Shown: positions 1-40,295 of the stretch, in pieces
Layout: every line of letters starts with the position of its first letter
How positions within the stretch are numbered: the stretch's first letter is position 1
Virus record (IMG/VR): IMGVR_UViG_3300042465_005234
Span: 1 to 40,295 of that record
Source of the DNA: a virus
Reading direction: 5' to 3' (one strand)
Length of the DNA stretch: 40,295 nt
Notes under the pieces: model-generated
What the model saw: the letters and a program-made list of their open reading frames with translations, nothing else
What the model was told of the DNA's origin: nothing
Databases searched by the model: none
Translations under genes and position numbers: made by a program

Positions 1-199
1 GCGACCGACACGCTGATGTCTAATGCTTTGCATGTGATAAGCATTGTGTAACATGCCTCAAGTCCTGCGAGTGTTTTGTGCTGTGAGCGATTGAATCGGT
101 CGACTGTTTCTTCCGTCAATGATGCATACATGATGCGAGCAATATCGTTGTGTTTGATGCGGTCGACTGTTTCCCAAGCGATTGGGAGCAATTCACTGA
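1..199. repeat. Terminal direct repeat, left copy
   Basis: Bases 1-199 match 40097-40295 at every position except T72 versus C40168. This marks the contig as a complete circular or terminally redundant genome of unit length 40,096 bp. The repeat lies inside a leftward gene that is only whole when the ends are joined. It may be a physical terminal repeat, a circularly permuted genome, or assembly overlap; the single mismatch suggests strain variation or a read error. Confidence 0.93.
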
Positions 200-281
200 C
201 ACGCTGGCAAGAAACGTTGGCGAGAAGGATTGCCCGTGCGTCATGCACGTGAGCAACCCGCTGTGCGTTGAGTGTGTTCAT
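1..281 (-). CDS. Hypothetical accessory protein, 94 aa (crosses the genome join)
   Basis: The start is ATG at 281-279. The frame stays open to base 1 and continues in the right-hand copy to a TAA at 40093-40095, giving 94 residues (N-terminus MNTLNAQRVAHVHDARAILL). No family was recognised. The protein looks mainly helical and polar, with no signal peptide or membrane segment. It is the first gene of a two-gene leftward operon; the second is the 59-aa gene at 39898-40077 and the operon ends at the terminator near 39852. The promoter at 291-319 ends only 9 bases before the ATG, so the mRNA leader would be about 2-3 bases. The repeated GTCGACYG pieces inside the gene are part of the terminal repeat. 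Confidence 0.7.
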   Translation of the reverse strand, partial: MNTLNAQRVAHVHDARAILLANVSCQRVSELLPIAWETVDRIKHNDIARIMYASLTEETVDRFNRSQHKTLAGLEACYTMLITCKALDISVSV

Positions 282-290
282 AATGAATAC

Positions 291-319
291 AATAAAGCAC
301 CCATGTTGATATCGTGCAA
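291..319 (-). promoter_or_regulatory. Accessory-operon promoter (GATAT family)
   Basis: On the minus strand: -35 TTGCAC (319-314), a 17-base spacer starting GATAT and ending TGC, and -10 TTTATT (296-291). The ATG of the 94-aa gene is 9 bases past the -10 box, so the transcript would be nearly leaderless. Confidence 0.8.
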
Positions 320-364
320 CAATATAGGAATATATTATTCAAAATACAGTGACCCGCCTTGTAC

Positions 365-460
365 GGGTTCACAATGACGAAAGCGCGGAGTGTGTATCAG
401 AATGAATAATGACGGGGGCAAGGTATGTTCCGCCCGTCTATGCGCCTTGTGTGCGTCAGT
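365..460. repeat. Recurring intergenic element, copy 1, with 19-bp inverted repeat arm
   Basis: This non-coding stretch lies behind the leftward promoter at 291-319. It holds a copy of the recurring core TATGCGCCTTGTGTGCGTC (439-457), seen at four other intergenic sites. It also holds GTTCACAATGACGAAAGCG (367-385) and GTATCAGAATGAA (394-406), which reappear in inverted orientation at 39809-39827 and 39769-39781. No convincing gene is present between 320 and 553. Confidence 0.65.
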
Positions 461-504
461 TTTTGGCAAGGACGAGCATGAGATTGCTGATGCAACGCTG
501 AATG

Positions 505-585
505 GGAGGATGTTACACAGCGTCACATGTGACAGAGCGTCACACTTGTACACAAAAAAAGACCTGTGACAGAGCGTCACAGGTC
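505..585. repeat. Short array of the 17-bp GTCAC...GTGAC repeat
   Basis: Near-palindromic units start at about 505, 522 and 539 (17-base steps; the 522 unit is GTCACATGTGAC followed by AGAGC). The same motif then forms the stem of the terminator at 561-585. It is the same family as the arrays at 2050-2175 and 39300-39685. Confidence 0.7.
554..585 (-). terminator. Rho-independent terminator of the leftward 1555-609 operon
   Basis: A perfect 10-bp stem, GACCTGTGAC with GTCACAGGTC (loop AGAGC), is followed on the minus strand by a run of seven U (A-run at 554-560). Both stem arms carry the GTGAC/GTCAC half-sites of the 17-bp repeat family, so the hairpin could also be a protein-binding site. 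Confidence 0.9.
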
Positions 586-608
586 ATATTGTTTGGTAAT
601 GTTTATTG

Positions 609-1082
609 TTATTCAGCGTAACGATTTGCGCGCTTCATCCAGTCGCATCCTTCGGCATCAGCAACGAGTGACTGCAGTCCTTGTGCCAATGTACGTGCAA
701 CATTCAACATTACGATTTTCGCGTCCTTGGTCAAATCGTGCGATTCCTGAATCATGATGAGCATATTCATGATGTAAACACGACCGATAATCTCATCAGC
801 ATAGTCGAGAGGAGCAACGAGCGACAATGCGGTGATTCTTGCATCAACGCGAATTTCTACCATTTGCTCAACGTCATGAATGTAGTCGAGAAGCGTTTGG
901 TCGTCCGTGCATTTCGTAATGATGTCAGACGCAGTCGTCTCCTGCATCATGGCATTACATACGAGGTTCATATTCCCACGCTCGCACGCTTTGACAAGCG
1001 TGTCCGCGGAAACGTACGTGCTATTGGGATTCAACGCAGTGAAAATGAAGGCGAGAGGTCGGAGGGTTGAGAGGGTAAACAT
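609..1082 (-). CDS. Hypothetical accessory protein, 157 aa
   Basis: No family was recognised. The sequence is predicted mostly alpha-helical, with a hydrophobic patch (YIMNMLIMI) but no clear membrane segment or catalytic motif. The chosen start is ATG at 1082, preceded by AAAGGA nine bases upstream. A TTG at 1112 in the same frame would overlap the upstream stop and has no better ribosome site. It is the second gene of a two-gene leftward operon with the 148-aa gene at 1109-1555 and is followed directly by the terminator at 554-585. Both proteins have a similar size and helical character, but I could not align them convincingly. Confidence 0.7.
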   Translation of the reverse strand: MFTLSTLRPLAFIFTALNPNSTYVSADTLVKACERGNMNLVCNAMMQETTASDIITKCTDDQTLLDYIHDVEQMVEIRVDARITALSLVAPLDYADEIIGRVYIMNMLIMIQESHDLTKDAKIVMLNVARTLAQGLQSLVADAEGCDWMKRANRYAE

Positions 1083-1108
1083 TTGTTTGTATTCCTTTGT
1101 GTGTGTGT

Positions 1109-1555
1109 TCAAACAATCAGTTGGAACGAGAGGTTGGTAAACATGTCTTTTGCTGTTTCGCGCACAGCAGAACGTGACTTCAGCGTGCTGTAAAGTCGAG
1201 CAATGCGGAGGAATTGGTAAATCATGTATTCGACAAGGTCCATGTCTTCATCGTTGCACGCTTCTGCGTCATGAAGGAATTCTTCCATATTGTCGAGAAC
1301 GCGTGAGAAACGTGATTCCAAGTCGAAAAGCAATTCCTCGTCTGACCAAGCAAATGCGTTCCGCACCCAATCGTTTGTCAATTCATTGTTGATGAGGATG
1401 CATCGCTTTGATGTAATGATGTTTTGCTCGTTGCATTGACGTACGATTGTTACCAAGTCGAAAATCGGGCGGGTAACAATGAACGGGGTTGGAAGGGTTG
1501 TGTTTGCTCGCACGATTTGTACAAGTGTCTTGACTGACTGCGTCGATGTATTCAT
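1109..1555 (-). CDS. Hypothetical accessory protein, 148 aa
   Basis: The product begins MNTSTQSVKTLVQIV and looks helical and acidic in its second half (a run of E and D around residues 80-105). No family was recognised. The ATG at 1555-1553 is preferred because it lies 9 bases past the -10 box of the promoter at 1565-1593; the in-frame GTG at 1564 touches the -10 box and could not be transcribed from this promoter. The N-terminus resembles that of the 94-aa gene at 281 (both begin Met-Asn-Thr) and both have the same TTTATT-N9-ATG layout, so the two operons share a duplicated front end. Confidence 0.7.
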   Translation of the reverse strand: MNTSTQSVKTLVQIVRANTTLPTPFIVTRPIFDLVTIVRQCNEQNIITSKRCILINNELTNDWVRNAFAWSDEELLFDLESRFSRVLDNMEEFLHDAEACNDEDMDLVEYMIYQFLRIARLYSTLKSRSAVRETAKDMFTNLSFQLIV

Positions 1556-1564
1556 AATGAACAC

Positions 1565-1593
1565 AATAAAGCACGTGTGTTTATATTGTGCAA
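1565..1593 (-). promoter_or_regulatory. Accessory-operon promoter (GATAT family)
   Basis: On the minus strand: -35 TTGCAC (1593-1588), a 17-base spacer starting AATAT and ending TGC, and -10 TTTATT (1570-1565). ATG follows 9 bases later, so the leader would be very short. Confidence 0.8.
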
Positions 1594-2049
1594 CGATATC
1601 AACAAAAAGAAATCAAAATGTTTCGAACACGTCAAAACAAACACATTGAGCGTTGGCATTGACGTGCATTGAATGAATGCACGGAAAGGACACGCTCATT
1701 CATATACACAATCAACAAATCGTTGATGAATACGCGAAACACCAACGAACACGCGACTTTGATTCAAAAGCAACGAAATAAGGAAGTACAACGACGGAAC
1801 ACCGCATTACTGACACATTACCCAAGAATGCATATAACTCCGCGCTATGCGCCTTGTGTGAACGCACAGCGGTATTCAGGATAAGCACACACACACGATG
1901 AATCCGGACGGATCAATATCGTTGCACAGCATAATCATACAATGTACGTATTATTATAGTGAGTATGTTTATCAACAAGGTGGGAATAACAATGTGTGTA
2001 TGTGTATGCAAATGTCAGTCATTCCCATCAAAAAAAGATGTGTTTGAGC
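1594..2049. other. Non-coding stretch with intergenic element copy 2
   Basis: I see no supported gene here. It contains a partial copy of the recurring intergenic core (TATGCGCCTTGTGTG, 1846-1860), preceded by a GGAAGTACAA sequence also found next to the copy near 39206. A lone rightward TTGCAC (1922-1927) has no convincing -10 box at normal spacing. Short open frames in this stretch have no ribosome sites and run through repeats. Confidence 0.55.
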
Positions 2050-2175
2050 GTCACATGTTGCACAGCGTCACGTGTGACATAACGTCACGTGTTACGCAAC
2101 GTCACGCCTGTGATTATGTGTCACGTGTGACACAACGTAACGTGTGACAATCTGTCACGTGTGATGCTCCGTCAC
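2050..2175. repeat. Tandem array of the 17-bp GTCACRTGTGACNNNNC repeat
   Basis: Units begin at 2050, 2067, 2084, 2101, 2120, 2137, 2154 and 2171. The spacing is 17 bases except one step of 19. Each unit is a near-palindrome GTCACGTGTGAC plus a five-base spacer ending in C or T. The array sits between the leftward accessory genes and the portal gene. Possible roles are an operator array, a replication or partition site, or a packaging site; the sequence alone does not decide. Confidence 0.85.
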
Positions 2176-2342
2176 ACCCACCCCCGGTCTCCTAGAAACG
2201 TGACAATACGTCACCCTCCCACTCTTCCACCCGTTTGAATTTTTTCGTATTTTGAAGGTTATGACTATCGCATAAAAAGGCTTTTCCGCTCTCAACTTAG
2301 GTTTTTTGTATAGTTGTGCGTATTTGAAGGCATAATGGATGC

Positions 2343-3662
2343 ATGGGTATCTTCGATAGCATCAAAGCAGTATTTGCAAATCCACAACAACCACTACCAT
2401 TACCACTTGCTCAATCACGTGACTTGTTTTGGTCTGGTATGGGCAATGGACAACTCATCTATCGCCTAAAACGTGGTTTGCCCGGTAGTCATAAGGATTG
2501 GGCTAGTGTCGCAGGTGACATTGGTCTTAATGGTGTTGTTGCGGTCAACATCGACTGGTACATCAGGAATTTTCCACAGAGTGTTCCGAAGGTTGTTCGC
2601 AAGGTTGATGACCACAACGAGGAAATACTCGACCACCCTGTCATTAAACTGATTAAGCAACCTATGCCCGGTGTAAGTGGCAACCTTGTATGGGGATGGG
2701 TTATTCAGGACTACAAAATTTTTGGCGATGCATTTTTACGTAAGATACGTAGTCGTAGTGGTAGTGTTGTTAGTTTGCAATGGCTACCTCAGAATATGGT
2801 ACGACCAGTTGGTGATGGTAAAGACCCATTAACTCATTTTACGTATATGACTGATGGTCGTTCATTTGATATTCCTGTTGAGGACATCATTCACATCCGT
2901 TATGGTTATGACCCTGACGAGATGCGTCGCGGTCGTTCACCGCTTCAAGCAATGCTTCGTGAGATAGCAACAGATAACACTGCATCCACGGCAAGTTACG
3001 GTTTGATGACTAATGGTGCGATGCCTAGTTTAGTTATTGGTCCTGATGCATCAGATGCCGCTTATTCCATGTCTCCTGATGACGCAAAGCAAGTCAAGAA
3101 GAAGATGCAAGAGGATTTTACGGGTGATGGGGCTGGTGGCATTGTTGTTCTTACTGCGCCTTACAAACTGGAACGCGTTAGCCTTACCCCGTCCGAGTTG
3201 TCCCTTGACACTGTCAGGCGTGTACCGGAAGAACGCATTTGTTCCGCTTTAGGTTTGAACCCAATGGTTCTAGGGCTTGGAGCCGGGTTGGATAGGTCTA
3301 CGTACTCAAATTACGAGCGCGCCCAGCAAGCGGGCTGGGAAGATGGCATGATTCCGCTACTTCACGCATTTGCGGAAGCATTAACATATCAACTACTACC
3401 AGATTTCCCTGATTTGTCAGACTCTGACAGTATTATCTTTGATTCCACACACGTACGTGCATTGGCTGACGATTTGAACGCTATTACCGCCCGTGCAAGG
3501 GATTTATACGTATCTGGCATTATTGACAAGGCAGAAGCAAAGAGAATCGCCGGTTTGACAGCAAAACCTGAAGATGAGGGTGAAATGTATAATCATCCAA
3601 CGCCTGCAAATGTAGCCGGTCAGTCAGAAACTGCACAGACACCCCGTGGAGAGGCGATATAA
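2343..3662 (+). CDS. Portal protein
   Basis: This 439-aa protein forms the dodecameric ring at one capsid vertex through which DNA enters and leaves. The length and pattern fit the HK97/lambda-type Phage_portal family: an N-terminal stem region with VVAVNIDWYIRNFPQSVP and DHPVIKLIKQP, a central WVIQDYKIFGDAFLRKIR block, then PVEDIIHIRYGYDPDEMRRGRSP and a C-terminal LGLNPMVLGLGAGLDRSTY region typical of the crown. The first of the head genes, it is followed 26 bases later by the prohead protease, the usual order. The start at ATG 2343 follows a weak GAAGG. The upstream region contains a possible -10 (TATAGT near 2310) but no clear -35. Confidence 0.9.
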   Translation: MGIFDSIKAVFANPQQPLPLPLAQSRDLFWSGMGNGQLIYRLKRGLPGSHKDWASVAGDIGLNGVVAVNIDWYIRNFPQSVPKVVRKVDDHNEEILDHPVIKLIKQPMPGVSGNLVWGWVIQDYKIFGDAFLRKIRSRSGSVVSLQWLPQNMVRPVGDGKDPLTHFTYMTDGRSFDIPVEDIIHIRYGYDPDEMRRGRSPLQAMLREIATDNTASTASYGLMTNGAMPSLVIGPDASDAAYSMSPDDAKQVKKKMQEDFTGDGAGGIVVLTAPYKLERVSLTPSELSLDTVRRVPEERICSALGLNPMVLGLGAGLDRSTYSNYERAQQAGWEDGMIPLLHAFAEALTYQLLPDFPDLSDSDSIIFDSTHVRALADDLNAITARARDLYVSGIIDKAEAKRIAGLTAKPEDEGEMYNHPTPANVAGQSETAQTPRGEAI

Positions 3663-3688
3663 ACACACAAGGTTCAAGGAAAAGTACA

Positions 3689-4672
3689 ATGGATTATCTA
3701 GTACACTTTGCAGATTCAATCAAAACAACTCCGTCTGGGCATGTGAGTGGGTATCTTGTTCGGTATGGTGACCCAACAAAGACTGACCTTGAAGGTGATT
3801 ACTTTACTAAAAGCACTGACTTTGGTTTCCCGGCAGGGCAAGATGTTACGGTTCCACTGAATCTTTACTATCATCATGGAATGGATGAGACAATTGGGAA
3901 GCGACCAATTGGTAAAGGTTATGTCAAAGGTGATGAAACCGGGTTGTGGTACACCGCTCAACTTGAAATGGCTGATGAATACGGACAAATGATTGCCAAA
4001 CTCGCCAGTGAAGGCAAAATGGGGTTTTCGTCTGGAGCCGCTGGTCATTTAGTCGAACGTGTCATGAAATCAAGTAATACGCATGAAGTTATTAGATGGC
4101 CTATCGCAGAAGCGTCAATGACACCTACGCCTGCTGAAAGCCGTAATATTGTGCAATCTTTGAAGTCATTGTATGAAAAATCAATGGATTACATGGAATC
4201 TGAATCTCCTGACATTCCTATCGTGGAAGGGGTCACCCCACAACTGTATGCAAAGCAAGTTTATGCGGACATTACACAAGAAGTAACAATGGAGGGGCTG
4301 GAGTCACTTTATGAAAAAATGTGTACTTGCCTGTGTGATTTACCTGACAGTGCTGATAAGACTGGGTATAGCGTAGCACTCATTGATGAGTTTGCTGGTC
4401 TTGCAAAAAGTTTTGTCACTACGATGAATAGTCAGGGCATACTAATGAAATCAACGACTCAAATAGAGTCGCTACGAACACTTGAGCGTAAACTGCGGGA
4501 TGCAGTTGGGCTTAGTCGAACGGAGGCAAAGCGGTTTGCTCCTTCAATCTGGGAAACTCTGCGGGATGCCGAGCCAGAAGTACCCACCGCACCGGAAACG
4601 CCCGTTATTGAGGTTAAAACCGAAGATAGACAGGCACTGATTACACGTTTGGAGGCATTGAGTACACTATGA
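3689..4672 (+). CDS. HK97-type prohead protease with long C-terminal extension
   Basis: A serine protease of the herpes/HK97 prohead family (S78/U35-like) that trims capsid proteins during maturation. The catalytic set is visible: His62/His63 in YYHHG, Ser114/Ser115 in GKMGFSSGAAGH, and Glu141 in EASMTPTPAES. Members are commonly about 200 aa. This protein continues for another 150 or so residues, largely helical and charged, which could act as an internal scaffold or a cleavable delta region. The last 4 bases overlap the capsid gene (ATGA), so translation is coupled. The start ATG at 3689 is preceded by AAGGAAAAG. Confidence 0.88.
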   Translation: MDYLVHFADSIKTTPSGHVSGYLVRYGDPTKTDLEGDYFTKSTDFGFPAGQDVTVPLNLYYHHGMDETIGKRPIGKGYVKGDETGLWYTAQLEMADEYGQMIAKLASEGKMGFSSGAAGHLVERVMKSSNTHEVIRWPIAEASMTPTPAESRNIVQSLKSLYEKSMDYMESESPDIPIVEGVTPQLYAKQVYADITQEVTMEGLESLYEKMCTCLCDLPDSADKTGYSVALIDEFAGLAKSFVTTMNSQGILMKSTTQIESLRTLERKLRDAVGLSRTEAKRFAPSIWETLRDAEPEVPTAPETPVIEVKTEDRQALITRLEALSTL

Positions 4673-5982
4673 GTTCTATTGAGCAACTTCAGTCCAAAAA
4701 GGACGCAGTTATTACTCACGCAAAGCAACTTGCGTACGGTGACGGTACTACGGAAGACATTAAGTCTTTGATGGAAGAAGCGCGTGTTATTGATGAGCGC
4801 ATCGAAACAATCAAAAGCCTTGGCGAGTTCCAGCCTGTTGTAACAAAAACAGTAGTTGAAGACGAACCTTGGAAGTCGGGTTTTAACATCATTGAGAATC
4901 CATTTAGTGGTGACCGCCATGAGAAAAACCTTAAGGCTTATGTCCTTGGTCGTTTTGCCCAGCACATTGCAGGTAACAAAAAAGCAACTGAATGGCTTAA
5001 GAGTCATGGTCACATTAAAGCGATGGGTGAGGGCACTACAACCGCTGGTGGTTTCCTTACTCCTGACCTTCTTAACGCGGACCTTATTTATCTGCGTGAA
5101 AAGTTCGGGGTTGCACGTCGTAATGCCTCTATTGTCCCAATGTATTCTGACGTTCAGTTGATTCCAAACACAACTGCAAACACAGTTGTCTACTATCCCG
5201 GTGAAAACACTGCAGGAACCCTGTCTGACATGGCGTTTTCGCAGATTTCTCTTACCGCAAAGAAAATGGTTGTCCTTACGCAAGTATCTAAAGAACTTCG
5301 TGAAGATGCTGTTGTAGACATTGGTTCTAAACTTGCAATGGACATGGCTTGGTCTATTGCTAAAGAAGAAGACCGCATTGTGTTTGCTTCAGCCGCAACT
5401 GGAACTGACGCATCCGGTCTCGTTGGTATGAACCGCGCATTGACTGATATTGTCTCCGGTGTAGCCGCTAACTACGGCACAATTGCAGGTGTTGTTGTTG
5501 GAGCCGCTGGTACAAACTCTGCGTTGTCTTCATTCACGTTGCAGAACTTCCAGTCGCTTTGTGGTCGTATGCCGACTTATGCAATGAACCCTAAGTGGTA
5601 CATGCACAAGGACGTTTTCTTTAATGGTATTGCTGACAAGCTCATTGCTTTGTCCGGTAACGCCATTCTTGATATTCAGAACGCATACACACAGTCACCA
5701 ACGTTGTTTGGCTACCCAATCGAATGGGTACAAAACATGCCACGTGCAGCCGCTACTAACGCTTGTGTTGCTTACTTCGCAGACCTTAGTACTGGTGTAA
5801 AGTTTGGTGACCGACGTGGTGTTTCGATTGAAATGTCCGACCAGCGATATTTCCTCGAAGACGCGCTTGCGTTTAAGGCAACTGAACGTATTTCGTTCAG
5901 CGCTTTTGACGTTGGAAACGCTAACGCCGCCGCCGCATCCCGAGTACCGGGTTCTGTTTGTGCTGTCTTCTGTGCTACCTAA
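4669..5982 (+). CDS. Major capsid protein, HK97 fold
   Basis: A 437-aa shell protein. Residues 1-60 are charged and probably coiled coil (delta-like scaffold), followed by a linker. The HK97-fold body begins near residue 110 (MGEGTTTAGGFLTP, the usual entry to the folded core). Signature blocks follow: LREKFGVARRNASIVPM, an E-loop-like VVYYPGENTAGTLSDMAFSQISL, and a P-domain helix LREDAVVDIGSKLAMDMAWS. The gene overlaps the protease by 4 bases and is followed by a terminator at 6005-6036, which probably allows extra capsid mRNA relative to downstream genes. Confidence 0.93.
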   Translation: MSSIEQLQSKKDAVITHAKQLAYGDGTTEDIKSLMEEARVIDERIETIKSLGEFQPVVTKTVVEDEPWKSGFNIIENPFSGDRHEKNLKAYVLGRFAQHIAGNKKATEWLKSHGHIKAMGEGTTTAGGFLTPDLLNADLIYLREKFGVARRNASIVPMYSDVQLIPNTTANTVVYYPGENTAGTLSDMAFSQISLTAKKMVVLTQVSKELREDAVVDIGSKLAMDMAWSIAKEEDRIVFASAATGTDASGLVGMNRALTDIVSGVAANYGTIAGVVVGAAGTNSALSSFTLQNFQSLCGRMPTYAMNPKWYMHKDVFFNGIADKLIALSGNAILDIQNAYTQSPTLFGYPIEWVQNMPRAAATNACVAYFADLSTGVKFGDRRGVSIEMSDQRYFLEDALAFKATERISFSAFDVGNANAAAASRVPGSVCAVFCAT

Positions 5983-6004
5983 GTTTTAGGAGTCTTGTTA
6001 CTAG

Positions 6005-6036
6005 GACACCGTATCATTTGGTACGGTGTCTTTTTT
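6005..6036 (+). terminator. Terminator after the capsid gene
   Basis: A 9-bp stem, GACACCGTA with TACGGTGTC, loop TCATTTGG, is followed by seven T (6030-6036). Downstream neck genes are on the same strand, so it probably attenuates rather than stops transcription. Confidence 0.9.
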
Positions 6037-6049
6037 ATAAGGAGTCTAT

Positions 6050-6550
6050 ATGGCATTATCACGTGACCAAGCAATGAGTTTAATCACTCTATACAGTCAA
6101 GCATTGAGTTACCCAGAAGTCGGGTCAAGCGTTCTTTCAACAATCTTAGATAATCATGTTAGATTCACTACATGGACTGCGTCTACTGCTTATTCAGTAG
6201 GTGACACTGTTGTGCCAACTACGCCAAATGGACGCGTTTACAGATGTGTTATTGCCGGAACCTCCCTTACTACTCAACCTGACTTCCCTAACTATTTTTC
6301 AGCTCAATGGGTAGGTTGGACTATTACAGAAGGTACTACTATTCCATGTTTAACGTGGGTTGATGCGGGTCCAGCAAACGTAGAACGCTATGACGTTAAC
6401 GGTAGTGTTCGCGATGTGTTTTTACTAAAAGCAGGTTTGGTTGCAACTGAAATTGATTCAAAAGAAGGTCAATCTGATGTAAAACTAAGTCAACTTAAAA
6501 TGCATTGCCTTGATATGGCGAGACGATATAGACCAATGGAGATATTTTAA
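6050..6550 (+). CDS. Head-tail connector (adaptor) with an inserted sugar-binding-like domain
   Basis: Position and end sequences fit the connector that binds the portal: an N-terminal helix (DQAMSLITLYSQALSYPEVG) and a C-terminal helix ending in DMARRYRPMEIF. Between them, residues about 40-85 (TTWTASTAYSVGDTVVP, NGRVYRCVIAGTS, TQPDFP) form a WxAxxxYxxGDxV...YxCxxAGTS pattern. This resembles the small carbohydrate-binding domains (CBM5/12-like) often spliced into phage structural proteins. The stop overlaps the next ATG (TAATG). I infer connector function from gene order; the domain insert is seen directly. Confidence 0.65.
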   Translation: MALSRDQAMSLITLYSQALSYPEVGSSVLSTILDNHVRFTTWTASTAYSVGDTVVPTTPNGRVYRCVIAGTSLTTQPDFPNYFSAQWVGWTITEGTTIPCLTWVDAGPANVERYDVNGSVRDVFLLKAGLVATEIDSKEGQSDVKLSQLKMHCLDMARRYRPMEIF

Positions 6551-6912
6551 TGAACGTCAAGTTACGTGAAATATTGTCTTCTCGCATGAACGCTAATCTC
6601 ATGGACACAACTGTGCAAGTTAAGCGATTGACTCAAACACAAGACGGTCAAGGGGGACAGACACAAGATTGGCGAGTCATTATGACTATTCCTGCACGTC
6701 TTGTAAACAAACAGAATAATGAAGTTGTAATGGGCGATGCGATAAAAGTATCGTGTTCGTGGATACTTGTTGCGCCTGTTACTGCTAACATTTTAGCAAA
6801 AGATAGGATTGCAGTTGACGGGGATTCTCGACATTATTTTGATGTAATTGCGACGGATGCTGGACAAACTAACTTGCTTGTTCAACATATTGGATTGCAG
6901 GAGAATTTCTAA
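6550..6912 (+). CDS. Head closure / head-tail joining protein
   Basis: A 120-aa protein of the SPP1 gp16 / lambda FII-like stopper type, judged by size, beta-rich pattern and position directly after the adaptor. Typical features are the early VQVKRLTQTQDGQGGQTQDW stretch, a central IPARLVNKQNNEVVMGDAIKVSCSWILV, and a C-terminal GDSRHYFDVIATDAGQTN, as in phage head-tail joining proteins. It would close the portal channel after packaging and dock the tail. The gene is translationally coupled to its neighbours by 1-base overlaps. Confidence 0.72.
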   Translation: MNVKLREILSSRMNANLMDTTVQVKRLTQTQDGQGGQTQDWRVIMTIPARLVNKQNNEVVMGDAIKVSCSWILVAPVTANILAKDRIAVDGDSRHYFDVIATDAGQTNLLVQHIGLQENF

Positions 6913-7244
6913 TGAGTAACGATGCTAGCCCTCTTGTTAATGGGCAACATATTATCGCTGGTTTTGTAGGTGCAATAATTATGGTACTCAAACAAGAACG
7001 AAAACGTAACATTTGGACTAATGTAGCATCGGTCATTGCAGGTACAGCAAGTGCTACGTATCTAACGCCAATTGTAGGAACTATTCTTAAACAGAATGAC
7101 CCCAACTATCTTCTTGGCTTTGCGTTTCTTTTAGGAGTACTAGGTTTACGGTCTATAGAAGTATTTGCTGATTACGTCGGACTTGATGGTAAACCGGGGT
7201 TGGATAAACCAATAAATATTAACGAGAATGGTTACGACAAATGA
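6912..7244 (+). CDS. Small membrane protein, possible holin
   Basis: A 110-aa protein with three hydrophobic segments: about residues 12-27 (HIIAGFVGAIIMVL), 37-60 (NVASVIAGTASATYLTPIVG) and 66-86 (LLGFAFLLGVLGLRSIEV). A polar C-terminal tail follows. This topology and the YLTP motif resemble small holin-like proteins seen in other tailed phages. The holin would form inner-membrane lesions releasing the endolysin encoded at 21116. The placement among neck genes, 14 kb from the endolysin, is odd, so a different membrane role is possible. The gene starts at the stop of the preceding gene and overlaps the next by 4 bases. Confidence 0.5.
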   Translation: MSNDASPLVNGQHIIAGFVGAIIMVLKQERKRNIWTNVASVIAGTASATYLTPIVGTILKQNDPNYLLGFAFLLGVLGLRSIEVFADYVGLDGKPGLDKPININENGYDK

Positions 7245-7507
7245 GTCATACAGCGATAGTTACGCTTACCGAAAAAACCGTTAACGCTGATGGCACTATT
7301 CAGGTCACTTGGGATGACGGCAGTGGGTACCTTTATGGAGATGAAGCGTCCTTAGTAATAGATTGTGAATCAAGAGAACTTGATTACCCTAACGACCTTA
7401 AAAGTATGTTGATTTGTATGTTAGTGGAAATAGGCGCAACTACGGTAGGTAAAACTCTTTTCCTAGATATAAACGACCCAGATGGGAATATTGTGAAGGT
7501 CATCTAA
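7241..7507 (+). CDS. Hypothetical protein, 88 aa
   Basis: Not recognised. A soluble acidic protein with a beta-strand-like N-terminus (AIVTLTEKTVNADGTIQVTWDD) and a hydrophobic stretch (LKSMLICMLVEIGATTVG) too short and polar for a confident membrane span. It is coupled to both neighbours by ATGA and 1-base overlaps and opens the block of beta-rich virion genes. It may be an accessory structural protein. Confidence 0.65.
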   Translation: MSHTAIVTLTEKTVNADGTIQVTWDDGSGYLYGDEASLVIDCESRELDYPNDLKSMLICMLVEIGATTVGKTLFLDINDPDGNIVKVI

Positions 7508-8907
7508 TGGCTATCATCACTACATCGTCAAGGTTTCAGTTTGGGTCTTTTTTACCAAGACAGGCTCAACATTTTAATACCGCTAACATGAACGCTACTA
7601 CTGCTAATGGAGGTATAGCGTTTCCTTTTATTGCCGAAAAAACGATGACTGTCACTGACATAGGTGTACAAAGAAATAGCATGGCAACTACGTTTGCTAC
7701 AGCATTGACCATAGGCATTCAGACAGACAGTGGTTCAGGTGTGCCGTCAGGGACATTTTTAACTAACGGAAGCGTCACTTTACCTGCCGGTACTTGGTCT
7801 ACGGCAATGCAGTTTACTTGTAGTTCCGGCAACCCGTTAATAACCACAACTCAAGCGCATTATCAAAAAGTCGGTGACGTAGTAAGGTTTGCAAACACTA
7901 CTGGCGGGTTCGCTATAAACACCAACTATTGGATAGTTAGTGTGCCAACTGCTAGTCAAATGACTCTTTCTACGTCATCAACGTTAACTCCAGTGTTTAC
8001 TCCTAGCGCAACAGTAACAGCAGGGGCAAACACAATTCCGGGACAACCGGGGTTTACGCATTGTGACGGAATTACAGCGTCTATTACTCAAGGTAACAGA
8101 TATTGGTTAGTTTTTCAGTGGTCTGGAACTAGTACAGGACAAACGTTTTTTTACTCAGGAGACACCGGCACAGGGTCTGGTCAATCTGTTATGTACGGGT
8201 TAGGTTACGCGACTCGTAACGCGTCAGTTTGGGCTAAAGTAGCAACTACCCGTGGCAACCCAGTTGTTTACACTAACGGAACCGCTTGGTATGGACAACC
8301 TCAATTGCAAAACGGCTTGGTGAATAGTACTACGTTAAACAATAACGATAGAGCAGGGTTTAGATTCACCGTACCTGCTAACCATCCGGATATCTTGTTA
8401 GACCGTGTTTCGTTTCCTTTTCACCCAACGTCTTCTCCCGGCAGTAGTTTTATCTGGAAAGCACAGTTGTTTTTAGACAACGGAGCAAGCCCGGCTACAT
8501 TTGTAACCGACTTGTCAGTCATTGCTGGTGACACGTTAGGTAACGCATCAGGTGCTGGTAACTTCTCTACGACTATATTTCAAACACCAAGCACTACATG
8601 GCTTACTGCTGGAACGTCTTACATCCTGTTATCTGGTTTTAACGTAACACCTACTGGTGGCAATCCTACAGTTAACTACTTTACTGGTTTTGTAAGCACT
8701 CCAAGTAGAGCGCAAGTAATAGGCGAATACAAGGGAGACTTCATACTTAACTGGCCGGGTAGTAACACTTGGTATGCGGCTAACCCGGAAGCGCATATGC
8801 CTTGGGCTATTACGGCTGGAGGGTTACGTTATAACGACAGTAGTGGAGGTGGTGGCGGTGGTTACCGTAACGCATCATCTGGTTTTGCTGATTTAGGAGG
8901 TAACTGA
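7507..8907 (+). CDS. Beta-rich virion surface protein (fibre or decoration), paralogue A
   Basis: A 466-aa Thr/Ser/Gly/Asn-rich protein with no signal peptide. It is clearly related to the following gene: GFRFTVPANHPDILLDRVSF here matches GLAFTIPAGHPDLRLHGLTA there, and both end in a Tyr-Asn-x-(Thr/Ser)-Gly tail (GLRYNDSSG, GIQYNQTGG). Relative to its paralogue it carries an extra block at about residues 98-172 (VGDVVRFANTTGGFAINTNY, WIVSVPT), a small domain type common in phage virion proteins. I infer an exposed head, neck or tail fibre from composition and position between neck and tail genes. Confidence 0.62.
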   Translation: MAIITTSSRFQFGSFLPRQAQHFNTANMNATTANGGIAFPFIAEKTMTVTDIGVQRNSMATTFATALTIGIQTDSGSGVPSGTFLTNGSVTLPAGTWSTAMQFTCSSGNPLITTTQAHYQKVGDVVRFANTTGGFAINTNYWIVSVPTASQMTLSTSSTLTPVFTPSATVTAGANTIPGQPGFTHCDGITASITQGNRYWLVFQWSGTSTGQTFFYSGDTGTGSGQSVMYGLGYATRNASVWAKVATTRGNPVVYTNGTAWYGQPQLQNGLVNSTTLNNNDRAGFRFTVPANHPDILLDRVSFPFHPTSSPGSSFIWKAQLFLDNGASPATFVTDLSVIAGDTLGNASGAGNFSTTIFQTPSTTWLTAGTSYILLSGFNVTPTGGNPTVNYFTGFVSTPSRAQVIGEYKGDFILNWPGSNTWYAANPEAHMPWAITAGGLRYNDSSGGGGGGYRNASSGFADLGGN

Positions 8908-9986
8908 TGCCGTTAATACAGCAAGACACTGTCTTGTATTTTCACCAACAGGGCGTTGAAGGAGATTTAACTGTCGCAGGTGGTCAAATTAACGCAAATA
9001 ACGGTGGATTGGCTTGGATATTTCAAGCAGAAGAAACAGCAGTTATTACTCGCATTTCCCTTCGTGTTAGTGCTATGCCTAACACCCCTAACGATGATTT
9101 GAATGTAGGTCTGCAAACACTTACTGCTGGTAGCCCGTCCGGAAACTGGATGGTCGGCTCTACTACTAACACTACTAATTTTGCTTTAGAGCCGGGTACT
9201 TCAACAGGTGTTAAAACGTACACTTTACCAGCCAGCGTAAACTTAACCGCAGGGCAACTGTTTGCTGTTGTTGTACGAAACACCACGACTGGTTATGATG
9301 GAGACATTTCGTTTAACTTTACGCACTTCACTAGAGCATCCGTAGGTTTTCCGTATCACACTCGTCGCGCATCCGGTGTTTGGGGAGCGAGGGGCAACCT
9401 TATGCCTTCGCACGTGTTTTATGGCTCTGCTACTAAGTGGTATGGCAACACAGCGTTGTCTACTGTTGAAAGTGCCGGGACTACTCCTAGCGGTACAACC
9501 GAATATGGTTTAGCATTTACTATTCCTGCGGGACATCCAGACCTGAGATTACACGGACTAACGGCTAAGTTAACTACGTTTACCGCTGGAGCATCTTTTA
9601 ACGTAGTTGTCCGAAATACTGCGGGAACGGTGTTAAACACATCTAGTTTTGATTGTGATTACACATCACCTGCCAACTACTACCCTTGTATTTTAAACGC
9701 GGATGTTTGGCTAGCTGCTGGTACTAAGTACTACATTATGTTTCAGGCTAGTGGAGGCACTACTTGTCCTACGCCAAGAGTCTTTACTGGGTTCTCTACG
9801 GCTGGACTGTTGACTGACTTAAGTGATGGAATCGTTTGCAATATTGCTCAATATAACGGAACTACATTTACGGAAACAACAACAGGTAGGTTAATCGGCA
9901 CGATTCTATTTAACGGCATTCAATACAATCAAACCGGTGGCACTACAAACTATATAATCCCATCAGGATTTAACCAACTAGGATAA
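8907..9986 (+). CDS. Beta-rich virion surface protein, paralogue B
   Basis: A 359-aa paralogue of the preceding protein, lacking its inserted domain. It has two repeated beta-rich halves, each with a (P)AG(H)PDL or LTAGQLFAVVV / LAAGTKYYIMF type strand pair, suggesting two jelly-roll-like domains. Composition is rich in Thr, Gly and Asn. The start ATG overlaps the previous stop by 1 base. The pair probably arose by tandem duplication followed by domain gain or loss and likely forms an external virion structure; no catalytic motif is visible. Confidence 0.62.
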   Translation: MPLIQQDTVLYFHQQGVEGDLTVAGGQINANNGGLAWIFQAEETAVITRISLRVSAMPNTPNDDLNVGLQTLTAGSPSGNWMVGSTTNTTNFALEPGTSTGVKTYTLPASVNLTAGQLFAVVVRNTTTGYDGDISFNFTHFTRASVGFPYHTRRASGVWGARGNLMPSHVFYGSATKWYGNTALSTVESAGTTPSGTTEYGLAFTIPAGHPDLRLHGLTAKLTTFTAGASFNVVVRNTAGTVLNTSSFDCDYTSPANYYPCILNADVWLAAGTKYYIMFQASGGTTCPTPRVFTGFSTAGLLTDLSDGIVCNIAQYNGTTFTETTTGRLIGTILFNGIQYNQTGGTTNYIIPSGFNQLG

Positions 9987-9990
9987 CGCT

Positions 9991-12039
9991 ATGTTTCAAA
10001 TCAAACAAAACGAAGCCACTGCTGTACGTAGGCGTATACCTATACTCCTAGTAGATATTACTGATGGATTTACGCCTGAAACCGCTATAACTGCACCTAC
10101 TATTAATGTTTCAAAGAACGGTGCGGCTATAGCATCTGGTGCTGGCACGTTTACTGAAATAGGAAACGGGCAATATTATTACGAGTTCACAGCAGGTGAA
10201 GTTGACACATTAGGTTGGATTGCATTAAACGTTGAAAAGGCAACCGTCACTAGAGACTATAACGCGGTCATTCAAGTAATGGCTTACGATGCAATGGACG
10301 TTGTCAGATTAGGCTTAACGTCTATACCTAACGTAGCACAAGGCACAACCGGTTCTATCTCAACAGGTAATGCTACTGGTCAGGTCACGGTTGCGACTAA
10401 CAATGACAAGACAGGTTACGCTTTGTCTGGCACACAGACATTTAATGTCACGGGCAATATTACAGGTAACGTGTCTGGTTCAGTTGGTAGTGTTACAGGT
10501 GCGGTTGGTTCTGTAACTGGGGCTGTAGGTTCTGTAACAGGCAACGTAGGCGGTAACGTGACAGGTAGTGTAGGTTCACTCACTGCTACAGCCGTACAGA
10601 ATGTGTGGGATGACTTAACCGTCAATAACACAGTAGTCGGCTCTGTTGGAAAACTAGTTGTTGATAACTTAAACGCTACTGTTTCATCAAGAGCGACGGA
10701 TGCTACTGTATGGGCAAATGCTACTAGAACGTTGACTGCAGGCACTAACATTGTCTTAGCCAAGGGTACGGGAATCACGGGATTCAATGACATTACGACC
10801 GCCAATATCTGGTCGGAAGCATTGCCGGGTACGTACACTTCTGGACAGGCAGGATTCAAACTGAATGCGGCTGGAAGCGCGGCTGACCCATGGTCTACTG
10901 CTTTGCCGGGAGTTTACTCTGCTGGCTCTGCCGGAAACATCATTGGAAACATGGTGGCTAACACTTGGGCGGCTGGTACACGAACTCTTACTGCTGGTAC
11001 TAATATCGTTCTTGCAAAGGGTACAGGCATTACTGGGTTTAACGACATTACTGCATTGTCAGTTTGGGATGTCCTTGCTAGTACAGTCAGCGTTGTTGGT
11101 TCAATGGGGCTACAACTTAAGACTAACGTTGATGCTACAGTTTCTTCTAGGTCTACATTAACTGCCGCTAACGTGTGGACTACTGATGTGTCTGCATTTG
11201 TGACCGCAGGACAAGCAGGTACATTCCAAAAGAACACTGACGTGTTGACTAGTAGCCGTATGGCAACGTTTACATACACTGCACCTTTGACTGCTGGTGC
11301 TACTGCATCGGCGGTTTGGGATGCTTTGCTTGCTTCATACAGTGTAAACAACTCCTTCGGTCAACGTGTACTACGTGGTTCAACGGCTCAAGCGGCTTGT
11401 GCTGTAACCGGCTCGGGCCATATTGCCGCTGACGTACACGAGTTTCAACCGGGAGTCATAACAGCAGTTGACTTTGCCGCTAACGCCATTGATGCTAACG
11501 CCTTGGCTACATCTGCTGTAACTGAAATCCAAACAGGGTTGGCTACATCAACTGCTGTTACAACAGTATCTACAGTGACTGCCAAACTTGATACTGCAAT
11601 GCAACTTGATGGAGCAGTTTATCGGTTTACAGCAAACGCATTGGAACTTGCACCTACAGGTGGTGGTCCCGGCGGTAGCGCATCTGTCGAAGTTAGACCG
11701 GGTCCGTTTCAAGTCAAATCGGATAACGGTCAAGTTGGAGACCCTTTAGATATAGTCGTAGGCAGTGTTTGTAATGTACAAGTGCAGTGCGTTGATGCTA
11801 ACGGCACAGGTGTAGACCTTACGAGCGCGACAGTTGACGTAAAGGTATATTCTGCCACGGGAACACTAGTTACAACTTATGCCGGAACTGTTGCCTATGC
11901 TGTAATGGGGCATATATTAATACCACTCACTACAACTGTTACCAACACTGTTGGTACATACATTGTAAATGTGGTGTCGACTATTGGTACTACGGTAACT
12001 GTTTATGGACCGCTTAAAATGTATGTAAGGCAGAACTAA
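9991..12039 (+). CDS. Tail or head fibre protein with GSV/GNV repeats
   Basis: A 682-aa fibre-like protein. Residues 1-100 form an Ig-like N-terminal domain (IPILLVDITDGFTPETA, GNGQYYYEFTAGEVDTLGW). Residues 150-197 are hexapeptide-like repeats (GNITGN, GSVGSVTGAVGSVTGAV). A longer repeat, TRTLTAGTNIVLAKGTGITG, occurs at about 246 and again near 331. A glycine-rich hinge (PTGGGPGGSAS) precedes a C-terminal beta domain (590-682) that resembles the whole of the next gene product; both end in (Y/F)GPL..YV(R/Q). The repeats suggest a trimeric shaft. Receptor binding is plausible but inferred. Confidence 0.68.
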   Translation: MFQIKQNEATAVRRRIPILLVDITDGFTPETAITAPTINVSKNGAAIASGAGTFTEIGNGQYYYEFTAGEVDTLGWIALNVEKATVTRDYNAVIQVMAYDAMDVVRLGLTSIPNVAQGTTGSISTGNATGQVTVATNNDKTGYALSGTQTFNVTGNITGNVSGSVGSVTGAVGSVTGAVGSVTGNVGGNVTGSVGSLTATAVQNVWDDLTVNNTVVGSVGKLVVDNLNATVSSRATDATVWANATRTLTAGTNIVLAKGTGITGFNDITTANIWSEALPGTYTSGQAGFKLNAAGSAADPWSTALPGVYSAGSAGNIIGNMVANTWAAGTRTLTAGTNIVLAKGTGITGFNDITALSVWDVLASTVSVVGSMGLQLKTNVDATVSSRSTLTAANVWTTDVSAFVTAGQAGTFQKNTDVLTSSRMATFTYTAPLTAGATASAVWDALLASYSVNNSFGQRVLRGSTAQAACAVTGSGHIAADVHEFQPGVITAVDFAANAIDANALATSAVTEIQTGLATSTAVTTVSTVTAKLDTAMQLDGAVYRFTANALELAPTGGGPGGSASVEVRPGPFQVKSDNGQVGDPLDIVVGSVCNVQVQCVDANGTGVDLTSATVDVKVYSATGTLVTTYAGTVAYAVMGHILIPLTTTVTNTVGTYIVNVVSTIGTTVTVYGPLKMYVRQN

Positions 12040-12389
12040 TGAACATTATCAATCTAAGTGAAGACCCGCAGTTTGAACAGTATGCGTATACATGGGTAGG
12101 TGACTTTCATAGTTACCTATTTAGGTTAGTTGATAGTAATGGGACAGCAGTACCTTTGACTGGAGGCACTCTTGCTATTACCTATACAAACGTTTACACC
12201 GGAAGCGCATACACATTCCCAAGCGGAACATCGACACTCACACCTCAATATGCAACTGAAGGATTGTTTACGTTAGGGTTACCTTCTGCGTTTCCAACTG
12301 TTGGCAATGTACGCGTGACTGTTACATTGACAGTTGGGGCTGTAGTACGCAGATTCGGACCATTGTATTTTTATGTACAACGACCATGA
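12039..12389 (+). CDS. Stand-alone Ig-like virion protein, 116 aa
   Basis: Residues 25-116 (FRLVDSNGTAVPLTGGTLAI through RRFGPLYFYVQRP) match the C-terminal domain of the 682-aa fibre upstream, including the closing (F/Y)GPL..YV motif, so it looks like a free copy of that domain. It probably caps or attaches to the fibre, or competes for the same binding site. The gene starts 1 base into the fibre stop codon and overlaps the following tail gene by 4 bases. No enzymatic motif is present. Confidence 0.62.
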   Translation: MNIINLSEDPQFEQYAYTWVGDFHSYLFRLVDSNGTAVPLTGGTLAITYTNVYTGSAYTFPSGTSTLTPQYATEGLFTLGLPSAFPTVGNVRVTVTLTVGAVVRRFGPLYFYVQRP

Positions 12390-12841
12390 AACTAGAAGTC
12401 GAAGTCAAGGTTAAAAACCTTGAAGAGTATCAACGTCGATTGACGCAACTCAATCGCATTGTCAAAAGTTACTTAGCATGGAATCGGCGAGAGATTCGCA
12501 AGTCAATTACAAAAACACAAACTAAGTATCGTAAGTATTATGGCGCGGGTGGCAAGATTCACTGGTCGTCTGCACCCGGTATGCCACCTAACAATGAAAC
12601 CGGTCAGTTGCGTAAGGGTATTGAGTATAAAATGACGGGACCAGCGACAGGTTCAGTCGGTGCTTGGAACGTTCCTTATGCCGCTGATTTGGAATACGGT
12701 ATGAATGGCGCACCAAGACCTTTTATCAAGCCTGTAATTGACAGGACATTCCCTGTGCTTGTAAAAGTCATTAAACAAACTATGGCATCAGATAAAAAGA
12801 CATCTATAAACATAGCAATGTGGAATGAGAGTGATAACTAA
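12386..12841 (+). CDS. Tail completion protein, HK97 gp10-like
   Basis: A 151-aa protein with the hallmarks of the HK97-gp10 / minor tail component family: a basic helical N-terminus (KVKNLEEYQRRLTQLNRIV), then SAPGMPPNNETGQLRKGIEY, PYAADLEYGMNGAPRPFIKP and a C-terminal helix with VIDRTFPVLVKVIKQ. Family members sit at the head-tail interface and are needed to finish the tail. It resumes the canonical neck-tail order after the fibre cassette. A 4-base overlap couples it to the previous gene. Confidence 0.85.
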   Translation: MKLEVEVKVKNLEEYQRRLTQLNRIVKSYLAWNRREIRKSITKTQTKYRKYYGAGGKIHWSSAPGMPPNNETGQLRKGIEYKMTGPATGSVGAWNVPYAADLEYGMNGAPRPFIKPVIDRTFPVLVKVIKQTMASDKKTSINIAMWNESDN

Positions 12842-12843
12842 CT

Positions 12844-13317
12844 ATGTACATCGATACAGCAATTGAAGCATGGATTTACAATACGCTTTCAAGTGATGCA
12901 ACACTTATGGATTTGCTTGCGCCTTTAAACTTGCCACCAAACTACCAGCAATCTGTATACATGCATTTGGCACCACAAGTTGACCCAGTTAGTAATGTTG
13001 CACCTCAACCACCGTATGTTGTGGCAATGCGTTATGGTGTAACAACAAACGATGACGTGACTGTAGGTGACAACATTTTGTCGTTTCCTATGTACCGAAT
13101 ATCAGTATGGGATACCCAATCTGGAATGATATCTATGCGTAGATGTCAAGACATCATGGAGCGTGTGACAACATTAATAAACAGGCAAACGGTAACGTCT
13201 AATGGTCATATATGGTTTATCAGAAAAGATAGCAATGACTCTATAATAGACGTATCTACGGGTGGTCGTATTGATTATGGTGTTAGCACAACGTATCACA
13301 TCATAGTTCAGCAATAG
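12844..13317 (+). CDS. Tail terminator protein
   Basis: A 157-aa protein between the gp10-like protein and the major tail protein, the standard place of the tail terminator (lambda gpU / DUF3168-like). It has an N-terminal helix (IDTAIEAWIYNTLSSDATLMDLL), then a long loop and strands (PYVVAMRYGV, FPMYRISVWD) and a C-terminal GRIDYGVSTTYHIIVQ strand, matching the ferredoxin-like layout. It would cap the tail tube once the correct length is reached. Assignment rests on order, size and pattern. Confidence 0.68.
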   Translation: MYIDTAIEAWIYNTLSSDATLMDLLAPLNLPPNYQQSVYMHLAPQVDPVSNVAPQPPYVVAMRYGVTTNDDVTVGDNILSFPMYRISVWDTQSGMISMRRCQDIMERVTTLINRQTVTSNGHIWFIRKDSNDSIIDVSTGGRIDYGVSTTYHIIVQQ

Positions 13318-13326
13318 GAGTAAGAA

Positions 13327-13773
13327 ATGCCAGCAAAAATCATTGGTGAAGATTGTGATGTACTTGTTACATTTAAGGGTACTCAAGACGGTGCCCCTGA
13401 CGCAGGTGTAGTTTTTGGTACCATAAAAATGTTTTTGCGTAGTGCAAAACTCAACATTACTTGGGCAACAGCAGATGTAGCGGCTATTGGTGATGCTACT
13501 CAGAAGATGCAGAAAGTTAAATCGTCTGGAACCCTTGAGATTGAAGTTGTTACTAATGGAGTTACAGGTACTGCTCCGCAAACAATGCCTATCTTCCAAG
13601 GTAAAGATGGCTTTTATGTTGATGTAACAATTGCTCCCGGCACTCTTACCAGTAAAGTCTATTCCGGAGTTATCTATAACTATTCGTTTAGTGTGTCATC
13701 TGGCGAGGCTGTTACAGAGAATGTTACTATCACCTTAGGCACAAACGGTATTGATTCTTACTTTGTTGCCTAA
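13327..13773 (+). CDS. Major tail (tube) protein
   Basis: A 148-aa protein directly before the chaperone pair, as expected for the tube subunit. The sequence shows the beta-sandwich style of siphovirus tube proteins: DCDVLVTF, IKMFLRSAKLNITWATADVA (the usual trp-bearing strand), GTLEIEVVTNG, and VYSGVIYNYSFSVSSGEAVTENVTITL near the C-terminus. A good Shine-Dalgarno (AGGAG) precedes ATG 13327. It is expected to be among the most abundant virion proteins after the capsid. Confidence 0.82.
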   Translation: MPAKIIGEDCDVLVTFKGTQDGAPDAGVVFGTIKMFLRSAKLNITWATADVAAIGDATQKMQKVKSSGTLEIEVVTNGVTGTAPQTMPIFQGKDGFYVDVTIAPGTLTSKVYSGVIYNYSFSVSSGEAVTENVTITLGTNGIDSYFVA

Positions 13774-13785
13774 AGGGGAGTTTTA

Positions 13786-14175
13786 ATGATTGCTTCTTTA
13801 AAGAAGATTCAGCCAGATACTGATTACGGTGTATTGGTTGTCGATTTGAGTGATGTAGCCGGTGAGGGTGCTACGTTGAGATTTCGGCAACCTAAAGCCG
13901 CTGACTTGTTTCCAGATGCCGGTGAACTGAAAAAGATTCGTTACGCCTATCCTGAATACTCTGAACCAATGGTTTTTCAAGTACAACTGCTAGGTAAGTG
14001 TTATGAACCTGAAGCGACTGAAACTCCAGATGAAGCACCAGTCAAAGCGTTTGCTGATTTAGCACGGGTTAATAAGACAGTATTCTTTAGAGTACTCGGC
14101 GAGTTTATGGCTTACTTCCCAATGGATGACATGAATGTCAAAGTTGCTGAAGCAAAAAACGAGTCCGCGGAATAG
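13786..14175 (+). CDS. Tail assembly chaperone, short form (G-like)
   Basis: A 129-aa soluble protein with PKAADLFPDAGELKK, lying between the tube and tape measure genes, where nearly all long-tailed phages encode the lambda G/GT-type chaperones. It ends at a TAG at 14173, fifteen bases beyond a slippery A AAA AAC. A fraction of ribosomes should shift to make the longer form that continues to 14327. The start at ATG 13786 follows GGGGAG. The chaperones keep the tape measure soluble and recruit tube subunits; they do not remain in the virion. Confidence 0.83.
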   Translation: MIASLKKIQPDTDYGVLVVDLSDVAGEGATLRFRQPKAADLFPDAGELKKIRYAYPEYSEPMVFQVQLLGKCYEPEATETPDEAPVKAFADLARVNKTVFFRVLGEFMAYFPMDDMNVKVAEAKNESAE

Positions 14176-14327
14176 CAGCATACGTCCTCTATTATTCCGT
14201 TAGATATCTTCACAAGCATCCTAGTGAAATAGACCTCAGCCTTGACCAAATCGCTGAGGTCGCTTTCATTGCAAGGGAAATAGAAGAAAACCAGCAGGAC
14301 GTATTGCAGTCGATATTTGGAGGTTAA
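13786..14327 (+). CDS. Tail assembly chaperone, -1 frameshift product (GT-like)
   Basis: In-frame to 14160, then shifted back one base: after the slip the reading continues RVRGIAAYVLYYSVRYLHKH and ends with QSIFGG and a TAA at 14325-14327, adding 55 residues for a total near 180. The second part is helical (DLSLDQIAEVAFIAREIEEN), as typical T domains are, and it has no start codon or ribosome site of its own. The extension stops two bases before the tape measure GTG. This fully explains the 154-base gap that otherwise lacks a gene. Confidence 0.83.
14154..14160 (+). promoter_or_regulatory. Programmed -1 ribosomal frameshift site
   Basis: The heptamer AAAAAAC is in the correct X XXY YYZ register (codons GCA AAA AAC). 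The zero-frame stop follows at 14173. A strong 9-bp hairpin (GACCTCAGC 14232-14240 with GCTGAGGTC 14253-14261) lies about 70 bases downstream, farther than usual for a stimulator, so its role is uncertain. Confidence 0.85.
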
Positions 14328-14329
14328 CA

Positions 14330-15976
14330 GTGACAGTTGCAGAGTTGATAGTAAAGTTATCTGTACAAGGTGAAAAAGCAATCGGCACTGCACTAAACAA
14401 TGTGGGCCGCCAACTTACGCGAACTGGTCAGCAAGCGGGTAATACTGCGCTGAGTTTTATGAAGATTCATACTGCGTTTCAGTTGCTAGGTGCTGTTACG
14501 AAAAACTTTGATTCCATTATTGGAATTCAATCAGCAATGGCGTATGACTCACAAGTAAGAGCACTTGGCGCATATTCCGCAAACGCTGAAGAACTAACAG
14601 CACAACTTGCAAGACTACGTGAGATTGCTAAGTTGCCGGGTATTGACCTTGAAGGTGTACGAGTCGGCGTAGGTAACCTTGAAGCGGCTGGGTTAAACGC
14701 ACAAGATGCTGAACGTGCAATTATGGGGTTTGGTAACGCACTTGCTCTTGTAGGCAGAGGCAAAGACCAGTTACACGGAGTCATTATTGCTTTGTCGCAG
14801 ATTGCGTCAAAAGGCAAACTGATGGCACAGGAAGTCAATCAGTTAGCAGAACGTACGCCTCAGATTCGTATGATTCTAAAACGTGCCTTTGGTACTGCTG
14901 ACACTGAACAGATACAAGACCTTGGGATTGAAGGACGCGACGCTATTCGTATGATTACGAATGAGTTGATGAATTTGCCTAAGATGACAAAAGGTTATTT
15001 GGTTACATGGGAAAACTTTACTGACCGACTAAAAGAATCAGTCGTTCCACTCGGACGTGGATTGTTAGATATGTTTGGTAATGCACAAGCAGGCGCTTTT
15101 TCTTTAATAGACATGTTTGAAAAAGCAACAAGGCAGATTGGTGAAGTGTTTACCGCTATTGCAAAAGCAAACATTATTGCTGACGTTTTAAAAAGCCTTA
15201 TGAAAGATATGGGTATGTCTGACTTTCAAAAAGGTTTTGTTACGTTTATGGCATACACGTTGGCTTACATTCAAGAAATGCCAAACATTATTAGAGCGGT
15301 TGTTAGTGACATAAAACAGTTTTTTGCTGATGCAGGAAACACTATATCTGTTTTCTGGCAAAACATGATGATTGACATTCGTAATGGCATTAGGGATTTA
15401 GCAGAGTTTATGGCTAAATTATTTGACCCGTGGGTAAAATCACCTATTTTATCGGCTACTAAAATAGGTCAAGAGTTAGCGACAGCCAATACTTCTTTAA
15501 CGGAAGCAGGTGGTTTAAGAGAAAAGCACGTACAAGGAAAATTGTTTGCACCGTATCAAACTGGTGGTGCAATAGGTATGGCTCAAACATGGGCAAAAGA
15601 GTTTGAACGCAGGATTCTTGCAAACTTGGGACCACAAGGATTACCTGATGGGATTATTTTTGGGCAAAACCAAGGCGACGGCGGACAAGGCATTATTGCT
15701 GAAACGCTTGGCAAAATTGAAAAGAACACAAAAGATAGTGCAGATGCACTGCAGTTGCGACGCGAAACATTAGGTGGCGGGAAGTTAGGGAAACTTGGTT
15801 TTAATGCGGCTGAAGAGTCTGGTGGACGTAGTAGTTTAAGTATTGGTGACTTTGGTCCCGGCGGTAGTGGTCCTATACCTGCGGGTACAGACCTCGAACG
15901 TGCTTTGCGACGTTTGTTTAGAGACGAAGCACGTAAATCAGGTGTTAATGCAGGAATGAATAGAAGGATACTGTAA
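14330..15976 (+). CDS. Tape measure protein
   Basis: A 548-aa protein that sets tail length and is carried inside the tube. The N-terminal 240 residues match the tape measure N-terminal domain (LTAQLARLREIAKLPGIDLEGVR split over two helices, then QIASKGKLMAQEVNQLAER and GRDAIRMITNELMNLPKMTKG). Hydrophobic segments occur around residues 265-330. The start is GTG at 14330. At the usual ~1.5 angstrom per residue it predicts a tail near 80 nm, short for a siphovirus. It ends 1 base into the next ATG. Confidence 0.9.
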   Translation: MTVAELIVKLSVQGEKAIGTALNNVGRQLTRTGQQAGNTALSFMKIHTAFQLLGAVTKNFDSIIGIQSAMAYDSQVRALGAYSANAEELTAQLARLREIAKLPGIDLEGVRVGVGNLEAAGLNAQDAERAIMGFGNALALVGRGKDQLHGVIIALSQIASKGKLMAQEVNQLAERTPQIRMILKRAFGTADTEQIQDLGIEGRDAIRMITNELMNLPKMTKGYLVTWENFTDRLKESVVPLGRGLLDMFGNAQAGAFSLIDMFEKATRQIGEVFTAIAKANIIADVLKSLMKDMGMSDFQKGFVTFMAYTLAYIQEMPNIIRAVVSDIKQFFADAGNTISVFWQNMMIDIRNGIRDLAEFMAKLFDPWVKSPILSATKIGQELATANTSLTEAGGLREKHVQGKLFAPYQTGGAIGMAQTWAKEFERRILANLGPQGLPDGIIFGQNQGDGGQGIIAETLGKIEKNTKDSADALQLRRETLGGGKLGKLGFNAAEESGGRSSLSIGDFGPGGSGPIPAGTDLERALRRLFRDEARKSGVNAGMNRRIL

Positions 15977-18177
15977 TGGCACTCTGGGATTTAAAAGTCG
16001 AACTTGATTGTCCAGAACCACGTCCATTGAAAGGACGCCTTGTTGTATCTGCTGACGGCACAACGTGGGACATGGCTAACAGTAGCAACGTGTGGGCTGA
16101 CCCTGTAACAGGTACGGCTATGTTGATGCCAAACCCTGTTAATGCGGCATGGACAACAACTTACACCGGAGATTACGCTAGATATTCCATTTCTGATTAT
16201 TCATTTATAACACCTCTTAACTGGGAGCAAATGCAAATCAAAGCGCCCGGTGATTATTACTTACAGAGTTTAGGTCTTACTGAAACTGTAATGACTACAT
16301 TGCCTGTGGTTGCAAACCAAGCAATGTATTTAAGTCTTTACGTACCGGGTCTAAAGGATGTCAATGAAGACATTATTCTCAAGTGTGCTTGGCGAGTATC
16401 AGACGCGAACCAAGTAGAGGTGTGGTTAACCGGCAACGGGACTTGTGTCATACGTAAAAACGGTGTGCAGGTTGGAAAGTATGAAGCAGGTAATAAAAAT
16501 ATTGCACCGGGCGGGTTCACATGGAAACCAAGTAGTACAAAAAACACTTGGATAACATTGATGCTTATACCGTGTAGGCAAAGAGAACTACTTGTCATTA
16601 GTGACTTTGGCGTTAACTTTAACCACGTGTTTACTGACTTACCAATTGGTGTTTCAAACGTTATTACTCCCGCAACTAACTTCTATTGGACAGTCCCGGG
16701 TAGACAAGCGACCGTACAACTTGCAAAAATAAAATACGCTACAAGCGGATATGTTCTTAGCCCAACAAAAGAATTTAGATATCCACCTCCGGTTGGTGCA
16801 ACTTTTGGTGTAACTAGTGCTTACGACATTATAGGCACTGGTGTTGCTACTATGACATCTGCCATTGTGCTTCCTAACGGAAATCCTTACACACCTAATG
16901 GTGTGATTGACCAAGTTAGAATGAAGATTAACTTTGCAGGTACTGGAACCGGGACTTGGGGTCTTTATGAAGTTGACATGGTTTACCAACCAGTTGCAGG
17001 TTCAACGAGTAATAGTCCTGTAGATATAACGAGTGCAGTCACGAGTCTTAACCTGCAAGTCGATGAAAACGGGCGCGCAAGTTGTTCTTTTTCAGCATAT
17101 AGAAAACGCTTACAAGACCTAGGTGTACAACAACCGCAGATTACTAGTGACCGTCCAATGCGTATTGCTATTAATACTGCATCGTCTGGTGCGCCTGTAT
17201 GGAAAGATATTTTCAGAGGAACTGCAGGTAGTCCCGGTATTACTTATTGGGGTGGACCAGATGCAAATAAAGATTTTGCACTTCTTGAATACACTGGTAC
17301 TGACCGCAGTGGTGATTTTGACCTTATCTGGATTGTCGAAAGTTTTCCTTATGACGGCTTGACTCCTGATTATGCAATAGATGACTTGGTTACAATCGCT
17401 GGATATGACCCAGCCGATGTTGAAACAGATACTTTCACTTTGTTGTTGCCATACACAAAAAACATCTCGCGTGGCGAATATTCGTTAGCGCCTGACTACG
17501 GAGATACTGTTGGTAGTTATCTAGACAAGATTAAGAATGACTACTACCCAAACTGGTTGACAGGTTGGTTTCCGACGTTGACCGGTTACAAGTATGTATG
17601 GCGTAATCCGGCATCTACGACAACTTCAGTAATGACTTTGTGGCAAACGACTGCAGGCGCTATTACAGGTGGTATTCCACAAGCGTTGGCACCAAGTAGA
17701 GTTATACGTGCAATGAGAGCGCATTGGGAAACGTCAGAAGCAACGCAAGTGCAAGTTATAGGTCTTGACCCTACGGCAGGTGTTTACTTGTATCAACAGT
17801 ATGTTGATGATGCGGCTGAGTTGCCATCGACTCCTCCTGCATCTAGACCTGCTAACTGGCGTGGTCGACCTGTTCCTTATCAGTTTCGCGACCCTGCTTT
17901 GACTACGCAGGAAGCAGTAGACAGAGCCGCACTTGTTTTGTATGACCGTATTGTTCCGGGTCGTGCAATGATTGAGTTTGAAGCAGATTTTTTGGTTCTT
18001 GTTTCTAGTAATAGACCTATATGGCTAAACGATATAGTGCAAATTATGGAACCAGACGGAACTACAGTTAAGGGTCTTTATCGCATTCTCTCAATACCTG
18101 AAATACGATTTGAGTTTGAATCTAGTACAGTAAAAATAAGACGCGGTAAATACACCGCACAACTACTGCCAAGTTAA
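15976..18177 (+). CDS. Minor tail / tail tip protein, 733 aa
   Basis: It follows the tape measure, where distal tail and tail hub proteins normally lie. The N-terminal half is beta-rich with a LamG-like look (WITLMLIPCRQRELLVISDFG, NVITPATNFYWTVPGRQ). The second half from about residue 340 (VDITSAVTSLNLQVDENGRASCSF through FEFESSTVKIRRGKYTAQLLPS) has the pattern of hub proteins that build the tail tip, with PIWLNDIVQIMEPDGTTVKG near the end. I infer a fused Dit/Tal-like role from order and size; no peptidase motif is seen. Confidence 0.62.
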   Translation: MALWDLKVELDCPEPRPLKGRLVVSADGTTWDMANSSNVWADPVTGTAMLMPNPVNAAWTTTYTGDYARYSISDYSFITPLNWEQMQIKAPGDYYLQSLGLTETVMTTLPVVANQAMYLSLYVPGLKDVNEDIILKCAWRVSDANQVEVWLTGNGTCVIRKNGVQVGKYEAGNKNIAPGGFTWKPSSTKNTWITLMLIPCRQRELLVISDFGVNFNHVFTDLPIGVSNVITPATNFYWTVPGRQATVQLAKIKYATSGYVLSPTKEFRYPPPVGATFGVTSAYDIIGTGVATMTSAIVLPNGNPYTPNGVIDQVRMKINFAGTGTGTWGLYEVDMVYQPVAGSTSNSPVDITSAVTSLNLQVDENGRASCSFSAYRKRLQDLGVQQPQITSDRPMRIAINTASSGAPVWKDIFRGTAGSPGITYWGGPDANKDFALLEYTGTDRSGDFDLIWIVESFPYDGLTPDYAIDDLVTIAGYDPADVETDTFTLLLPYTKNISRGEYSLAPDYGDTVGSYLDKIKNDYYPNWLTGWFPTLTGYKYVWRNPASTTTSVMTLWQTTAGAITGGIPQALAPSRVIRAMRAHWETSEATQVQVIGLDPTAGVYLYQQYVDDAAELPSTPPASRPANWRGRPVPYQFRDPALTTQEAVDRAALVLYDRIVPGRAMIEFEADFLVLVSSNRPIWLNDIVQIMEPDGTTVKGLYRILSIPEIRFEFESSTVKIRRGKYTAQLLPS

Positions 18178-21125
18178 TGCCATACCTACAAACATCAAGA
18201 CCATCTACTTTGTCGATGAGTCACACACAAAACATTAGAAACAGAATATGGAAACCGTTTTTTCCTATACCCCCTGAAGCAGAAATTAACTTTTGCCAAA
18301 CACCATTTACTTTTGGTGGTCATGTTGGGTTTTCAGGTTCTGTGTCATTTTCTGCTATTGGGACATCGTCCGGTCCCGGTGCCCCGACTTGGTCTTACAC
18401 TGTAACTGCTACAGTTGTAGTCAATAATGGACACGGAAATACTGCGTCAAGTAACATTATTGTAGGCAGTGGAACGTTATCATCAAGCGTAAACTATTAC
18501 GATTACGCGATAGATATTACCGGTGATTTTTTTGCACAGGTAGCAACAGATGTTCTTTGGGACATAACTGAAGCGCCTTATAGTTCAACTACTGCACCTG
18601 CTGTTTTTCCTCCAATAACAAGTTATCGTTGGTATGAGATGTCTACATTGAGTGCAACAGCATCATGTAGTCTGAGTGTCAATGGCACAACTGTAACTGC
18701 TACTGGTGTTGTTAGTAGTTCAGTGCCAGTTGATTACACAGCCGTGCTAAGCGCATCTGGTTCTATCACAGGACCAAATGGAGCGACGCACGGTTTTGGT
18801 GTATCACTTGTTAAAGTCAATACTAGAGATGTCCACGCGGAAGCATATACACATACTTTTTACAGTCAAAACGCTACACAGTGGGGTTACTCACTTATTG
18901 CTATAAGTAGCACTGCGTTTTACACATCGTCTGCTGGTGCAATAACAACATCTGCAACTTTAGATAGAAGCATAAATATTGCTGGTCGCATACGCGCATG
19001 GAACGGTGCATACCCAGATGGAACCCCTAATCTAAATGTAATTATAAATGGGTTTGATGCATCTACTAGAACAGTAACGCTAAGTAGCGGGTCATGGTCT
19101 GGGAGTGACAACTTTGTAAAATACAGTATTTCTACTACATTGACGCAAGTTGCGCTTGGTCCTAATACGCAAACATCTGCTTTAAACGATGTACCTTTAT
19201 GGGTTTCAGCGGAAATCCAAAGTTCAACGCTGTTGTCTAACGGTGATGATTATCTTGCTACTCGTTTGTTGTTTAGGGGTTGGCGTTTTAATGGTGTTAA
19301 TCAAGTTTATACAACTTCATTACCTGTAACTTGCAGTGGCGTCAATGTCACATTTTCACCATTTTTAGCGATGAGTAGTTATAGGTTTTTCACTATTAAC
19401 TTGAGGGCGTTAACTACTCCGCCTGTGTATGGTCAGTTAGAAATATTGGATTACCATGGCAACGTAAAACTGTGGAATGTGGCTGCAAACAGCACTACTA
19501 CAAATACCCAAAATACAATAGATTTATGTTCACCCGGAAGCACAGGAGGTGGTCCATTACCAACAAGTGATGGCAAAGACAATCCTTATCCGCGAGTCAA
19601 TACCACTAACTCTAGTAATGCAGGTAGTGAATCTGTTGATTCAGCATATTGGGGTGTAACTAGCGCACAACGTATTCGAGTTATTGGTTCACTAACAATG
19701 CTCGATGGTAACTTGTCTAATATAACTACTGATAACACTTTCGTTTTTAGCGGTCGTGAATACTCAAATGAAAGAATCACTCCTGCAGTTGTGTCTGAAA
19801 GTGGAACGACTACTAACTATTACAGTCGGAGATTTTGGCAACTTGATAATGACGGCAGGACAGAAGAAGAATCTGATGTTTGGTGGCAACGCACCGTAGG
19901 CGGGTCAACTGGTGTTACGTCTTACAGTGTTCAGTTACTTACTATTACTGATTTTAAAAATCAGGTTACAGCAGTTGATTCAGGAATAACAAGACATCCC
20001 GGATATACATGCACCGTTTCAGTACCTTACCCAGCCGGTGCTACATGTAGCGTTAGTCGCCCACCGTTACGAGATTGTTACTTAAATGGTGTTACTGGTT
20101 ATGCATCATGGTTGTACGGAGGGGGCATCCTTGTTACTCCTGCTTCTCCTTCAGGTAGTACATTCACCTACGGACATCAAGTTGCTAATGGAACCATTGT
20201 TGCTCAAACATTATTTGACAAAATAAATGGAGATTTCATACCTGACTTATTCGACCCATTTGACATTAATGGTGGCATAGATGGCGCACTAAACATGGCA
20301 AGTGGAGCGACTCTTCGTGGTATTGCTCATGGATTTAGTTTACTGCCGACTGGAGGAGTGTCTTCATCTGCTACAGTTGACTTACTGCTAAGTAGTGATA
20401 ACTCGAACAGAGGTACTGATTCAACGCCTGACACCTATGGACGTTATTACACAGACGCACCGTGGGGTCTTGGCGAATCGGCACACAAGATAAGGGAAGT
20501 CACTACAGAAATCCCACTACTACCACTACATACATCTAAACGTAGTAAAGGTGTATTTCGTGTTTTGAGTCCATTGGGAACGTGTCCAAGTATTGACACC
20601 GCACCTAATCAACGTCTTTGTTATGCTGACATTGATGGTTCGTATGTTAGATTACACTTTGCTGGTGGACACGATGGTACGTCTTTTAACAATGTTGTAA
20701 CTGGTATTAATAGTGCTGAGTGTGTACAGATTAGGTATTCAACTACTGACAGTGATGGGCGCCTTTGGATACTATGCGAAATAACAGGAACTGGTTCGTT
20801 TGAACTGTACTGGACAGAAGATGAAGGAGCAAATGTAACATTGGCAACAACTGTATCGGCAACAGGAACAAATGGATGTATGGGTATTAGTCCTCAAGGC
20901 AAGATGATTATCGCTTGGGTTGATACTAGTGCAAACATCAAGCGAGTCGTTTATGACCCGCAGATGAACGTTGTACGCGCCGCTAGCGTCATTGTGGCAT
21001 CAGGCGTTGCGTCTGACTGTACAAGTATCACTTGGCGTTTAGGTGTTTGGTATCTCTTGTATCGCACTGCAACAACAGGCATCACTATTATAAAGTCGGA
21101 GGATGATGGTAAGACATGGACATAA
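18177..21125 (+). CDS. Large tail tip or receptor-binding protein, 982 aa
   Basis: The last and largest tail gene, rich in Ser, Thr and Gly. The central part carries beta-rich domains with SGSVSFSAIGTSSGPGAPTW-type strands. Residues from about 800 onward look like a propeller of the BNR/Asp-box kind: YWTEDEGANVTL, then IIAWVDTSANIKRVVYDP, and the final SEDDGKTWT, which is a clear Asp-box (SxDxGxTW). Asp-box propellers occur in sialidase-like and other sugar-binding proteins, so a role in surface recognition is likely. The last 10 bases overlap the endolysin gene. Confidence 0.62.
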   Translation: MPYLQTSRPSTLSMSHTQNIRNRIWKPFFPIPPEAEINFCQTPFTFGGHVGFSGSVSFSAIGTSSGPGAPTWSYTVTATVVVNNGHGNTASSNIIVGSGTLSSSVNYYDYAIDITGDFFAQVATDVLWDITEAPYSSTTAPAVFPPITSYRWYEMSTLSATASCSLSVNGTTVTATGVVSSSVPVDYTAVLSASGSITGPNGATHGFGVSLVKVNTRDVHAEAYTHTFYSQNATQWGYSLIAISSTAFYTSSAGAITTSATLDRSINIAGRIRAWNGAYPDGTPNLNVIINGFDASTRTVTLSSGSWSGSDNFVKYSISTTLTQVALGPNTQTSALNDVPLWVSAEIQSSTLLSNGDDYLATRLLFRGWRFNGVNQVYTTSLPVTCSGVNVTFSPFLAMSSYRFFTINLRALTTPPVYGQLEILDYHGNVKLWNVAANSTTTNTQNTIDLCSPGSTGGGPLPTSDGKDNPYPRVNTTNSSNAGSESVDSAYWGVTSAQRIRVIGSLTMLDGNLSNITTDNTFVFSGREYSNERITPAVVSESGTTTNYYSRRFWQLDNDGRTEEESDVWWQRTVGGSTGVTSYSVQLLTITDFKNQVTAVDSGITRHPGYTCTVSVPYPAGATCSVSRPPLRDCYLNGVTGYASWLYGGGILVTPASPSGSTFTYGHQVANGTIVAQTLFDKINGDFIPDLFDPFDINGGIDGALNMASGATLRGIAHGFSLLPTGGVSSSATVDLLLSSDNSNRGTDSTPDTYGRYYTDAPWGLGESAHKIREVTTEIPLLPLHTSKRSKGVFRVLSPLGTCPSIDTAPNQRLCYADIDGSYVRLHFAGGHDGTSFNNVVTGINSAECVQIRYSTTDSDGRLWILCEITGTGSFELYWTEDEGANVTLATTVSATGTNGCMGISPQGKMIIAWVDTSANIKRVVYDPQMNVVRAASVIVASGVASDCTSITWRLGVWYLLYRTATTGITIIKSEDDGKTWT

Positions 21126-21655
21126 AACGCAGTATTGCTATTATGGCGGCTCAAGATGCATTGGCAAACGTAGGCGTAACTGAAGTCGGAGGAAACAACA
21201 AAGGTCCTGCAGTCAAGAAGTATTTAGAATCTTGCGGATTGACTGAAGGTTATCCTTGGTGTGCCGCGTTTTTGGTTTATAGATACAAGCGTGCGGCTCA
21301 TAAACTAGGATTACCTATTACTGAATCATGGCCTCGTAGCGCTTATTGCCCAGATTACAGTCGATGGGCAAAAGCCAATGGGTTGTGGATTCCTTACCTA
21401 ACTGCAAGTTTAACGCCGACTGAAGTCAGAGTAGGAGACATGGCATTATTCTACTTTAGGCAACTTAATAGAATTGCACACTGCGGGATTGTAGTCGAAG
21501 TACATCCGTGGGGAGTAACTACAGTTGAAGGTAATACCAACCCGACCCCAACAAACTCTACCGAAGTAGAGCGTGAAGGGGACGTAGTTGCTACAAAGTC
21601 GCGCCGTTGGAATGAGTTGGGCTTGTATGGTGGATTTGCTAAGATAAACTTTTAG
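21116..21655 (+). CDS. CHAP-domain endolysin
   Basis: A 179-aa peptidoglycan amidohydrolase/endopeptidase that lyses the host wall. Catalytic residues of the CHAP (cysteine-histidine) fold are visible: Cys49 in EGYPWCAAF, His122 in RIAHCGIVVEV and the Glu138/Asn140 pair in TTVEGNTNP. GVTEVGGNNKGPAVKKYLES at the N-terminus is typical of the family. No separate cell-wall binding domain, signal peptide or membrane anchor is present, so export would need a holin (candidate at 6912). It overlaps the tail gene by 10 bases and converges on the dUTPase gene with a 4-base stop overlap. Confidence 0.85.
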   Translation: MDIKRSIAIMAAQDALANVGVTEVGGNNKGPAVKKYLESCGLTEGYPWCAAFLVYRYKRAAHKLGLPITESWPRSAYCPDYSRWAKANGLWIPYLTASLTPTEVRVGDMALFYFRQLNRIAHCGIVVEVHPWGVTTVEGNTNPTPTNSTEVEREGDVVATKSRRWNELGLYGGFAKINF

Positions 21656-22056
21656 CCTGTGCTACCAAACCCGCCATTTCGTGTTTTAGTCCCGCTTTTT
21701 GCTTCGTGCTTTATAACTAAGATTTGAGCAATGCGGTCACCTTCAGTGATTGCTTGCGGGACTTTGCTAATGTTATGCAAGATGATGTGTATTTCATCTT
21801 TAAAGTCAGCATCAATAACGCCGGGTGCGTTTAAAACTATTAAACCTTTATTGAGAGCGATGCCGCTCCGGCTAGTAACAATGCCAACCATATTGTTTGG
21901 AATGCTTAGTTCGACACCGGTTGGAACAATCACTGTTTCATGTGCTGGAACTAGTAATGTCCTAGTTGTCTTTAGGTCATATCCAGCACTGCCAATCGTT
22001 GCTACTTCAGGAAGATACGATTCATCATCTGTACCTTTTAGTTTGAAAAAACTCAT
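21652..22056 (-). CDS. dut: dUTP diphosphatase (dUTPase)
   Basis: A trimeric dUTPase of 134 aa that turns dUTP into dUMP, limiting uracil in phage DNA. All motifs are present: GSAGYDL (motif 1), SRSGIALNKGL (2), NAPGVIDADFKDE with the catalytic Asp (3), GDRIAQILV (4) and the C-terminal RNGGFGSTG arm (5). The start is ATG 22056 with GAGAGG upstream; in-frame sequence further upstream belongs to the preceding small gene's region. It is the last gene of the leftward recombination operon. Its stop overlaps the endolysin stop tail to tail and no terminator is seen. Confidence 0.93.
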   Translation of the reverse strand: MSFFKLKGTDDESYLPEVATIGSAGYDLKTTRTLLVPAHETVIVPTGVELSIPNNMVGIVTSRSGIALNKGLIVLNAPGVIDADFKDEIHIILHNISKVPQAITEGDRIAQILVIKHEAKSGTKTRNGGFGSTG

Positions 22057-22078
22057 ATTTTTACCTCTCAAAACAATT

Positions 22079-22258
22079 CTACCTACTGCACTTAGCGCGT
22101 AAACGCTTCTTGCGTGATTTTGCTTTACGTGTTGCTTTTGCATTGATTAATGCATAATGACGCATCTTTTTATAAAGGTCTTTACGTATGACCCAGTGAC
22201 TGCTTTCCGCATACGTTGGCAGTTTACTAATATGTTCTTGTAGTTGTTGGAGAAGCAT
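22079..22258 (-). CDS. Small basic protein, 59 aa
   Basis: Starts at ATG 22258, sharing one base with the TAA of the upstream gene (TAATG), with GGAGG five bases before it. Residues 20-59 are very basic (KATRKAKSRKKRLRAK near the end), suggesting nucleic acid binding. The first half includes QQLQEHISKLPTY. No family was recognised. Tight coupling between the Gam-like gene and dUTPase supports it as real. Confidence 0.68.
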   Translation of the reverse strand: MLLQQLQEHISKLPTYAESSHWVIRKDLYKKMRHYALINAKATRKAKSRKKRLRAKCSR

Positions 22259-22803
22259 TATCCTCCAGCCTTCAACGTAGCAACTTCACGTTCAGGTATT
22301 ACTTCAAACATATCGTTTTGTTTTGCTTCTGGTGGTAACTGACTCACTAAGATGCTTTTTGTTACCTTGACTGCATCAGGTGCATAGTTTTCCAGCCATG
22401 CTATTGCTTGGTCAGACAGTCCTTCTTTGACTTTAACCGTTTCTTTTACTTTCCTCCATGACCAAGACCCGTACGGACATATCCACGTTTTCTTTTTTAG
22501 GATTCCATCTTTGTCACGTGGAAGTTGACCTTTAGCCCACTCCGCAAGTTGTGTCTTGTACTTGAGTTGTAACCAGTCGACCTTTGATTGTTTTTGCTTG
22601 ACCATGCGCTCGCAGTTTGCAACAACTGCATTCATCTGCGCTTGAGTTGCATCAACTTCAGTTTGTGCTTCTAAAAACAATCGCATTACGACGTATGCTT
22701 TTTCTTCAGAATCAACAGGTCCTTCAAACCAGTTCTTTACGGGACCAGCATACTCGCCTGTCTCTTCGTCGTAGTAACTCCCGGCAATCTCAATCAGATT
22801 CAT
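22258..22803 (-). CDS. Gam-like host-nuclease inhibitor protein
   Basis: A 181-aa protein with the layout of the phage Mu Gam family: a long helical first half (residues 30-90, AYVVMRLFLEAQTEVDATQA) and then a conserved core with LAEWAKGQLP, KKKTWICPYGSWSWRK, EGLSDQAIAWLENYAPDAVK and a closing ILVSQLP. Mu Gam binds DNA ends and blocks exonucleases such as RecBCD, which fits its place two genes after the ERF annealing protein. The start is ATG 22803 with AAAGGAG upstream, overlapping the previous gene by 14 bases. Confidence 0.72.
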   Translation of the reverse strand: MNLIEIAGSYYDEETGEYAGPVKNWFEGPVDSEEKAYVVMRLFLEAQTEVDATQAQMNAVVANCERMVKQKQSKVDWLQLKYKTQLAEWAKGQLPRDKDGILKKKTWICPYGSWSWRKVKETVKVKEGLSDQAIAWLENYAPDAVKVTKSILVSQLPPEAKQNDMFEVIPEREVATLKAGG

Positions 22804-23020
22804 CTTTTCTCCTTTTACTCACAAGGTAACCTTCATCTACCCATGTGTTTGAATACAATAGCATTGTCAGCACTAATGCCAACTCTACATCTGCGCCACG
22901 CACAGCAATGCCCTTGTGCGTCCCTACAAGGAGGAAAGACGGGTGTATGTCAGGGTTACTGACTATTCCCCCATTACGCAGTATTTCAAGCGCAGAACGC
23001 CCAGTCAACTTATCTACCAT
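22790..23020 (-). CDS. Hypothetical protein, 76 aa
   Basis: Not recognised. A small protein with LTGRSALEILRNGGIVSNPD and a mid-length hydrophobic stretch (VELALVLTMLLYSNTW) that may be a buried helix. It overlaps both neighbours (11 bases with ERF, 14 with the Gam-like gene), so it is co-translated in the recombination operon and may assist it. Confidence 0.68.
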   Translation of the reverse strand: MVDKLTGRSALEILRNGGIVSNPDIHPSFLLVGTHKGIAVRGADVELALVLTMLLYSNTWVDEGYLVSKRRKDESD

Positions 23021-23540
23021 CTAGGAATGGGTCAAGTTCTTCAACGTATGCATTTGCTTTAGGAGTAGTTGCTTGAGGCTGTTGTGGTTTGTTATATGTT
23101 GGTCGTGCTTGTTGATATTGTGGTTTTGCTGGTGCTTGCCCAATACTCCCATTGCCGTCATCGTCTTCGTCTGCGCTAATCGCCAATAACGCTGACGCTG
23201 AATACCTGCGACCGTATGTCAGCGCGCTACCAGTTCCGTGAGCGTCATACTTTGTGAGTGGGATGCTGACCTCGCATTGCAACCACTCACCGGATGTATG
23301 AATCACGCGTGAGTAAACGGTAACCATGTACTTACCATCTACGATGTCACCTTTTGAACCTTGCGTAAGTATCATTCCGTTCTTTGCAAGTATTGGTCGT
23401 ACGGTATCTAAGATGCTGTCAAGTGTAATGTACTTGCTTCTAAATGCTGGATTGTTGCCTTCTTTAGCAACGCCTGTCATTTCAGATTGTGCTTTTACTA
23501 ATGCAGGTGCAACTGCACTGATTGTTTCGCTAGTTATCAT
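23010..23540 (-). CDS. ERF-family single-strand annealing protein
   Basis: A 176-aa recombinase of the ERF superfamily that anneals complementary strands during phage recombination and repair. Key blocks are NPAFRSKYITLDSILDTV and the diagnostic YGRRYSASALLAISADEDDDGN. A Gln/Pro-rich tail (residues 130-165) follows, ending in an acidic ELDPFLDGR tip that resembles SSB-type protein-interaction tips. The start at ATG 23540 has GGGAG eight bases upstream; a GTG at 23555 in frame lies too close to the promoter. It heads the leftward operon transcribed from 23587-23559. Confidence 0.88.
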   Translation of the reverse strand: MITSETISAVAPALVKAQSEMTGVAKEGNNPAFRSKYITLDSILDTVRPILAKNGMILTQGSKGDIVDGKYMVTVYSRVIHTSGEWLQCEVSIPLTKYDAHGTGSALTYGRRYSASALLAISADEDDDGNGSIGQAPAKPQYQQARPTYNKPQQPQATTPKANAYVEELDPFLDGR

Positions 23541-23558
23541 ATTCAACTCCCTCACAAC

Positions 23559-23587
23559 GTTATATCGACCGGCAATATAAAGTGCAA
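23559..23587 (-). promoter_or_regulatory. Leftward promoter overlapped by operator 1
   Basis: On the minus strand: -35 TTGCAC (23587-23582), 17-base spacer, -10 TATAAC (23564-23559). A 23-bp imperfect palindrome at 23559-23581, with arms GTTATATCG and CAATATAAA, covers the spacer and -10. The same arms recur at the two other central promoters. It drives ERF, the Gam-like gene and dUTPase. Confidence 0.8.
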
Positions 23588-23592
23588 GGAAC

Positions 23593-23620
23593 TTGCGAAT
23601 ATATTGTTTTACGATATAAC
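23593..23620 (+). promoter_or_regulatory. Rightward promoter overlapped by operator 2
   Basis: -35 TTGCGA (23593-23598), 16-base spacer, -10 TATAAC (23615-23620). The operator at 23598-23620 has arms AATATATTG and CGATATAAC. The repressor ATG begins 6 bases after the -10 box, so the transcript is predicted to be leaderless. The leftward promoter lies back to back with it. Confidence 0.78.
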
Positions 23621-23626
23621 ACAGGC

Positions 23627-23860
23627 ATGAGAAGAGGTCTTACACAGCAACAGTTGGCGTTGCTTTCGGGTATTACCCAGCCAACAATCGCTCTTTACAT
23701 GACGGGGCAACGCATACCTAAAGATAATAACTTGCGCCGTCTATCGGAAGCACTGGAGATGACTGAAGAAGAATGCATGGTCATGATTATGCGTCGCAAG
23801 CGACAACGTGAGCGTGAGTTAGACGAATCTCTAAAGCAATCAGAAGTAGAGGTTTTTTAG
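23627..23860 (+). CDS. Cro/CI-like XRE-family repressor, 77 aa
   Basis: A small helix-turn-helix regulator: residues 5-50 (LTQQQLALLSGITQPTIALY, then MTGQRIPKDNNLRRLSEALE) match the HTH_3/XRE fold, followed by a charged helical tail. There is no cleavage or dimerisation domain as in lambda CI, so it is Cro-sized. ATG 23627 is chosen because a longer GTG start at 23582 would include the promoter. It sits between divergent promoters carrying matching operators and a third operator lies at 26042-26064. It therefore probably controls both the recombination operon and the SSB-to-terminase operon, including itself. Confidence 0.82.
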   Translation: MRRGLTQQQLALLSGITQPTIALYMTGQRIPKDNNLRRLSEALEMTEEECMVMIMRRKRQRERELDESLKQSEVEVF

Positions 23861-23884
23861 TAAGTGAGGGTTAGGGCAAATAAT

Positions 23885-23995
23885 ATGAATAGTAAAAAAG
23901 AAAAGAATGAAAACATTGCTAATGCAATAAAATCAATTTGCATTTTGTTACTGGTTTTAACTTTTACGTTTGGATTTTCATGTGACACCAAGTGA
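23885..23995 (+). CDS. Small membrane or secreted peptide, 36 aa
   Basis: Begins MNSKKEKNENIANAIKS, then a hydrophobic stretch (ICILLLVLTFTFGF) and ends SCDTK. The layout is a charged N-terminus plus one membrane segment; the Cys resembles a lipoprotein site but the lipobox is poor. An AGGG lies eight bases before the ATG. The stop overlaps the beginning of the sigma factor gene, so it may mainly couple translation. Confidence 0.5.
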   Translation: MNSKKEKNENIANAIKSICILLLVLTFTFGFSCDTK

Positions 23996-24824
23996 TTCTG
24001 AAATAAAAAGAATGATTAGGCAACTCAACAAGCATGACCGAAAACTAACTTCTGAAGAAGAGCAAGTTATTGGGCATGGTTTGAGTCGTCCTGCCTTGCG
24101 TGAGCAATGTAAAGACGTAATGGTTGTCCATAACATCGGATTGACTAAGAAGATTGCTAGTCAGTACGTGCATTTAGGTGCATCTGAAATCGAAGACTTG
24201 GCTTGCTATGGCATACAAGGATTGATGAGGGCGTTAGAAGATTGGGATATGTCTAGAGGGCTAAAGTTCTCAACGTATGCAACATGGTGGGTACGCCAAT
24301 CAGTGCGACGTGCATATGAACTCCACACTCGTCTTATTCGGTTACCGTCACACATAAGTGAAAACTATGGCAAGGTAAGACGCATTTATGACAAACATTG
24401 GGTAGAAACCGGCGAAGCAATGCCAATAGAGGAACTTGCTATTAAAGCAGGTATGCCTCTTGTAGTAGCACAAAATTGTTGGACTGCAATGCAAGTTAGG
24501 CTTGGTAGCCTAGATGCACCACTTGGCATTGATGAAGAAAGTGGAACCCGGTATGCATACTTACCAAGTGAAGATGACACACCAGAAATATCTGTTGTAA
24601 AGGATTCAACGAGTGAGTACATTTTAAAATTAATAAACTCGTTGCCTGATTCTCAAGCAATAGCAGTCGTTAGATTCTTAGGGTTAGACGGCAATGAGCC
24701 ATCTACTCATACACAGACAGGTGCATACTTTGGCGTATCTAGGCAACGAGCGCATCAATGGTTTACCCAAGGCATTGCAACACTGCGACTTACACTTGAA
24801 GAGGAGGAAGTCGTTGAGTCTTGA
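23970..24824 (+). CDS. Phage-encoded sigma70-family RNA polymerase sigma factor
   Basis: A 284-aa RpoD-like sigma factor. Region 2 covers residues 48-116, with the core-binding/melting block LACYGIQGLMRALEDWDMSRG and the -10 reading helix KFSTYATWWVRQSVRRA (99-115), followed by RLIRLPSHI and region 3 (125-190). Region 4 lies near 215-275 with a recognisable HTH (TGAYFGVSRQRAHQWF). It would redirect host RNA polymerase to phage promoters. The start is uncertain: TTG 23970 gives this length, GTG 23982 is also possible, and neither has a strong ribosome site. Its -35-reading region 4 is less conserved than region 2. It follows the repressor on the same strand. Confidence 0.85.
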   Translation: MDFHVTPSDSEIKRMIRQLNKHDRKLTSEEEQVIGHGLSRPALREQCKDVMVVHNIGLTKKIASQYVHLGASEIEDLACYGIQGLMRALEDWDMSRGLKFSTYATWWVRQSVRRAYELHTRLIRLPSHISENYGKVRRIYDKHWVETGEAMPIEELAIKAGMPLVVAQNCWTAMQVRLGSLDAPLGIDEESGTRYAYLPSEDDTPEISVVKDSTSEYILKLINSLPDSQAIAVVRFLGLDGNEPSTHTQTGAYFGVSRQRAHQWFTQGIATLRLTLEEEEVVES

Positions 24825-25173
24825 AAGCCAAGAACAAATAGCGTTGTTTAAATGGATACGAGTTATGAGTAATAAGTACCCAGATTTAAAATGCATTTAT
24901 CACACGCCAAATGGTGAACGTAGAGACATTGCTACAGCAGTAAAACTCCGAAATATGGGTGTACAAGCAGGTGTATGGGACATTTATGTACCTGTGCCAA
25001 TGCCCGGTTTATGGATTGAGATGAAATCTAAATCTGGTTCATTGACTGAATCACAGATTGCATTTAAAGAACGTCTTAAACCACACGGTTATTTATTTGT
25101 AGTGGCAACGTCTTGGATTGAAGCAAAAGAAGCAATTGAGTTGCACATAGGCATCTCGGATGCTAATCATTGA
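24814..25173 (+). CDS. VRR-NUC domain nuclease, 119 aa
   Basis: A minimal stand-alone VRR-NUC (PD-(D/E)xK) nuclease, a type often found beside phage replication genes and thought to cut branched DNA. Motifs are HTPNGERRD, GVQAGVWDIYVPVP (the Asp), WIEMKSKSG (the ExK pair), LTESQIAFKERL and GYLFVVATSWIEAKEAI. The start is TTG 24814, preceded by GAGGAGG; upstream in-frame sequence overlaps the sigma gene. It overlaps sigma by 11 bases. Confidence 0.87.
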   Translation: MSLESQEQIALFKWIRVMSNKYPDLKCIYHTPNGERRDIATAVKLRNMGVQAGVWDIYVPVPMPGLWIEMKSKSGSLTESQIAFKERLKPHGYLFVVATSWIEAKEAIELHIGISDANH

Positions 25174-25175
25174 CC

Positions 25176-25181
25176 TATAAT
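25176..25181 (+). promoter_or_regulatory. -10 box TATAAT upstream of the structured leader
   Basis: A perfect TATAAT follows the VRR-NUC gene. No good -35 is found at 16-18 bases, so it may depend on an activator or on the phage sigma factor. Transcription would begin near 25188, exactly at the start of the folded RNA. Confidence 0.5.
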
Positions 25182-25187
25182 AAACAG

Positions 25188-25258
25188 AATCTCCTCCGCA
25201 GTGGGTGTAAGCCCGCCTCTCGGGTCGCTCCCGGGAGGTATGCGGTCGAGGATGAGGG
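25188..25258 (+). ncRNA. Structured 5' leader RNA, three-way junction
   Basis: A GC-rich island folds into a closing stem (TCCT 25192-25195 with AGGA 25249-25252; CCGCA 25196-25200 with TGCGG 25241-25245), hairpin A (GGG 25203-25205 with CCC 25212-25214, loop TGTAAG) and hairpin B (9 bp, CCTCTCGGG 25216-25224 with CCCGGGAGG 25230-25238, loop TCGCT). The closing stem abuts the GAGGG ribosome site for ATG 25265. The layout suits a riboswitch or translational operator. I could not match it to a known class, including preQ1 riboswitches. Confidence 0.55.
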
Positions 25259-25264
25259 ATTCAC

Positions 25265-26035
25265 ATGGAACGTCCAAAAGGCTATTGGTATGTCAGTGTT
25301 GCATACGGCATAGCACGTCACGAAGATATCTTTCCACTTACTGCTGAGGCAAAGTGGCTTTACCTAACCTGTATCTGCTTTTGTGGTGAACGCTTGACAG
25401 ATGGTGCTTTTACATCGAAGCAACTAATGTCTATCATGCGTGATGCTGGTGCTAACAGTGAACACTTTAACGAGTTAGTTGAAGCAAGCCTTATCCTTGA
25501 GATTGAGCAACCATCAGACAATAACTGGTACATCAGAAACTATGAAAGATACCAACAGACGAAGGCTGAGATTACTCGTAAGCGCGAACAATCAGCAGTG
25601 CGTCAATCACGCAGAAGAGATGGCGATGTCACGCGTGACACAAGCGTTATTCACGCCCCTAATACAATACAACATAATGTAATTGAATATAACAACAACA
25701 ACAACACTAATACTACAGGTAGCCCAGATGTTGGTAGTGGTAGTCAGTATTATCAAACACCTACAGAGAGAAGGGAATGGATTGAATCAACGCTCAATGA
25801 TGCTGATAAGAATCCAGAAAGATTTCATTGGAGGGAGTGGATGACTACACAGGTAGCAACTGGGACTATACGTAACAAGGATGCATGGATGGCTAAGTTG
25901 TTGACTGCATGGATTGATGGTGAAGCATCGCCCCCAGACATGAACCATGACCAAAGGGAACGTAGTAAACGTGCAAAGCAACCGCAAAGAGGCATCGTGA
26001 TAGATGGTGTGTTTAGACCCATCAAAACTGGTTAG
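25265..26035 (+). CDS. Putative replication initiation protein (DnaD/replisome-organiser-like)
   Basis: A 256-aa protein. Residues 1-110 resemble the winged-helix N-terminal domain of phage replisome organisers (PLTAEAKWLYLTCICFCGER, GAFTSKQLMSIMRDAG, FNELVEASLILEI). A polar linker follows with an Asn-rich run near residue 140 (EYNNNNNTNTT) and a C-terminal helical part (WREWMTTQVATGTIRNKDAW) that may contact host helicase or DNA. The basic tail KRAKQPQRG ends the protein. Function is inferred from the domain look and the position between VRR-NUC and SSB. The ribosome site GAGGG adjoins the folded leader. Confidence 0.58.
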   Translation: MERPKGYWYVSVAYGIARHEDIFPLTAEAKWLYLTCICFCGERLTDGAFTSKQLMSIMRDAGANSEHFNELVEASLILEIEQPSDNNWYIRNYERYQQTKAEITRKREQSAVRQSRRRDGDVTRDTSVIHAPNTIQHNVIEYNNNNNTNTTGSPDVGSGSQYYQTPTERREWIESTLNDADKNPERFHWREWMTTQVATGTIRNKDAWMAKLLTAWIDGEASPPDMNHDQRERSKRAKQPQRGIVIDGVFRPIKTG

Positions 26036-26064
26036 TTGCAAGTTATATTGCCACCCGATATAAC
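26036..26064 (+). promoter_or_regulatory. Promoter of the SSB-to-terminase operon with operator 3
   Basis: -35 TTGCAA (26036-26041), 17-base spacer, -10 TATAAC (26059-26064). The 23-bp operator at 26042-26064 has arms GTTATATTG and CGATATAAC separated by CCACC, the best palindrome of the three copies. The spacer and -10 are almost the same as in the leftward promoter at 23587-23559. Confidence 0.82.
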
Positions 26065-26080
26065 ACATATAGAGGTATTT

Positions 26081-26446
26081 ATGAACAAGGTTATTCTTAT
26101 TGGACGTTTGTGTGCTGACCCAGAGTTTAAGATGACTACATCTGGAACACCTGTTGCAATGATGCGTATTGCTGTTGACCGTCAAGGAGCGCAGGAAGGT
26201 GCTGTTAAAGCGGACTTCATTGACCTTGTTGCATGGAGGCAGACGGCAGAGTTTGCTCAACGTAACATGGCAAAAGGAAGGCTTATTGCAGTTACTGGCA
26301 CATTGAGGATTGAAGATTACACAGACAAAGAAGGCAATAAACGTAAGTCAAGTAAGGTTACAATTGATACGATTGAGCCATTGGAAAAACGTAATGATAA
26401 TGCTCCATCAGGTATGACTGATATCTCAGACCCATTTGAGGACTAA
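26081..26446 (+). CDS. ssb: Single-stranded DNA-binding protein
   Basis: A 121-aa OB-fold SSB: MNKVILIGRLCADPEFK is the classic opening, followed by GTPVAMMRIAVDRQ, DFIDLVAWRQTAEFAQRNM and KGRLIAVTGTLRIEDYTDKE. The C-terminus ends in an acidic DISDPFED tip, similar to the protein-interaction tip of bacterial SSBs. The start is ATG 26081 with AGAGG upstream; earlier in-frame sequence is promoter. It is the first gene of the operon that reaches to the large terminase. Confidence 0.93.
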   Translation: MNKVILIGRLCADPEFKMTTSGTPVAMMRIAVDRQGAQEGAVKADFIDLVAWRQTAEFAQRNMAKGRLIAVTGTLRIEDYTDKEGNKRKSSKVTIDTIEPLEKRNDNAPSGMTDISDPFED

Positions 26447-26689
26447 ATGAAGTACGGACAGCATTATAGGAATTCTAAGTTTGATGCGTTAGAGGTCATA
26501 CAGGAATGGCATCTAAACTTTACTCTTGGCAATGTATTGAAGTACATCCAGCGAAGTGTACATACCCAGAGAATGGATGATTTGCTTAAGGCGCTTTGGT
26601 ATTTAACTTACGAAGTGTCGGGTAGTAAAGAACAAGCAGACAAGGTAGTTGAGTCATTAGAAACAACTTGGGGTAAACCTATTGAGTAG
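26447..26689 (+). CDS. DUF3310-family protein, 80 aa
   Basis: A short protein common in phages near nucleotide metabolism genes. Family features are HYRNSKFDALEVIQEWHLNF, LGNVLKYIQR and DDLLKALWYLTYEV. The family was once annotated as a nucleotide kinase but its function is unproven. The ATG follows the SSB stop without a gap, and the end overlaps the next gene by 8 bases. Confidence 0.8.
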   Translation: MKYGQHYRNSKFDALEVIQEWHLNFTLGNVLKYIQRSVHTQRMDDLLKALWYLTYEVSGSKEQADKVVESLETTWGKPIE

Positions 26690-27905
26690 AGTCATAAACC
26701 AGTCAATAGAGGATGTAGACATTCGTCTATTAAAACATCATCCAAGAAACGCTAACCAAGGTGATGTAGAGCAAATTAAAGCGTCTCTAGCAGTAAATGG
26801 TTGGTATGGCTCCGTTGTTGTAAACAAAAAGACAAACCATATCCTTGCTGGGAACCACAGGGTTATGGCGGCTAAATCATTGGGGTGGGAAACAGTCCCA
26901 GTTACTTGGATTGACGTAGATAAAGAACAAGAACTTAGAATCCTACTTGCAGACAACCGCACTACTCGTATCGGTATTGATGACCAAACTAAGGTTGCTG
27001 ATATTCTTGCAGAACTTGCAAAAACAGACCTAGAACTTTCCGGTACTGGATACTCATCTGAGGATTTAGATTCGTTGATTCATTCATTGAGTGGACACGA
27101 GCAAGCGGCTGAAGACGAACGTGGTCTAAAGTCAGAACCGCTCTCGTCGCGCAAGTATGGAGTCGACCTTATTTTTTCATTGACTCCAACTGAACCTCTT
27201 ACATTTACTGCTGTTGCGTCTGGTTGGATGATTGGATGTATTTCTACCTGTTCAAGTCTTCATGACGAAGAGAAGATGAAAAACTGGACATGGAAATACA
27301 AGGTCAACTTTATTGACAACGAGTTTAAGTCCTACGACCATGCAAAACATCTAAATGCAGTTAGGTTAAATAAACCTAAATACTGTACGGTCATGGACGT
27401 AATGACTAAAGCACAATGCGATGGGTTAGGTATCAAGCACCATTCGCTATCGCAAATTTTAGAATGGGCTGAAGAACTTAATGAGTATGCAGAGAATGTT
27501 ATTGTCATTCCTAAGCATGACATTATAGATAAGATTCCTGAGAAGTTTATGTGTGGGTATTCAGTACCATCTTCTTATGGTGCAACACCATTGCCTAGCG
27601 AAGCATTTAAAGGGCGAAGGGTTCACCTACTTGGAGGTTCGTGGAAGTCTCAAATGCGATACTTAGACCTTCTCCCTGATGAAGTAGTATCTTTAGACAA
27701 CAACCACATCAACAACATTGCCCGATGGGGGCAAGCACAACTAAGAGACGGCAGTACAGTTAAACTATGGGATTTAGGTTTGTTGGCAGTTAATCCTAGA
27801 AGTATATGTTTAACTATTTCGTTTGGTGAGATTGGTCGTGCTATTCAAGGCATGAATCAAGAGCAGATAGAAGATGGTGAACCAGAGGAGGCAGAAGAAA
27901 GATGA
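26682..27905 (+). CDS. ParB-like domain fused to a DpdA-type DNA transglycosylase
   Basis: A 407-aa two-domain protein. Residues 10-130 are a ParB/sulfiredoxin-like domain (NGWYGSVVVNKKTNHILAGN followed by HRVMAAKSLGW, then LLADNRTTRIG). Residues about 155-395 resemble the short tRNA-guanine transglycosylase-like DpdA proteins of phages: YCTVMDVMT with Asp239, VIVIPKHD (273-280), FMCGYSVPSSYG (289-300), HLLGGSWKSQMRYL (315-328) and VVSLDNNHI with Asp339. In characterised phages DpdA swaps guanine in DNA for a 7-deazaguanine base. The directly following preQ1 genes support this. What the ParB part does (DNA grip, nicking, targeting) is unknown. TTG start; its stop overlaps queF by 4 bases. Confidence 0.75.
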   Translation: MSRVINQSIEDVDIRLLKHHPRNANQGDVEQIKASLAVNGWYGSVVVNKKTNHILAGNHRVMAAKSLGWETVPVTWIDVDKEQELRILLADNRTTRIGIDDQTKVADILAELAKTDLELSGTGYSSEDLDSLIHSLSGHEQAAEDERGLKSEPLSSRKYGVDLIFSLTPTEPLTFTAVASGWMIGCISTCSSLHDEEKMKNWTWKYKVNFIDNEFKSYDHAKHLNAVRLNKPKYCTVMDVMTKAQCDGLGIKHHSLSQILEWAEELNEYAENVIVIPKHDIIDKIPEKFMCGYSVPSSYGATPLPSEAFKGRRVHLLGGSWKSQMRYLDLLPDEVVSLDNNHINNIARWGQAQLRDGSTVKLWDLGLLAVNPRSICLTISFGEIGRAIQGMNQEQIEDGEPEEAEER

Positions 27906-28288
27906 GTGATGATATTACAATCCTTGGCAACAAATTTAGTGAGCCAATCGGACCCGACAAACTAGAGTTTTTTGTACCAGAACAAACACCTTCAATGGTT
28001 AGTTTTAAAACTGACCAGTTTACGTCTTTGTGTCCAGTGACAATGCAACCCGATTATTCGTATATTCAGATTGACTATTCTCCAAACGTTAAACTGGTTG
28101 AAAGTAAATCACTGAAACTGTATCTCTGGGGTTTTCGACAAAAAGGCATTACTTGTGAAGACCTTTCTACGACTATCGCGTCTGATTTGTTTGATGCGTT
28201 GACTCCTTTATCTATTACAGTCACGGTCAAGCAAGCCATGCGTGGAGGGCTAGAAACACTTGCGGTAACGGAGATTGAAAGTGAATAA
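27902..28288 (+). CDS. queF: QueF, preQ0 reductase
   Basis: A 128-aa short-type NADPH-dependent 7-cyano-7-deazaguanine reductase that converts preQ0 to preQ1. It shows the nucleophile Cys44 in TSLCPVTMQPD, the acid Asp51, the NADPH motif ESKSLKLYLWGFR (67-79) and Glu86. The full ESKS-LKLY motif argues for true reductase activity rather than the archaeal QueF-like amidinotransferase. One oddity: the residue before Glu86, a His in typical QueF (FHED), is Cys85 here (TCED). It lies between the transglycosylase and queC with 4-base and 8-base overlaps. Confidence 0.88.
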   Translation: MSDDITILGNKFSEPIGPDKLEFFVPEQTPSMVSFKTDQFTSLCPVTMQPDYSYIQIDYSPNVKLVESKSLKLYLWGFRQKGITCEDLSTTIASDLFDALTPLSITVTVKQAMRGGLETLAVTEIESE

Positions 28289-28955
28289 GAATCACGTCGT
28301 GGTTTGTCTAAGTGGAGGACTTGACTCTACTGTTGCTGTTGCATATCTAAAAGACCACGGTTTTGATGTCACGACTGTCGGTATTGATTATGGGCAACGG
28401 CACAGGCGTGAGTTAGAACGAGCCGCTTCTATTGCAAGTTTCTATAACGTTCCATTTGTTCGTATTGACCTTAGTAGTTTTGCTACTACGGCATTTGCTG
28501 GAAATGCTCTAACTGATATGGGCATTGATGTCCCCGAAGGTCATTACGAAGACCCGACAATGAAACTCACAGTGGTTCCTAATAGAAACATGACATTGCT
28601 TAGCATTGCAACGGCGGTCGCTATTAGTAAAAAGGCTACTCACGTTGCTTATGGCGCACATAAAGGAGACCACGCAGTTTATCCAGATTGCCGTCAAGAG
28701 TTTTATGAGGCAATGAGCAAGTCAATGCAACTATGTAACTACACTCCAGTTATTTTGACTGCTCCTTTTATTGATAAGACAAAGACAGATATTGTCAAAA
28801 TCGGACGGAAGTTAAACGCTCCTATGCATCTCACTTACTCTTGCTATAACGGAGGGGTGCATCATTGTGGCGTGTGTGGCACGTGTGTGGAACGGCGTGA
28901 GGCTTTTGAGCAAGCAAAAGTCTTAGACCCGACTGTTTACTCCACACTTTTTTGA
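28281..28955 (+). CDS. queC: QueC, 7-cyano-7-deazaguanine (preQ0) synthase
   Basis: A 224-aa ATP-dependent ligase turning CDG into preQ0 with ammonia. The PP-loop LSGGLDSTVAVAYL is at the N-terminus, followed by VVPNRNMTLLSIATAVA and the zinc site CYNGGVHHCGVCGTC near the C-terminus. GTG 28281 is preferred because GGAG lies seven bases upstream; a TTG two codons earlier is the alternative. The gene overlaps queF by 8 bases. Confidence 0.94.
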   Translation: MNKNHVVVCLSGGLDSTVAVAYLKDHGFDVTTVGIDYGQRHRRELERAASIASFYNVPFVRIDLSSFATTAFAGNALTDMGIDVPEGHYEDPTMKLTVVPNRNMTLLSIATAVAISKKATHVAYGAHKGDHAVYPDCRQEFYEAMSKSMQLCNYTPVILTAPFIDKTKTDIVKIGRKLNAPMHLTYSCYNGGVHHCGVCGTCVERREAFEQAKVLDPTVYSTLF

Positions 28956-28961
28956 GGCACT

Positions 28962-29315
28962 ATGTATACGATAAGTAAAGAGTTTCACTTTTCAGCATCT
29001 CATCAACTAACCCATCTCCCAATGGGACATCAGTGTGCTAGATTGCATGGACATAATTACAAAGTTGTTCTAACGCTAGAGGCAGAAGAATTAGACGATA
29101 ACTCTTTTGTGAAAGACTACGGACAAATGACTGCATTTAAAGATGCAGTTGATGCGCTTGACCATAGGCATTTAAATGATTTGTTTGAATGCCACACGAC
29201 TGCTGAAAACTTGGCAAGTCATTTCTACGGAGTAGCGTGGAGTCAATACGGAGATATTGTAAAGTCCGTCGCTGTGTCAGAAACCGATAAGACATGGGCT
29301 ACATTTACACCATGA
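28962..29315 (+). CDS. queD: QueD, 6-carboxytetrahydropterin synthase
   Basis: A 117-aa PTPS-family enzyme making 6-carboxytetrahydropterin from dihydroneopterin triphosphate. Zinc ligands His14 (SASHQL), His29 and His31 (ARLHGHNY) and catalytic Cys25 (GHQCARL) are present, as are DYGQMTAFK and LDHRHLND. It follows queC by 6 bases and its TGA overlaps the ATG of queE. Confidence 0.93.
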   Translation: MYTISKEFHFSASHQLTHLPMGHQCARLHGHNYKVVLTLEAEELDDNSFVKDYGQMTAFKDAVDALDHRHLNDLFECHTTAENLASHFYGVAWSQYGDIVKSVAVSETDKTWATFTP

Positions 29316-29995
29316 CGTATGTAGTCAACGAGTTATTTGAAACGTGGCAAGGAGAAGGCGTACACATGGGTGAACACGCTTTCTTTATTCGCCTAGTAGG
29401 ATGCGACCAATCTTGTCACTTTTGTGATTCTGCACAGACTTGGCACAAGGATTATCTAGACAAGTCAGTCAACAAAAAGATGACACCATCTGAGATTGCT
29501 GATGAAATAGAACTCTTTCACGGTCAGATTATTGTCATTACCGGCGGAGAACCAGCGCTATGGAATCTTGAACCATTGTGTGAAGAACTCAATGAAAGAT
29601 TTCCGGGTAAGGCTCTTCACATTGAAACTGCTGGTCATCATGAAATTAAAGGTGGTTGGCGCTTTGACTGGATAACACTTAGCCCTAAACCATTTGCGTC
29701 TAAACCGTTGGTTTCAATGCTACACAAAGCCAATGAGTTAAAGATTATTGTAGAAGGCGAAGAGTCAATAGAGTATCTCAATTCAATAGAACGAGTCATT
29801 GGACAAGTAGTTTGGTTGCATCCAGAGTGGAGTAAGCGTAACTCTCCTGAAGTGTTGTCTATCATCAACCGCGAAGTAAAGATAAATAAGCACAAGCCAC
29901 GGGCTGGGTATCAACTACATAAGTTGTACAACGTTGATAAGTTAGATACCCGTTCTGACAAACGGTTTATTCCATTAGGAGGAGTCAATGGTTGA
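29312..29995 (+). CDS. queE: QueE, 7-carboxy-7-deazaguanine synthase (radical SAM)
   Basis: A 227-aa radical SAM enzyme that contracts the pterin ring to CDG. The iron-sulfur motif is Cys31-x3-Cys35-x2-Cys38 (GCDQSCHFCDS), with NELFETWQGEGVHMG before it, as is usual in QueE, and the SAM-binding VITGGEPALW. The start ATG 29312 overlaps the queD stop (ATGA). It overlaps folE by 8 bases. Confidence 0.94.
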   Translation: MTYVVNELFETWQGEGVHMGEHAFFIRLVGCDQSCHFCDSAQTWHKDYLDKSVNKKMTPSEIADEIELFHGQIIVITGGEPALWNLEPLCEELNERFPGKALHIETAGHHEIKGGWRFDWITLSPKPFASKPLVSMLHKANELKIIVEGEESIEYLNSIERVIGQVVWLHPEWSKRNSPEVLSIINREVKINKHKPRAGYQLHKLYNVDKLDTRSDKRFIPLGGVNG

Positions 29996-30557
29996 AGATG
30001 CGATAAAGGAGTTACTTGCTTACATTGGCGAGAACCCTGAACGGGATGGTCTTAAAGAGACCCCAAAGCGAGTAGTCAAAGCGTTAGTAGAGATGACTGT
30101 AGGTTATTCACATGACCCGGCAAAAATCTTGTCTAGGCAGTTTACACAGGAAGAGCACAAATATACTGGCATTGTTCTTTTGCGGGATATCGAGTTTGTA
30201 TCACTGTGTGAACATCATATGCTTCCATTTACTGGGAGAGCAGACATTGCTTACGTCCCATCAGGCGATGGCAATATTGTTGGTATTTCAAAACTGGCTA
30301 GATTGCTTGATTGTTACTCAAAGAGATTGCAAGTACAGGAGCGTCTTACTATGCAAATTCACGATGCAATAGAAGAAAATCTCAATCCTGCTGGGACTGC
30401 GGTAATAATCAAAGCAACGCATAGTTGCATGAGTTGCCGAGGTGTTCAGAAATCAAAGCCAGAAATGGTAACGAGTCGATTGTCTGGGTGTTTCTATTAC
30501 GATGCAACTTGTAGACAAGAACTGATGGAGTTACTGCACTATGGCAAGACCAACTAA
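29988..30557 (+). CDS. folE: FolE, GTP cyclohydrolase I
   Basis: A 189-aa type I cyclohydrolase converting GTP to dihydroneopterin triphosphate, the first step of the 7-deazaguanine route. Zinc ligands are Cys74 and His77 (SLCEHHMLPFTG) and Cys147 (HSCMSCRGVQ). GISKLARLLDCYSKRLQVQE is the other signature. GGAGGAG precedes ATG 29988. The last 17 bases overlap the small terminase gene. Confidence 0.94.
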   Translation: MVEDAIKELLAYIGENPERDGLKETPKRVVKALVEMTVGYSHDPAKILSRQFTQEEHKYTGIVLLRDIEFVSLCEHHMLPFTGRADIAYVPSGDGNIVGISKLARLLDCYSKRLQVQERLTMQIHDAIEENLNPAGTAVIIKATHSCMSCRGVQKSKPEMVTSRLSGCFYYDATCRQELMELLHYGKTN

Positions 30558-30888
30558 ATATAACGAAGCAACGCACCGCAAGATTTGCAATGCTTTATCT
30601 GCTGGGAACACACGTAAAGATTCCGCCGAATATGCAGGTATCAGTGAGGCAACATTTGGGCGTTGGATAAAAGAGTATTCTGAGTTTGAAGAAGATGTCC
30701 AAAAGGCTGAGGCTGATGCAGTCGTGAGAAACGTTGCTATTATTCAGCAAGCCGCCTCTAAGACATGGCAAGCCGCCGCATGGTGGCTAGAGCGACGCCG
30801 TAAGAATGAATGGTCTGCTAAAACTGAAATCGGTAACTCTGACGGTGAACCAATGAAGATAGTAGTTGAGTACGTAAAGAACCAGTGA
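30541..30888 (+). CDS. Terminase small subunit
   Basis: A 115-aa DNA-recognition subunit of the packaging motor. The N-terminal HTH (THRKICNALSAGNTRKDSAE, then YAGISEATFGRWIKEY) is followed by helices for ring formation (VRNVAIIQQAASKTWQAAAW) and WLERRRKNEWS, a common motif in small terminases. It overlaps folE by 17 bases and the large subunit by 4 bases, so packaging genes are translated from the DNA modification transcript. Confidence 0.88.
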   Translation: MARPTKYNEATHRKICNALSAGNTRKDSAEYAGISEATFGRWIKEYSEFEEDVQKAEADAVVRNVAIIQQAASKTWQAAAWWLERRRKNEWSAKTEIGNSDGEPMKIVVEYVKNQ

Positions 30889-32054
30889 GCATAAAAATAC
30901 AGATTCCCGAACCGCATATAAACCAGATGACCATTCTCAATGAAGCAAAGCGTTTCAATGTGGTCGCTTGTGGAAGGCGGTTTGGGAAGACAACTTTAGG
31001 GGGCAACTTACTGGCGGAGACAGTCATCTCTCAAAGCAGGTCAGCCGCATGGTTTGCGCCAACTTTTCGTTTGCTTGAAGAAGCATACCAAGACCATCGC
31101 CGTATCTTTGCCCCTATTATCAAGCGAGCAGTATCTATGCCGGCACCCCGCATAGAACTTATAACTGGGTGTGCTATTGACTATTGGACGCTAGACGACC
31201 CGGCTACTGTTGCTCGTGGTCGAAAGTATCAACGCGTTATAGTTGATGAAGCGGCTATGGCACGTTACCTTGAAACTGCATGGACAGAGGCACTGCGCCC
31301 TACTCTAACTGACTATAAAGGAGACGCTTTTTTTCTATCAACGCCTAAAGGGCGCAACTATTTTTCTACATTGTTTGACAGGGCTAAGACAGAAGAAGAC
31401 TGGATGTCTTGGCAAATGCCTACGGTCAGTAATCCATACATAGACCCATCGGAAGTTGAGTCGGCTAAACAATCATTGCCAAGCATCGCGTTTAGGCAAG
31501 AATACTTAGCAGAATTTGTAGACCTTGCTGGTGCGCGAGTAAAGCGAGAATGGTTGCAAAAGGGATTACCAAGTGAACCATTAGATGTGTATCTTGGAGT
31601 TGACCTTGCTATATCAACAAGACAAGATGCTGACTACTCTGCTATTGTTGCTGTATCCCGTGATTCACGAGGTAATTTGTACGTTCTGGATGTAGCAAGG
31701 ATACGAGCGGATTTCGCCGCTGTACTGCGGTTTATTGAGGAGATGGCACGTAAGTGGAACCCTAAGACCATTGCCATTGAGAACGTGCAATACCAAGCGG
31801 CTGTAATTCAAGAGTTGCTAAGACGAACCAAACTCCCAATCCGTGGAATAAGACCCGATAAAGACAAACTTACTCGCTTTATGCCGATAGAGGCAAGATA
31901 TGAATATGGGCAAGTTTTTCATAGCCCCTCGCTACCTGATTTCTGGGAAGAAGAACTTCTGTCTTTTCCCGTAGGGCACCATGATGACTGCGTAGATGCA
32001 TTTGCTTATGCATGGGCAGTATGTGGTCAACCTAAAGTTTTCATGGCGGTATAA
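30885..32054 (+). CDS. Terminase large subunit (ATPase and nuclease)
   Basis: A 389-aa packaging motor protein. Walker A is GRRFGKTT (30-37), Walker B is RVIVDEAAM with Asp121/Glu122, and the coupling motif is FLSTPKG (150-156). The RNase H-like nuclease has Asp240 (YLGVDLA), Glu299 (IAIENVQY) and the HHDDCVDAF cluster (365-373). GTG start at 30885 overlaps the small subunit. The portal lies 10 kb away on the circle, separated by accessory genes, which is unusual. A strong terminator follows at 32097. Confidence 0.93.
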   Translation: MSIKIQIPEPHINQMTILNEAKRFNVVACGRRFGKTTLGGNLLAETVISQSRSAAWFAPTFRLLEEAYQDHRRIFAPIIKRAVSMPAPRIELITGCAIDYWTLDDPATVARGRKYQRVIVDEAAMARYLETAWTEALRPTLTDYKGDAFFLSTPKGRNYFSTLFDRAKTEEDWMSWQMPTVSNPYIDPSEVESAKQSLPSIAFRQEYLAEFVDLAGARVKREWLQKGLPSEPLDVYLGVDLAISTRQDADYSAIVAVSRDSRGNLYVLDVARIRADFAAVLRFIEEMARKWNPKTIAIENVQYQAAVIQELLRRTKLPIRGIRPDKDKLTRFMPIEARYEYGQVFHSPSLPDFWEEELLSFPVGHHDDCVDAFAYAWAVCGQPKVFMAV

Positions 32055-32096
32055 TAGCGTACTGCTTATGCAGAGTTTGTCCTAACCTTCATCCTA

Positions 32097-32127
32097 AAAG
32101 CCTCCGATGTCCCGGGGGCTTTTTTTC
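32097..32127 (+). terminator. Terminator of the SSB-to-terminase operon
   Basis: A 10-bp stem, AAAGCCTCCG with CGGGGGCTTT (one G-T pair), loop ATGTCC, is followed by eight T. A GATAT-family promoter begins five bases later. Confidence 0.92.
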
Positions 32128-32131
32128 TTGG

Positions 32132-32160
32132 TTGCGCGATATAAAAGCACCTGCTATTGT
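32132..32160 (+). promoter_or_regulatory. Accessory-operon promoter (GATAT family)
   Basis: -35 TTGCGC (32132-32137), 17-base spacer starting GATAT and ending TGC, -10 TATTGT (32155-32160). The next gene starts at 32179 with TGGAGG upstream, so this member has a short normal leader. Confidence 0.82.
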
Positions 32161-32178
32161 TACGTTCTGGAGGATGGA

Positions 32179-32541
32179 ATGTTAGAACAAATAGAAGAGT
32201 TACTCTGCGAAGGTAAAACAGTCGCAGTGTGGTCAAGTGAAGGCATTATAAATACAGACGTAACATGTGAGATATATGGTTTCCGGCAATCATATTACAA
32301 GTCAGGTAAAGCGGTCAACGGTCTCCATGCGTGGGATTATGACAATACATGCTGGCAACTATGCGAACACATTGCCGATGACTGGAGAAACTGGCACTTC
32401 CAACACATTGTCCAGTTTAGTGAGGCACAACCACCAACTGACAAACTAGGCTTTGAAACTAAAAGTGTCAAGGCAAATGCTCTACTGCTTGATTATGACA
32501 ATTGGCCTGAAGGAATGGAGTACAACCCATGGATATTCTAA
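32179..32541 (+). CDS. Hypothetical accessory protein, 120 aa
   Basis: Not recognised. Starts MLEQIEELLCEGKTVAVWSS, Trp- and Tyr-rich (HAWDYDNTCWQLCEHIADDW, then WRNWHF split by residues), soluble, acidic. ATG 32179 is chosen because sequence further upstream in this frame is the terminator and promoter. Followed with a 13-base overlap by the next gene. Confidence 0.7.
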   Translation: MLEQIEELLCEGKTVAVWSSEGIINTDVTCEIYGFRQSYYKSGKAVNGLHAWDYDNTCWQLCEHIADDWRNWHFQHIVQFSEAQPPTDKLGFETKSVKANALLLDYDNWPEGMEYNPWIF

Positions 32542-32768
32542 ATGGCGTTCTAATGCATTGGGCTACCTATACAGTCAATGTATCTAACTTGGGTCTTATT
32601 GGTGCGTACAAGACAAAGGAAGAAGCAATGTCTGTATTCAATGAATACGTAGAACAATCTAGGTCTGGTTATGGACGAGTGTCTGCGGAGTCAGTTACTT
32701 TGTTCAATCTGAACACACAGGAACCGGAGTTAGATTACTGTCCCGGTGAAGACGAAGACCCCCAATAG
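32529..32768 (+). CDS. Hypothetical accessory protein, 79 aa
   Basis: Not recognised. The central part (YTVNVSNLGLIGAYKTKEEA, then MSVFNEYVEQSR) looks like a small alpha/beta domain where a residue-counting helix follows a strand, and the C-terminus is very acidic (CPGEDEDPQ). The stop codon lies inside the hairpin at 32755-32776. GGAG eight bases before ATG 32529 supports the start; ATG 32553 is an alternative. Confidence 0.65.
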   Translation: MDILNGVLMHWATYTVNVSNLGLIGAYKTKEEAMSVFNEYVEQSRSGYGRVSAESVTLFNLNTQEPELDYCPGEDEDPQ

Positions 32769-32780
32769 GGGGTCTTGTTT
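32755..32780. terminator. Bidirectional hairpin between convergent genes
   Basis: A 9-bp stem, AAGACCCCC with GGGGGTCTT, loop AATA, lies between the rightward 79-aa gene and the leftward nuclease gene. The T-run is interrupted on the plus strand (GTTTG) and poor on the minus strand, so termination may be partial. Confidence 0.65.
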
Positions 32781-32782
32781 GT

Positions 32783-33121
32783 TTACTTATCCATAAACTT
32801 TACGCCAAGTTTCTCATCAAGAATATTCTGTGCTAGATTTTTGCTTTGTAATCCATAGACACGCGCAAGTATTCTTCCAAACTTGTCTTGCTTCTGCTCA
32901 ACGACTATAGACAAATCAAATGCATTCTGCTTGAGCCATTCTTCTAGATAGGCTTTTGCCTTCATTCCCGCATCCTTTGTCTTGCCGTCAATCTCTGGTG
33001 TGTTTACCCCGTAGATGCGTATGTGACGCTCCCGTAACCATATCCCAAACCCTAAATCTATGTCTGCGACAAAAGTGTCTCCGTCTATAACTCTTATAAC
33101 GGTGCAATAGTAACTATACAA
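32783..33121 (-). CDS. Thermonuclease-like (SNase) nuclease, 112 aa
   Basis: A staphylococcal nuclease-fold protein. Signatures: VIRVIDGDTFVADID (metal Asp), HIRIYGVNTPEIDG with the catalytic Arg, and QDKFGRILARVYG with the second Arg. It is near the minimum size of the fold and has no signal peptide, so it acts inside the cell or in the lysate. The start is TTG 33121 with AAGGAG upstream. A leftward TATAAT (near 33169-33164) may drive it, back to back with the promoter for 33198. It could help degrade host DNA. Confidence 0.88.
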   Translation of the reverse strand: MYSYYCTVIRVIDGDTFVADIDLGFGIWLRERHIRIYGVNTPEIDGKTKDAGMKAKAYLEEWLKQNAFDLSIVVEQKQDKFGRILARVYGLQSKNLAQNILDEKLGVKFMDK

Positions 33122-33136
33122 ATGTTGCTCCTTTAC

Positions 33137-33165
33137 TTGCGTTCTGAATCAACGCCTACTATTAT
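33137..33165 (+). promoter_or_regulatory. Rightward promoter for the 33198-34168 genes
   Basis: -35 TTGCGT (33137-33142), 17-base spacer, -10 TATTAT (33160-33165), lacking the GATAT spacer motif. The sequence TTATATCGG at 33162-33170 resembles one arm of the central operators. Confidence 0.7.
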
Positions 33166-33197
33166 ATCGGTAATCAACATACAAGTGAGGTTTCAGA

Positions 33198-33413
33198 ATG
33201 GATAAAGTCATATTCCGAGTACTTAGTACTCCACAAGGGAAAGGTAATAGGTTGCCTAAAGTTGATGTCTATAAACACGAAAGTTGGGCAATCCGTCAAG
33301 CATTGAAACTGAAGCGTCAAGGACGTGACACAAAAGTAGAAACCGTAAACTTGATAACTCGGGAGAAGGAAGTGATTCCGGAAAGCGATTGGCAAACAAA
33401 TAATGAGGAGTAA
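33198..33413 (+). CDS. Hypothetical protein, 71 aa
   Basis: Not recognised. Starts MDKVIFRVLSTPQGKGNRLP, basic, with a predicted helix (SWAIRQALKLKRQG) and strand (TKVETVNLIT). GTGAGG lies about ten bases before the ATG. Its end overlaps the following XRE gene by 11 bases. Confidence 0.65.
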   Translation: MDKVIFRVLSTPQGKGNRLPKVDVYKHESWAIRQALKLKRQGRDTKVETVNLITREKEVIPESDWQTNNEE

Positions 33414-33672
33414 AGAGCGTACAGGAGACATAGAAATCGGTTTGGCTCACGTCATTAGGAATCTAAGAATAAAAAACGAGTTGAGTCAAAAAAGCCTAGC
33501 CGCTAAAGCCGGTTTTAGTGTTTCCTACATGTATTGCCTAGAACTAGGCACGAGGTCAGTTGGGGTTGGCATTATTGCTAAACTTGCAGATGCATTTGGC
33601 ATCTCAATGAGTGACCTGCTTAAGTTAGCGGAAGAGCAAGTCAAAAAACTAACAGAAAACAAAGGAGAGTAG
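33403..33672 (+). CDS. XRE-family transcriptional regulator, 89 aa
   Basis: A second helix-turn-helix regulator. Residues 12-72 fit HTH_3: LAHVIRNLRIKNELSQKSLA, AKAGFSVSYMYCLELGTRSV and KLADAFGISMSDLLKLAEE. It has a short charged tail and no effector domain. It sits in an accessory operon rather than beside divergent promoters with operators, so its targets may be the GATAT-family promoters or its own operon; this is inference. Confidence 0.83.
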   Translation: MRSKERTGDIEIGLAHVIRNLRIKNELSQKSLAAKAGFSVSYMYCLELGTRSVGVGIIAKLADAFGISMSDLLKLAEEQVKKLTENKGE

Positions 33673-33674
33673 AT

Positions 33675-33890
33675 ATGAGCGCAGAGGAGATTGATGCATT
33701 ATTTGATTCACTAATGGAGACGGTTACTGAAGTCAACCAGACTGAAGAATCTGTCCACTTGAAGGTGCCTCCTACAGAACACTTTGTGAAAATCAGTATT
33801 GCTGATGCTAATAAACTCTTGGCAGGACCTTACTACATTGCTTACCGTATGAAGGGGTCAGGCACTGTCTATGTGTGCCGGAGAATATAA
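33675..33890 (+). CDS. Hypothetical protein, 71 aa
   Basis: Not recognised. An acidic N-terminal helix (MSAEEIDALFDSLMETVTEV) is followed by a strand-rich second half (EHFVKISIADANKLLAGPYY, IAYRMKGSGTVYVCRRI). GGAGAG precedes the ATG, two bases after the XRE stop. Confidence 0.65.
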   Translation: MSAEEIDALFDSLMETVTEVNQTEESVHLKVPPTEHFVKISIADANKLLAGPYYIAYRMKGSGTVYVCRRI

Positions 33891-33892
33891 GA

Positions 33893-34168
33893 ATGAAGTT
33901 AGATAGAGTTGTTATGCATGACGGAGACACGCCCCATAAGGGGCGGTTTCTGGTTCTAAGTAATGGTGTTGCCAGAATGATGGAGGCACGAGCCGCTGAT
34001 GGTGTTTGCTCTGACCTTGTCACACGTGCAAAACTGGAACACACAGACATAGAAAAGAAAGTTATCCTAGAGGCAATGGTCATGAGGGCTGACCCGTTCC
34101 AGTGTCGGGTCAATGTGTCAGTCATTACGCGCCTCCATGCCTGTGCTACTTATTACTACAGTATGTAG
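33893..34168 (+). CDS. Hypothetical protein, 91 aa
   Basis: Not recognised. Begins MKLDRVVMHDGDTPHKGRFL, then VARMMEARAADGVCSDLVTR. GGAG lies nine bases before ATG 33893; a GTG at 33875 in frame would overlap the previous gene. The stop is at 34166-34168, directly before the next promoter, so there is no terminator between this gene and the following transcription unit. Confidence 0.65.
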   Translation: MKLDRVVMHDGDTPHKGRFLVLSNGVARMMEARAADGVCSDLVTRAKLEHTDIEKKVILEAMVMRADPFQCRVNVSVITRLHACATYYYSM

Positions 34169-34197
34169 TTGCACGATATAAAACTAGTTGCTATTGT
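34169..34197 (+). promoter_or_regulatory. Accessory-operon promoter (GATAT family)
   Basis: -35 TTGCAC (34169-34174), 17-base spacer beginning GATAT and ending TGC, -10 TATTGT (34192-34197). The 29-base promoter is the same, base for base, as the one at 35158-35186. Confidence 0.85.
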
Positions 34198-34224
34198 GAG
34201 TACATCAACGAAGGAGAGTTAGAG

Positions 34225-34431
34225 ATGTATAGGACATACAAGCAGACGTGGTGGGCATTAGACAAGAGTTACCCCGGAGGTCGCAGACCTCAAGCAGGAC
34301 CTAGGCGCTATCGTGGATATAGCAAGCACTTTCAGACCATTGAAGAGGCGCGAGCGTACTGCATGAAATATAACGAAGAAAACGACCCGGGTTTCCGCTC
34401 CGATAAAATGTGTTTTGAATCAGTTTCATAG
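34225..34431 (+). CDS. Hypothetical protein, 68 aa
   Basis: Not recognised. Begins MYRTYKQTWWALDKSYPGGR, then a basic Arg/Pro-rich stretch and a helix (QTIEEARAYCMKYNEEND). The ATG at 34225 has AAGGAGAG upstream; in-frame sequence before it is promoter. A terminator follows at 34468. Confidence 0.68.
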   Translation: MYRTYKQTWWALDKSYPGGRRPQAGPRRYRGYSKHFQTIEEARAYCMKYNEENDPGFRSDKMCFESVS

Positions 34432-34467
34432 AAAGGATTGTGGGAAGTTTTGTAAGTAGGCAAAGAA

Positions 34468-34491
34468 GGGGCGAGTAATCGCCTCTTTTTT
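34468..34491 (+). terminator. Rho-independent terminator
   Basis: Stem GGGGCGA with TCGCCTC (one G-T pair), loop GTAA, then six T. The loop context GAGTAATC is shared with the terminator at 35127. A promoter of the GATAT family follows within 16 bases. Confidence 0.88.
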
Positions 34492-34506
34492 GTTTGTTAG
34501 ATATGG

Positions 34507-34535
34507 TTGCGCGATATAAGCATACTTGCTATATT
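34507..34535 (+). promoter_or_regulatory. Accessory-operon promoter (GATAT family), leaderless
   Basis: -35 TTGCGC (34507-34512), 17-base spacer starting GATAT and ending TGC, -10 TATATT (34530-34535). The ATG of the next gene is at 34542, 6 bases past the -10 box, so transcription should begin at or next to the start codon. No ribosome site is present. Confidence 0.85.
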
Positions 34536-34541
34536 CACTCC

Positions 34542-34967
34542 ATGAGTACACTGAAAGTAATCCCCGGCAGGAACATTCTATGCCAGTCCTACATGTGTGG
34601 AGACATTCCGATTGAGCAAAAGACTGTTTGTATATTAGGAGACATTCTTTATGTCTCAGGCAATGGAATACGCAAAGTCCAAGACGTTGATTCTTGTGCG
34701 ACTGACAACAATAGTTGTTTTACCCTTAGCAACGTTATTCGGCACTCAAGGCAAATGCTTGTCTTTGCTTATCCTATTGCTTCATATAGTGAAGAGGTAG
34801 ATGTGTTATTGGAGAAAGGCATTATTAGTATTCTAGAGACACGTCAGGAGCGGAAGAATAAGACGGGCATGGATGAATTTCTATACGCTTTCAATATGGA
34901 ATCAGAGGAGGTTAGAGACTTATGCAAAGAAGCAGTAAAGCAGAAGCAATGCACACCAATCCTATAG
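34542..34967 (+). CDS. Hypothetical protein, 141 aa, leaderless mRNA
   Basis: Not recognised. Begins MSTLKVIPGRNILCQSYMCG, with a beta-rich first half (TVCILGDILYVSGNGIRKV) and a helical C-terminus ending in CKEAVKQKQCTPIL. ATG 34542 is taken as the start because it lies 6 bases after the -10 box. The end overlaps the next gene by 46 bases. Confidence 0.65.
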   Translation: MSTLKVIPGRNILCQSYMCGDIPIEQKTVCILGDILYVSGNGIRKVQDVDSCATDNNSCFTLSNVIRHSRQMLVFAYPIASYSEEVDVLLEKGIISILETRQERKNKTGMDEFLYAFNMESEEVRDLCKEAVKQKQCTPIL

Positions 34968-35125
34968 GCGTGAAAGTCAGGAAACTGGTGGAATCGCAAA
35001 TGTATCAGTTTGTGCTAGTCAACGGTTCTTTCCAGAAACACTTGACTTGGAGGGAAACCTTGAATCTCGCGGATGACTTGATAATGTGCAAAAAAGTCAA
35101 CCCGAACACCTACATAGTCAGTTGA
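34922..35125 (+). CDS. Hypothetical protein, 67 aa
   Basis: Not recognised. The core reads VKVRKLVESQMYQFVLVNGS and FQKHLTWRETLNLADDLIMC, a small alpha/beta fold. AGGAGG lies ten bases before ATG 34922, giving a 46-base overlap with the previous gene; ATG 34949 is an alternative with a weaker site. The stop is next to the terminator stem. Confidence 0.6.
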   Translation: MQRSSKAEAMHTNPIGVKVRKLVESQMYQFVLVNGSFQKHLTWRETLNLADDLIMCKKVNPNTYIVS

Positions 35126-35126
35126 T

Positions 35127-35156
35127 AGAGGGCAGGAGTAATCCTGCTCTTTTTTT
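35127..35156 (+). terminator. Rho-independent terminator
   Basis: Stem AGAGGGCAGGA with TCCTGCTCT (wobble pairs), loop GTAA, then seven T. The next promoter begins at 35158, directly after the T-run, so terminator and promoter form one joined unit. Confidence 0.88.
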
Positions 35157-35157
35157 G

Positions 35158-35186
35158 TTGCACGATATAAAACTAGTTGCTATTGT
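35158..35186 (+). promoter_or_regulatory. Accessory-operon promoter (GATAT family)
   Basis: -35 TTGCAC (35158-35163), 17-base spacer beginning GATAT and ending TGC, -10 TATTGT (35181-35186). It matches the promoter at 34169-34197 base for base. Confidence 0.85.
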
Positions 35187-35205
35187 GACAATGAAGGAGT
35201 TAGTA

Positions 35206-35979
35206 ATGGACAACAATCTTAGCGGAGACATCGGACCAGACGTACGACTGGTACAGTTAGCATCGTGGGAAGTCAATGGTTATGATGACTCTGATGGCTT
35301 TACCTTGTATTACTTGGTCAATGAAGACCGTCTGGTAACTGTGTTATCTTGGTCAACTCGGTTTGCTGGACGAGCGTCACAATGGGAACCAACACTTGAG
35401 CCTGTCACACAGCATTGGGACTCAATCAAAAAGCACTGGGTGCAAGTATTGGCAGACGGATTGATTCAAGCAGACAAGGTAGAGCGCGAAGAAGTAGACG
35501 GTAAAGACATTGTGGGGCAAGAGGTGCGACTTTGTTGCACTACAAGGCGGATGGCTAGATATCGTATACAGTGTGACAAATGCGAAGATGGATTCTGGAA
35601 GGGCAAGCGTGAGTACCCATGCTTTGCATGTAGCGGTCGCGGGTTCCTCTTGCGCTCTAATGACCGTAAGCGTGAGTTGCTTGCTCAAGGTACGACTGCA
35701 AAAGTCATTGGTTATCAGTACGATGACTACAAGAGTAGTCACGCAAAGCGGTATGGTCAGCAAGTGACCGCCGATGTCATTATTGAGACGATGGGCAGTG
35801 ATTCAGAGATGAAGGTGTACACACTGGAGTCAACATGTGTACAACTAGCGCGTCCTGCATTGACACAAGAAGAAGCAGTAGAGCGAGCAGAAGCACGGTG
35901 GGCAACATGTGAGAATCGTGGTGATGTTCTTGCACGACTAAAAGGCATGAGGGCGTGGTCAGACTGGTCATTCAGTTAA
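35206..35979 (+). CDS. Protein with DnaJ-like zinc ribbon, 257 aa
   Basis: Unknown function. A four-cysteine knuckle, Cys123-x2-Cys126 (QCDKCEDG) and Cys139-x2-Cys142 (PCFACSGRG), matches the CxxCxGxG zinc fold of DnaJ and similar proteins. The first 100 residues are acidic and beta-rich (FTLYYLVNEDRLVTVLSW). After the knuckle come basic (LRSNDRKRELL) and helical segments ending in RWATCENRGDVLARLKGM. It may bind nucleic acid or protein. AAGGAG precedes ATG 35206; earlier in-frame sequence is promoter. It is the last rightward accessory gene and is followed by a terminator. Confidence 0.7.
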   Translation: MDNNLSGDIGPDVRLVQLASWEVNGYDDSDGFTLYYLVNEDRLVTVLSWSTRFAGRASQWEPTLEPVTQHWDSIKKHWVQVLADGLIQADKVEREEVDGKDIVGQEVRLCCTTRRMARYRIQCDKCEDGFWKGKREYPCFACSGRGFLLRSNDRKRELLAQGTTAKVIGYQYDDYKSSHAKRYGQQVTADVIIETMGSDSEMKVYTLESTCVQLARPALTQEEAVERAEARWATCENRGDVLARLKGMRAWSDWSFS

Positions 35980-36000
35980 CTACCACTACCTACAAACACT

Positions 36001-36028
36001 AAGCCCGGACTAACCTCCGGGCTTTTTT
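36001..36028 (+). terminator. Rho-independent terminator
   Basis: Perfect 9-bp stem AAGCCCGGA with TCCGGGCTT, loop CTAACC, then T-run to 36028. It ends the rightward accessory region. Confidence 0.93.
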
Positions 36029-36059
36029 GTTGCTTGATACAAACGCTCGCCTTTAGCCT

Positions 36060-36150
36060 CCTCATAGACGAGAGGAAGTCCACGCAGAGGCATAATGTGT
36101 CAGATGACCGTATACCCGCCTGCTTTGCGCCTTGTGCGCCTTGCTACGGG
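36060..36150. repeat. Recurring intergenic element, copy 3
   Basis: Contains GAGGCATAATGT (near 36086-36098) and the core TTTGCGCCTTGTGCGCCTTG (36124-36143), followed by CTACGGGTA, which can pair with TACCCG just before the core. It lies between two terminators that face each other, so little readthrough transcription is expected, and no gene is seen between 36029 and 36210. Confidence 0.65.
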
Positions 36151-36210
36151 TAGAGTGCCTGAATACGTTGGGCTGGTATGTTGCATGTGTGCAAGACTGC
36201 GACAGCAACA

Positions 36211-36235
36211 AAAAAAGACCCCGGTTGGGGTCTTT
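36211..36235 (-). terminator. Terminator of the leftward 36998-36256 operon
   Basis: Stem AAAGACCCC with GGGGTCTTT, loop GGTT. On the minus strand the hairpin is followed by a U-run (A-run from 36210). Confidence 0.9.
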
Positions 36236-36255
36236 GTGTTCTTGATAGCAAACGA

Positions 36256-36417
36256 TTAGTGGGAAAACTTGTAAGCATGTTGGGGAAGCATTGTAAGCAT
36301 CCAGTAGGTTGCAATGATGAGCAAGAAGGCAAAAGCCCCGTAGAGGACTTCTATAGTTTGCTCTATGTTCTTTCTGATTTTCCGTCTATTGATTTCGGTT
36401 TGGGTTAGTTTGTTCAT
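36256..36417 (-). CDS. Small single-pass membrane protein, 53 aa
   Basis: Residues 1-23 are basic and polar (MNKLTQTEINRRKIRKNIEQ), followed by one membrane helix at about 25-44 (LYGAFAFLLIIATYWMLTML) and a short tail (PQHAYKFSH). The positive N-terminus predicts N-in topology. The ATG overlaps the stop of the gene before it (ATGA) and a terminator follows. Possible roles include superinfection exclusion or lysis timing, but none is shown. Confidence 0.65.
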   Translation of the reverse strand: MNKLTQTEINRRKIRKNIEQTIEVLYGAFAFLLIIATYWMLTMLPQHAYKFSH

Positions 36418-36689
36418 AGTCCTATCTCCACAGTTTGAGGTAAGTTGTACCCGGGTACTGTTTGAGTGACAGTCCCTCCGGTCGTGATTTCAGTGGTGTA
36501 CCGGACTTCATAAAAGTCCTCAGCGTTGTTCTTGATATTGTTGCATACCAGCAGGACTCGATTGTTTGACAGTACGTCAAAGATAATAGAATCGCCGATG
36601 CATTCAGCCCGGTGCTTCGCCCAGTCGTAGCGGTCATACCTAGTTGTCTTACCGCTGATAATATTCAGCACTTCATACCGTCCAGTCAT
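36414..36689 (-). CDS. Hypothetical protein, 91 aa
   Basis: Not recognised. Opens MTGRYEVLNIISGKTTRYDR with a strand-turn-helix look, then SIIFDVLSNNRVLLVCNNIK and FYEVRYTTEITTGGTVTQTV; soluble, beta-rich. It lies third in a four-gene leftward operon, overlapping the 30-aa gene upstream and the 53-aa membrane gene downstream. Confidence 0.65.
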   Translation of the reverse strand: MTGRYEVLNIISGKTTRYDRYDWAKHRAECIGDSIIFDVLSNNRVLLVCNNIKNNAEDFYEVRYTTEITTGGTVTQTVPGYNLPQTVEIGL

Positions 36690-36765
36690 TGTCCGTCTCC
36701 TTCAACCAGATGAAGTAGCAGAGCATCATTACTGATGCTCCAATACAGAATAAAAGCGTTACCAT
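36673..36765 (-). CDS. Possible tiny membrane peptide, 30 aa
   Basis: Begins MVTLLFCIGASVMMLCYFIW and ends LKETDNDWTV: a single membrane helix with an acidic tail. The ATG overlaps the last codons of the 79-aa gene (ATGGTAA) and its end overlaps the start of the 91-aa gene. Tight packing and clear membrane character support it, but it is very short and has no ribosome site of its own. Confidence 0.42.
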   Translation of the reverse strand: MVTLLFCIGASVMMLCYFIWLKETDNDWTV

Positions 36766-36998
36766 GTGTGTGTGTTCCTATATGCTTGACGCAAACCAGA
36801 ATAGTAGTGCCACGCCTGAAGAACAGTGTCTACTGGGTGGACGATGTCTATGAGATTCCTGTGCCAGCGAACCAAGTATCCAGCACCTTGTGGATTACGG
36901 ATTACAGTCACGTTGATTTCTGCGTCCATCTCTATCATGTCTCTAAGAGCCTTGAGAGATGGTCTTCGTTGATTGAACGCCTCTTGCTGAGTAATCAA
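36759..36998 (-). CDS. Hypothetical protein, 79 aa
   Basis: Not recognised. Begins with a TTG start (MITQQEAFNQRRPSLKALRD), chosen because AAGGAGG lies eight bases upstream. The middle part INVTVIRNPQGAGYLVRWHR suggests two strands, and the end VLQAWHYYSGLRQAYRN a helix. It is the first gene after the leftward promoter at 37060-37032. Confidence 0.68.
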   Translation of the reverse strand: MITQQEAFNQRRPSLKALRDMIEMDAEINVTVIRNPQGAGYLVRWHRNLIDIVHPVDTVLQAWHYYSGLRQAYRNTHTW

Positions 36999-37031
36999 GT
37001 CCTACCTCCTTGTTGCACGAGCAACAGCAAC

Positions 37032-37060
37032 AATAAAGCACGGGTGTTGATATCGTGCAA
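37032..37060 (-). promoter_or_regulatory. Accessory-operon promoter (GATAT family)
   Basis: On the minus strand: -35 TTGCAC (37060-37055), 17-base spacer starting GATAT and ending TGC, -10 TTTATT (37037-37032). It drives the four-gene operon 36998-36256 with a normal leader of about 27 bases and a strong ribosome site. Confidence 0.85.
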
Positions 37061-37084
37061 CCATATATGGGCATACCTTTATCT

Positions 37085-37175
37085 TGACGAAAGCGCGGCG
37101 CAAAACCACGGAGAGGCATAATGTTGCGGCTTGATATCTAACTCTCGTCTATGCGCCTTGTGTGCCTTGCTGGGT
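37085..37175. repeat. Recurring intergenic element, copy 4
   Basis: Contains GACGAAAGCGCGG (as in copy 1), GAGAGGCATAATGTTGCGG (as in copy 3) and the core TATGCGCCTTGTGTGCCTTG (37150-37169). It lies between the promoter at 37060 and the terminator at 37246. No gene is seen in this gap. Confidence 0.7.
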
Positions 37176-37220
37176 GGTGCATGGATTAGGTGTTCCTATA
37201 ATGCATTGACGGTATGACAC

Positions 37221-37246
37221 AAAAAAAGCCCTCCGGAGAGGGCTTT
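37221..37246 (-). terminator. Terminator of the leftward 37878-37264 gene
   Basis: Perfect 9-bp stem AAAGCCCTC with GAGGGCTTT, loop CGGA. Read on the minus strand it is followed by seven U. Confidence 0.93.
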
Positions 37247-37263
37247 GTATGAACACAAGGCAC

Positions 37264-37878
37264 TTACTGATTTATTTCGTGTCTTTCCTTTAGCCCTCCT
37301 TTTCGTAGGCGTACGACTGCGCTCCTATCGGATGTGTTTGTTACAAGAACATCAATGTCTCCGGTGGTGCTGGAAGGGCAGTAATCGAACACGCGATAAG
37401 AACGAGTAAACCCCTTGAAGGTGTGTTCTGTATCGCTACCAGTTAGGCGACTGTGTGCGACAGCATAGCAGAATTCCTTGTCAAAGTAAGAGTTAAGAGT
37501 CAACTGTTCATTCATGCACGGGTGATACCCAATCTCGACAGCGTGGAATACTATGGAGCGTTGGTCAGTCAAAACCCAGTCGAGATTCTCAAAGTCGACA
37601 GATGGGCGCTTGGGTTCAGCGGTGTAGATACCAATGTCCACAGTCCTAGTTGTCCAACCGGCATGTATGCGAGTGATTTTCTGTGCATAGATGTATGGGA
37701 CACCCATCTTAGTGACTACCATTTCGTTCTCGTAGCATTGAAGTGGGAGGTCCATGTTGAGCATGTGGACAAGGCGTTGAGCAATCTCTGGATGGCAAGT
37801 TTGCTTGGTCACATTAGGATTTGGGTGGATGAGAGGCAACCAAGCGATTTGAGACTTGGTGTGTGGTTGAAGATTCAT
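37264..37878 (-). CDS. Hypothetical protein, 204 aa
   Basis: Not recognised. Begins MNLQPHTKSQIAWLPLIHPN; contains IYAQKITRIHAGWTTRTVDI, LDWVLTDQRSIVFHAVEIGY and a basic C-terminus (VVRLRKGGLKERHEINQ). Soluble, mixed alpha/beta, with several His and Cys residues but no clear catalytic motif. It is a single-gene leftward transcription unit with its own promoter (37933-37905) and terminator. AAGGA lies nine bases before ATG 37878. Confidence 0.68.
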   Translation of the reverse strand: MNLQPHTKSQIAWLPLIHPNPNVTKQTCHPEIAQRLVHMLNMDLPLQCYENEMVVTKMGVPYIYAQKITRIHAGWTTRTVDIGIYTAEPKRPSVDFENLDWVLTDQRSIVFHAVEIGYHPCMNEQLTLNSYFDKEFCYAVAHSRLTGSDTEHTFKGFTRSYRVFDYCPSSTTGDIDVLVTNTSDRSAVVRLRKGGLKERHEINQ

Positions 37879-37904
37879 AGCAGTAAGTCCTTTCCGACTG
37901 ACTC

Positions 37905-37933
37905 ATCAAAGCACGAGTGTTGATATCGTGCAA
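37905..37933 (-). promoter_or_regulatory. Accessory-operon promoter (GATAT family)
   Basis: On the minus strand: -35 TTGCAC (37933-37928), 17-base spacer starting GATAT and ending TGC, -10 TTTGAT (37910-37905), the weakest -10 in the family. Confidence 0.8.
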
Positions 37934-37943
37934 CTATATAGAT

Positions 37944-37965
37944 GCCGGTGATTAGCCCCACCGGC
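37944..37965. other. Hairpin between leftward operons
   Basis: A perfect 7-bp stem GCCGGTG with CACCGGC and an 8-base loop lies between the end of the 39030-37977 operon and the next promoter. No U-run follows on either strand, so it may be a weak terminator or a mRNA-end stabiliser. Confidence 0.5.
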
Positions 37966-37976
37966 AGGGCTATGCA

Positions 37977-38234
37977 TCAACTGTGAATGTAGATTTTCTC
38001 AATCTTCCAATCTTCATATGGCTTGACGCTAATATGCATGCTTGCATGGTCGCAGACAAGAACCTTCCTTGCACCATAGTGACTGACTGAATCAACCGTC
38101 CACTCGCCGTCTGTGTCTCCTTGCTTACCCTTCTTGCCAATCTCTGGGATTTGAATACGTCTCAAGTCAACGTCTCCCTGTGTCTCACGCTCGTTCCATG
38201 TGTCATTAGTCATGGCAGGTCGCTTATTAGTCAT
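37977..38234 (-). CDS. Hypothetical protein, 85 aa
   Basis: Not recognised. A charged N-terminal half (NERETQGDVDLRRIQIPEIG) precedes a beta-rich half (EWTVDSVSHYGARKVLVCDH, HISVKPYEDWKIEKIYI). ATG 38234 is preferred because GAGG lies nine bases upstream; ATG 38243 is also possible. Last gene of a four-gene leftward operon, overlapping the previous stop. Confidence 0.63.
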   Translation of the reverse strand: MTNKRPAMTNDTWNERETQGDVDLRRIQIPEIGKKGKQGDTDGEWTVDSVSHYGARKVLVCDHASMHISVKPYEDWKIEKIYIHS

Positions 38235-38448
38235 TGTTCTCATCCTCTTCCTCTAACTCCCACTCGGCAATTGCATCGCTCAGTTTTTCAACATCATCCA
38301 TGCAACCTTGAATGTGGACATTGTATGTATATGCAATCTTGGTCACACCGGCAATCTGTCGAACCTCACGGAGGAGGTTCATAATCGTGTCCAACTTCTC
38401 GACTGCTTCGTCTAGTCCTTCTTGGGTGACTGGTTGTCTGGGTGTCAT
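38227..38448 (-). CDS. Hypothetical helical protein, 73 aa
   Basis: Not recognised. Mostly helical and strongly acidic at the C-terminus (EWELEEEDENND). The first half, TQEGLDEAVEKLDTIMNLLR, looks coiled-coil-like. Start and stop overlap its operon neighbours (TAATG at the start), so expression is coupled. Confidence 0.65.
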   Translation of the reverse strand: MTPRQPVTQEGLDEAVEKLDTIMNLLREVRQIAGVTKIAYTYNVHIQGCMDDVEKLSDAIAEWELEEEDENND

Positions 38449-38750
38449 TACTTTTGTCCTTTCCTTACTGCTTCACTTGCTTTGGTTTGTTCTGCGACCA
38501 GAAGTGCTTCAATGGCAATGATGTCAGCCTTGAGTTTCCTCATGTCTTCAAGCATAAATCGAACCCGACTAGCATTAGCATTGACTTGAGCCTCGTGCAT
38601 CTCTGCGGCGTTCAAGTCACCGCCAAGTTGCTTGCCCAAAGTCGTTGTGACTACTTTGCGCTTCTTGTTGGTCAAGCGTCCAGCGATGTTGCTGATAGCG
38701 GTACATCGTTCAATGACAACTGCCGCCTTGCTTTCTAAATCCTTATACAT
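38448..38750 (-). CDS. Hypothetical helical protein, 100 aa
   Basis: Not recognised. Helical throughout, with a central KKRKVVTTTLGKQLGGDLN turn and a long C-terminal helix (RVRFMLEDMRKLKADIIAIE). ATG 38750 overlaps the previous stop by 8 bases and has GGATGGG upstream; ATG 38765 is an alternative. Probably an oligomeric coiled-coil protein. Confidence 0.63.
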   Translation of the reverse strand: MYKDLESKAAVVIERCTAISNIAGRLTNKKRKVVTTTLGKQLGGDLNAAEMHEAQVNANASRVRFMLEDMRKLKADIIAIEALLVAEQTKASEAVRKGQK

Positions 38751-39030
38751 TGAAGTCCCATCCATGTTCTTCTAGCATTGTGAACACAACATTTCTGGTT
38801 GCTTGGCATTGGGTAATGAACATCCGGTCTCGCTTACTTGCGGGGGATATTGCCTTGACCTCTAACCACCAACCATTGCCTGTTCCGACTGAATCAGGTA
38901 ACTGCTTCATACGGGCAAGGATTTTCCTTGCTTCGTGTTCAGAAGTCGTCTGGTGTACGGAAACCCAATCACCGCCGTGCCGACGGGCACAGACATCCCA
39001 AGGGCTTTGCAGTCGCTTGTTGATATTCAC
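38743..39030 (-). CDS. Hypothetical protein, 95 aa, leaderless mRNA
   Basis: Not recognised. Start is GTG 39030 (reading MNINKRLQSPWDVCARRHGG). It lies 6 bases past the -10 box of the promoter at 39065-39037, with no ribosome site, so a leaderless transcript is predicted. In-frame codons further upstream translate the promoter and cannot be used. The protein has SVHQTTSEHEARKILARMKQ, a helix-rich centre, and NGWWLEVKAISPASKRDRMF. First gene of a four-gene operon. Confidence 0.65.
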   Translation of the reverse strand: MNINKRLQSPWDVCARRHGGDWVSVHQTTSEHEARKILARMKQLPDSVGTGNGWWLEVKAISPASKRDRMFITQCQATRNVVFTMLEEHGWDFNV

Positions 39031-39036
39031 AATATG

Positions 39037-39065
39037 AATAAAGCACCCACGTTGATATCGTGCAA
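39037..39065 (-). promoter_or_regulatory. Accessory-operon promoter (GATAT family), leaderless
   Basis: On the minus strand: -35 TTGCAC (39065-39060), 17-base spacer starting GATAT and ending TGC, -10 TTTATT (39042-39037). GTG at 39030 follows after 6 bases. Confidence 0.85.
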
Positions 39066-39139
39066 CCATATAGACATCAAACTGTTGAAAATGTTTGAGA
39101 ATGTTTCGCTGTGTCATACACCGCAGAATCTGGGTGTTT

Positions 39140-39232
39140 TAGGAAGTACAATCGCGGAATGACCCAAAGAGGTGTAATGTATCAAGAATGGGGGTAACTC
39201 CTCGCTTTGCGCCTTGTACGCCTTGCTAGGCG
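39140..39232. repeat. Recurring intergenic element, copy 5
   Basis: Contains GGAAGTACAA (as near copy 2), GAGGTGTAATGTATC (matching GAGGCATAATGT of copies 3 and 4) and the core TTTGCGCCTTGTACGCCTTG (39206-39225), followed by CTAGGCGG. No gene is seen between 39066 and 39851 apart from repeats. Confidence 0.68.
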
Positions 39233-39299
39233 GGTTCTTGGGTTTTGCCCGATTCTCGATTTGGGCGGTCACTATGTGTCAAATGCAACCATTGATTCT

Positions 39300-39685
39300 G
39301 CAACATTGTTACGCTCTGTAACAGCCATTCTCCTATCGCCATAGAGGGTGATTGACTGTCACGTGTGACGCATTGTCACATCTGGTTTATAGTGCCATTC
39401 TCCTATCGCTTTACTATGTGATTGTCTGTCACGTGTGACGGAGCGTAACAATAGTATTCCGACCTCTTTGCTAGGTGATTCAGCGTCACATGTGACATGG
39501 CGTAACAGTAGTATTCCTACCTGTTTGCTATGTGTTTGACTGTCACGTGTGACATAGCGTCACATGTTACGGAACGTAACAGTTATTCTCCTATTGCTTT
39601 ACTATGTGATTGAGCGTCACGTGACACAACGTCACATGTGACACAGCGTCACATACCTCATTGTGTGACACAGCGTCACGGATTG
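39300..39685. repeat. Compound repeat array: five long units carrying the 17-bp motif
   Basis: Five units of about 57-72 bp begin near 39324, 39394, 39453, 39510 and 39582. Each opens with (A/G)(G/C/T)(T/C)ATTC-C-TA, continues through a TTTRCTATGTGATTG-like stretch and ends in one or more GTCACRTGTGAC palindromes (39358, 39428, 39485, 39542, 39559, 39616, 39631, 39648). Palindrome spacing within a unit is about 17 bases. It is the largest non-coding block in the genome. Candidate roles are replication origin iterons, a multi-site operator or a packaging/partition site. Confidence 0.82.
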
Positions 39686-39851
39686 GGATGGTGCATCAAT
39701 GCACGTTCTGTGCTGTTGCAATGGAATACCTGTAGCAACGCACACAAGGAGGATAGCGCGGTTTACTGTTCATTCTGATACATTCATCGGGCTGACATAA
39801 AAGCGCCTCGCTTTCGTCATTGTGAACAGGAGTTTTTGACGTGTGACAAAC

Positions 39852-39879
39852 AAAAAAGACCCCGATTGCTCGGGGTCTT
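39852..39879 (-). terminator. Terminator of the join-spanning leftward operon
   Basis: Perfect 9-bp stem AAGACCCCG with CGGGGTCTT, loop ATTGCT. On the minus strand it is followed by six U. It ends the 281-to-39898 operon. Confidence 0.93.
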
Positions 39880-39897
39880 GTGTTCAGTCAGTTATTC

Positions 39898-40077
39898 TTA
39901 TGATGTAAGAATCTTGCAGATTGTTGCATCAAGGCGGCAGATTGCATTGATTATCTGCTTGCGCTCGGATTCCTTCAAGTCATCATTACATTGTGCCTCC
40001 AAAAGCATACGATGTACGATTTCTTCCTTTACGCGAGCAAGTGACTGTCCGCCCATTCCATTTGTGTTTGCTTTCAT
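39898..40077 (-). CDS. Hypothetical small protein, 59 aa
   Basis: Not recognised. Begins MKANTNGMGGQSLARVKEEI and ends with a helix-rich QIINAICRLDATICKILTS. AGGAAAGG precedes ATG 40077. It is the second gene of the two-gene operon whose first gene crosses the genome join, lying 15 bases after that gene's stop, and is followed by a strong terminator 18 bases beyond its own stop. Confidence 0.7.
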   Translation of the reverse strand: MKANTNGMGGQSLARVKEEIVHRMLLEAQCNDDLKESERKQIINAICRLDATICKILTS

Positions 40078-40092
40078 GTTGATAACCTTTCC

Positions 40093-40295
40093 TTATGCGA
40101 CCGACACGCTGATGTCTAATGCTTTGCATGTGATAAGCATTGTGTAACATGCCTCAAGTCCTGCGAGCGTTTTGTGCTGTGAGCGATTGAATCGGTCGAC
40201 TGTTTCTTCCGTCAATGATGCATACATGATGCGAGCAATATCGTTGTGTTTGATGCGGTCGACTGTTTCCCAAGCGATTGGGAGCAATTCACTGA
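40093..40295 (-). CDS. C-terminal part of the join-spanning 94-aa protein
   Basis: This is the right-hand copy of the gene described at 1-281. It is open at the right edge and ends with a TAA at 40093-40095. Together the two copies show the whole reading frame: the left one supplies the start, this one the stop (final residues CKALDISVSVA). Confidence 0.75.
   Translation of the reverse strand, partial: SELLPIAWETVDRIKHNDIARIMYASLTEETVDRFNRSQHKTLAGLEACYTMLITCKALDISVSVA
40097..40295. repeat. Terminal direct repeat, right copy
   Basis: Matches bases 1-199 with one difference (C40168 versus T72); see the left copy. Confidence 0.93.

Follow-up and report, generated by a model that had tools for sequence, protein, structure and literature searches.

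We detected, in a window of viral DNA (i.e., the whole stretch of 40,295 nucleotides analyzed here), a single operon on the + strand (26682-30557) in which a fusion of ParB with a predicted transglycosylase is followed by QueF, QueC, QueD, QueE and FolE, with the terminase next. Based on these genes and their relatives, we consider it quite probable that preQ1 is made from GTP, that the DUF6610 domain of the fusion inserts it into the phage DNA, that the ParB half loads the enzyme, and that the genome is protected in this way. What is new is the ParB half, which is shared across modification chemistries.

The preQ1 operon

A complete GTP-to-preQ1 gene set beside a transglycosylase-like protein had been proposed in an earlier, sequence-only reading, and all six open reading frames were indeed recovered, each with a profile match; the matches are far above chance expectation. 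The features of the locus are as follows:

26036..26689, + strand: SSB-like and DUF3310 genes, left flank of the exchange locus (DUF3310 PF11753, E 2.2e-10; SSB-like from sequence reading)
26682..27905, + strand: ParB-DUF6610 fusion gene, 407 aa, TTG start (full-length relatives in Mycobacterium phages Funsized, Rinkes and Knocker and in IMG/VR contigs)
26682..27101, + strand: ParB-like N-terminal module of the fusion, residues 1-140 (PHROG 723, Pfam ParB_N, Foldseek; P motif GNHR, 57-60, intact)
27153..27869, + strand: DUF6610 domain of the fusion, residues 158-396, predicted 7-deazaguanine DNA transglycosylase barrel (PF20314, AlphaFold2, Foldseek)
27902..28288, + strand: QueF, preQ0 to preQ1 reductase (TIGR03139, B. 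subtilis QueF comparison, alignment)
28275..28955, + strand: QueC, 7-cyano-7-deazaguanine synthase (PF06508, E 1.9e-61; TIGR00364 above cut-off)
28962..29315, + strand: QueD, 6-carboxytetrahydropterin synthase (PF01242, PTPS, E 5.1e-27; TIGR03367)
29294..29995, + strand: QueE, radical-SAM 7-carboxy-7-deazaguanine synthase (PHROG 2076, E 6.4e-32; TIGR04322)
29988..30557, + strand: FolE, GTP cyclohydrolase I (PF01227, E 5e-67; TIGR00063 above cut-off)
30541..32054, + strand: small and large terminase subunits, which form the fixed right flank of the exchange locus (profiles; TerL comparison)

Neighbouring open reading frames of the six-gene operon overlap by 4-22 bases, except that QueC and QueD are separated by 6 bases, and the gene order recurs in other phages. 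Scanning the window for Rfam families and tRNAs gave no matches. FolE, QueD, QueE, QueC and QueF are all encoded in the operon, as judged from profiles; together, these enzymes would convert GTP to free preQ1.

QueF was matched by profile (E 2.2e-20) and by the NCBIfam preQ1 synthase model TIGR03139 (100.8 bits vs a cut-off of 86.9), while QueD scored slightly below the cut-off of TIGR03367 (83.4 vs 89.25 bits) and QueE remained under the equivalog cut-off of TIGR04322 (E 7.2e-27). QueC carries the SGGLDS loop and a C-x7-CGVCGTC site, and the C-x3-C-x2-C motif is present in QueE. The earlier claim of intact active-site motifs in every enzyme holds in QueF for the catalytic Cys44, Asp51, the ESKSLK motif and Glu86, all retained in the alignment, but fails at one position: where the B. 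subtilis enzyme has the active-site residue His96, Cys85 stands here, and several other phage QueFs likewise have Cys. This replacement apart, the enzyme has the equivalog score and the active-site residues of a free-base nitrile reductase.

The DUF6610 domain and the predicted DNA base

The C-terminal half of the fusion is matched by Pfam DUF6610 (PF20314; E 1.2e-37, 129.9 bits vs a curated cut-off of 27), as are all 18 aligned members. DUF6610 is a Pfam family without an assigned function. Scans run with a single sequence, either the fusion or the ParB part of it, gave no matches and alignment-based scans succeeded; a phmmer search against the PDB returned weak ParB matches only. The AlphaFold2 model of the domain alone (pLDDT 92, pTM 0.90) contains eight core strands, and all 50 PDB matches listed by Foldseek are tRNA-guanine transglycosylases (TGT; E from 4.9e-6), with moderate TM-scores of about 0.55-0.65 by query. 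Phage DpdAs are among the best viral matches, which include the DpdA of Mufasa8 (E 1.5e-6) and a Vibrio nt-1 protein (E 1.5e-4). The model has the eight-stranded beta/alpha barrel of the TGT superfamily, and the expectation, set beforehand, that residues 155-395 form a TGT-type barrel was borne out by the structure prediction and the Foldseek matches to TGT and phage DpdA.

Invariant residues in the DUF6610 alignment are D212, D239, H315-x-LGG and S337-x-D339, in an order (D212-D239-H315-S337-D339) that has a parallel in the D-D-H-S-D residues invariant in phage DpdA. D212 lies on barrel strand 3 and D339 on strand 8, and by topology they may correspond to the catalytic Asp pair of TGT, D102 and D280. 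No invariant Cys of the classical TGT zinc site (C-x-C-x2-C...H) was found in two DUF6610 alignments. In profile-profile comparison, DUF6610 showed no signal against either E. coli TGT or phage DpdA (hhalign probability of 0.2% with the DpdA alignment), so that the link to TGT and DpdA draws on the structure prediction, the order of the motifs and the context. By sequence, the putative insertion domain is outside the ordinary DpdA (DpdA1) family and belongs to DUF6610.

Supply genes accompany this family: QueC or a queuosine-precursor transporter (Vut_1) gene is present in 19 of the 23 DUF6610 phage and virus records, and the window operon, too, encodes the domain together with preQ0/preQ1 supply genes, as expected of DpdA as a function. 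The gene for gp69 of the halovirus HVTV-1, a DUF6610 protein (E 2.7e-56) homologous to the window domain (tblastn E 1e-13), adjoins FolE, with QueE, QueD, QueC and QueF nearby. About 30% of G in HVTV-1 DNA was reported as dPreQ1, and dPreQ0 was not above the detection limit (PMC6884629). The fold, the occurrence of DUF6610 in this dPreQ1-bearing virus, the pathway linkage and the rarity of a co-occurring DpdA make preQ1-type DNA the best prediction for the phage product. The DUF6610 domain is accordingly viewed as a predicted 7-deazaguanine DNA transglycosylase, the support from HVTV-1 being indirect (PMC6884629). It would swap guanine in the phage DNA for preQ1 in its TGT-like barrel, with D339 as the nucleophile.

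An alternative order of events is that DUF6610 inserts preQ0 and that QueF acts afterwards, reducing or converting the base within the DNA; the final base might be dPreQ1 or dG+. Archaeal QueF-like acts on the base in tRNA, and the DpdA of phage 9g and of bacteria insert preQ0; the timing of QueF, before or after insertion, has been left open (PMC6884629). However, the phage QueF matches the free-base enzyme of B. subtilis (E 1e-20) better than QueF-like (E 8e-5) and keeps ESKSLK, and the dPreQ0 result for HVTV-1 also speaks against insertion of preQ0 first, which we regard as possible but rather unlikely.

A DpdA like that of Funsized, searched with a mycobacteriophage query, was absent from the window and from all tested DUF6610 records except those of the mycobacteriophages Funsized, Rinkes and Knocker. 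These three have the fusion plus a separate DpdA, and DUF6610 might do something other than insertion there. Their gene pair would fit a DUF6610 that is a second-step or targeting protein while a host or unseen DpdA inserts the base, but the lack of a detectable DpdA in the other records, the TGT fold and the catalytic-type aspartates make this very unlikely for the window. It is also highly improbable that the operon boosts queuosine in host tRNA, with DUF6610 working on tRNA or as an accessory. The bacterial TGT fold does act on tRNA, and such a role was proposed for phages having preQ genes without DpdA (PMC6884629); on the other hand, the domain is fused to a DNA-associated ParB whose sister-phage partners are DNA modifiers, and HVTV-1 has modified DNA and DUF6610 with no DpdA found. 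The preferred reading therefore remains DNA insertion of preQ1 by DUF6610, which gives this family a predicted function. The DUF6610 transglycosylase (HVTV-1 gp69 family) is presumably the DpdA4 of Cui et al. 2023, a subfamily said to be specific to archaeal viruses; if so, a DpdA4-type enzyme would occur in bacteriophages, fused to ParB.

The ParB module and its exchange locus

The ParB module was matched by PHROG 723 ParB (E 8.8e-42), by Pfam ParB_N (E 4.9e-5; 23.7 bits, slightly under the cut-off of 26.3) and, in Foldseek, by ParB/Noc N domains (best E 4.7e-7). This fold and the P-motif arginine (R60, in GNHR) are those of the ParB/Srx (ParB-CTPase) fold. The arginine is missing from the ParB of about half of the other ParB-DUF6610 fusions, so NTP binding is not general among them. 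The HTH and C-terminal dimerisation domain of a canonical ParB partition protein gave no Pfam match, and DUF6610 occupies that side.

The window ParB is 72-75% identical to the ParB module of sister phages, and TerL is 70-74% identical between them; DUF3310 was found in 37 of 80 TerL relatives. The sister ParB partners at the same locus are N6/N4- or C5-methyltransferases, Mom, TET with a glycosyltransferase, a glycosyltransferase alone, ABC-GNAT, or DpdA with preQ genes. In all 80 contigs, which are closely related and not independent, ParB is followed by a gene or fusion partner of the DNA-modification type. Among the sister contigs showing the whole interval, 16 have both ParB and a modification enzyme, 20 have neither and none is mixed; on this ground, the reading of ParB as a bystander gene was rejected. 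In the ParB tree, the window ParB groups with sister phages having other modifying heads (UFBoot 88, SH-aLRT 97), and the DUF6610 label needs four changes, at least two of them forced by well-supported branches. These observations indicate that heads and ParBs reassort, and the reading of the ParB-DUF6610 fusion as a single ancient unit was rejected.

Sharing across chemistries and joint presence or absence make ParB look, on comparative grounds, like a chemistry-independent adaptor. Of the two roles suggested earlier for the ParB-like domain, DNA loading or nicking, loading (or docking) fits better than nicking, the same module standing beside other DNA modifiers in sister phages. That the ParB half instead has a nuclease function or regulates transcription of the operon, outside the modification reaction, seems unlikely: many phage ParB genes carry a nuclease annotation and DndB-like ParB proteins repress transcription (PMC12704722), but ParB and modification enzymes strictly co-occur at a single locus, often as fusions, which argues against it, as does DpdB of bacteria, a ParB-like ATPase that reportedly serves the insertion of dPreQ0 (PMC12839542). 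We rather propose that the fused ParB may be an adaptor for DNA loading or docking that binds NTP and carries the barrel onto the phage DNA, and that it would derive from the phage's own lineage, where it would serve other DNA-modifying enzymes. The likely outcome would be that part of the genome G is present as dPreQ1 and is shielded from host restriction.

ParB domains are found next to many DNA-modifying enzymes of phages, and their role in this setting has been called unknown (PMC12783734). The pairing of nearly the same ParB with differing modification modules at one locus offers a natural series that makes this role directly testable. The evidence leaves an even balance for a general rule, in which a conserved terminase-side ParB, fused or adjacent, would combine with whatever modifier is acquired, the armour being exchanged and the loader kept. 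If true, viral DNA would be disguised by a plug-in system, with the enzyme swapped and the adaptor retained.

Comparison with known systems

HVTV-1 gp69 shares with the window protein the DUF6610 domain, the same invariant residues and the partners FolE, QueE, QueD, QueC and QueF, and proven dPreQ1 DNA is that of HVTV-1. Unlike the window protein, it comes from an archaeal virus, has no ParB part and is about 30% identical over the core; most bacteriophage DUF6610 proteins have the ParB fusion. Gene 1 of Funsized, Rinkes and Knocker encodes a full-length ParB-DUF6610 fusion (33-34% identical) with QueF directly after and then the preQ0 genes, whereas these phages also have the separate DpdA, and Thr replaces Arg in their ParB P motif. 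This gene is annotated as 'ParB-like nuclease domain protein'.

In Arthrobacter phage Mufasa8 and Mycobacterium phage Bipper, ParB and a transglycosylase (DpdA) also head the preQ operon, and the barrel has the D-D-H-S-D order, but it belongs to another family without detectable sequence similarity, and ParB and DpdA are two genes (with a small ORF between them in Bipper). The bacterial Dpd system likewise pairs a 7-deazaguanine transglycosylase (DpdA) with a ParB-like protein (the ATPase DpdB), whereas no restriction genes were seen near the window operon and none of the components of the PADLOC Dpd models was matched in the window, which sets it apart from bacterial Dpd defence. Finally, phage fusions of ParB with N6/N4 methyltransferases (PHROG 498; PMC12704722) join an N-terminal ParB module to a DNA base-modifying enzyme as in the window, with a methyltransferase as the partner and no precursor pathway, and in sister phages the N6/N4 methyltransferase is joined, at this very locus, to the same ParB.

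The preQ1 operon and the predicted fold of its DUF6610 domain

The relevant features of the window, of which those of the operon are nearly gapless, are:

23970-24824: RNA polymerase sigma-factor gene (PHROG 351, E 6e-44)
26682-27905, +: ParB-DUF6610 fusion (407 aa), first gene of the operon
26682-30557, +: the operon, in the order fusion, QueF, QueC, QueD, QueE, FolE; the terminase subunits come next

The open reading frames and family matches thus confirm the sequence-only reading that preQ1 pathway genes and the fusion share one operon. In profile searches, the family matches of all operon enzymes far exceed chance; QueD and QueE fall under some strict NCBI equivalog cut-offs, and match their Pfam and PHROG families with motifs kept, as judged by eye. 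Active-site motifs had been described as intact in every enzyme; in QueF, the catalytic Cys and Asp, the ESKSLK motif and Glu are all retained, whereas one active-site His is replaced by Cys, as in other phage QueFs. On paper, the GTP-to-preQ1 route is thus complete.

Residues 177-352 of the fusion match Pfam DUF6610, which is named in no paper of the literature that could be searched. Relatives occur in three Mycobacterium phages (full length), haloviruses (without ParB), 19 IMG/VR records and two bacterial metagenome-assembled genomes. An AlphaFold2 model of the whole fusion (18-sequence alignment) matched ParB N domains and tRNA-guanine transglycosylase (TGT) in the PDB. For the DUF6610 domain modelled alone (AlphaFold2; pLDDT 92, pTM 0.90), all 50 PDB matches listed were TGT, bearing out the TGT-type barrel proposed earlier. 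In a viral structure library, the domain-only model matched the DNA transglycosylase DpdA of Arthrobacter phage Mufasa8 and a Vibrio phage nt-1 protein listed as R9TGF0; DpdA2 has been described in nt-1 (PMC6884629), and R9TGF0 may be that protein. Profile-profile comparison detected no sequence link between DUF6610 and E. coli TGT or phage DpdA. The alignment shows invariant D212, D239, H315, S337 and D339; phage DpdA has invariant D, D, H, S and D in this order too, and a spacing of 76 residues is shared (D239-H315 in DUF6610, D71-H147 in DpdA).

Linkage to preQ genes and proposed mechanism

In halovirus HVTV-1, the DUF6610 protein gp69 adjoins FolE, with QueE, QueD, QueC and QueF close by. 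A subfamily confined to archaeal viruses, DpdA4, was reportedly defined by Cui et al. 2023; its obvious candidate member is gp69, which would equate DpdA4 with DUF6610. About 30% of G in HVTV-1 DNA is dPreQ1, no dPreQ0 was found above the detection limit, and the viral inserting enzyme could not be named as of 2019 (PMC6884629).

The linkage extends to the 23 DUF6610 records (the window, 19 IMG/VR records and three mycobacteriophages), 19 of which carry a gene for QueC or the Vut_1 transporter, adjoining DUF6610 or within a few genes of it in several; both are absent in four (two fragments <10 kb and two larger records). QueF occurred in 15 of the 26 records searched and in 25 of 50,697 phage records (tblastn with the window QueF), a rough contrast only, as the methods differ. 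In L011 (7980-9331) and L016 (6944-8798), the gene directly after DUF6610 encodes a queuosine-precursor transporter, Vut_1 (YhhQ-type), and neither QueC nor QueF is present, a predicted salvage version of the system. The distant homologues in HF2 (L010 2947-3861) and HRTV-26 (L006 9965-10879) have no preQ genes nearby; Vut_1 is absent from both viruses, as is QueC from HRTV-26, and haloviruses of this type may obtain precursors from the host. Among the records tested, a Funsized-like DpdA was found only in the mycobacteriophages Funsized, Rinkes and Knocker, whose first 5 kb (L003, L004, L005) hold an operon with both the ParB-DUF6610 fusion and a DpdA gene of its own. Each of the three thus encodes two candidates for the inserting enzyme, and their DNA may contain two 7-deazaguanines.

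In the most likely mechanism, the operon would supply free preQ1, the DUF6610 barrel would form a covalent intermediate with DNA via D339 and replace guanine by preQ1, and ParB, with its P motif intact (R60), would load or clamp the enzyme on DNA. The ParB-like ATPase DpdB of bacteria is a precedent (PMC12839542). What the analysis establishes is the gene content, the predicted fold, the conserved residues, the linkage to preQ genes and the sharing of ParB, whereas the substrate, the target, the reaction direction, the adaptor role and a protective effect against restriction are inferred. As the inserted base, preQ1 is tentatively favoured over preQ0, because dPreQ0 is below detection in HVTV-1 and the window QueF is of the free-base type; preQ1-type DNA, as put forward in the sequence-only reading, is the likely product.

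The ParB module and its exchange locus

The deeper result, beyond those genes, fold and likely product, is an exchange locus bounded by the DUF3310 gene on one side and the terminase genes on the other. A large-terminase search matched 263 contigs; among the best 80 loci kept (70-74% identity), 35 have a ParB module in this interval and none has DUF6610. In an alignment of eight representatives, residues 1-138 of the window protein share 72-75% identity with the other seven modules. The ParB partner in the 35 is an N6/N4-methyltransferase fusion (19), a C5-methyltransferase gene (8), Mom (3), DpdA with QueD, QueE and FolE (3), a TET-associated glycosyltransferase (1) or an ABC-GNAT protein (1). 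Scanning with just the ParB alignment kept a second set of 80 contigs, some common to the terminase set, with N6/N4-methyltransferase in 48, C5-methyltransferase in 13, Mom in 8, ABC-GNAT in 4 (two with formyltransferase), DpdA in 3, glycosyltransferase in 2 and TET plus glycosyltransferase in 2. Recognised modification families thus account for 76/80, the ABC-GNAT type (4/80) not being a proven DNA modifier. Where the whole interval was in view (36 terminase relatives), ParB and a modification enzyme were both present in 16 and both absent in 20; ParB-less intervals hold short ORFs only, plus, in most, a gene of ~209 codons that we read as thymidylate synthase ThyX.

Several cassettes at the ParB locus have contents of their own. 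The sister phages L053 (2012-5641), L075 and L078, the same contigs as L127, L136 and L139, encode ParB, DpdA, QueD, QueE, FolE and a 193-aa protein resembling class I methyltransferases, with QueC not in view; their predicted modification base is 7-carboxy-7-deazaguanine, or a derivative of it, instead of preQ0. The 62-kb record IMGVR_UViG_3300042429_000522 (L053, L098) has two large terminases of the lineage, with the ParB-DpdA cassette beside one only, and is either two joined phages or a chimeric assembly. In L109 (2736-4378), L151, L129 and L134, ParB is followed by an ABC-ATPase-GNAT fusion (PHROG 11143), with a formyltransferase gene in two contigs, possibly an undescribed DNA modification. 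In L117 (4998-7156) and L118, ParB precedes a TET/JBP dioxygenase and a TET-associated glycosyltransferase, likely a base-hypermodification cassette.

Origin of the fusion and comparison with known systems

In the searchable literature, we found no description of bacteriophage proteins that fuse ParB to a transglycosylase of the DUF6610 family, nor of one ParB module shared between different types of modification module at a single locus. Already known are 7-deazaguanine DNA modification and ParB-methyltransferase fusions. The ParB tree places the window among its sister phages, at UFBoot 88 and SH-aLRT 97, and apart from other DUF6610 fusions; its ParB thus derives from the phage's own lineage and the barrel from elsewhere. 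In phages Mufasa8 and Bipper, ParB and DpdA are separate genes heading the operon, an unfused counterpart of the fusion in the window.
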